A stretch of 37,152 bases of DNA from a virus, in the IMG/VR virus record IMGVR_UViG_3300030328_001766, positions 1-37,152 of that record, one strand, 5' to 3'. The first letter of the stretch is position 1. Each line of letters starts with the position of its first letter. Under the pieces are notes generated by a model. The model was not told the origin of the DNA and searched no databases. It saw only the letters and a list, made by a program, of their open reading frames with translations. This document shows positions 1-37,152 of the stretch, in pieces. The translations under genes and the position numbers were made by a program.

Positions 1-252
1 TATATCAGATACTTGAACTGAACCACAAAATATATAAATGCTGCCTGAAGTTATTCTAACAACTTCATCGATAAAATCATCCAAAGAAAATGTAATTATA
101 TCTGCATGTCTTTTATCAAGATTACGAAGTCCCCCACTCTTTCGATTTACCTCATCGTATGGTATATCAGTAAGTGTTAAAGTTACACTATCATCTTCCA
201 TTGTAGGAAAGATGTCTATGCAATTATTATTATAAAGGTTTACATTACTCAT
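1..252 (-). CDS. DNA methyltransferase, N-terminal part (runs off left edge)
   Basis: A minus-strand reading frame of 84 codons opens with ATG at 252-250 and stays open to base 1, so only the N-terminus is present. It begins MSNVNLYNNNCIDIFPTM, then D-D-S-V-T-L-T-L-T-D-I-P-Y-D. This matches the opening of beta-class site-specific DNA methyltransferases: an N-terminal N-x-D/C-C-x-x-x-x-P element followed by the catalytic tetrapeptide, here DIPY in place of the usual DPPY. Such enzymes methylate adenine N6 or cytosine N4 in DNA using S-adenosylmethionine. The gene lies beyond the terminator that follows gp23, so it probably belongs to another transcription unit. No clear ribosome-binding site is visible. 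The S-adenosylmethionine-binding FxGxG motif should lie outside the window. Family assignment is fairly firm; base specificity cannot be told. Confidence 0.75.
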   Translation of the reverse strand, partial: MSNVNLYNNNCIDIFPTMEDDSVTLTLTDIPYDEVNRKSGGLRNLDKRHADIITFSLDDFIDEVVRITSGSIYIFCGSVQVSDI

Positions 253-269
253 AGTGAATATGATAGCAT

Positions 270-300
270 AAAAAAAGAGACCCTGCAAGAGGGTCTCTTT
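270..300 (-). terminator. Rho-independent terminator after gp23
   Basis: An 11-bp perfect stem (274-284 paired with 290-300) with a 5-base GCAAG loop is followed on the minus strand by a run of seven T (complement of 270-276). It starts 21 bases after the gp23 stop codon, which suits a strong terminator ending the structural operon before the methyltransferase gene. The A-rich side could also give some termination on the opposite strand. Confidence 0.9.
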
Positions 301-320
301 GAAACGATATGTAATATGAA

Positions 321-1748
321 TTACATGAGGTTCTTAACAGCAACACGCCTGTAGTAGCGGTTGTTGTTGACGGTAAGTAGACCGTTACCGACTGTTGTTC
401 CTTCAGCGAATGGGTTAGCAACAAGACCGTAACGAGTCTTAAAGCCAATTTTGGGCTGGAAGGTGTTTTCTCCAACTGCACGAACCATCTGTAGTGGAAC
501 GTATGGGCAGTAGAATAAACCAGCGTCATAAGGAGAAGAACCCTTATAACCAACAACGTAATACTGGTTACCTGGTGATGCGTTAGCACTTGTTAGGTTA
601 GCAGCATATGGGTCAATGTATACTCTGTACTTACCTTGAAGAACACCAGCAAATGTATTGCCTGTGTCATCAACGTTAAGATTTGCATTAAGTGCAGGAG
701 TATAATCCAGAATACCAGCCATGGTGAGGGCGGAAGCAACGTCTGCAGAGCAGAGAACAATGTTGCCCTTCCCGCGACGAGTTCTTTGTGCGATTGCGTT
801 AGCATCACGCTCGATCTGGAATAGAAGTCCTTTGAACTTCTCAACTGACCATCTACCGTTGGAGTCGATGTCTAGGTCAAAGATACCGGCAGTAGCAGTA
901 TTTTGAACAGCGCCTTGTTCAGCAACCTTGTAGATAGTTCTGATAACTTCACGGTTAATTTCAGCAAGGATCTCTGTAGAGAGAATGTTTGCTAATTCCG
1001 CTTCAGCGTTCAGACCATGGATTGCCTTAAGGTCTTGAGCGAGTTCCAATGAGTACTCTGCTTTTAGAGCTCTGGACTTCGCTGTTACAGTGACTTTCTC
1101 GATTGAGAATGCCATCTGTTGGAACTGGTTATGAGCACCGTTACCTAGGTTCTCAGCGTCACCAGTTACCATTCCCTGACCAACTCTGTAGTCAGTGGAT
1201 GTAGCACTACCAACTGGGTTTAGAACAGCAGGGTTGTTACCACTTTGTGAAGTAGTACCCATACCAGCCTTCACATCGGTGAATCCTGCGGTATAGTTCT
1301 CCTTGACGTTCTGACCAGAGAAGGCAGAATCTGCTTCGTTGAATAGCGCTTCTTCACTCAAGGCACCTGACATAGCAGTGTACTTAGAGCGCATTGCGAA
1401 AATAAGACCAGTAGGTCCAGACATTGGCTGAACGCCAGCAAGGTCATATGCGACCAAGTTAGGCATTGAGCGTCTGATTAGACTGATCAATACTGGGTCG
1501 AAACCAGCTTGGGGTGCGGATGCACTGGATCCAAAACCACCACTAGCACCAGCTGCGTTAGCATGGTTAGTTGGTGTTTCCATCAGGCTGAGACCTGATC
1601 CAAACTGTTGCTCCTCTCTGAGGAATTTTTCTTGGTTTTCTAGCAGGACTGCAGTTACAGCTTTACGATGACTGTCTTTGATAGGATCAAGACCTTCATA
1701 CTCTAGAAGCGGTTTCCACTTATCCTGCAACTGTTCTGATTGGAACAT
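321..1748 (-). CDS. gp23: Major capsid protein gp23
   Basis: The 475-residue protein forms the hexameric lattice of the T4-like head. It begins MFQSEQLQDKWKPLLEYEG and keeps the gp23 hallmarks: an acidic helical N-terminal region (about residues 1-57), then the mature domain from roughly FDPVLISLIRRSMPNLVAYD onward and a typical C-terminal region with FYCPYVPLQMVRAV. T4 gp21 cuts after (L/I)-x-E; LME at residues 55-57 is a plausible cut here (inference), with LRE at 43-45 as an alternative. An AAAGGA ribosome-binding site lies just before the ATG. The 47-base gap to gp22 shows no late-promoter motif, so expression may depend on read-through from gp22. A strong terminator follows. The family call is very secure. 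Confidence 0.97.
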   Translation of the reverse strand: MFQSEQLQDKWKPLLEYEGLDPIKDSHRKAVTAVLLENQEKFLREEQQFGSGLSLMETPTNHANAAGASGGFGSSASAPQAGFDPVLISLIRRSMPNLVAYDLAGVQPMSGPTGLIFAMRSKYTAMSGALSEEALFNEADSAFSGQNVKENYTAGFTDVKAGMGTTSQSGNNPAVLNPVGSATSTDYRVGQGMVTGDAENLGNGAHNQFQQMAFSIEKVTVTAKSRALKAEYSLELAQDLKAIHGLNAEAELANILSTEILAEINREVIRTIYKVAEQGAVQNTATAGIFDLDIDSNGRWSVEKFKGLLFQIERDANAIAQRTRRGKGNIVLCSADVASALTMAGILDYTPALNANLNVDDTGNTFAGVLQGKYRVYIDPYAANLTSANASPGNQYYVVGYKGSSPYDAGLFYCPYVPLQMVRAVGENTFQPKIGFKTRYGLVANPFAEGTTVGNGLLTVNNNRYYRRVAVKNLM

Positions 1749-1795
1749 TTGCTTTTCCTTTTAAAAAGTGTTTTTTGTTTGAACTAATGTTAAAT

Positions 1796-2917
1796 TCAGT
1801 CTTTTGCTTTAAAAGCTGAAAGTGTTTTCAGATAAGCAGCCATTGAACTAGAATGTGATTCAACACCTTCTGCACTGTCTACTCCTTCTGAAAGAGTTTC
1901 AGTTTTAGCACTTGGAGATGCGCCTTTGGCAGGGAAATAAGATTCCTTTAATGTCTCCAATTTTTCACGATAATTGTCTTCACTTTCAAACTCTACACCT
2001 TCTGAAAGGTTAGCAAGTTTCTCCTTCTGAGTGGCTGCTAGACCCTCAGAAACAGAATCAAAAATACCATCAGCAATTGACTCACCGAGTCGCTTGTTTA
2101 ATCCAATGTTCTTTTCGATTTGCTCATTGAGCTTGGTTTCCATGTCATCAAGTTTTTCTACCATACTATGTAATACATCATATTTTTCTTCAGGGATTGA
2201 TACATAATGTTCTTCAAAAAGACCTTTCATTCCTTCAAGGAATGATTCTGTCATCTCTGTCTTGAGACCTGCTTCAACTGCAAGTGCGTTCTCTTGGAAC
2301 CACTCATCAGCAACATACTCAAGATAAGAATCTACACGCTCTGCAAGTTCTGCTTTTGCTTCAGCAACACCTTCAGAGAGTTTTTGATCATACTCTTTTT
2401 GGATTTCTTCTTTAACAGAAGCAACCTTAGAGTTGATAGCAGCTTCAAAGATTGTTTTTGCTTTTTCTTTGAAATCTTCAGAGAGTTCTTCTCCGCCGAG
2501 GAGAGCATTGACATCTTCTTCCATGTCATACTCAGAAACTGTTTCTTCTACAGTTTCTTCTGCGTCAACAACCTTATCCTCTTCAACTACCTCATCGGTA
2601 ATTTCAGGTGTTTCTTCTAGAGTTGCTTCAGCATCCATTTCTTGTTCCTCTGACTGGGCAATAGCACCTTTTAACTTTTGCATAGGTTCTGCTTTACCCG
2701 CATTTTTGTTAACTACGTCTTTGACTTGCTTGAGAGTACCACCAGCGGGTTTCAATTTCATGGAGTCATTAGTTGGACTAGCGTTCTCCGGTGTAGGACC
2801 ACCTAAGTCTTCCACTTCAGCACCTTTTAACTTTTGCATAGGTTCTGCTGGAGAGGCGTTAGCATTCACAGCAGTCTTAGACTGTTCCATTTCTTGTAAT
2901 TTTGTACCACGAGCCAT
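1796..2917 (-). CDS. gp22: Prohead core scaffold protein gp22
   Basis: The 373-residue, highly acidic, mostly helical protein sits between the prohead protease and major capsid genes, exactly where T4 gene 22 sits. It would be the main component of the internal core on which gp23 assembles and would be degraded by gp21 during maturation. After a low-complexity N-terminus comes an acidic stretch (about 90-135), then the recognisable core around L-S-E-D-F-K-E-K-A-K-T-I-F-E-A-A (about 145-160) and long charged helices. The decapeptide AEPMQKLKGA occurs twice (residues 24-33 and 76-85), encoded by identical 31-base copies. A CGGAG ribosome-binding site and a CTAAATA late promoter lie upstream. 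T4 gp22 is about 270 residues, so the N-terminus here is extended. Confidence 0.93.
   Translation of the reverse strand: MARGTKLQEMEQSKTAVNANASPAEPMQKLKGAEVEDLGGPTPENASPTNDSMKLKPAGGTLKQVKDVVNKNAGKAEPMQKLKGAIAQSEEQEMDAEATLEETPEITDEVVEEDKVVDAEETVEETVSEYDMEEDVNALLGGEELSEDFKEKAKTIFEAAINSKVASVKEEIQKEYDQKLSEGVAEAKAELAERVDSYLEYVADEWFQENALAVEAGLKTEMTESFLEGMKGLFEEHYVSIPEEKYDVLHSMVEKLDDMETKLNEQIEKNIGLNKRLGESIADGIFDSVSEGLAATQKEKLANLSEGVEFESEDNYREKLETLKESYFPAKGASPSAKTETLSEGVDSAEGVESHSSSMAAYLKTLSAFKAKD
2663..2693 (-). repeat. 31-bp direct repeat in gp22, copy 2
   Basis: These 31 bases are identical to 2819-2849, including all synonymous positions. They encode most of the second AEPMQKLKGA decapeptide of gp22. 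Confidence 0.93.
2819..2849 (-). repeat. 31-bp direct repeat in gp22, copy 1
   Basis: Identical to 2663-2693, with starts 156 bases apart and in the same reading frame (52 codons). It encodes the first AEPMQKLKGA decapeptide of gp22. Confidence 0.93.
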
Positions 2918-2956
2918 TTGAGGATTCTCCGTCTTTACGTAGATTAAATCTATATT

Positions 2957-2963
2957 TATTTAG
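2957..2963 (-). promoter_or_regulatory. Late promoter CTAAATA for gp22
   Basis: Minus-strand CTAAATA, followed at once by AATATA, lies 40 bases upstream of the gp22 start in the gap after gp21. It fits the T4-type late motif and matches nine other sites in this window. Confidence 0.6.
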
Positions 2964-2968
2964 AAGTT

Positions 2969-3619
2969 TTATAAATTTGATAAGAAATTGTTAAAGAGAG
3001 ATAATTTCTCTTCATCAAGTTTCTTCTGGGTTACTAATGTATTAATTTGCTTATAAGTTTTTTCAGCAAGTTTTTCACGAAGGATGCCACCATCCCAAAC
3101 CCAATCTTTTCCTTCCATAATTCCTGAGACAAATGCATCAGGAGCAGAAGGGTCAGCTACAATATCAGCAGCGGTTGCAAGCATGAAATCTTCGCCAACT
3201 ACACTATATCCCTCTTTAGTAGGTTTAAGGGATCCAACACCTCTTGACGAAACGCCAAGTTTTACACCTTCATCTAAAAGTGAAGTTGCAATTTTACCCA
3301 TTGGAGTTGCAAGAATTTTCGCTCTCCCAATGAAATTAGAACCGTGCTCTTTTAAAGAGACGATTTTATGTGAAACACGGTCAAGATTAACGGTGGGACC
3401 GTCGGGATGACCAAGTTCTCCCAGTGCTCTACCAGACTGAACATGATTTTCAGTATACCGAGAAACTTCCTTACGAAGAGTTTCCATAGGATACATTCTA
3501 CCATTGCGGTTTTTAATGTTTCCTTGTAGAAAAACCCCTTCAATATAAAGAGATTTTTTACCGTTACGATTTTCAACGATAAATTCTACCTGTTCGATTT
3601 CTTCCGTAATCAGTTTCAT
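2969..3619 (-). CDS. gp21: Prohead core protease gp21
   Basis: This is the serine protease that digests the scaffold and trims gp23 before DNA packaging. The ATG at 3619 gives 216 residues beginning MKLITEEIEQVEF. It overlaps the upstream stop codon as TAATG and has a GAAGG ribosome-binding site 6 bases before it. The frame is open upstream, but the extra residues look like translated shadow of the neighbouring gene. Key family elements are visible: N-R-N-G-R-M-Y-P near residues 38-44, the catalytic His region G-E-L-G-H-P-D-G-P (His71), and the catalytic Ser region L-G-V-S-S-R-G (Ser124 or Ser125). Length matches T4 gp21 (about 212). Translation is probably coupled to the upstream 193-residue gene. 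Confidence 0.95.
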   Translation of the reverse strand: MKLITEEIEQVEFIVENRNGKKSLYIEGVFLQGNIKNRNGRMYPMETLRKEVSRYTENHVQSGRALGELGHPDGPTVNLDRVSHKIVSLKEHGSNFIGRAKILATPMGKIATSLLDEGVKLGVSSRGVGSLKPTKEGYSVVGEDFMLATAADIVADPSAPDAFVSGIMEGKDWVWDGGILREKLAEKTYKQINTLVTQKKLDEEKLSLFNNFLSNL

Positions 3620-4200
3620 TAGCCTTCGCCTGTAATTTGAACTTGATGACAATGTATGTGAGCACCTGCATTAGTACCTGCTTGTATAACTGCTACTCTA
3701 TGAGAAGCAATTGCACGAGCATCAGCAAAATCAACATCTGCTGGGATTATTTTCTCTGAATTTGCAGCAACTGTGCATTGAGTCATAAAACAACCGTCTG
3801 CCCAAGGAGAACCTGCTTTGTTATTAACAGAGATAACACGAACATGTGAAAGATAAGATCCAACACCAGCATAACCATCACCAGTTTCAACTGATATATA
3901 ATTTCCATGACCAAATGGGCATTGCTGTCCTTCTGGGAAAGAAAGTATAGTTTCTGTTGTACCGGTAGTAATTCCCGTTACTCTTTGGGATGCTTTAGTC
4001 ATCCCTAAACTCATAGACGTATTAGCAGCTAGATAAAGACTTTCTCTTGTCGCTGCAGGAGTATTTCCTACTGCCACAAAACAATCGCCACCTACGGCAG
4101 TAATTTTTATAGTGTCTGATTGGACATCAAAATAATCAGTCTGAACTGATGCTGCACCAATTGAAACTGATGTTCCTATACCAACTGATCTAATTGCCAT
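3619..4200 (-). CDS. Unknown head-module protein, 193 aa
   Basis: I do not recognise a T4 counterpart. The 193-residue protein lies between the gp67-like core gene and gp21, where T4 has gene 68, but it does not resemble gp68, which is charged and helical. It is rich in Ala, Gly, Thr and Val with little charge, as expected of a beta-rich structural or decoration protein. It starts MAIRSVGIGTSVSIG, has about four Cys and ends in a His-rich H-I-H-C-H-Q segment. A perfect TATAAATA promoter lies 30 bases upstream, and its stop codon overlaps the gp21 start. A role as a head-surface or head-completion protein is an inference from position and composition only. Confidence 0.8.
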   Translation of the reverse strand: MAIRSVGIGTSVSIGAASVQTDYFDVQSDTIKITAVGGDCFVAVGNTPAATRESLYLAANTSMSLGMTKASQRVTGITTGTTETILSFPEGQQCPFGHGNYISVETGDGYAGVGSYLSHVRVISVNNKAGSPWADGCFMTQCTVAANSEKIIPADVDFADARAIASHRVAVIQAGTNAGAHIHCHQVQITGEG

Positions 4201-4229
4201 TATAGTCCTATAAGTATCATGTTAATAGT

Positions 4230-4237
4230 TATTTATA
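4230..4237 (-). promoter_or_regulatory. Late promoter TATAAATA before the 193-aa gene
   Basis: A perfect T4 late-promoter octamer on the minus strand, 30 bases upstream of the ATG at 4200, in the gap just after the gp67-like stop codon. Confidence 0.8.
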
Positions 4238-4239
4238 AA

Positions 4240-4461
4240 TCAGATTTCGTCGTCGGCTGATGCCACAGTTTCATCTTCATCATTTACATTATCTTCTATT
4301 TCAGCAGGTTGTTCTTCATCACTACCAAATAGTGAATTAGCTGCATTAGGACGATAATTATCTACCCTTTCTGCTGACTTAGCATAAAGTAAATCCTTAA
4401 TCTTATCGCTGATTTGAGACGCAGATGCATCATCAATCATCATATCCATTAATTCATCCAT
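4240..4461 (-). CDS. gp67: Prohead core protein, gp67-like
   Basis: The 73-residue protein begins MDELMDMMIDDASASQISDK and ends in a very acidic tail (E-D-N-V-N-D-E-D-E-T-V-A-S-A-D-D-E-I). T4 gp67 (80 residues) is likewise a small core protein with a helical N-terminal half and a strongly acidic C-terminal half, and is encoded just after the portal gene. Position and composition support the call; sequence identity cannot be judged by eye. The ATG at 4461 is preferred over a TTG two codons upstream. A TATAAATA promoter lies 35 bases before it. The expected role is a minor scaffold-core component consumed by gp21 during head maturation. Confidence 0.7.
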   Translation of the reverse strand: MDELMDMMIDDASASQISDKIKDLLYAKSAERVDNYRPNAANSLFGSDEEQPAEIEDNVNDEDETVASADDEI

Positions 4462-4495
4462 GTTCAAATACCATATATTGAGTATGAGTCTTTAG

Positions 4496-4503
4496 TATTT
4501 ATA
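4496..4503 (-). promoter_or_regulatory. Late promoter TATAAATA before gp67-like gene
   Basis: A perfect minus-strand TATAAATA, 35 bases upstream of the ATG at 4461. It spans the stop codon of the upstream 92-residue gene (4499-4501). Confidence 0.78.
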
Positions 4504-4777
4504 CACTATTGTGTGTAAGGTTATAATCCTGGATCATTTTATAAAGTTCATCTTTCACAAATGGCAAATAATGTTGCTCTTCAGGAGGTCTACCAGGTGC
4601 TCCCGAATAATTATTGAGATAAAAAGAGATAGTACTGTATAACAATCTTACTTCTTTTATATCCATTTTAAATGAACACCACCATTCTTTATCATAACTA
4701 TTCCATTTTTCCCAATCAAATCCATTTTCATGTCTGGCAGAGTAAAGATCATGTTTCAGACTATCTCCATCGGACAT
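4499..4777 (-). CDS. Unknown small protein after gp20, 92 aa
   Basis: The function is unknown. The ATG follows the gp20 stop codon directly (TAAATG), so translation is probably coupled to the portal gene. The 92-residue protein is soluble and rich in aromatic residues, with E-W-W-C-S-F-K near residues 30-36, a helical middle (D-I-K-E-V-R-L-L-Y-S-T-I-S-F-Y-L) and a G-A-P-G-R-P-P-E-E-Q turn. No signal peptide or membrane segment is visible. T4 has no recognisable equivalent here. Its place in the head module suggests a role in head assembly, which is only an inference. Confidence 0.75.
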   Translation of the reverse strand: MSDGDSLKHDLYSARHENGFDWEKWNSYDKEWWCSFKMDIKEVRLLYSTISFYLNNYSGAPGRPPEEQHYLPFVKDELYKMIQDYNLTHNSV

Positions 4778-6457
4778 TTAAATTTCCCCACCTTTAGGAT
4801 TAGCCCGATTTATGTCAAGATTAGTAGTTGCAATATTAGCATCGGTTGCAGCAACTGTTGCAGCAGGATCTTCTTCTGGTACAGGTGGTGGTAACAATCC
4901 TCCACTACCTTCAGGATCAAGCATCATATCTGCAGGATCTGGAATAATACCATCTTCAATTTCTTGCTCGATAATCTTATCTTGCTCTTGAATTTCTTCA
5001 GTAGTTTGTCGAAGAACTTTACGTCTTAGATAATCTTGTGAGAAGTATTTGCCAACATAAGGTTCAGCAACAGCCACCATTGCTAACCTTTCATTAAATA
5101 ATTCTGCATCCTTTAACTCAGAGAAATGGTTATCATATAAGAAGTCATACTGAATATGCTCTTCCATTATCTCCCAATCTTCGGGAGTAATTACGTTCGT
5201 TAGGAGTAATTGGGTCTTCAGTATGTCATTAAACATGTAAGAGAATCTTTTTCTCAAACGTGCAACAAACTTACTAAATTTAACTTCATCTCTTAAGATT
5301 TCAGAAGATCTCCCCAAGTTAAACCCACCATCTCCTTCAATTCTTGAGATTGGAACATTAAGTGACTTAAAGAGTTTCTTCTTAAAGTATTCGATGTCTG
5401 TGATTTCTCCGAGGTTTTGACCTCCTGGGAGTGTTGAAATTTCTGTTCCACGTCCACCCTCTCTTCTAGGTAACCAAAAATCTTCTAACATACTCATATA
5501 TTTCTTATCATCACGGATTTCTCCAGTGTCTGCATTATATACAAGCTTGTTACGATATCTCATCATAACATCACGAAGGTATTGTTCTGCCTTAACTTTA
5601 GGCAAATTACCAACATCAATATAGAAAATTCTACGTTCTGGAGCACGAGATAATCTGTATATAACAAGACTATCCTCAATCATACGTAATTGATTAAGTG
5701 CTTTAATCGCTTTATGAAGATAAGAAAGAGTTGATCCTTTATTTCTATCTACTAAACCTGAGGTGACATAAGTAATAGAATCTTTTGTCATTTTAATACC
5801 ACCTTGTCCACCCATTTGGGCAGGACTTGTGGCAGGATATGTCATTTTTGGTGTATAAATGAAATATTCTTCCAATTCAGGCATCTCATAATCCATTGGA
5901 TTATCATTATTCTGATTGGCAAGACGATATTTATCTTTATCGCTTTTCTTTTGTTTACGTACATAACGCATTTTTAATGCATCAATATAACGTAATTCCT
6001 GAATCCCCTCTTGAGGATTCTTCATATCAATTACTTTGTTATAAAATAATCTTCCATCAATATACCAATTCCTATAGATCTCATGTGCCTTTCTATCAAA
6101 ATCTAATAATTCGAGTGTATATTTAAATGCATCTCTTATCTTATCTTTAATACCATCACTAGCCTTAAGATTATCAAGATCAATTTTTACCGGACTGTCG
6201 TTTGTATCAGCGACAATTGCTTCATTTACAATATCTTCGATGGCACTATCACACTCTGGGTGTAATGCCATCTCTCTATATCTTTTAATTAAATCAAATT
6301 CTGTTCTATAAACACCTTCGATGTCTACATAAGAACCAAAAAAACCACTACTCAAATAGTGATCATTGCCATCATCACTGCTAGGAGGAACAGGCGAGAC
6401 AACACTCGGAGATAGTGGTTCGGTGTCCTCTATTGAGAACCCAAATAACTTAGCCAT
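4778..6457 (-). CDS. gp20: Portal vertex protein gp20
   Basis: The 559-residue protein (T4 gp20 is 524) forms the dodecameric portal at the unique head vertex. It nucleates head assembly, docks the terminase and later connects to the neck. Recognisable family regions include S-Y-V-D-I-E-G-V-Y-R-T-E-F-D-L-I-K-R-Y-R near residue 45, M-A-L-H-P-E-C-D-S-A-I-E-D-I-V-N-E-A, the W-Y-I-D-G-R-L-F-Y segment, R-L-S-R-A-P-E-R-R-I-F-Y-I-D-V-G-N-L-P, and G-E-I-T-D-I-E-Y-F-K-K-K-L-F. These are the gp20 stretches often used for cyanophage diversity work. The C-terminus is Pro-, Glu- and Ala-rich. A CTAAATA promoter lies 29 bases upstream within an inverted repeat. Identification is very secure. Confidence 0.97.
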   Translation of the reverse strand: MAKLFGFSIEDTEPLSPSVVSPVPPSSDDGNDHYLSSGFFGSYVDIEGVYRTEFDLIKRYREMALHPECDSAIEDIVNEAIVADTNDSPVKIDLDNLKASDGIKDKIRDAFKYTLELLDFDRKAHEIYRNWYIDGRLFYNKVIDMKNPQEGIQELRYIDALKMRYVRKQKKSDKDKYRLANQNNDNPMDYEMPELEEYFIYTPKMTYPATSPAQMGGQGGIKMTKDSITYVTSGLVDRNKGSTLSYLHKAIKALNQLRMIEDSLVIYRLSRAPERRIFYIDVGNLPKVKAEQYLRDVMMRYRNKLVYNADTGEIRDDKKYMSMLEDFWLPRREGGRGTEISTLPGGQNLGEITDIEYFKKKLFKSLNVPISRIEGDGGFNLGRSSEILRDEVKFSKFVARLRKRFSYMFNDILKTQLLLTNVITPEDWEIMEEHIQYDFLYDNHFSELKDAELFNERLAMVAVAEPYVGKYFSQDYLRRKVLRQTTEEIQEQDKIIEQEIEDGIIPDPADMMLDPEGSGGLLPPPVPEEDPAATVAATDANIATTNLDINRANPKGGEI

Positions 6458-6465
6458 AATTAATT

Positions 6466-6488
6466 ATACTAGTTCTTTATGCTAGTAT
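6466..6488 (-). other. Inverted repeat in gp20 leader
   Basis: A 7-bp perfect inverted repeat (6466-6472 with 6482-6488) with a 9-base spacer lies in the gp20 upstream region and shares three bases with the CTAAATA promoter. It is not followed by a T-run, so it is not an obvious terminator. It may shape the gp20 leader or be chance. Confidence 0.35.
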
Positions 6489-6492
6489 TTAG
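6486..6492 (-). promoter_or_regulatory. Late promoter CTAAATA for gp20
   Basis: Minus-strand CTAAATA, 29 bases upstream of the gp20 start in the 45-base gap after gp19. Confidence 0.6.
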
Positions 6493-6502
6493 CTCACTAA
6501 AA

Positions 6503-7129
6503 TTATGCGTTATCTTTAGTATATACTCCAGGTTCCCAATATTGAACTTGGAAGTCTACAGTAAATTCTTCAATTGCATCTGCATTCTCGTAAGAAAGAT
6601 CAATTGGAGAAATTGTAGTTGGAAATATATCAAAGAAAGTATAGGATTTAAGTGGTGTTATTGGAGTTCCACTTACTGATCCTGAAGCAGATGTTGAAGA
6701 TTGACCAGCATCAGCACCTTTACCGAGTTGATGAACCAGTGCATAAGTCATATAAGAACTAGGATTTGTTGCACCAGTAGCATTACTATTCTTGCTGATA
6801 CCAGATACCCAAGTTTCAAATGCGGTTCTTAAAATAAAGTTCTCGTCGTTCATGACTGTAATCTGCCATGTATCGAAAGTTCTGTCTCCAGCAACTTTTA
6901 AAATACGACCTCTAAAGGGTATTTCAACGGGAGTGATATTGGAAGCAGGAAGTGCAGATGCTTTACATAAGAATTTAAAGGTATCTGCTTCCTGGTTGTC
7001 GCCAGTTCTCCATGTATTCTGACCAGCAGCTTCTGGGAATGATGGAATCTCAACCTCAAACAGGTTCGGTCTTGCACCGCCACCTGTGAGTTTTGATTTA
7101 AAAGCACTAATTGTTCTGAGCGTTGACAT
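6503..7129 (-). CDS. gp19: Tail tube protein gp19
   Basis: The 208-residue protein forms the stacked hexamers of the inner tail tube through which DNA passes. It begins MSTLRTISAFKSKLTGGGAR and has the tail-tube pattern: N-L-F-E-V-E-I-P near residues 22-29, then F-K-F-L-C-K-A-S-A-L-P-A, P-F-R-G-R-I-L-K-V-A-G-D-R-T-F-D-T-W, N-D-E-N-F-I-L-R-T-A-F-E-T-W, and a C-terminal V-D-F-Q-V-Q-Y-W-E. T4 gp19 is 163 residues; the extra length is a Gly/Ser/Ala-rich insertion around 115-160. A very strong TAGGAGG ribosome-binding site precedes the ATG, as expected for an abundant protein. No clear late promoter lies in the 39-base gap, so it may be read through from gp18. Confidence 0.95.
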   Translation of the reverse strand: MSTLRTISAFKSKLTGGGARPNLFEVEIPSFPEAAGQNTWRTGDNQEADTFKFLCKASALPASNITPVEIPFRGRILKVAGDRTFDTWQITVMNDENFILRTAFETWVSGISKNSNATGATNPSSYMTYALVHQLGKGADAGQSSTSASGSVSGTPITPLKSYTFFDIFPTTISPIDLSYENADAIEEFTVDFQVQYWEPGVYTKDNA

Positions 7130-7168
7130 TTAAGGTTTCCTCCTATGGAATTGATAAGACATTATAAA

Positions 7169-9415
7169 TTAGGTTCTACCAGTCACTTCTTCAAAGGCAA
7201 CACCTGTTCTGGTAGCAACAAATGTTAGCGTAATGTAGTTGATTGACTTAGTTGGCTTCAGGAATATATCTGCCCTGAATTCATTATTGTCAATCACATC
7301 AGGAGTGTTATTTGACTCATCGCAAATAACTTGGAAATCGTAAACACCTCTCTTAGCCTGTATATCGCGTAGGTAAGGTTCAACAATGTTAACGAAATTA
7401 GCCCTTGTTGTCTGATCGTTGAGTTCAAACAGTTGTGCTTGAGCAGATCTTTCAAGTGCTTGCTCGACTGTTAAGAACAGACGGCGAACATTGATCCGAT
7501 CAAATGCAGATGGGTAAGAAAGACCCGTCTTATCACCAAATAGCATTACTCCATTTCCAGGTTGATTAACTACTGGGTTAATTCTTGCTGGATAAAGAAG
7601 ATCTCTTTGTGCCTTAGATGGATTATATGCAAGTTTGATTGCATTATTCAATAATCCTCTTTGCTGACCAGCAGGTGAGAACCATGGGAATGAGTTAATC
7701 GCAGTTCTTGTCATCAATCCTGCAATGTCTGCGTTACATGGAAGATAACGGAACTTGTTGTTAAAGCGATCATAAGTATACTTATAACCACTATCAAAGA
7801 TTGCATAAGATGATGATGTAAGTGGAGCAAAGAATCTAAGGATGTTATCCGTTTGAGTTGTAGTGTTAGTAAGATTTACAACACCTGCTCTATAAGGAGA
7901 AATAACAGCAACACAATCTTTTCTGCTTTCTGCAAGAGAAATAAGTTTGTTTGCCTTTGCCTGTGACTCTGCCTCAGATGGTAATCCAGGACCATTTATT
8001 AGGTAATCAACTTGAATCTCATCTTTATTACTAAAGAGATTATAAGAAGTAATTAGATCTCCCAACTCTGCTTTCATTCCTTCAGGTATGCTAGAACCAC
8101 CATAGTTCTGACCACCTAAGAAGTTATAAGTAACATTACCAATTGCGGTAAAGGTTACCCCTTGAGCATCTTGACCCCATAAACCAGCAGTTGTGGTTGG
8201 GATAGCAAAGGAAGCAGAACGAACACCTGTGTAAGTAGTGAATCCTGTTACAACTGGATCAGTATTCCACTCAGCATCTTCTGCTTGGGATACATTGTAA
8301 CCAGCATAGATGTATTCTGATTGAGTGGCAAGGTAATCTTTATACCAATTTCTTTGTGGAGCATTAACTTGAGAAATAGAATCTAATGCTTTAGATAATC
8401 CTACATGTTTCTCAAGAATATTTCCTTGAACGCCAGTTATGCTACCAGTATCATCCACGATAACGATGTTAAGACCATCGTTTTTGGCACCTCTATCTTC
8501 AGCATACTGGTTAGTAGTAGGTCTTTGAGCAATTGACTTCCAGTAAACAGTAGAATTAGTTAATCCTAAAGTTTGCTGATCATACCAGTCTACTACTGTG
8601 GATGCTGCAAAACCTACTGCACCCTCTGCTCTATAAGTGGTAGTGGTAACACCAGAATTATTACTAAAGAATAGTTTATCATCAACCTCAAAAGAATTGA
8701 GTGAATTTCCTATTCCGTAAGCAATTTGTGTTTCTGTTCTTCCTGCACCTGAGACTTCTACACGAGAAGTAATTTTAACATCAATTGTGCTATCACTATC
8801 TGTAGTGTCAGTAGTAACACCTGTAATAATACCTTTTAAGAATCCATTAAATGTGCTAGTTGTTCCTACTCCAGCAAGTGCTTTGCCATTAACTAAAGTA
8901 GTAATACCCCAACCAACTCTTGCTCCAAGATTATGAAGGTTGTTGGTAGTAACACCAATCGTTTGATCTGCAAAGTCGTCAATAAAACAAACTTTTAGAT
9001 CATTTGACCATGTGCCAGGGTTTTTAGCAGCGTAAGAGAAATTAGTAGCGGAGTCCCAATTAGCTTCATAATCATCAAAACTTTTGATTTTAGCGTTATT
9101 TGTTGATGCAATTCCTACACCAGCATTACCGTTATTAAGACCGGATCCATCAGTTCTAACTACCTTTAGAACACCACCATATGAAAGGTAAGATGAAGCA
9201 CTCATCCAATATTCATACTGGGCATCGGTAGAAATGGGTTTACCAAATACATTGATTAATTGCTGTTCAGTCTGAATATCCGTAGCATCATCGACTGGAC
9301 CTATTTCAAAAGGACCTGCAATTGCACCGATGTTATCTAATACGTTATCAGCTCTCCCGACGGTTAAATCAACTTCCCGTGTTAAAACGCCGGGAGATAA
9401 TTGAGGAGTCGCCAT
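7169..9415 (-). CDS. gp18: Tail sheath protein gp18
   Basis: The 748-residue protein builds the contractile sheath. The N-terminus, L-S-P-G-V-L-T-R-E-V-D-L-T followed by G-A-I-A-G-P-F-E-I-G-P-V, is the standard sheath opening. The C-terminal quarter carries the conserved assembly domain: I-N-V-R-R-L-F-L-T-V-E-Q-A-L, then F-V-N-I-V-E-P-Y-L-R-D-I-Q-A-K-R-G-V, and a closing F-V-A-T-R-T-G-V-A-F-E-E. T4 gp18 is about 659 residues; the excess lies in the Gly/Thr-rich middle (about 130-300), probably the outward-facing protrusion domain. An AATAAATA promoter lies 35 bases upstream and a CGGAGA ribosome-binding site sits about 15 bases before the ATG. Confidence 0.97.
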   Translation of the reverse strand: MATPQLSPGVLTREVDLTVGRADNVLDNIGAIAGPFEIGPVDDATDIQTEQQLINVFGKPISTDAQYEYWMSASSYLSYGGVLKVVRTDGSGLNNGNAGVGIASTNNAKIKSFDDYEANWDSATNFSYAAKNPGTWSNDLKVCFIDDFADQTIGVTTNNLHNLGARVGWGITTLVNGKALAGVGTTSTFNGFLKGIITGVTTDTTDSDSTIDVKITSRVEVSGAGRTETQIAYGIGNSLNSFEVDDKLFFSNNSGVTTTTYRAEGAVGFAASTVVDWYDQQTLGLTNSTVYWKSIAQRPTTNQYAEDRGAKNDGLNIVIVDDTGSITGVQGNILEKHVGLSKALDSISQVNAPQRNWYKDYLATQSEYIYAGYNVSQAEDAEWNTDPVVTGFTTYTGVRSASFAIPTTTAGLWGQDAQGVTFTAIGNVTYNFLGGQNYGGSSIPEGMKAELGDLITSYNLFSNKDEIQVDYLINGPGLPSEAESQAKANKLISLAESRKDCVAVISPYRAGVVNLTNTTTQTDNILRFFAPLTSSSYAIFDSGYKYTYDRFNNKFRYLPCNADIAGLMTRTAINSFPWFSPAGQQRGLLNNAIKLAYNPSKAQRDLLYPARINPVVNQPGNGVMLFGDKTGLSYPSAFDRINVRRLFLTVEQALERSAQAQLFELNDQTTRANFVNIVEPYLRDIQAKRGVYDFQVICDESNNTPDVIDNNEFRADIFLKPTKSINYITLTFVATRTGVAFEEVTGRT

Positions 9416-9449
9416 GTTTTCTGTCTCCGAGTCTCAGTTTCTCTGAAAA

Positions 9450-9457
9450 TATTTATT
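9450..9457 (-). promoter_or_regulatory. Late promoter AATAAATA for gp18
   Basis: Minus-strand AATAAATA, one base off the T4 octamer, 35 bases upstream of the gp18 start in the gap after gp17. Confidence 0.68.
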
Positions 9458-9468
9458 GTTTTCAACCT

Positions 9469-11115
9469 TTACATATACTCCCACATGTAAGATCTGTCTC
9501 CATATTCGTCCGTAAACCATCTATCGCCGTCTTCATCCACAAAACTATTATCATCTAGACCATCAGACATAAATCCAAATGGTGCCATATCTTGTTCTAT
9601 TTGATTCTTTTGTTCATCATATAATCTTTTTCTTACATCCTGGTCAGTAAGTTCTTTAAAATAATCTTGATTAACTAACCAAGCATATATTACCAAGCAC
9701 ATAGCAAGGTCATCATTACATCCTTCTTCTGCTTCAAATGAATTACTCTTCTGAATAAAAGTAGTTAATTCACTTAATATTTCATAATCATTAAATATTA
9801 ATTTGTCAGACTCAATCATTGTCTTAAGATTAAGAGCACCAACCTTTTTAACAGTCTTAGACATCTTAACTCCCATTTGAGTTTTCTTACCAGAGAATCC
9901 TTGACCAATTACTTGACCTGCTCTTCCTCTCATTGATGCCATCAAAAGATTAGCATATTCAAGATCATAATTCAAAATGGATGCTACTTGATCTCCAACA
10001 TCATTTACTTCACATAAAATAAATGCTTTATTATACTTAGTGGCTATTTCATAGATTATATTGGGGAATAACATTGGTTTAATTTCATTATTCCTATACT
10101 TTCCTACAACCTTATGAGGAAAAGTTGTTATATCAACAACTACAAATGCGGAATAATCTTTAACTACTCCACGCGCAACGTCTACAGTTATGAGATAATC
10201 ATGTTTTGGTTGGGGATCTTCATATACATCTAAACCAGCACTTCTAGTTTTTGGATTCTCATATACTAAAGTTCTTAATTTACTTGGTGCAATAAGAGTA
10301 TCAACAGATCCTAAAAATTCACACTCAAACTCAACTTTAAATTGCTGTTCTGAAGTATTCGCAATAGTTTGTGCTTGCCATTTAGCATCTCTACCAGGAA
10401 CTTCTGACCAATGTACATCTGTAGGAATATATTCATTCTTTCCTCTTTCGGCATCGTGCCAATACCTATAAAAATGATTCATCCCGTGAGGGGTAGAAAC
10501 CATTATGACTTTCGTGTTTTTACCAGAAGTAATAGTAGGATAAACAGAGGCAAAGAAGGACTCCGCAATATGGTTTGGAACGAAGGCAAACTCGTCGAGG
10601 AAGAGAATGTTAAACGACATGCCTCGGACAGCACTTGCAGACGTAGAAGCAGCCAGTATCTTTGATCCATTTTCTAACTCCAGTGAACCTCTATTCCAAG
10701 ACAAGACACCTTGCTGCATCCACTTTGGAACATTCTCATATGCCGTTTGTAAACGACCTAATAATTCCCGTGCAGTTGCTGCCTTGTTTGCAAGTATGCC
10801 AATATTTACACTATCATTAAAAAGTAAGTAATGCAACAGATATGAAATACATGTAGTAGACTTACCTGTCTGACGAGGCATCTTACATATATTAAATCTA
10901 TGATCGTGAAAATTTTTAATTAACTTCTCTTGAAAATCATAAGGTTTAAATGATGTTAAACCTTCATCCAAAGAAACTATCTTAACATGCTGTTTAGCAA
11001 AATAAACTGGATTATTTTTACACCTTACATATTCAATAATTTGCTCTTGATCAAATTCAACAGCAGTATTTGCTTTTTTTAAATTCGGATTACCAAGATA
11101 AATTTCATCAGCCAT
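9469..11115 (-). CDS. gp17: Terminase large subunit gp17
   Basis: The 548-residue packaging motor pumps DNA into the prohead through the portal and cuts the concatemer. The ATPase domain shows a Walker A motif, M-P-R-Q-T-G-K-S-T (residues 79-87, Lys85), Walker B I-L-F-L-D-E (170-175, catalytic Glu175) and the coupling motif S-T-P-H-G (207-211). The RNase H-like nuclease domain keeps its acidic residues: Asp312 in T-V-D-V-A-R-G, Glu369 in C-E-V-N-D-V-G-D and Asp468/Asp469 in G-C-N-D-D-L-A. It is shorter than T4 gp17 (610), which fits cyanophages. An AGGAG site precedes the ATG. Unlike in T4, the partner gp16 is not adjacent but about 5.8 kb upstream. Confidence 0.98.
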   Translation of the reverse strand: MADEIYLGNPNLKKANTAVEFDQEQIIEYVRCKNNPVYFAKQHVKIVSLDEGLTSFKPYDFQEKLIKNFHDHRFNICKMPRQTGKSTTCISYLLHYLLFNDSVNIGILANKAATARELLGRLQTAYENVPKWMQQGVLSWNRGSLELENGSKILAASTSASAVRGMSFNILFLDEFAFVPNHIAESFFASVYPTITSGKNTKVIMVSTPHGMNHFYRYWHDAERGKNEYIPTDVHWSEVPGRDAKWQAQTIANTSEQQFKVEFECEFLGSVDTLIAPSKLRTLVYENPKTRSAGLDVYEDPQPKHDYLITVDVARGVVKDYSAFVVVDITTFPHKVVGKYRNNEIKPMLFPNIIYEIATKYNKAFILCEVNDVGDQVASILNYDLEYANLLMASMRGRAGQVIGQGFSGKKTQMGVKMSKTVKKVGALNLKTMIESDKLIFNDYEILSELTTFIQKSNSFEAEEGCNDDLAMCLVIYAWLVNQDYFKELTDQDVRKRLYDEQKNQIEQDMAPFGFMSDGLDDNSFVDEDGDRWFTDEYGDRSYMWEYM

Positions 11116-11124
11116 AATAATCTC

Positions 11125-11289
11125 CTACATCATTTCACCAAACAGATGTCCTTTTGGCATTTTTCCTAAATTTTTCTCATGATCTAAAGTAAGGTCTAAC
11201 ATTTTTTGTAGGGTGTTTGCTTTCTTCCTTAACGCTTCAATCTCTTTATCTTGCTCCTCCGACTTGGAGGAGGGGTTCTCCTTCGTCAT
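11125..11289 (-). CDS. Small coiled-coil protein before gp17, 54 aa
   Basis: The function is unknown. Starting at the ATG at 11289, the 54-residue protein begins MTKENPSSKSEEQDKEIEAL and is strongly charged, with heptad-like spacing through E-A-L-R-K-K-A-N-T-L-Q-K-M-L-D-L-T-L (a likely coiled coil, about 15-40), ending K-G-H-L-F-G-E-M-M. The start overlaps the C-terminal coding region of the upstream 114-residue gene by 44 bases, and gp17 begins 9 bases after its stop. A GTG further upstream would add 11 residues but looks less likely. It does not contain the gp16 signature, so it is not the small terminase. A gp17-associated role is speculation from adjacency. Confidence 0.6.
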   Translation of the reverse strand: MTKENPSSKSEEQDKEIEALRKKANTLQKMLDLTLDHEKNLGKMPKGHLFGEMM

Positions 11290-11590
11290 GGTCCGATACT
11301 TGGTAGCCCCACAACTTAGCACCTGGATAAACTTTCTGCAACTGATCCTGTACTTCCTTGCGGGATGGTTTAGAGACTTGGGGGAAAAACATTTTAATGC
11401 TATAACTACTTCCCCGCCAAGCCAACATAACAGTTAATATATTACCTGTCTTAGATGGTATTCTGGTGGCTTCCTGAACTCCTCCTTTAATTGGTTCAGG
11501 CTTAATAAGATCTATCACTTCGGCAAAAGTATTGCCATCAGCGTCTTCAAGAGTCAAATCTTCTTTACAGTATTGTCTAAAAGATTTCAT
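11246..11590 (-). CDS. Unknown 114-aa protein with MKSF leader
   Basis: The function is unknown. The protein begins M-K-S-F-R-Q-Y-C-K-E-D, a leader type that resembles the T4 capsid-targeting peptide (MKTYQEFIAEA) in outline, though it lacks a good (L/I)-x-E cleavage site directly after it. The remainder has strand-like segments such as T-V-M-L-A-W-R-G-S-S-Y-S-I-K-M-F-F-P and then a charged helix, K-P-S-R-K-E-V-Q-D-Q-L-Q-K-V-Y-P-G-A, suggesting a small soluble alpha/beta protein. A CTAAATA promoter lies 25 bases before the ATG and overlaps the stop codon of the Ycf35-like gene. The last 44 bases overlap the start of the 54-residue gene. It is part of the cargo between gp16 and gp17. Confidence 0.75.
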   Translation of the reverse strand: MKSFRQYCKEDLTLEDADGNTFAEVIDLIKPEPIKGGVQEATRIPSKTGNILTVMLAWRGSSYSIKMFFPQVSKPSRKEVQDQLQKVYPGAKLWGYQVSDHDEGEPLLQVGGAR

Positions 11591-11614
11591 TAAGTTTAGA
11601 TAAGATCACAAATA

Positions 11615-11621
11615 TATTTAG
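11615..11621 (-). promoter_or_regulatory. Late promoter CTAAATA before the 114-aa gene
   Basis: Minus-strand CTAAATA, 25 bases upstream of the ATG at 11590. It contains the TAA stop codon (11618-11620) of the Ycf35-like gene. Confidence 0.58.
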
Positions 11622-12010
11622 GAATTCCAATCAGTTACAGTAATTTCAATACTATTATCATCCATTTCCCATTCTTCTGCTACTGATAATCCCATTTCTT
11701 TAACAGTATTGTGAATAACCATTCTAGCATACTGTTGAGTTACTTTATCAATAAACCTTTCTGGTGGAACAGGATGTTTCCATGTTTCAAGATCTGTAAC
11801 TAATTGATAGGTTTCGGTTTTTGCATTCCACCGAAATCCAATATCAGTTTCAATAGCAACTTCAGCATTAACCGTAGGGTGATCAATACCATGTTCTCCA
11901 GTGACTTTAAGTTCCTGGTCTTCATTTATAGTATGACCCAACAAATTAAGTGCCTGTAATAAAGCAGAACGATCTTTAATCTGTGTTTGTATTGTGCTGA
12001 AATGAGACAT
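11618..12010 (-). CDS. ycf35: Ycf35-like protein (DUF1257)
   Basis: The 130-residue protein begins M-S-H-F-S-T-I-Q-T-Q-I-K-D and continues L-L-Q-A-L-N-L-L-G, the diagnostic opening of the Ycf35/DUF1257 family found in cyanobacteria and in algal plastid genomes. Further family-like parts are the G-F-R-W-N-A-K-T-E-T-Y-Q-L-V-T-D segment (about residues 76-91) and the C-terminal helix F-I-D-K-V-T-Q-Q-Y-A. The biochemical role of Ycf35 is not established to my knowledge. The gene overlaps the upstream DUF2997 gene by 35 bases, so the two are probably translated together. It is not a virion-assembly gene by family, so it is best read as a host-derived auxiliary gene (inference) inserted in the late region. 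Confidence 0.83.
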   Translation of the reverse strand: MSHFSTIQTQIKDRSALLQALNLLGHTINEDQELKVTGEHGIDHPTVNAEVAIETDIGFRWNAKTETYQLVTDLETWKHPVPPERFIDKVTQQYARMVIHNTVKEMGLSVAEEWEMDDNSIEITVTDWNS

Positions 12011-12176
12011 CTTTTACAGTTTGATAGTATTCGGGTTTGTATAATTTATTAGTTATTTTTCCTAACTTATCTTCTATTACTTTAGTAAGTTGTTCACATT
12101 CATTAGAAACTGCTCCTGTAACTTCTTCAGTTACCTGACCATCTTGTCTAATAGAAAATTTAATAGTTTTGGCCAT
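11976..12176 (-). CDS. DUF2997-family small protein
   Basis: The 66-residue protein begins M-A-K-T-I-K-F-S-I-R-Q-D-G-Q-V, then E-E-V-T-G-A-V-S-N-E-C-E-Q-L-T-K-V-I-E-D-K-L-G, and ends with K-P-E-Y-Y. This is the pattern of the DUF2997 family: a short beta hairpin, a conserved G-x-x-x-x-x-C-x-x-L-T, and a helix ending in L-G. Members are known from cyanobacteria, where they can neighbour DUF1257 genes; the same pairing occurs here with a 35-base overlap. The function is unknown. The ATG lies 2 bases after the stop codon of the upstream His-rich gene, so no separate promoter is likely. The single conserved Cys may matter for the activity. Confidence 0.8.
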   Translation of the reverse strand: MAKTIKFSIRQDGQVTEEVTGAVSNECEQLTKVIEDKLGKITNKLYKPEYYQTVKDVSFQHNTNTD

Positions 12177-12178
12177 GA

Positions 12179-12370
12179 TTAGAAATTTTTAGGATGAGTA
12201 GTTACATCACCATGTATCTCATCTATATTGGCATGATCAATGGCATCAATGTGATCCAAATGATCTATATGCTCAATATGACCATGATCAATATTAATAT
12301 GAGCACCACTTTCTAGAACATTAGCAATCCTCTCAAGAGCATCTGCAATTCTGTCTGCTTGTGATTCCAT
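12179..12370 (-). CDS. His-Asp-Ile triplet-repeat protein, 63 aa
   Basis: The function is unknown. The N-terminal 22 residues form an amphipathic helix (A-D-R-I-A-D-A-L-E-R-I-A-N-V-L-E). The rest is a run of tripeptides of the type (D/E)-H-(I/L): histidines fall at residues 31, 34, 37, 40 and 46, exactly three apart with one position replaced by Ala. Nine of 63 residues are His, alternating with Asp or Glu. Such spacing could bind divalent metals or form a narrow triplet-repeat fibre; both are inference. The stop codon is followed after 2 bases by the DUF2997 start. The 36-base upstream gap has no good late promoter. Confidence 0.7.
   Translation of the reverse strand: MESQADRIADALERIANVLESGAHINIDHGHIEHIDHLDHIDAIDHANIDEIHGDVTTHPKNF
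12218..12289 (-). repeat. Tripeptide-repeat tract of the His-rich gene
   Basis: Encodes residues 28-51 of the 63-residue protein. It is a degenerate 9-base periodic tract whose units read (D/E/G)-H-(I/L), with some units altered (D-A-I, D-H-A). Confidence 0.7.
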
Positions 12371-12406
12371 GACAATATTTCATTTATCTAAATTATAGCA
12401 TCTCTG

Positions 12407-12703
12407 TCAACCACCGTTGCCGCCACCATTTCCTCCACCGTTTCCACCACCATTTCCATTACCTCCATTCCCATTTCCATTGCCGTTACCATTCCCATTT
12501 CCATTGCCGTTACCATTAGCAGAATGCGAATGACCAGTTCTTAACCAACCACCAGGACCCATTGTTTTTCCTTTGGGTATAGGCATACACTTCTTTTTAT
12601 CATAACAATAATATTCTCCCTCCGGACATCTTTTAGATGCTGCTTCTTCTATAAAAGAATTAAAGTTTTTCATCTTTTGTTTTTGTTCGTTAGTGTTGTT
12701 CAT
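12407..12703 (-). CDS. Cys-motif and Asn-Gly repeat protein with CTS-like leader
   Basis: The 98-residue protein has three parts. First is a leader whose inner Met11 starts M-K-N-F-N-S-F-I-E-E-A, matching the T4 internal-protein capsid-targeting sequence (MKTYQEFIAEA) at M, K, F, I, E and A, and carrying an I-x-E/A prohead-protease-type site. Next is a small Cys motif, R-C-P-E-G-E-Y-Y-C-Y-D-K-K-K-C, and G-P-G-G-W-L. Last is a roughly 35-residue Asn-Gly repeat to the end. The upstream ATG at 12703 overlaps the previous stop codon as ATGA; the Met11 start at 12673 would put the leader at the true N-terminus. Neither has a strong ribosome-binding site. A packaged, gp21-processed head protein is an inference; a flexible surface tail is the alternative. 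Confidence 0.72.
   Translation of the reverse strand: MNNTNEQKQKMKNFNSFIEEAASKRCPEGEYYCYDKKKCMPIPKGKTMGPGGWLRTGHSHSANGNGNGNGNGNGNGNGNGGNGNGGGNGGGNGGGNGG
12470..12517 (-). repeat. Two exact 24-bp tandem units in the Asn-Gly tract
   Basis: Bases 12470-12493 and 12494-12517 are identical 24-base units coding for four Asn-Gly pairs each. The bases down to 12413 hold further degenerate units (N-G-G, G-G-N), so the tract probably grew by slippage or unequal recombination. Confidence 0.88.
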
Positions 12704-12870
12704 AACCCAACAAGAGTTAATGGATTAGAATAAACAGTTGCTATCCCAGCGGCACTCACCTCAACTCTATTAGCTTCAAAATTTATTTTACTTGCATTAT
12801 CTAAACTAGTTCCATCGCTTTGGATGCCAACTTTTGCACCACCATTTATTGTACTAAGAAGTGTAGGCAT
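12700..12870 (-). CDS. Small structural-type protein, 56 aa
   Basis: A 57-codon frame with a good AAGGAG ribosome-binding site 8 bases before its ATG at 12870. The product begins MPTLLSTINGGAKVGIQSDG and ends V-Y-S-N-P-L-T-L-V-G-L. It reads like a small beta-type protein, with a V-S-A-A-G-I-A-T turn resembling segments of the fibre-like protein encoded just upstream. Its stop overlaps the ATG of the next gene (ATGA), and it starts 11 bases after the 111-residue gene. The function is unknown; a virion accessory linked to the 1208-residue protein is plausible from the gene cluster. The ribosome-binding site and exact fit between neighbours make it a credible gene. Confidence 0.75.
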   Translation of the reverse strand: MPTLLSTINGGAKVGIQSDGTSLDNASKINFEANRVEVSAAGIATVYSNPLTLVGL

Positions 12871-12881
12871 TATTAGTCTCC

Positions 12882-13217
12882 TTATGCATTAGCAGTTTCT
12901 AAAACAGAAACAAGAATTTTCAAAACACTATTTGTGCCAGCAGTAGCAGTAATATAATCACTTGTTTCTAAAACCAATTTTCCATCTAAAGGAATATAGG
13001 CATCATTAGCAGGAACACTTGCTGCATTGATAATCTGAGTGGTTGTGCTGGTTCTTACATGTGCCATAGTAATCGTTGCTGCAGCAGAACCAGTATAGTT
13101 AGTTACATGTGCATACAAAATAATTCCCGTATACCCTGTAGGAGCAGTATAAATTGTCTGCGGTGAGGTAGTAAGTTGTTTAGTGTATGTTTTAAATCTA
13201 TTAAGTGCTAATGCCAT
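12882..13217 (-). CDS. Small virion-type protein, 111 aa
   Basis: The 111-residue protein begins MALALNRFKTYTKQLTTS and is nearly all short beta strands (T-I-Y-T-A-P-T-G-Y-T-G-I-I-L-Y-A-H-V-T-N, L-D-G-K-L-V-L-E-T-S-D-Y-I). This is the look of a compact beta-sandwich head or tail accessory protein. I recall similar short proteins next to fibre genes in other cyanophages, but I cannot name a family. Its ATG lies one base after the stop codon of the 1208-residue gene, implying coupled translation and perhaps a shared complex. No catalytic motif is present. Confidence 0.8.
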   Translation of the reverse strand: MALALNRFKTYTKQLTTSPQTIYTAPTGYTGIILYAHVTNYTGSAAATITMAHVRTSTTTQIINAASVPANDAYIPLDGKLVLETSDYITATAGTNSVLKILVSVLETANA

Positions 13218-13218
13218 T

Positions 13219-16200
13219 TTAACTGAGTGCTAGGATAAAGGGTGTCATTTCATTAAATAAACTCTTAGAGAAAGATCTTCCACTAATTGTACCACTACTC
13301 TGATTTATTTGTAAATCATCACCAATTCTAAAATTACCTGATTGATCAGTGCTAGTGTAAAGAACTAACCCACCTTCTTCAGTAACAACTTCATTTGCTT
13401 GAATTGTGACACCACCTCGTTTTGGTGTTGCCATTGTAATAGTGTTTCCAGATCCAACATATTCAAATGTATGGGAACTAGCAACAATTCTACTACCATG
13501 AGCAAAATATGCCGTAGATCCAACACCTACAGTATTAAGTAAATTAGTATCAAGAGTTAATGTAGTAATTCCAGATATAACTGGAGTTGAACTATTTATT
13601 TTATAATAGATTGGTGACATACTTGCTGTAGCTGCAGCATTAGAACCACCTCCACCACTAATGGTAACATCCGGGGTTTCTGTATATTGACTTCCACTAC
13701 TAATAATAGTAATAGAATCAATAGTTTCATTTTCTACTGTAGCATATGCAGTGCAAGTTTCTCCATTTGGACCACCGGGATCATCAATCGTCACAGTAGG
13801 AGTAGAAGTATATCCACTTCCCTTATTAGTCATTGTAATTTTTTCAACGTCTTGATATAAAGTATCAAAATAAACTAACTGACCATCATAAGGTCTATCT
13901 ACATCAATCTTTGCTGTTCCAGCACTAGAACCTGCACCTGCATAATAATGTGCTACTGTCGATATACCAAGGTTAACTTTAAATTTAGTAGTGGAAGGAA
14001 GTCCCTCTACATCAAAAATGAAAGGTGTTTTTTCTGGATAAGTTTTACCACCATAATCACAAGTAAATCCTATACCAGATAAAGTAACTCCCATTCCAAT
14101 TTTAAAACCATGAGCAGCAGTAGTGGTAATAGTAGCAATACCAGTTGTATGAGTATAATCAACTCCTGATATTGTCAATTCATCCGTGCTTATATTAATT
14201 GTTGCTTCTTTCTGAGATATTGCAGCACTGGAAGTAACAATACCACTATACTGTAGATCACTCAGACCATGCGAATATAAACCATAAGTACCAAAACTAC
14301 AGTTACTATTTGCTACATCTGCTTGACCACCTTTGTGTGCAGTAATTGCTTTATCACAACAAATAGTGAATACAGAGACTAATTGGGCAAATCCATTATT
14401 AGTAACTGCAACCCCAATTCCACCTTGATTATATTGAGTAAAAGCATCAACGTTCATTGCTTTCAATGATCTTGCTTGATCTCCGTCAATGTATATTCCA
14501 GTTCCTGTTGTAGTATCGCTAGTGCAATTCTGAATATAAGGTCCTTTCCATTTACCACCACCTACATTTTCTGCAATAGTATCTCCTGTGGGGAATCCAA
14601 CTGCAGCAGCAGGTGCCTGATGATGAGCCATAGTCATATTCGCCAACTTAGTTCCTTTTCTTACATGGAAGATATCTTTTGTTGGAGTATTAGGGCTTAC
14701 AATTACGGTTCTCTGATCATCACCAACAACTGAAACATATGCAGGAACCTCAATAGGATTAGATTCTGCATAATTTCCAGAAAGAACTTTAACAGTAGTT
14801 CCTGATGAAGCAGCACCAACTGCAGCAGAAATAGTTAAGAACGCATTGTCAATAGATGTTCCGTTATTAGTATCAGATCCATCCTTAGCAACATAATAAA
14901 CATTTGGTGCAGAGTTAATACCAGTTGCTGTGGCAGCAATAGAAACATTATCGCCAATTGTAATACTAGAATTGGTAATTAATACATCTTCATCACCAAT
15001 ATTAATTTTATTGTTAATACCATCAATAGTAACAGAACCAGAACCTACTGTAAGAACACCAACAATTCTTGTATCACCATGAATTAAAACACTGGTTCCT
15101 GCAGCTCCAGGATTACCAACAACCAATGCATGTCTTCTGTTAGTAGTTCCTATTCCAACTCCACCGCCTGTTACATTAATACCATCTTGGAATGTGCTAA
15201 TGCCTGTAGAATCTACATGAGTTACATCATCAAAATGAATAGTTCCTAGACCAGTGACACTACCAGTAAAGAATGCATCCCCACCAACCCATAAAGCATA
15301 ATCAACATTAGCTTGGGTAGTTGCAACACCTACATTTTTAGATGTGCTAACACCAACAACACTTGAAGATCCACGACAAAGATCAGCAGTCCAAGTGCCA
15401 GCAGCTCCTACTCCTCCTCCGGTTCCTGTTATTGCAGTACTAGCAATACCAACCCATCTTGCTCCATTATAGATCAACATTTGATCTGTATGAAGTCCTA
15501 ATGGATCAGTTGATGAGTAAGTTGATATCCCAACGTCTTCTAAATCATCAAGACGAACAGCACCGCCTCCACCTAATGCTGCTAATTGATCTTGAACTCT
15601 ATTAGTAAATAAACGATATTGTGCTGCTAATTGTTCAAAACTTGTTGCTTTTTGATCTAAAGGAGTAAGAGGATCAGATGTGTTGGTATTTGGTGGTTGA
15701 GTAAGGAAACCTTCTTTTATCTCATTTTGCTTTTCTTGAAGATCTTCTACAATTCTATAAAGTTCTTTAATATTAATAGAATTATCTTCAGTTAATTCTG
15801 AAATACTTTTCTTTAAACGAATAATATCTTCATCATAATATCTTACTTTAGGTAAATTACTAATATCTCCTTTTAATGTATCAAAATATTCTCTTAAAGA
15901 ATCTGTAATAAGATTTTGGGATTCAACATTTTTAGTGTTAAATTCTTCAATTTGCTCATTAACATTCTTTTTAAGAACTTCAAATTTTCCTAAAACAAAT
16001 TTCTTTAATTTTCTATCGTCATCTTTAAAACGATCATGATGTTCCCATATTCTTATAGCAGTCTCTTTTAATTCTTCATAAATTTTCTCTTTTGTTTCAC
16101 TAAGATTTTTTTTAACTTCTTTAATCTCAACTCTTTTATCAAAATCTTTATTATCAAGATCTTCTGCTAAATTTTGAATGTCGAAATCAAACTTATCTTT

Positions 16201-16845
16201 AATATTACTTAAATTATTCTGAACTGTTTGAACATTTTCATGAACAACATCAAATGTATTACCAATCCATTTAAAATCAGGAATGGTAGTATTTTTTATT
16301 TCCCAAATTTCTTTTCTAACTTCTTCTTTTAAAGAAATTAAATCATTTTCATAATGTCTTATCTCTGGAAGATTAATAATCTCCTGTTTAAGAAGTTCAG
16401 CTTTATCTTCTAAACCAGTTATTTGTTCATCATAATGTTTTATTTCAGGTAACTTAGAAACATAATCACGAACAACATCAATCTGTTCACATATTGCTTC
16501 TACTTCTGCATCATAATTTTTTATTTCTGGAACTTCCGGTATACTCTCTCTGATTTCTTCAACTTGCTCAGAGAGTTGTTTTAATTCCTCATCATAATAC
16601 TTAATTTCAGGAACATCTGGAATATCCCTTCTTAAGTCATTAATTAGACGTATTACTTCTGTAAGATCCTCTGCTTCTACTTCTTCTACAGATTCTTCTA
16701 TTTGTTCTTCTACAATATCTTCTTCTTCCTTCTCGATGAAATCCTCAACTGAAGGTAAATTTTCTTCTTTTATAATGTCATCAACTGACGGTAATTTACT
16801 GTTATCCTCAGTAAAATCATCTATTGACGGTAGATTCTCCGACAT
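13219..16845 (-). CDS. Fibre-like structural protein: coiled coil plus beta-helix, 1208 aa
   Basis: Four regions are visible. Residues 1-60 are very acidic and carry three L-P-S-(I/V)-(D/E)-D-(F/I) motifs. Residues 60-380 are a long coiled coil containing four exact 27-residue repeats starting P-E-I-(K/R)-x-Y at residues 79, 106, 133 and 160, and a fifth copy at 332. Residues about 480-865 are Gly/Thr-rich and include a parallel beta-helix of the DUF1565 or pectate-lyase type, beginning Y-Y-V-A-K-D-G-S-D-T-N-N-G. The C-terminal part carries shared glycine-rich modules and ends F-N-E-M-T-P-F-I-L-A-L-S. It resembles a trimeric fibre or neck-whisker protein. It lies between gp16 and gp17, has its own CTAAATA promoter 43 bases upstream, and is followed by two small coupled genes. 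A fibre role is inferred from architecture. Confidence 0.85.
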   Translation of the reverse strand: MSENLPSIDDFTEDNSKLPSVDDIIKEENLPSVEDFIEKEEEDIVEEQIEESVEEVEAEDLTEVIRLINDLRRDIPDVPEIKYYDEELKQLSEQVEEIRESIPEVPEIKNYDAEVEAICEQIDVVRDYVSKLPEIKHYDEQITGLEDKAELLKQEIINLPEIRHYENDLISLKEEVRKEIWEIKNTTIPDFKWIGNTFDVVHENVQTVQNNLSNIKDKFDFDIQNLAEDLDNKDFDKRVEIKEVKKNLSETKEKIYEELKETAIRIWEHHDRFKDDDRKLKKFVLGKFEVLKKNVNEQIEEFNTKNVESQNLITDSLREYFDTLKGDISNLPKVRYYDEDIIRLKKSISELTEDNSINIKELYRIVEDLQEKQNEIKEGFLTQPPNTNTSDPLTPLDQKATSFEQLAAQYRLFTNRVQDQLAALGGGGAVRLDDLEDVGISTYSSTDPLGLHTDQMLIYNGARWVGIASTAITGTGGGVGAAGTWTADLCRGSSSVVGVSTSKNVGVATTQANVDYALWVGGDAFFTGSVTGLGTIHFDDVTHVDSTGISTFQDGINVTGGGVGIGTTNRRHALVVGNPGAAGTSVLIHGDTRIVGVLTVGSGSVTIDGINNKINIGDEDVLITNSSITIGDNVSIAATATGINSAPNVYYVAKDGSDTNNGTSIDNAFLTISAAVGAASSGTTVKVLSGNYAESNPIEVPAYVSVVGDDQRTVIVSPNTPTKDIFHVRKGTKLANMTMAHHQAPAAAVGFPTGDTIAENVGGGKWKGPYIQNCTSDTTTGTGIYIDGDQARSLKAMNVDAFTQYNQGGIGVAVTNNGFAQLVSVFTICCDKAITAHKGGQADVANSNCSFGTYGLYSHGLSDLQYSGIVTSSAAISQKEATINISTDELTISGVDYTHTTGIATITTTAAHGFKIGMGVTLSGIGFTCDYGGKTYPEKTPFIFDVEGLPSTTKFKVNLGISTVAHYYAGAGSSAGTAKIDVDRPYDGQLVYFDTLYQDVEKITMTNKGSGYTSTPTVTIDDPGGPNGETCTAYATVENETIDSITIISSGSQYTETPDVTISGGGGSNAAATASMSPIYYKINSSTPVISGITTLTLDTNLLNTVGVGSTAYFAHGSRIVASSHTFEYVGSGNTITMATPKRGGVTIQANEVVTEEGGLVLYTSTDQSGNFRIGDDLQINQSSGTISGRSFSKSLFNEMTPFILALS
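16288..16611 (-). repeat. Four 27-residue coiled-coil repeats in the fibre-like gene
   Basis: These bases encode residues 79-186 of the 1208-residue protein. Units start at P79, P106, P133 and P160, exactly 27 residues (81 bases) apart. Each opens P-E-I-(K/R)-x-Y-(D/E) and continues as an amphipathic helix; the fourth unit decays at its end. Confidence 0.85.
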
Positions 16846-16886
16846 TTTATTAGTAACCTTTGTACTTTGGGATTTCTCTCCCCAAT

Positions 16887-17309
16887 CTATTTAGAAGAAC
16901 TGTTAAGGTCACTTTCCTTTATCATCTTTGCAAGTTCTGCAGTAGATCCTACAAAGAGTGCATTATTAACTGTATTTGGTCCTTTGGGTTTGGATTCTTC
17001 TTCTACATCCTTTAACTTCTTCTGAAGATCCATTAATTTGTCAGTAGCATCAGAAACACTCTTAATCAACTGCCCTGCGACCTCATATGCCCTTGGCATC
17101 TCACTTTCCTGTGCAAGTTCAAGAATACCATTAATTGCTTCCTGACCCTTCTCTATGATGCTATAAAGATTACCTCTTGTATATTCATAATCTTTAGTAA
17201 TATCATCTTGAGTAAGTCGAGAGGGTTTTTGGATTCCCACAGGTGCGGCTTCCTCTACCACAACATCAGTAGGGGTAATATTAAATGCTTTATCTAGTTG
17301 CTTACTCAT
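16887..17309 (-). CDS. gp16: Terminase small subunit gp16
   Basis: The 140-residue protein is the DNA-recognition and regulatory subunit that works with gp17 in headful packaging. The middle (residues 40-102) holds the conserved D-Y-x-x-x-R-x-N pattern followed by two long helices (E-L-A-Q-E-S-E-M-P-R-A-Y-E-V and D-K-L-M-D-L-Q-K-K-L-K-D-V), as in the T4 gp16 oligomerisation core. Near the C-terminus N-A-L-F-V-G-S-T-A-E-L (116-126) matches the T4 gp16 N-A-T-V-F-V-G-S-P-T-E-L element. Length is close to the T4 protein (164). Its ATG overlaps the gp15 stop codon as ATGA. Unusually relative to T4, the large terminase gene does not follow; a nine-gene cargo intervenes. Confidence 0.93.
   Translation of the reverse strand: MSKQLDKAFNITPTDVVVEEAAPVGIQKPSRLTQDDITKDYEYTRGNLYSIIEKGQEAINGILELAQESEMPRAYEVAGQLIKSVSDATDKLMDLQKKLKDVEEESKPKGPNTVNNALFVGSTAELAKMIKESDLNSSSK
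16888..16894 (-). promoter_or_regulatory. Late promoter CTAAATA for the fibre-like gene
   Basis: Minus-strand CTAAATA, 43 bases upstream of the ATG at 16845, built over the last codons and TAG stop of gp16. Confidence 0.6.
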
Positions 17310-18319
17310 GCATAAGACCCATCAAATCCAAAATTATCACCAACCTCGATAAGATCATTATCTGCGGTAGTAATTGTGCCAACATCCGCACCTTTTACGT
17401 GAGTTGCTGCAGTAGTTCCATCTTGTCCACGAAGAACAGTTATTTCATTACCGTCAATTTTATCAACATACATGGATTCATTATCAACAACAATATAATT
17501 ATCAACAGTCAATGCAGTTCCATCATCTACAAGGAAGGTTACATCTCCCAAACTTATATTGTCTGATAGGTTAGTAGAAACCACTCCATCATAATTCTTT
17601 GTTGCTCTTGGAGTAACAGAATAAGTAACATCTCTTCCTCCAGTTCTTGCCTTAGTGCCAGAAGACTCGGCAGCAATGTATCCAATAGAAACCTTTTTAA
17701 TAATATCGTCGGTAACAGAAGAAACAGGGCCAAATAGATATGTTTTTGCACTAAATCTTAAAGTATAAAGAAGAACTCTTCGTGTGCTAAAATCTCCTTC
17801 ATAATCATCAACCATAGTAATATTTTCTAACGTTACAGGAATATCTCTCTTCTCTCCTAATGATTCAACTAAATCTACTGTTAAAGAATATTGTGGTTGA
17901 AAATAAGGTAAAATTTGTTCTACAAGTTGCAAAGCATCATCATTTAATTTACACATAATAGCAAGTTCAAATTGCATATTATATGGAACAGGCATATATG
18001 CTTTTTTATTTACAGATTTATCAGAATCTGAACCAGCAAGAAATGTCTGAGTAGTAGTTACTTTTCTAGCAGGATCATATTGCATTCCAATCATTTCAAA
18101 TGACATTCTAGGTAATGTAATCTGAACTGACTTATTAAGATCTGGAGATTGCTCCAAACGTGCTAAAAACTTTTGAGTAGGACCATACGCAAGAGGAACG
18201 CGAATAACACTTCCCGTCTCACCATCACTATCTTTATGTTTAATGGTCATTCCATTAAACAAAGTACCAAAAGAAATAATGGTTCTTCTTAAAATTTCGT
18301 GATAAAAATACTCAAACAT
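17306..18319 (-). CDS. gp15: Proximal tail sheath stabilizer gp15
   Basis: The 337-residue protein would cap the tail tube and sheath at the head-proximal end and join the tail to the head. The N-terminus, M-F-E-Y-F-Y-H-E-I-L-R-R, and the V-I-R-V-P-L-A-Y-G-P-T-Q-K-F-L-A-R-L segment (about 38-55) match T4 gp15 (M-F-G-Y-F-Y-N, I-R-V-P-I-T-Y). Residues about 1-235 cover the T4-like core (T4 gp15 is 272). The last 100 residues are an added domain with I-V-V-D-N-E-S-M-Y-V and V-L-R-G-Q-D-G-T-T-A-A-T-H (258-315) that also appears in two other large structural proteins here. A CTAAATA promoter lies 23 bases upstream. Confidence 0.93.
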   Translation of the reverse strand: MFEYFYHEILRRTIISFGTLFNGMTIKHKDSDGETGSVIRVPLAYGPTQKFLARLEQSPDLNKSVQITLPRMSFEMIGMQYDPARKVTTTQTFLAGSDSDKSVNKKAYMPVPYNMQFELAIMCKLNDDALQLVEQILPYFQPQYSLTVDLVESLGEKRDIPVTLENITMVDDYEGDFSTRRVLLYTLRFSAKTYLFGPVSSVTDDIIKKVSIGYIAAESSGTKARTGGRDVTYSVTPRATKNYDGVVSTNLSDNISLGDVTFLVDDGTALTVDNYIVVDNESMYVDKIDGNEITVLRGQDGTTAATHVKGADVGTITTADNDLIEVGDNFGFDGSYA

Positions 18320-18341
18320 TCTTCAATACACGTATTAGCTT

Positions 18342-18348
18342 TATTTAG
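18342..18348 (-). promoter_or_regulatory. Late promoter CTAAATA for gp15
   Basis: Minus-strand CTAAATA, 23 bases upstream of the gp15 start. It contains the gp14 TAA stop codon (18345-18347). Confidence 0.6.
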
Positions 18349-19766
18349 GGATCACCAAATGGGTTCTTCTTGGAGAAGTCTAATATATCATCTGCAGCAG
18401 TTTCAATATTGTCATTATCTGCATAAGGAGTAACTAAATCATCAGTGTTTATAATTCTGACTTCTCTAGTTGCACTTGCACCAACAATATCTTCTCCCTT
18501 AGTCCAAGTACCATCTACAATCTTCAGTTCAAGAATACCAGTGCTTGCATCCCAACTATTAACAATACCAGTAGTACTACTTGCAGCACCAGTAACAGTC
18601 TCACCTACCGCATAATCACCAAAGGCACCTGTATCAGGTGCAGCAATTGTAAGAGTAGGAGTATCCCCTCCAGTGTATCCTACACCAGCATCCTTCCATC
18701 TAATAGCAGTTACAATACCTGCTGTACTAATAACTGCCCTTGCAGTAGCAGTAGTACCTACTCCAGGAGCAGCAATAGTCACTATTGGTTCTGTAATGTA
18801 TCCAGAACCGCCCTCAGTGATTGTAACGATTCCTAAGGTGCCATCAGCTATTTCGCTTGTTGCAGCAGCACCTACCCCTGTATTATGAATAAATCCAATA
18901 CCAGGTGCAACACTATATCCATAACCAGGATTTCTTATTTCAACACCTTGAACCTTAGTATCTAATACCCCATCGCAATTAATAATATTATCAATTAATG
19001 TAGCAATTCCAACTGCAGTATATGTTTTATTAGCAGATCCTGGAATACTATCTCTTACTGATGAAATAGCAACTCTAGGTGGATATTGACTAGAAGTAGA
19101 GGTAACATAATTATATCCTCTATTGGTAAGAGTAACTGTTCTCAATCCACCTTCGGTTACAATTCCGGTAATAGCAGTTGCTTGAACAGCATCTGTAACC
19201 AATGTAAGAGTTTGGATATAACCCTTATCAATTACAGTATCATCAATATCATCTACACCAACATCAACAACCTCATCCTCATAACGGAAGAGTTCACATC
19301 TTAGTTCATAAACATAATTCTTTTGTAGTTGATAGAATGGTTTTTCGTGCTCAACATACTTAATTTCAAATAGTCTGTCTCCTAGAGGGAAGTATATTAA
19401 ATCGCCTTCCTTTGGTCTGGTAGATAATTCTATATTGGGTATATTTTTAATAAGAGGGGTAATATAACTACTATATCTTTCTTGCGAGATGATAAGATTT
19501 AAATCATCTAACTCTTGAATTCCAAACTTAGATAATAATGTTCCTACTCCTTCATATCCTTCATAGGTATCAACATATGCTTCTATTGGATATGCATCAG
19601 TGAACTTAGATTCTACTACCTCTTTAATAACAGTATTCTTTTTCATATACTGTCTAGGTAGATAATAAATTTCTACGCCATACATGCGTAGTTGTTCATT
19701 AATTAAATCTTGAACAAGATTTTGTTCACTGGTTGCACCTTGTTGAAAATACGGATTAAGAGCCAT
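18345..19766 (-). CDS. gp14: Neck protein gp14 with large glycine-rich insertion
   Basis: The 473-residue protein (T4 gp14 is 256) belongs to the neck that seals the packaged head and accepts the tail. Residues 1-185 match gp14 closely in pattern: R-M-Y-G-V-E-I-Y-Y-L-P-R-Q-Y (27-40), Y-E-G-Y-E-G-V-G-T-L-L-S-K-F-G (68-82), E-G-D-L-I-Y-F-P (120-127) and E-K-P-F-Y-Q (141-146). Residues about 190-445 are an insertion of repeated strands with G-x-G-Y turns (217-220, 281-284, 320-323, 361-364) and V-T-I-A-A-P-type strands. The C-terminus, D-F-S-K-K-N-P-F-G-D-P, returns to the gp14 pattern. It starts 4 bases after gp13. Confidence 0.94.
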   Translation of the reverse strand: MALNPYFQQGATSEQNLVQDLINEQLRMYGVEIYYLPRQYMKKNTVIKEVVESKFTDAYPIEAYVDTYEGYEGVGTLLSKFGIQELDDLNLIISQERYSSYITPLIKNIPNIELSTRPKEGDLIYFPLGDRLFEIKYVEHEKPFYQLQKNYVYELRCELFRYEDEVVDVGVDDIDDTVIDKGYIQTLTLVTDAVQATAITGIVTEGGLRTVTLTNRGYNYVTSTSSQYPPRVAISSVRDSIPGSANKTYTAVGIATLIDNIINCDGVLDTKVQGVEIRNPGYGYSVAPGIGFIHNTGVGAAATSEIADGTLGIVTITEGGSGYITEPIVTIAAPGVGTTATARAVISTAGIVTAIRWKDAGVGYTGGDTPTLTIAAPDTGAFGDYAVGETVTGAASSTTGIVNSWDASTGILELKIVDGTWTKGEDIVGASATREVRIINTDDLVTPYADNDNIETAADDILDFSKKNPFGDP

Positions 19767-19770
19767 GGCA

Positions 19771-20610
19771 CTAACCTACCATGTCTAACGGTGGCAACTC
19801 GTATGTACTAGACATTTTCTCCAATAACATATCAATGTCTCTTTGACCATCATCATAGATTTGTCTACCATTAAGTTCTATTCCGCCAGGAAGTTTTACT
19901 CCTCCAAACTTAAGTAAATTTTGACCCCACTGCCTCTTCATTAAAGCAGTAGCATACATTTTTAAGAATTGAGCATTCCAAACTCTATCATAATCACTAG
20001 GATCTAAAAGTCTATAACAATCCATTATCAACCAATCACCTTCTGTCAAACTTCCCCAATCAATATCTAGATATAATCTATCTTGTCTTTTATTAAATCT
20101 AATTTGCTTTTCTGTAGTTAAAAGAAAATTAATATCTTCCAAGTATGTTTTTGTCATTGCATAACTTAAAAGTTCAGTAGAACCCCAATAATAAATATCA
20201 TTCAAAAATAATTGATACTTAACACTAAACATATTATTTGTCATAGTGTTACTTCCATCAAAATGGAAGATTTTACTTACTCCTAAAACTTCTGGAGGAA
20301 CTTGTAAAAAATTATTATTTTCTTCCCAATTAAAGGAGGATGTTATACCAACAGTAGATGTTGCAGTTGTAGTTGTTATTCCTACAGGTTCTGATGCACC
20401 AGGACCTTTTGCCCTATCAATATCTGTTTGTCTTACCTTATACTTTAAATATGTTTGTGCAGCACCATCATATGCTCTCTCTTGGAACATCTGTAAAGCA
20501 TCATCAATTAAATCTTCACACTGCTCCGAAGCAAGGTTAATCTCCAACACAGGAGCACCCAACTGCCTTAAGCAATATGTTTTAAAATCCGATCTACTTG
20601 ATGGTTGCAT
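19771..20610 (-). CDS. gp13: Neck protein gp13
   Basis: The 279-residue protein (T4 gp13 is 309) is the head-completion or neck protein that binds the portal after packaging. It begins M-Q-P-S-S-R-S-D-F-K-T-Y-C-L-R-Q-L-G-A-P-V-L and continues with I-N-L-A-S-E-Q-C-E-D-L-I-D-D-A-L-Q; a Y-L-K-Y-K-V segment follows. The C-terminal half keeps the family pattern W-N-A-Q-F-L-K-M-Y-A-T-A-L-M-K-R-Q-W-G-Q-N-L-L-K-F-G-G-V-K-L-P-G-G and L-N-G-R-Q-I-Y. A short low-complexity insert, P-V-G-I-T-T-T-T-A-T-S-T-V-G-I-T, sits near residues 75-90. A CATAAATA promoter lies 21 bases upstream, overlapping the stop codon of the previous gene. Confidence 0.95.
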   Translation of the reverse strand: MQPSSRSDFKTYCLRQLGAPVLEINLASEQCEDLIDDALQMFQERAYDGAAQTYLKYKVRQTDIDRAKGPGASEPVGITTTTATSTVGITSSFNWEENNNFLQVPPEVLGVSKIFHFDGSNTMTNNMFSVKYQLFLNDIYYWGSTELLSYAMTKTYLEDINFLLTTEKQIRFNKRQDRLYLDIDWGSLTEGDWLIMDCYRLLDPSDYDRVWNAQFLKMYATALMKRQWGQNLLKFGGVKLPGGIELNGRQIYDDGQRDIDMLLEKMSSTYELPPLDMVG

Positions 20611-20630
20611 TTATACAATTACCCTGAGTA

Positions 20631-20638
20631 TATTTATG
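20631..20638 (-). promoter_or_regulatory. Late promoter CATAAATA for gp13
   Basis: Minus-strand CATAAATA, seven of eight matches to the T4 octamer, 21 bases upstream of gp13 and covering the TAA stop (20634-20636) of the upstream gene. Confidence 0.65.
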
Positions 20639-21272
20639 GAGATGAAGAGATACCAGCTACTACTAAAATAGTTCCAGATGCTACATCATAGATTGTTGAA
20701 GCAGTTCCAGCTCTAGTGAATGTCACTGCTGTTCCTGGCATGACTTTAGAAGAAATGGTATTAGCAGCTCCCACTTCAATAACATTAGTATTGGTACTTA
20801 TTCCCACTACCGGAGCATCTTTAATACTGGAAAAAGTAACAGAATCTCCGACAGCAACATTGGATTTAGAATTTATAGTAAATGCAGTTGTTCCAATACC
20901 AGCAGTAGATCCTGCAGAAATAGCAGTAGTTAATACACTTTCTGTTTCAGTATCTCCTGTAAGTAAAAGATTCCAAACGTATCTTCCTGCACTTAAATCC
21001 GTAGTTTGAGTTGCTGCTAAGGATACATCAAACTTACCACCAGCAGCACTGGTAAATCCAACATTAAAAGTTCTATTTGCACCTAAAGTTGCTCCTACAG
21101 CAACACTTTTTGCCATTTGAGAAGAACCACTCCATCCCGTAAAATCAAAAGCGGATCCATTGGGTCTAGTAATAGTAAACCCATCTTTAAAAGTTGATCT
21201 AGTATTAATTACTAAATTAACACCTTGTGCTACTCCTGCATCAGGATCAAATTTGAAAGAATGTTGTGCCAT
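20634..21272 (-). CDS. Probable virion structural protein, 212 aa
   Basis: The 212-residue protein is beta-rich and has no T4 namesake that I recognise. The first 110 residues (G-V-N-L-V-I-N-T-R-S-T-F-K-D-G-F-T-I, then G-S-A-F-D-F-T-G-W and G-R-Y-V-W-N-L-L-L) have the look of a BppU-type N-terminal beta-sandwich used in phage tails and baseplates. The rest is Ala/Thr/Gly-rich with V-G-D-S-V-T-F-S-S. It occupies the place between the large baseplate or fibre genes and gp13, where T4 encodes fibritin and short-fibre genes. Its ATG overlaps the stop of the 70-residue gene (TAATG). A tail or neck accessory is the best guess. Confidence 0.75.
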   Translation of the reverse strand: MAQHSFKFDPDAGVAQGVNLVINTRSTFKDGFTITRPNGSAFDFTGWSGSSQMAKSVAVGATLGANRTFNVGFTSAAGGKFDVSLAATQTTDLSAGRYVWNLLLTGDTETESVLTTAISAGSTAGIGTTAFTINSKSNVAVGDSVTFSSIKDAPVVGISTNTNVIEVGAANTISSKVMPGTAVTFTRAGTASTIYDVASGTILVVAGISSSP

Positions 21273-21484
21273 TAGATACTTCTCTCTGCTAAGGCTTTAA
21301 GTAAAGATTTAATTTCACTAATTTCAGATTCTAAATGATTTAATCGATCATGTTCATTCTCTTGAAATTTCTTACGAGCCATGTAAGATTCATATCCAGA
21401 TTCATTAGTATTAATAATGGCATTAGAATTAGTATCTCTAAAGAGATAATTCTCACCTTCAACTGGAATAAGATTATTTTCCAT
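21272..21484 (-). CDS. Small coiled-coil protein, 70 aa
   Basis: The 70-residue protein begins MENNLIPVEGENYLFRDTNS and ends with a helix bearing heptad spacing (H-L-E-S-E-I-S-E-I-K-S-L-L-K-A-L-A, about 50-66), so it is likely to oligomerise. The N-terminal half, I-P-V-E-G-x-x-x-L-F-R-D-x-x-S-N-A-I-I-N, is of a type I recall as common near structural genes in cyanophages. Its start overlaps the stop of the 2537-residue gene and its stop overlaps the start of the 212-residue gene, both as TAATG, so the three are translated in a chain. The function is unknown; an accessory or chaperone to the neighbouring structural proteins is possible. Confidence 0.75.
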   Translation of the reverse strand: MENNLIPVEGENYLFRDTNSNAIINTNESGYESYMARKKFQENEHDRLNHLESEISEIKSLLKALAERSI

Positions 21485-24400
21485 TATGCAAGTGCTATAG
21501 CTCGTAGATCAGCAATAACAGGAACAATAGCCTGATTTGTTGAAGTCATAATTAATTTAATCCGGAATATCTTAAATGCAGGAAGTTCATCAACTGTCCA
21601 CTCAATTTCTTTAAATGATCTAGGACCAGGAACAAAATCATATAAAGAATTCTTCTTCAATTGAACATCCGGAGTTCCATTATTTGCTGAAGGATCTTTT
21701 ATTCTTCCATTATTTCTTCCTGTATCAAGATTTGCAAATCCAGGGAATGGTGTAAATATTACACTTTCTTCCATATCATTTTGAATAGCATAGAATGCTC
21801 TAATATCATTAGAATCTTGAATTGCACCGGTTAATATCACTCTAATAGCAGTGGCAGAATTTTGTAAATTAACTGGTTTAGAAGCATAGTAGAATGCGTT
21901 AGGATCAGTTTCAAGACTATTAGATCTCTTATCACTAACATAATCAGTAATAGGATTATTAATTCTATTAGAAGTAAATATTACATTACTTCTTGACATA
22001 TCAATACATGGAGATAACCGAGAATCTACACTTAATAAATTCATATTCATTGTGAATGATTTTCTTCCAGGTAGAGTCTGAAGACGTGCATCCTCATTTA
22101 CCTTAGAAGCAATTATTCTAGGCGAATCAAAGAAATTCTGGGTTCCTAATGAAATAGGTTGGAATCCCTTATCTACATAAGGACTTTCATTTCCATTAAC
22201 ACTCTTACCACTTACTGTTCTTACTGAAGCAGAAAGATTAGTAAATTTAGGAGTAATAGTTTGAATCTCAGGTGTTATAATTTCAAATGGAACATTATAA
22301 GTAGATTTAACATCTGTTCCACCTACTTTCTTTGTTTCATTAAAGAATAATTTAGGGAAAGTCGCACCAGTTCTATCAGTTATATCAGTTCCAGAAGACA
22401 TATCTGCCTTAAGATAGAAATGATCTAAACCTATTTGCTCTGTAATGTCACCATCGCTCAAATCATGAGTCTTATTAATTCTTAGTAGAGATATTCCATT
22501 CATCTCATACTTATAAACTAAATCTGAACTAGAGTGTGGGAAAGCAACACTACCATCTCTTGCCCTGGTAATGCCTGTAAGATTATTGCCAGAATAACCA
22601 GTATACTTAATAACTTCATTTCCAATCTTAACAAAACCAGGATTAGTAGTTCCAACCCCCACATTTTCAAACTCAGTAAAGTTTGTTGTGCTTGCCACTA
22701 CAATACTTCCTGTAGAAGATGCAGAATAATCAGAACTTAATGTTGTAGGTGTAACATCAGATAATGCGTTAGTAAGAGTTGCCTTATTAACATCAGCAAT
22801 CATTCCATGATTTCTTTGATTTACTTTGAAATGTAATCCATCATACACAGTTTCAGGAGTTCCTGATAATATAACGGCACCATTAGGTCCTTGATAAGCA
22901 CCATTCATTGTGGTTGCAACACCAACACTTGTATAGTAACTTAAACTATATGCCGTACCTACTTGGAAGTCTCCTTGCACTTCAGTAAGTTTTAGCTCAT
23001 TAATACCAGCAATTTCTTGAACACTTAATCTAAGATTTCTACCCAGTGAAGATATACCAATACTGGAAACAGTAAGAACATCGCCAACAGAATATCCAGT
23101 TCCACCATTTGTTATACTTGCAGCACTTACTGCACCAGCAGTCACAGTCACAACTCCAGTTGCATTTCTTCCATTACCGGTAACATTAGTTAGAGTTAGT
23201 CCACTAAATGTAGCAGATCCGCTACTTGGAGTGTATCCAATACCAGCATTAAGAATCCTAAGATCACCATGTGCAGTTCCAGCACTTCCTACATACTTAC
23301 CTGTTGCATTAGAAGTCGATTGAATAACAGTATTACCCTTAGCCAATCCAGTATCTTGAATTGTAGTTCCAACACCAACTCTAATAGTTTTTGAATCAAT
23401 ATCAAATGGATTTTGTCTAAGTAATCCAATATCGGTTGGAAGACTAGGATTAAAGAATTGAACGGATCCTTCACTAGTAAAGTCTGCTCTGTATAACTTA
23501 AACTTAAGATCTTCATACTGACTAGCATCCCAACTAGAAGCATTCTGAGATTTAAATAGTGATCCTAAAATAGGCTGACTTGTTACTAAAACAGTTCCTG
23601 CTTCTTGAGAAGTAGAAGTTACATCTGCTTCTCCAATCCTAGAAATCCATACCGTATATTCTGTAGAATGAGAAAGAAGAACAAGTGCATATTCTCTCTG
23701 ACCATTTAGATAAACAGGGGAATCAAATGTTATTGTAGTAGCAACTGATGCATCATCAGAAACATTAACATTTGCTGCAGGTACTTCAACTTCTGAGAAA
23801 GGAAGAATTTTTAAAGTAGGAAGACCAGTTTGAATTTCTCTTAATTGAGCAAATACTGGTAATGTATTATCTTTTGTTCTAAAGAATACATCTACCTTTG
23901 TAATAAAGATGCCTGTTTGATCATCAACAAAGAAAGATTGTGCTAATGGGTCAATTATGTTTGTTTCATTAGTAACATTAGTAACGTTAGTAATTTGTTG
24001 AGCAACAATCTGAGTAGAAGAAGTAGAAGTATCACTGGCTTCAGCTGTTGCAGTTGAAGAAGCAGTTAAAGTTCTAGTTTCTGTAAAGTCTTCATGAGTA
24101 ACTCTTGCATTTCTAAGAGAAAGAGTAACTTCTTGTGTGTTATCAAGATCACCTTGAGAGTAGAATATTTCTTCTGCAGAAGTAGTTACCACTCCACCAG
24201 TTCTATCATTTGTAGAACTGTTAGTTAATCTAAAGACACCACGACCAGTCTCAAACTGAGGATTGTTAGAAACATTTCCATCAGGAACCATATAAGATCC
24301 AATTACAGTTCCAACTCTATCAGATAACAATCTTACATTATTGATAGTTGCAACTGCACCACTAGTTTGACCTCTTAAAGTCATACCGTTCTGAATCCAT

Positions 24401-27400
24401 CCCCAATATTCAGGCTGTCTTTCATTGGCAAGGCTAGCACAATCAATATTTAAAGTTGTACTAGTTGAAGAGTATGCTGAAGGAACATTATTTTCTCTAT
24501 CATATGGATTCTGGTCATAAACATCAGTCGGATCATTAAAAGGACCATACTTATGATTTGAATTAGCAACTCTAAATGAAATATATGGAACAGTACTTTG
24601 ATCAATGGAAGCAATCTGATCACTAATTTGCATCTCTCCAATAACTTGCTCTCCTACTTGGAATGTTCCAGATTCCATAACAATTTCTAATAGTTTTGGA
24701 GAACAGAAACTATTAACATCAACATTATCATAGAATCCATAAACCTGAGTATTAGGTTTCATCCTCTTACCAGTGAAGCGGATGTTCCTCTGCCTCATAA
24801 ATTGGATAATGTTTCTACTTACAATCCTATCTCCCAAAGATTCAGTATCAATTTGTTCTCTAATAGTAGATTGAACACCAGTTCTTTGTTGATCTAGATT
24901 AGTTTCTAAACTTACACTACCATTAACACTAACAGAAGTTGTGCTTTCAATAGATTCTGTACTTCCTCCAGGACCAGTATTATTAGAACTCATAGATGTA
25001 TCAACATCTACACCTAAAGTCATCCCAAGATCTTGACTAATATTGTTAGTTTCCCATGAATTCCAGATAATAGGAGTTACACCTAATCTTGATCCATCAG
25101 GTTGATCAGTAATTTCTGCCCTCAATGCTTCAGCAACACCACGGAAAGAACCTTCCATCATTACATCTCTCAGTTCTAACCTATTAACATCAATCCATAC
25201 ATCAACACTAGGTTCAAGTTGAATAGATCCCTCATAGTTCATTACCAAATAAGGAGTTACATTTTCAACTCTAGTTGCAAATGGTTGATCTAACCATTCA
25301 ACATCATCATAATCAAGAGTTACAACATCACCTGTTCTCTTAATATTAGTGCCTGTAATATTTTTAAGATAGCTTAAATCAGCATTTGTATTAGTAGTTG
25401 TTCCAAGTCCAGCAATTGCATCCGAACCCAACTCCAAATTAACAGAAGTAGTATAATGAGAAGGTCTCATTTGACCCATCTTAAGATCTACACTATTTTT
25501 AACTCCAACAGTAAGATCCTGAACTCCTACGGAAGAAAAATTATCAATTAAGAATCCTGACTTAAACCTATTCTGCCCTTGAGCATCAGCAACAAAGAGG
25601 TTAGCAGTATTATTCTCTAATAGTGATAAAGTGGTATAATACTCTAAGTTTTTAATTCTATTCTCTAATTTGTAGATATCAGTCATCTGATATCTCTTAT
25701 GATCTACATAAGTAATTTGAGCATTCTTAACATCATAGAGGTATGGTGGAAGAGCAATATTAGCTACGTTAATAGCATCATTAACTGCTCCAGGTAGTTT
25801 AGGATTATCTGATGGTTCTCCTATTTTAACTTGGAATACGCCATCCTTAGTAAGATAAATTCTATCAAGTCTAGGAAGATAATAACGGAATGATAAAGTT
25901 TCTGATTCGTCAGAAGCAAAGATATATTTTGCACTATGTAAATCACCTGTAAATGATCTTCCTCCAAATTCAAATGGAGATGCAGTATCTACGGCAACAG
26001 TATAATCATTAACTCTAGGTCTTGCATCAATAATATCAGTATTTCTAAATGCTCCTATAGATTGAATTTCAGTTCCATAATTAAACCCGTTATAAGAATT
26101 AACAGTAGTTACATCTCCAGTATCTGAAGATTCATAATATCCCTTAGAATAAATTATTTTTACACTCTTTCTTGGAGCAGGAACACCCTGTTTTCTTAGA
26201 ATATAACTAAAGTCATAGTAATTTAAAGTTTGACCGTTATAAAAAGTATAATTATCTGTTATATTTGTGCTACCTTGATCTAAAGTAGAAGAAATAGCAT
26301 TAACTCCAGAATCTAAGAAATTAATAATTTCACCATTTTGGAAAACATTTTTATTTAAGTAAATAAAGGAAATTTTACTACTATTAACTTGAACAGCATA
26401 CATTCCTCTAGCACCACTCACCGTTCCTACAAATTCTTCTCCAATGATTAAATCATCAGTTTTTCCTGTAGGTCCATCCATGGAACCAAGGACAATATTG
26501 GGAAGAACAGCCTCATCAGTATTACTTGATTCATATATTCCATGAATCTTAATTACATCAGGAACATTAAGAGAAATCTTTTCATCTTGAACTCTAGTTC
26601 CATATGGATAATTACCATAAGTTAATCCATCATTTCTAGTTGTAGAAAGAGTTCCTGCATTAGTTCCAGAACCTTCTTCATTAGACTTATTAACTATAAG
26701 TGTTTCTATTATTCCTTTTTTCTTAGACTTAGAAGTTACCTTACTCTTTCTAAGAGTAGCAATCAATCTTGCTTCCCCACTACTATCATTAGCACCTAAT
26801 CCATTAATTTGAAGACTTGTGCTACCATTAGTATAATCAAATTGATCAGCAGCAAGTTTTTCAGTAGATCCATCACCTCTAGTTAATACATATCTTTCTT
26901 CATCAAAAGGTAAAAAGACTAGATCAGAACCAGACGCGACGGAAATAACATTAGAAGAATTACTTGTAATAGTTACATCAAATTCTTTACGAATAATAAT
27001 AGAAGAACCTTCCAAATCTACAGAAGAAATATTCTTCTTAGGAAGAGGTGCAAAAATTCTTTCGTTATTTTCAGTTCTCTCAGTTTCTGTGGTCAAAACA
27101 GTAAGATCTGTTACTGAAATAGCATTAAGATCAAACCCACCATCACAAATTCCACTAACAGTTGTTACTCCACTAAGAACAAGAGAGTTTGTATTTACCT
27201 GATCAACCTTAGCAAAAGATGGATCAGTTTTTCCATCACGAGTATACTTAACATAATTACCGCTTGTTACAATCCCAGGGAAAGTAGTAGTAGGACTTGT
27301 AAATGTTGCAATAAATCCTTTTGTTTGAGTAATACCAGTTATGCTACCAACACCAATTTTAATGGCATCTGAAGGAATAACATCAGCAGAGAATGTAGAT

Positions 27401-29097
27401 CCTGCACCAGCATTATCATGATTGACTAAAGAATATACAGATCTAACATCTCCTAGTCCATAATTAGTCCACCCAACACTTACTCTAGTATCAGTAGAAT
27501 TATCAAAAACTAATTTTTCACCATTAATAAAGTTTCCAGATATTTGATAAACAGTTAATGCAGCACCAGCAGATACGGCATTTTTAAGGAATGCAGTTGC
27601 TCCACTAGAATCGCCTTTAATATGAGTTGGAACACTTAAAGTAACTGGTTCATTAAGTTCAATATCTCCAAAAGTCTGAACATCATATACTGAAAGATCC
27701 CATCTATTTAAATTGTAATTACTTAACTCATAACCACCAGATTCCAAAGCATAATCATATATCCTAGCAATACCAATTTCTTTTCCTGCAGGGGTTAATG
27801 AATTTATACCAACTCTTTCTTTTCTTAAACTAAGAGTTTCTGAAGTACTTAAACCAATCTTTGGAGACCCGGATGCTCTATCTAATCGAAGTGTAGAACC
27901 GAAACTAAAATTAACTGCTTGACTTTCTAGTAAATTAGTAGTTCTGGGTTTTGGAGTATCTAAGAAAGAAGGAGATATTGTTTCAACTTCAAATCCTCTT
28001 ACATATGCCTTTCCTGGTCCCAATTTATAAACCATCAAATCATCAGATGGTTTCTGACCAGAATCAGTTAATTGGTTATCGTTAAAAACACCACCATTAC
28101 CTTTTCCATTATTTAAACTTTCCTTACAGAAAGCATCAAATGCTTTAACATAATAATTTCCAGATTCGTCAAAAGTTCTTCTAGCAAACTCTTGTGCTAA
28201 AATATTATATTCAGTCTTATTGTTTATCTTCCTTAAAACACCATTTTTTACATTAGCTAGTTCAACAAAATTAGGAACATCAAAAGTATCTAAAGATTTC
28301 TTTGCTAACGTTGCTGTAATTTTTAATCTATCTGCACCAGGAGCAGCAAAGTTATTAAAACCATTAGCATTATCATTTAGAAAAGAATCTTGATCAGCAT
28401 TTACAATTTCTTCAAGAATATCTAATCCTATTCTATAACTTGGCTTATCACTATATTGATCTAGAATTAAAATCTCGGTGTCAACTTCTACTAGATATCC
28501 TCTTAAGAAATAAACTCCTTCATTCATTCTAAATGCAGATCCAATAGAACATGCATTAGATGAAATTGTTTTGGAGAATCCTTCTCCTGCAGTAATAAAA
28601 CTTGTTCCAAAAGTGATATTAGAATCTGTAATTAAATTCTCCCCATCACTGAAATCTCTTACAGAATTATTGGTACCAGATTCTCCATAACTTACATAAA
28701 GTGTAATATGACCCCTATCAGATTCGTCTGCAGTAATTACCTTTTCTATTTTTGCAGTTACACCACTAGATTCTCCTCTGATGTAAACACCAACTAAGTT
28801 ATCCAGATATAAAGATACAGGAATCCCAAGAAAATTATCTTCAACTTCTACGGCATAAAATCTATTAATATAAGTTAAATCACCAGGAATTATTTTGGCA
28901 CCTTCTTTAAAGAAGTGATTGCCAAATTGCTCAACCTGATTTTGCAGCATCGACTGCAAAGTAGTAAGCTCTCGCGCTTGAACCGGATACCCAGGTTTAA
29001 ATAAGACTTTATAGTAGTCTTGTGCTTTACCGCCTATTTCTGGTTCATTAAAATCATCAAAATAGGGAGCTACGTTGAGATTGGTTTCCTGAGACAT
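21484..29097 (-). CDS. Giant DUF4815-type virion structural protein, 2537 aa
   Basis: The N-terminus (V-A-P-Y-F-D-D-F-N, then Y-K-V-L-F-K-P-G-Y-P-V-Q-A-R-E-L-T-T-L-Q-S) is the characteristic DUF4815 opening of large phage structural proteins. Later landmarks are Y-K-L-E-N-R-I-K-N-L-E-Y-Y-T-T-L-S-L-L-E (about residue 1140), F-T-G-K-R-M-K-P-N-T-Q-V-Y-G-F-Y-D (about 1435) and D-P-L-A-Q-S-F-F-V-D-D (about 1715). The C-terminal third holds added modules with N-G-G-T-G-Y and R-A-R-D-G-S-V-A-F-P-H-S. It replaces, in position, the T4 genes for the outer baseplate and short fibres, so a baseplate or fibre-attachment role is likely but not proven. An AAGGA site that straddles the gp8 stop codon serves its start. 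At 7.6 kb it is the largest complete gene here. Confidence 0.88.
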   Translation of the reverse strand: MSQETNLNVAPYFDDFNEPEIGGKAQDYYKVLFKPGYPVQARELTTLQSMLQNQVEQFGNHFFKEGAKIIPGDLTYINRFYAVEVEDNFLGIPVSLYLDNLVGVYIRGESSGVTAKIEKVITADESDRGHITLYVSYGESGTNNSVRDFSDGENLITDSNITFGTSFITAGEGFSKTISSNACSIGSAFRMNEGVYFLRGYLVEVDTEILILDQYSDKPSYRIGLDILEEIVNADQDSFLNDNANGFNNFAAPGADRLKITATLAKKSLDTFDVPNFVELANVKNGVLRKINNKTEYNILAQEFARRTFDESGNYYVKAFDAFCKESLNNGKGNGGVFNDNQLTDSGQKPSDDLMVYKLGPGKAYVRGFEVETISPSFLDTPKPRTTNLLESQAVNFSFGSTLRLDRASGSPKIGLSTSETLSLRKERVGINSLTPAGKEIGIARIYDYALESGGYELSNYNLNRWDLSVYDVQTFGDIELNEPVTLSVPTHIKGDSSGATAFLKNAVSAGAALTVYQISGNFINGEKLVFDNSTDTRVSVGWTNYGLGDVRSVYSLVNHDNAGAGSTFSADVIPSDAIKIGVGSITGITQTKGFIATFTSPTTTFPGIVTSGNYVKYTRDGKTDPSFAKVDQVNTNSLVLSGVTTVSGICDGGFDLNAISVTDLTVLTTETERTENNERIFAPLPKKNISSVDLEGSSIIIRKEFDVTITSNSSNVISVASGSDLVFLPFDEERYVLTRGDGSTEKLAADQFDYTNGSTSLQINGLGANDSSGEARLIATLRKSKVTSKSKKKGIIETLIVNKSNEEGSGTNAGTLSTTRNDGLTYGNYPYGTRVQDEKISLNVPDVIKIHGIYESSNTDEAVLPNIVLGSMDGPTGKTDDLIIGEEFVGTVSGARGMYAVQVNSSKISFIYLNKNVFQNGEIINFLDSGVNAISSTLDQGSTNITDNYTFYNGQTLNYYDFSYILRKQGVPAPRKSVKIIYSKGYYESSDTGDVTTVNSYNGFNYGTEIQSIGAFRNTDIIDARPRVNDYTVAVDTASPFEFGGRSFTGDLHSAKYIFASDESETLSFRYYLPRLDRIYLTKDGVFQVKIGEPSDNPKLPGAVNDAINVANIALPPYLYDVKNAQITYVDHKRYQMTDIYKLENRIKNLEYYTTLSLLENNTANLFVADAQGQNRFKSGFLIDNFSSVGVQDLTVGVKNSVDLKMGQMRPSHYTTSVNLELGSDAIAGLGTTTNTNADLSYLKNITGTNIKRTGDVVTLDYDDVEWLDQPFATRVENVTPYLVMNYEGSIQLEPSVDVWIDVNRLELRDVMMEGSFRGVAEALRAEITDQPDGSRLGVTPIIWNSWETNNISQDLGMTLGVDVDTSMSSNNTGPGGSTESIESTTSVSVNGSVSLETNLDQQRTGVQSTIREQIDTESLGDRIVSRNIIQFMRQRNIRFTGKRMKPNTQVYGFYDNVDVNSFCSPKLLEIVMESGTFQVGEQVIGEMQISDQIASIDQSTVPYISFRVANSNHKYGPFNDPTDVYDQNPYDRENNVPSAYSSTSTTLNIDCASLANERQPEYWGWIQNGMTLRGQTSGAVATINNVRLLSDRVGTVIGSYMVPDGNVSNNPQFETGRGVFRLTNSSTNDRTGGVVTTSAEEIFYSQGDLDNTQEVTLSLRNARVTHEDFTETRTLTASSTATAEASDTSTSSTQIVAQQITNVTNVTNETNIIDPLAQSFFVDDQTGIFITKVDVFFRTKDNTLPVFAQLREIQTGLPTLKILPFSEVEVPAANVNVSDDASVATTITFDSPVYLNGQREYALVLLSHSTEYTVWISRIGEADVTSTSQEAGTVLVTSQPILGSLFKSQNASSWDASQYEDLKFKLYRADFTSEGSVQFFNPSLPTDIGLLRQNPFDIDSKTIRVGVGTTIQDTGLAKGNTVIQSTSNATGKYVGSAGTAHGDLRILNAGIGYTPSSGSATFSGLTLTNVTGNGRNATGVVTVTAGAVSAASITNGGTGYSVGDVLTVSSIGISSLGRNLRLSVQEIAGINELKLTEVQGDFQVGTAYSLSYYTSVGVATTMNGAYQGPNGAVILSGTPETVYDGLHFKVNQRNHGMIADVNKATLTNALSDVTPTTLSSDYSASSTGSIVVASTTNFTEFENVGVGTTNPGFVKIGNEVIKYTGYSGNNLTGITRARDGSVAFPHSSSDLVYKYEMNGISLLRINKTHDLSDGDITEQIGLDHFYLKADMSSGTDITDRTGATFPKLFFNETKKVGGTDVKSTYNVPFEIITPEIQTITPKFTNLSASVRTVSGKSVNGNESPYVDKGFQPISLGTQNFFDSPRIIASKVNEDARLQTLPGRKSFTMNMNLLSVDSRLSPCIDMSRSNVIFTSNRINNPITDYVSDKRSNSLETDPNAFYYASKPVNLQNSATAIRVILTGAIQDSNDIRAFYAIQNDMEESVIFTPFPGFANLDTGRNNGRIKDPSANNGTPDVQLKKNSLYDFVPGPRSFKEIEWTVDELPAFKIFRIKLIMTSTNQAIVPVIADLRAIALA

Positions 29098-29103
29098 AAT
29101 TCC

Positions 29104-30669
29104 TTAGAATTGCAAAATAACTTTGATATCTTCTTTTTGGTTGGATGATCTAGTAATTGCCGGTCTATTATCAACGTAAATAATATTACCCGAATATTTT
29201 TTCACTTCTGGCTGTGCAACACCCTTAATAAAAGATTGTCCTAAGTTATAGGTACGACTATTTATTACGGTATTTATACCAGGATTTGCGGTGCTACCAA
29301 AAGTAGTTTCAATTCCCAAAGTAGCACTCCCACCAATAATGTTAAAAGATCCTCCACTACCTATATCGGCAGTAAATCTTTGCATTATAAACCCATAAGT
29401 TGGCGAAGTATTTTTAGTTCCATCTGTGTTAAAACCACAATGGAATTTATCTTGCCAATACTTCAGAACTCCAGTATTCTGATCATAAGAAACTACTCTA
29501 CCAAAAGCAGTTGATCCAATTCCAATAGTTTGAGTAATTTGATCATCGGGATCATAAGTTACTCCACTATATCCTGCACCTGCTAATTTTAATGCATAAA
29601 CTGCACTTGCTTTATCAGATTCAAGATTTGAATCCGAATCATATGCTTTAGGACTTTCTACAACTCCAACCCTAGCAATTTGATTACCAGTTACAAAGTC
29701 AGGATTGTCGGTATCATTCTCAATTCTAGAATAAAGAAGAACATTATAAGCACCCAACTCTCTATAAATGTCTGCACCATGACCTCCTGGAGGAGGGATA
29801 ATAACATTAAATGCAGCATCCGTAGTTCCAGTAATACCTTTAGCAGCAAGATCTAAAGTTCCAAAAGTATATCCAGATCCACCATTAGAAATGGTTACAC
29901 TAGATACCTTAGAATCATTATTAGTTGTAACTGTTGCTTGTGCTCCAGATCCATCACCCTTAATAGGAATTTGTGTATAAACTTTATTAGCAGTTCCTAC
30001 ACCAACTCCTCTATTAGTAATAGTGACAATCTTAAGTTGACCACTAGTAGCAGCATTTTTTCTAACAGCAGCATCACTAGTATTAGTTGCCCAATCCTGA
30101 GGAACAGGCATATATTCTATAGAATCAAATTTAACAATATCACTTGGGCTAATAGTATAAAGATACTTCCAAACATATCCATCTCCACTAGTTCCTGCTG
30201 ATCTTGGTTCTAAATCAGTAAAGGTTGGTTCATCAAGAGAAGGTCTCCCTGAAGGATTATCAGGAGAAGTTCCGTTTTGAAGACAAATATAAACTCTATA
30301 ATCACTATTCATCACATAGTAATTTGCAGAATATAAGTCTACTGCATCAGAAGGTTTAGAAACATCAGTTGCTCTAATATTATTACGATACATATCGTAA
30401 CTAATACCAGAAGTCCAAGTTGTCTTTCTAATGACTTGCCTTACATCACTTTTATTAATCTTTTTCAATGCAATCATCGTATCCCAATAATTATTCTCCT
30501 GATTAAAATTGTCAACAGGAGAAGGTGGGGTAGTATCCCAATCCGATTCATAATCCGTAGGATTAGGTAAACCAACAAAAGAATAATAAGAGTTGGCTGT
30601 TGAAGCAACTCCTGCTACAAAATTCTTGGCATTTAATATACGAAGTTGATCAGTTATAATGGCAGCCAT
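29104..30669 (-). CDS. gp8: Baseplate wedge protein gp8
   Basis: The 521-residue protein (T4 gp8 is 334) is a wedge component of the baseplate. Two regions match T4 gp8 well: G-D-G-Y-V-W-K-Y-L-Y-T-I-S-P at residues 162-175 (T4 G-D-G-Y-V-W-E-Y-L-F-E-I-P-P), and the C-terminus I-I-Y-V-D-N-R-P-A-I-T-R-S-S-N-Q-K-E-D-I (T4 has M-I-Y-M-E-N-R-P-P-I followed by D-Q-T-E-E-I-N). The N-terminal part has Y-Y-S-F-V-G-L-P-N-P and W-D-T-M-I-A-L-K-K-I. Extra length comes from a glycine-rich insertion, about 210-300, with V-T-I-S-N-G-G-S-G-Y. Its position just after the gp7-like gene is as in T4. A CTAAATA promoter lies 22 bases upstream. Confidence 0.93.
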   Translation of the reverse strand: MAAIITDQLRILNAKNFVAGVASTANSYYSFVGLPNPTDYESDWDTTPPSPVDNFNQENNYWDTMIALKKINKSDVRQVIRKTTWTSGISYDMYRNNIRATDVSKPSDAVDLYSANYYVMNSDYRVYICLQNGTSPDNPSGRPSLDEPTFTDLEPRSAGTSGDGYVWKYLYTISPSDIVKFDSIEYMPVPQDWATNTSDAAVRKNAATSGQLKIVTITNRGVGVGTANKVYTQIPIKGDGSGAQATVTTNNDSKVSSVTISNGGSGYTFGTLDLAAKGITGTTDAAFNVIIPPPGGHGADIYRELGAYNVLLYSRIENDTDNPDFVTGNQIARVGVVESPKAYDSDSNLESDKASAVYALKLAGAGYSGVTYDPDDQITQTIGIGSTAFGRVVSYDQNTGVLKYWQDKFHCGFNTDGTKNTSPTYGFIMQRFTADIGSGGSFNIIGGSATLGIETTFGSTANPGINTVINSRTYNLGQSFIKGVAQPEVKKYSGNIIYVDNRPAITRSSNQKEDIKVILQF

Positions 30670-30690
30670 TTTGACAATAGTTTTTTTACT

Positions 30691-30697
30691 TATTTAG
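30691..30697 (-). promoter_or_regulatory. Late promoter CTAAATA for gp8
   Basis: Minus-strand CTAAATA, 22 bases upstream of the gp8 ATG, in the short gap after the gp7-like stop codon. Confidence 0.62.
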
Positions 30698-30705
30698 CGG
30701 TGTAG

Positions 30706-33700
30706 TTAACTATAATTATTCGCCTTAAGTGGATGAACTCTTCTGACTATTCCGCCAGTAGAAATTCCGACCACTCCATCATCAGTATATGCATTATATG
30801 CTTGAGCATTCTTTCTGTTTCCAAAGAGAACTTTACCCCAAGAGAAATTACCATAGTAAGAACTATATCCAAGACCACTTATAGAATTCCAATCTTTAAC
30901 ACTAACAGTTACCTTAGCAACTGCAGTTAAACCAGCACCTGTCTTAGATTCTGCTGCGGTTACTCCAATAGAAACAGCAGCAACTTCATACACATTATCT
31001 ATAAAGGTAGATCCTATTCCTAAGGTGCTACTATTTTGATAGAGAGAGGTTACTCCATTACCAATTCTAGAATTGCTAACAGTAAAGTAATATCCTGTTG
31101 CAATACCACTTACGGTAGTAACTCCAACAATATCAGAATTTCTAAGTTCTGAATCAGGTGGAATGAATAGATCAAATACCAATCCAGTTGATGCTACACC
31201 AACAGTAGTTGTATGCACACCACTAATAATTCCAAAATCACCTTGATAAGTTACTTCGGTTGCTTTTCCTTTAATGAGATTTGGAGCAGCAATCAATACT
31301 TCAGGTGGATTAGTAGAAGTATATCCCGATCCTGGAGTAGAACCAATAGTAATAGCATTTACTACACCACTACTTAGAGTTGCAGTTGCATATGCTTGAT
31401 TATCTCCAGGAGTAGTTCCCAATCCAACAGGAGAACCAATAGTAACAATAGGTGCAGATGTGTAACCATATCCACCCTCACTAATACTGATAGAAGTAAT
31501 AGTTCCTGCAGTAGAAACATTAGCAGTAGCAGCAGCGGCAACTTTACTATCCTGAGAGATAAGTTCTATAGTATCAGTATTAGTAGTAGTATTATTCTCA
31601 TTTAAAGGATCAAAAAATGGTCTAGCATTTTGAACCCATGCACATGTTGAACCAACACCAACATTTTGAATCAAATGTGAAGTGGGTTGAATAATAGGTT
31701 CGTAAAGATTTCTATCTTTTCCAATTCTAATACCATCAATAATCTTATCCTTAGTCTGTCTACACCATTTAACAGGTCTTAAAACAGTAGTATCAGTAGT
31801 AATTCCAGGACCAGCATAGGGATTAGTTTCTACAGAATCAGTAGTATTAATTCCAGTAACAACTCTTTCATCTTGAAGCATTCCAAATCCTTGGTCAAAA
31901 CGAGGTTCATTTCTTAATTGTAATTCATCACCAACTTTTACTGTTTCTAATACATCTTTAAAGACAACATCTACACTACCAGTTCCTTTATAATAAAGAA
32001 CTTTAGTTGAATCACCTGCTTTCAGAGGTTCAGTAAATTTAACAATACTTCCTCCACTAAATGTATATGCTTCTCCAGGTTTCTGAAGAACATCATTTAC
32101 AAATATAAGAAGAGTTGATTGAACATCTATACTAGATCCCTTTGCAGATCTAATAGTTAAGAAATTATCATTTAGCTTAATAGGGAATGTCTTATTATTT
32201 CCATCACATAAAGCATCCCAATTATCCAATACTTGAAGATCTCCAATAGACCAACCAGCAAATGCATCACTAAAAGTATTTTCTAATGAAATCTGGAATT
32301 CTTTATATGGTAGACTAGGATCAGTAGGAATTCCGGCACTTCCACCAGTATTAACAGTGAGAATTTCACCTTGACCGAATCCATATCCTGTTTGTCTAAT
32401 TTCAAAATCAATTACACTAGATCCCTGACCAACTACAACATCAATTGTCGCAAATGTTCCAATTCCTTGTGCAGATTCAGAACTATAAATTAAGGCAAGA
32501 TTAGAATATGAAAGTGGATCATCAATTTTAACTCCTAGTTTTTTCTCAACCTTTCCACCTCTAGCATAAATGTGCTCTCTAGTTGATACACCAACATTTA
32601 CTTCAAATGCTTTCTCATTAACTATTCTGCTAACAGGGGTTCCACCAGATGCAGGATCTTGCTTACTTGAAGAGAAGTTATTTGCTCTAGGTGCCATAAT
32701 AGCAGCCTGAACAGTTCCACCACCTTGATAGAATGTAGGAACAGTAGATATACCAACATTGACTGTGAATGTAGTTGTGGTTCCAACACTTTGAATGGGA
32801 ACTCCACCATAACCTGGATCAGGTTTTCTAGGATAACTATGCTCAGTAGCATGAGCATCTCTAGCACAAGTAAAGGTAAGAGAATTTTGTGCAATCTTTA
32901 TATTTCTTCCAGCAGTCAAACTATGACCTGCACCAACTGTCATTACAAGATCACCAGTAGCAGCATTATACGTAGCAGCAGATACATCATCATACTTCAG
33001 ACTAGATATACCAACTTGTAATGTAAGAGTATTTACAGTGGTAGATGCAATTGAAATCGCAGTATCATAATATGGATCTGTTGCTCTTGGATATGAATGC
33101 AATGTTGCATTATCATCCATTGCACATCTGAATACTATTGAACTTTGTGCAATAGAAACGGTATTAGTTCCTGCTAACAATCCATGATTAGCTACAGTAA
33201 CTGTCATAATACCAGTAGAACCAGTATACTGTGCATTAGAAGGAGTATATCCCAATCCAGTATTAGATGTTAAAGCACTACTTGCTGCACTAACAAAGGA
33301 GTGTAGATAATCACCACCAGAAACTATAGCGTTAGCAGAAGCCCGTTTAAATGTATGAGCGTATTGATCTCCACCTGCTGCTACTCCAACATTAACTGTA
33401 ATATCAGTAGTAGATGTGGATGCAATAGATACGGAATTATTATACGCATAATCCTGACCTCTAGGATAATAATGCGTAGAAACACCTGAATCAATAGCAC
33501 AGGTCATTCCTAATCCAGTAAAGATTACAACGCTTGATTTACCAGTTGCATTAAATCCATGAGCACTAGTTGTTGTAACTGTCATAATACCAGTGGTACT
33601 GGTGTATGCAGCGGTTGAAATTGAAAGTGGAGGAGCATACTCACATGTCATTGCAATTCCCGAAAGAATAACATCTTCACCTCTTTCTAACTTATGAGGC

Positions 33701-36700
33701 AAGAAAGTAGTAATTGTTGCTAATCCAGATGCTCCACTATACTCAATATTTGTAAGTATTTGAGGTTTGTAGAATACTTGTGGATTAGTAATTGCTATTC
33801 CAGTAATTCCACCATTAACAATTTGTGCAGTACCAATTCCAGTGTAATTTGCGGCATACAAACTGGATGTTTGAATAGCAACATTAACAGTTGGTTGAAT
33901 ATCAAGTCTATAACCAGATCCACTTGTTCCAATACCAATGGCTGAAATGGTTCCTGCAACAGAAACTACAGCGGTTCCACCTGCCGCAACAAGAGGTTGT
34001 AAACCAAATCCTTCGGTAGATCCAACAGAAACAATTACTCCACCAACAGGAACATTAGCATTATTAGGATCATAGGTAGCAGAAGATGCAGTTCCTGTAA
34101 AGAATATACTAGAAATTCCAGCACTTTCTTTCATCTCATAATCTTCTACTTCACTTTGAACACCCTGCGGTCCTTGGAATATACCATTAACTAAGACAAC
34201 AGCATTACTTGTAGAGAATCCTGTTGCATTAGATCCTCCATCTTTTTTCAGAGTAAAGGTTTTAGCAATTCCGGTAAATTGGTTAGAAATATCATCAAAG
34301 ATAATATTATTAGCATAAGTCTCTGCAATAGTACCAGTGACTCCACTCCTCATAAAGGTTCTACCTTGGAAAGTAGAATGAGTGGATATTCCTACCCAAT
34401 CCCTATCATCTGGTGCATTAGTAGTTGAGGAGATAGGATCAGGTCCATAAGGTGCTTCAACAAAATGAATTTTATTTTCACGAATATTATAATTACCCTC
34501 ATAGATCTGAATCATATCTCCAGAACTATGAGTAGAAAGACCAGTTCCCATCCATGGTCTCTTAACTAATACTACGTTTGTGCTTCCTAAACCAACAGTA
34601 TTAATTTTCATAATTTCTTCATTAATCTTTATCAGATCTCCACTGAAGAATGATGTTATTCCACTAAAGGTTAATTTTTCATCTAAAAGAGTTAAATCTT
34701 TTGCAAGAGTCGTAGTAACTGATCCACCAACAATAGGTGACTGGAAGAAGTTGTCAATTGCTACTATTGCTTTAGCATTTTGATTAGTAGATGTAAAGGA
34801 GTGAGAAGTTCCAATACCAACAGCACTAATATCAAATACTACAGGGTTTTGTAGTAAAGCTTTCTCTGCACTAGCGGCAAATTGTAGAGTGCTATCATTA
34901 CTCTTAACTGCATATACTGTAGAAGGTAATTTAGTAGTTACTCCAATACCAGGAACAGTGCTAGAAGCAATACTAATTGCTTGAGTAGTTCCAGATCCTG
35001 CATAAGAATACTCAAGTTTTTCTCCAGTTACAAAGTAATGATCAGGAATAGTAACAGTATCTGCAGAAACACTAACTAAGGAGGTATCACTTGCATCAAC
35101 AAATCTCTGGAAGATTGGTCTCTCGTTATGAAGTAAACCAAATGTTCTCTTAATATCACTCTCTGTTCCGTAATATTCTCCATAACTGGAATTAATTACT
35201 GCATTATTGAAATCAATAGAACTGTTATTAATGCTTGATTTAACAAGACTCAAAACATTTTGGAAGACTCTTACCTGAACCTTAATATTATGATTAGGAA
35301 TAAAGGTTAAATGCTTTCTATCAGAACCATCAATATTTGCACCTATCGTTCCTAAACCAGTTGTATGTAATTGAACATTACCATATTCAGTTAAGGTATT
35401 ATAATCATCGTCATCACATGCAACAACCTCACACATTTCATAACGCTTATTAGTTGTATCTTCTAATTGAACAACATAATATGCACCATGAGAATCTGCA
35501 TGATATTCAGCAATAGTGTTTATTCCAGGAGTTCCTGAAGCAGCAATTGAAGTATACCAAGAATCAAGAAGACCTGTGCTTAATTCTTCTGCAGTTCCAA
35601 CTCCAGTAGCACCAGAAGTGCTGCTGGCAATAGAAACACTAAGAGCATTAATACTATGTCCCACTCCAAGAGCAGAATCTGGTGTAAAGTCAATTTTAAT
35701 TCTTGATCCTTCAAGGTAAGAATAATAAGTTCCCAAACCACCAATATTATAAGGAGTCAAATTATTATCTGCTAATTGACCATACTCAACCATATCAACA
35801 GTTGATCCATCATGAATAAGATTTAATTCATCAAATTCAAAATAAGAATCATCATTTGCTCCAATTTCTACTATAACCTTAGCAGAACGATATGTAGAAG
35901 CAATTCCTACAATTGTTGTTGCCGAACTTGATCCACTAGCAATTTCAGTGTGATGAGAATTGATTTGAACAATACTTCCACAAGATGTGCTGCCTATTCC
36001 TGAATTATTACTCTTAAGATCATGAGAAATAAATGTAACATCATAATCATTAACTGAATACTTAATTGGATAGAACTGAAGTTGTCCTTTAGTTCCACTT
36101 ATACTCCAATCAAATGAACCCAAATCAGGATGAGTTTCTACTCTTCCATACTGATTAAGATATCCATTAACTCCATCGTGCAATAAAGATACAACAAGAA
36201 CTTGTCTTTCTTGGGTATATCTTTTATCTCTTACATAGGTGAAAAATTTCCTGCTTCTTGCTGCAGTTAATTCATTATTGTCAACCACAGCAAATCTTGT
36301 TGCTCTTGGTTGGTGATTAAATTTACCACTAAAATCATCTATTGTAAGAACTCTATTTCCTTGGGATTCTGAATAATCACTTAATACTCTATTTTCAAAA
36401 ACTATTTCATTAGATACTAATCCATCATTTATCCTAATTGCTTCTTCTGAAGCAAGATCAAAAGTATAAACACAATTCAGATTTCCCTTACCAAACATAT
36501 CAACAGTAACATCAGCAGTACTGGTTTCAGCAAATCCTACATTTGGATTATCTGGTTTACTCTCGATAATTAAATCAGAAAACTTCAAGAATCCAGCAGT
36601 GTGATTTAAAGCACTAACTGGCTCATTCCAAGTTTGATAAGGAACTTCAGATTTCAAAGCATAAGAGAAATACTGATAATAACTGTTATCAGGCATTCTT

Positions 36701-37152
36701 TGAACATTATTATTCAGCATTCCTGTATCATATATCCATCCCTTATTAACTGATGAATAGGGTCCTAATTTAATATAAGAATCAAAATCAATTTTACTAT
36801 TAATAACTCCTTTCGTAGATGAAGTTTGACCACTAAGAATTTCTCCAATTTCAAGTTCACTATTAGTTGAAACTTTAAGAGTTTCAATCTTATTATTCCA
36901 ACTTTCAACTATTCCTTCTTTGTCACCAGTAGCAACAGTTTCTCCCACCAAGAAATCATTAACTTTTAATTTAATATCAAATATAGGGAATTCTTTTTCA
37001 GGAATTACTCTACCAAATGAAGTGTTAGGATCATAATAACCAGGATATGCTCCACTCTCCAAAACACTAGACATATCATAAACAAGAGATCCTGTATTAC
37101 CACCTAAAGCAGTATTAACCTCAGTTATTGGGAATAACTTATAATTATATGC
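30706..37152 (-). CDS. gp7: Giant gp7-like baseplate wedge protein (5' end off the window)
   Basis: The frame stays open without a stop to base 37152, 26 codons beyond an internal Met at 37074, so the true start lies outside; at least 2148 residues are visible. Near the visible N-terminus, S-Y-Y-Q-Y-F-S-Y-A-L-K-S-E-V-P (36590-36690) followed by W-N-E-P-V-S-A-L-N-H-T-A-G-F resembles the T4 gp7 C-terminal region R-S-Y-Y-V-M-K-I-K-S-N-L-P, W-K-S-D-V and H-P-V-G-F. V-N-D-F-L-V-G-E-T-V-A-T before it matches the preceding T4 part. With gp8 next, gp7 is the best call. About 1900 residues follow the T4-like end: D-N-W-D-A-L-C-D-G-N, tandem H-x-Y-P-R repeats and G-G-Y-G-Y modules. T4 gp7 is only 1032 residues, so this is a large C-terminal extension. 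Confidence 0.82.
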   Translation of the reverse strand, partial: AYNYKLFPITEVNTALGGNTGSLVYDMSSVLESGAYPGYYDPNTSFGRVIPEKEFPIFDIKLKVNDFLVGETVATGDKEGIVESWNNKIETLKVSTNSELEIGEILSGQTSSTKGVINSKIDFDSYIKLGPYSSVNKGWIYDTGMLNNNVQRMPDNSYYQYFSYALKSEVPYQTWNEPVSALNHTAGFLKFSDLIIESKPDNPNVGFAETSTADVTVDMFGKGNLNCVYTFDLASEEAIRINDGLVSNEIVFENRVLSDYSESQGNRVLTIDDFSGKFNHQPRATRFAVVDNNELTAARSRKFFTYVRDKRYTQERQVLVVSLLHDGVNGYLNQYGRVETHPDLGSFDWSISGTKGQLQFYPIKYSVNDYDVTFISHDLKSNNSGIGSTSCGSIVQINSHHTEIASGSSSATTIVGIASTYRSAKVIVEIGANDDSYFEFDELNLIHDGSTVDMVEYGQLADNNLTPYNIGGLGTYYSYLEGSRIKIDFTPDSALGVGHSINALSVSIASSTSGATGVGTAEELSTGLLDSWYTSIAASGTPGINTIAEYHADSHGAYYVVQLEDTTNKRYEMCEVVACDDDDYNTLTEYGNVQLHTTGLGTIGANIDGSDRKHLTFIPNHNIKVQVRVFQNVLSLVKSSINNSSIDFNNAVINSSYGEYYGTESDIKRTFGLLHNERPIFQRFVDASDTSLVSVSADTVTIPDHYFVTGEKLEYSYAGSGTTQAISIASSTVPGIGVTTKLPSTVYAVKSNDSTLQFAASAEKALLQNPVVFDISAVGIGTSHSFTSTNQNAKAIVAIDNFFQSPIVGGSVTTTLAKDLTLLDEKLTFSGITSFFSGDLIKINEEIMKINTVGLGSTNVVLVKRPWMGTGLSTHSSGDMIQIYEGNYNIRENKIHFVEAPYGPDPISSTTNAPDDRDWVGISTHSTFQGRTFMRSGVTGTIAETYANNIIFDDISNQFTGIAKTFTLKKDGGSNATGFSTSNAVVLVNGIFQGPQGVQSEVEDYEMKESAGISSIFFTGTASSATYDPNNANVPVGGVIVSVGSTEGFGLQPLVAAGGTAVVSVAGTISAIGIGTSGSGYRLDIQPTVNVAIQTSSLYAANYTGIGTAQIVNGGITGIAITNPQVFYKPQILTNIEYSGASGLATITTFLPHKLERGEDVILSGIAMTCEYAPPLSISTAAYTSTTGIMTVTTTSAHGFNATGKSSVVIFTGLGMTCAIDSGVSTHYYPRGQDYAYNNSVSIASTSTTDITVNVGVAAGGDQYAHTFKRASANAIVSGGDYLHSFVSAASSALTSNTGLGYTPSNAQYTGSTGIMTVTVANHGLLAGTNTVSIAQSSIVFRCAMDDNATLHSYPRATDPYYDTAISIASTTVNTLTLQVGISSLKYDDVSAATYNAATGDLVMTVGAGHSLTAGRNIKIAQNSLTFTCARDAHATEHSYPRKPDPGYGGVPIQSVGTTTTFTVNVGISTVPTFYQGGGTVQAAIMAPRANNFSSSKQDPASGGTPVSRIVNEKAFEVNVGVSTREHIYARGGKVEKKLGVKIDDPLSYSNLALIYSSESAQGIGTFATIDVVVGQGSSVIDFEIRQTGYGFGQGEILTVNTGGSAGIPTDPSLPYKEFQISLENTFSDAFAGWSIGDLQVLDNWDALCDGNNKTFPIKLNDNFLTIRSAKGSSIDVQSTLLIFVNDVLQKPGEAYTFSGGSIVKFTEPLKAGDSTKVLYYKGTGSVDVVFKDVLETVKVGDELQLRNEPRFDQGFGMLQDERVVTGINTTDSVETNPYAGPGITTDTTVLRPVKWCRQTKDKIIDGIRIGKDRNLYEPIIQPTSHLIQNVGVGSTCAWVQNARPFFDPLNENNTTTNTDTIELISQDSKVAAAATANVSTAGTITSISISEGGYGYTSAPIVTIGSPVGLGTTPGDNQAYATATLSSGVVNAITIGSTPGSGYTSTNPPEVLIAAPNLIKGKATEVTYQGDFGIISGVHTTTVGVASTGLVFDLFIPPDSELRNSDIVGVTTVSGIATGYYFTVSNSRIGNGVTSLYQNSSTLGIGSTFIDNVYEVAAVSIGVTAAESKTGAGLTAVAKVTVSVKDWNSISGLGYSSYYGNFSWGKVLFGNRKNAQAYNAYTDDGVVGISTGGIVRRVHPLKANNYS
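32715..33745 (-). repeat. Tandem H-x-Y-P-R repeats in the gp7-like gene
   Basis: Three full copies and one partial copy of a roughly 80-95-residue domain lie head to tail (approximate copy limits 32715-32999, 33000-33236, 33375-33615; partial 33612-33745). Each full copy reads T-G-x-(L/M)-x-(V/T)-T-V, H-(S/G)-(L/F), then (F/M)-(T/R)-C-A-x-D, H-(S/Y)-Y-P-R and finally V-(N/Q)-V-G-(I/V). A diverged relative lies in the 1208-residue gene near 13925-14165. Confidence 0.8.

Follow-up and report, generated by a model that had tools for sequence, protein, structure and literature searches.

The gene at positions 12407 to 12703 of the window (minus strand, stop codon included) raises the question of whether a small cyanophage protein can be addressed to the inside of the phage head by a short leader, as known from the internal proteins of phage T4. 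The window is the whole stretch of 37,152 nucleotides analyzed here. The 98-aa product combines a leader of the T4 capsid targeting type with a three-Cys module and an Asn-Gly tail. The product rather probably belongs to the cargo of a T4-like cyanophage head and would be targeted by its leader, cut by the prohead protease gp21, kept in the head, and probably released with the DNA, with targeting, cleavage, injection, and function all read from comparison with related systems.

A tblastn search with the proteins of phage S-SCSM1 identified the 37-kb record as a fragment of a T4-like cyanophage with the gene order gp23, gp22, gp21, gp20, gp19, gp18, gp17, gp16, gp15, gp14, gp13, and gp8. The 98-aa gene is located between gp17 (large terminase, 9469 to 11115) and gp16 (small terminase, 16887 to 17309), which are the downstream and upstream borders of the insert region, respectively. 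Both are on the minus strand, as are the genes for the major capsid precursor gp23 (321 to 1748) and the scaffold protein gp22 (1796 to 2917), the presumed core partner of the leader. The earlier note had placed a gp21 gene in the same window, and it was found at 2969 to 3652 on the minus strand, with a probable start at 3619, a match to Peptidase_S77 (2.7e-36), 73% identity to gp21 of S-SCSM1, and the stretches GELxHP and GVSSRG in common with T4 gp21. A second leader-like gene at 11246 to 11590 (minus strand) encodes a protein starting with MKSFRQYCKED and containing an RIPSKTGN/MFFPQ module. It is similar to S-SCSM1 ORF30, with the leader MKTFKQFMSES, and to the virion protein ORF29.

The translation of the 98-aa gene reads MNNTNEQKQK-MKNFNSFIEEA-ASKRCPEGEYYCYDKKKCMPIPKGKTMGPGGWLRTGHSHSA-(NG)n. 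The leader MKNFNSFIEEA comprises residues 11 to 21 (12641 to 12673, minus strand), and gp21 is predicted to cut it after Glu20, at the junction of bases 12644 and 12643. It is followed by the three-Cys module CPEGEYYCYDKKKCMPIPKG with the spacing C-x6-C-x5-C (12569 to 12628, minus strand) and by an Asn-Gly/Gly-rich C-terminal tract of residues 63 to 98 (12410 to 12517, minus strand), which recurs after the Cys module in relatives. The predicted mature peptide A21-G98 would have 78 residues and be weakly basic, with 8 K+R versus 3 D+E. A Pfam search with the window protein gave no match, and the matches in PHROGs were to families of unknown function only. An AlphaFold model of the leader plus module, based on 36 sequences, had a mean pLDDT of 67 and a pTM of 0.39 and was too weak for a fold search; it placed a short helix across the leader and small strands in the module.

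The position of the leader depends on the start codon. Use of the first ATG of the longest open reading frame adds ten residues, MNNTNEQKQK (12674 to 12703, minus strand), ahead of the leader. This extension is without counterpart in the close relatives L003 to L005, in which the open reading frame begins directly at MKNF and the leader is N-terminal, and the start codon of the window gene is uncertain. Its first ATG overlaps the stop codon of the upstream gene (ATGA), which suggests translational coupling, and no Shine-Dalgarno sequence was evident at Met11. The choice of the start codon may place ten residues before the leader, which counts against the head-cargo reading because the leader would then be internal, and those tested in T4 were N-terminal. 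Leader-like stretches at an offset occur elsewhere: in the virion protein ORF12 of S-CREM2, RFASFMAEA lies some 17 residues into the sequence, and P-TIM68 has MKNFTSFMEA within a long open reading frame, directly ahead of a Cys module. A leader at some distance from the N terminus may therefore be tolerated.

From Met11, the sequence MKNFNSFIEEA reads as the earlier note had stated. Compared with MKTYQEFIAEA of T4, residues M1, K2, F7, I8, E10, and A11 are identical, position 4 is Phe instead of Tyr, and an intact gp21 site, I-E-E/A, is formed by residues 8 to 11. The attribution of MKTYQEFIAEA to all of IPI to IPIII was exact for IPII and IPIII but not for IPI, which starts with MKTFKEFTSTTTPVSTITEA, that is, with MKTFKEF and with the I-T-E/A site located further on. 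In genetic experiments with T4 IPIII, residues 4 and 7 were important for targeting and residues 8 and 10 for processing, and an Asp residue at position 10 blocked the cut (PMC9026906). All residues critical in IPIII, the aromatic residue 4, Phe7, Ile8, and Glu10, are present in the window leader.

A scan with leader and module together as the query, which is biased toward leaders, yielded 79 distinct module sequences, 59 of which had a leader directly in front. Across 63 leader-plus-module sequences, F7, E10, K2, and the three Cys residues were invariant while synonymous codons varied, and positions 4 and 8 were conservative. The pN/pS ratio was 0.07 at positions 4, 7, 8, 10, and 11 compared to 0.58 at positions 3, 5, 6, and 9, a contrast that is inflated and partly conditioned because the 63 sequences had been selected with the motif. 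As judged from this comparison, the leader positions critical in T4 are under strong purifying selection. The gp23 proteins of these phages possess [LI]-x-E/[ATI] at the processing place of T4 gp23: SFLTE/A in T4, SFLAE/A in S-SCSM1, and SLME/T in the window, where L-M-E/T stands at the place of F-L-T-E/A of T4. The retention of this motif at the T4 site indicates that the preference of the gp21-type protease seems to be shared between T4 and these phages.

The frequency of the leader was evaluated with the strict pattern M[KR]x[FYW]xx[FYW][ILVMCFA]xE at the first start of an open reading frame, using the window plus eleven marine genomes (ten cyanophages and HTVC008M) with 2497 open reading frames of at least 60 aa. 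The pattern opened 11 of them, compared to a mean of 0.09 and a maximum of 2 in 300 shuffles of the N-terminal residues; none was in S-PM2 or HTVC008M. In IMG/VR, a degenerate DNA pattern for the leader matched at least 120 stretches, compared to 9 for a control pattern in which equally many fixed bases stood in permuted order, and 77 of 81 among the matches listed started an open reading frame of at least 60 aa. The leader occurs beyond chance. Looser motifs gave no enrichment in S-SCSM1, so that the strict motif alone was relied upon. The motif F..F[ILMVF].E had been picked after S-CREM2 had been seen. Two regex matches look like false positives, MKYFHIYINER in P-HM2 (171354 to 171530) and an internal Met of an S-SSM7 epimerase. 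In T4, the strict pattern matched only IPII, IPIII, and gp61.1; gene 61.1 (L090, 18966 to 19130, minus strand) encodes a 54-aa protein annotated as hypothetical that starts with the leader-like MKTFKEFIKED.

Published virion proteomes were compared for three related phages with strict-leader genes, S-CREM2, S-SCSM1, and S-SM1, and five of the six products were present in purified virions. All three leader genes found in the genome of S-CREM2 encode proteins of CsCl-purified virions (PMC10665884, Table 3): the SAM hydrolase ORF6 (MKDFDSFLEEF), the APH-like kinase ORF14 with a GTG start (MKRFDAFLTEE), and the cytidylyltransferase ORF154 (MKNFSSFLTEA). One of two was found in S-SCSM1, the NMNAT ORF91 (MKSFLQFLKEA), while ORF30 remained undetected in the virion proteome (PMC9602691; GenBank flags, of which 48 were counted compared to 45 in the paper). 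The sole strict-leader gene of S-SM1, T4-GC190 (MKKFSAFLNEA), also encodes a virion protein (PMC3037559). The association of leader and virion presence had a Fisher p of 0.0055 in S-CREM2 and S-SCSM1, the two genomes with coordinates, whereby virion lists can include copurified proteins. The authors of the S-CREM2 and S-SCSM1 studies suggested that the particle may carry these enzymes with it (PMC10665884, PMC9602691), and the passages on this contained no mention of a leader. No description of capsid targeting in cyanophages was found in the open-licence PMC literature, and a prior report elsewhere is possible. The published virion proteomes largely support the interpretation as head cargo, and no earlier link to the leader was found in them. 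Two other S-CREM2 virion proteins have N termini that may be related. ORF12 (L416, 7704 to 10313, minus strand) is a Cas9-like nuclease, the N-terminal LRFASFMAEA of which resembles an offset capsid targeting leader, and ORF15 (L416, 12843 to 13331, minus strand) starts with MNFSEFNES, contains CPEGYKWNKKLGKCEP, and is a possible relative of the Cys-module proteins with a divergent leader.

The earlier note had suggested a survey of the leader and its genomic location. Leader genes were found here at a few loci. These are beside gp41-gp61 (the NMNAT group), at gp16-gp17, at gp23-gp3, and near UvsW. Where both borders were seen, 35 genes with leader and Cys module were located between gp23 and gp3 and 8 between gp16 and gp17. 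Among 48 leader proteins, Pfam identified cytidylyltransferase-like proteins (10), DUF6267 (3), DUF5661 (3), P-loop kinase-like proteins (2), and, with single members, GNAT, double-psi-barrel, WYL_2, and DUF6321; PHROGs added polynucleotide kinase and 5'-3' deoxyribonucleotidase. The leader being common on clearly cytoplasmic enzymes had been named as an argument against packaging into the head. It is indeed common on enzymes, but those with virion data are in the virion. Two adjacent leader genes were seen in L156 (3736 to 4532), one of them encoding a GNAT acetyltransferase (1.2e-7); the other product contains a stretch YHGT...ADKIKKSGF that recalls ADP-ribosyltransferases and had no match in Pfam.

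Other fates of the window protein need to be considered. Its upstream neighbors are homologues of S-SCSM1 ORF26, the long tail fibre, and of ORF27 (12882 to 13217, minus strand; mass spectrometry for ORF27), both virion proteins, and the leader is absent from many Cys-module proteins. This would agree with an accessory protein of the tail fibre or the virion surface and a mere resemblance of its leader to a capsid targeting sequence. Such a role is improbable, because selection falls on those leader residues that are essential in T4, because genes with leader and module are mostly located between gp23 and gp3, away from the fibre genes, and because soluble enzymes in virions, which are not fibre parts, bear the same leader. 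The observation that many enzyme-like proteins also begin with the leader could alternatively mean that it is an amphipathic helix of a type common at N termini and serves a different purpose, such as a membrane or complex-assembly signal unrelated to the head. The rarity of the order-permuted control pattern and the five of six strict-leader genes with products in virions make this highly improbable.

A more closely related alternative accepts the binding of the leader to core or scaffold but leaves it uncut, or assumes that the protein serves assembly alone and, like most of T4 gp22, is broken down by the time DNA is packaged. The I-x-E/A site is retained in nearly all relatives and agrees with the gp23 site, and E10 is invariant here while Asp at this position stops cutting in T4, which argues for a leader that is cut. 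The Cys-module homologue ORF29 and the leader enzymes persist into virions, in contrast to a degraded assembly aid. The small size of the protein, its position beside head genes, and the lack of ORF30 in S-SCSM1 virions would fit this alternative, which we nevertheless consider unlikely.

The interpretation of the earlier note, that the protein may be packed inside the head and injected with the DNA, is partly supported. Head targeting and the gp21 site are well supported by conservation, gene position, the gp23 site, and the detection of other leader proteins in virions; for the window protein itself, packaging is deduced from these relatives. By analogy to T4, the leader would act as a capsid targeting sequence through which the protein binds to the core of the prohead, gp21 would cut at the predicted site after I-E-E, and the mature peptide would stay in the head with the DNA, as relatives suggest, and probably exit with it at infection. 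The Cys/Asn-Gly peptide would most likely be a small internal peptide that associates with DNA or acts on the host, a suggestion made with low confidence.

In leader length and layout, in the aromatic residues 4 and 7, Ile8, Glu10, and Ala11, in the presence of gp21 in the genome, and in a small, weakly basic mature protein, the window protein resembles IPI, IPII, and IPIII with their capsid targeting sequence. It differs by its unrelated mature part of three-Cys module and Asn-Gly tail, by the possible ten-residue extension, and by the gene position between gp16 and gp17 instead of the T4 ip/e region. The protein would resemble an internal protein in its working, and homology to the T4 internal protein families was not supported by Pfam or PHROGs. 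Propeptides of the jumbo phages phiKZ and SPN3US are longer. Their inner-body or ejection proteins are likewise head cargo cut after Glu by a prohead protease (PMC9026906), a likeness by description and not by sequence. The T4-GC190 NMNAT/cytidylyltransferases share the leader, for instance in the forms MKKFSAFLxEA and MKSFLQFLKEA, such cytidylyltransferase-like proteins being virion-detected in S-SM1, S-SCSM1, and S-CREM2, and differ as enzymes of 280 to 460 aa unrelated to the Cys module.

The Cys module connects the window protein to the modular T4-GC119 proteins (S-SCSM1 ORF29, P-HM2, P-SSM4, S-SSM7, SynMITS9220M01, and P-TIM68), several of which are encoded in the same gp16-gp17 region. 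It fits their C-x2-G-x-Y-x-C-x5-C-x2-IP-x-G module, which is usually followed by an Asn-Gly tract as in the window. In contrast to the window protein, which has one module and a leader of its own, most long forms start without a strict leader and combine, in varying order, the Cys module with LHKWF, DUF6321, CWxGYEKKG, RIPxKTGN, PRIPRKxGQ, and ACYxKVK modules. Upstream of seven module types, [LIVMF]-x-E was present in 86% of 101 clustered 12-mers compared to 19% at random places of the same proteins, and for residues other than Glu at the third position, enrichment did not exceed 2.5-fold. Modules of one family are related by descent, so that the cleanest support comes from the seven unrelated module types, most of which strongly show the motif. 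A gp21-type site ahead of most modules suggests that T4-GC119 proteins may be a head polyprotein, from which cleavage in the prohead would release the modules. In L167, a whole leader is present at a module boundary, MKTYQEFISEAKK/CWPGYKKKG, as with the Cys module. A first scan for Cys modules was biased by a query containing the leader; the later module-only scan placed most Cys modules in long proteins that lack a leader, and half of these modules stood at the protein start. The flagged virion protein ORF29 holds the Cys module of the window protein and the module of 11246 to 11590, and its detection was tempered by this result as proof of head targeting, because it does not prove a site inside the head. 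Targeting of the long forms would need another explanation.

The main idea of the earlier note was probably right and wider than thought. The window protein would represent, with its one module, a larger leader system of cyanophages. This system would comprise the T4-GC190 NMNAT/cytidylyltransferases, SAM hydrolase, kinases, and small basic proteins, together with the long modular T4-GC119 proteins. The chances seem evenly balanced that one transferable leader loads such diverse proteins into the heads of marine T4-like phages, NMNAT, SAM hydrolase, kinases, a Cas9-like nuclease with an offset leader, acetyltransferase, nucleotidase, and small basic peptides, and that a modular polyprotein is cut by gp21 into separate peptides in the prohead, all of this cargo being delivered to the host cell with the DNA. 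A readable targeting tag would allow prediction from the sequence of proteins carried in at the first moment of infection by phages that are among the most abundant in the ocean. Many of the proteins in cyanophage virions have no known role, and the presence of some enzymes was ascribed to possible encapsidation or carry-over; the leader could account for the NAD and SAM enzymes of these particles. The old T4 idea of the capsid targeting sequence as a general loading device becomes a testable statement for marine phages.

The region between gp16 and gp17 of the window harbors further small genes on the minus strand. Overlapping genes at 11618 to 12010 and 11976 to 12176 encode a DUF1257 (Ycf35-like, 1.8e-21) and a DUF2997 protein (1.5e-15), and in the relative L004, the DUF1257 protein is reduced to a short piece of its C terminus. 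The gene at 12179 to 12370 encodes a 63-aa protein with His/Asp repeats, HIEHIDHLDHIDAIDHANID, which matches only a PHROG of unknown function and is possibly metal-binding.
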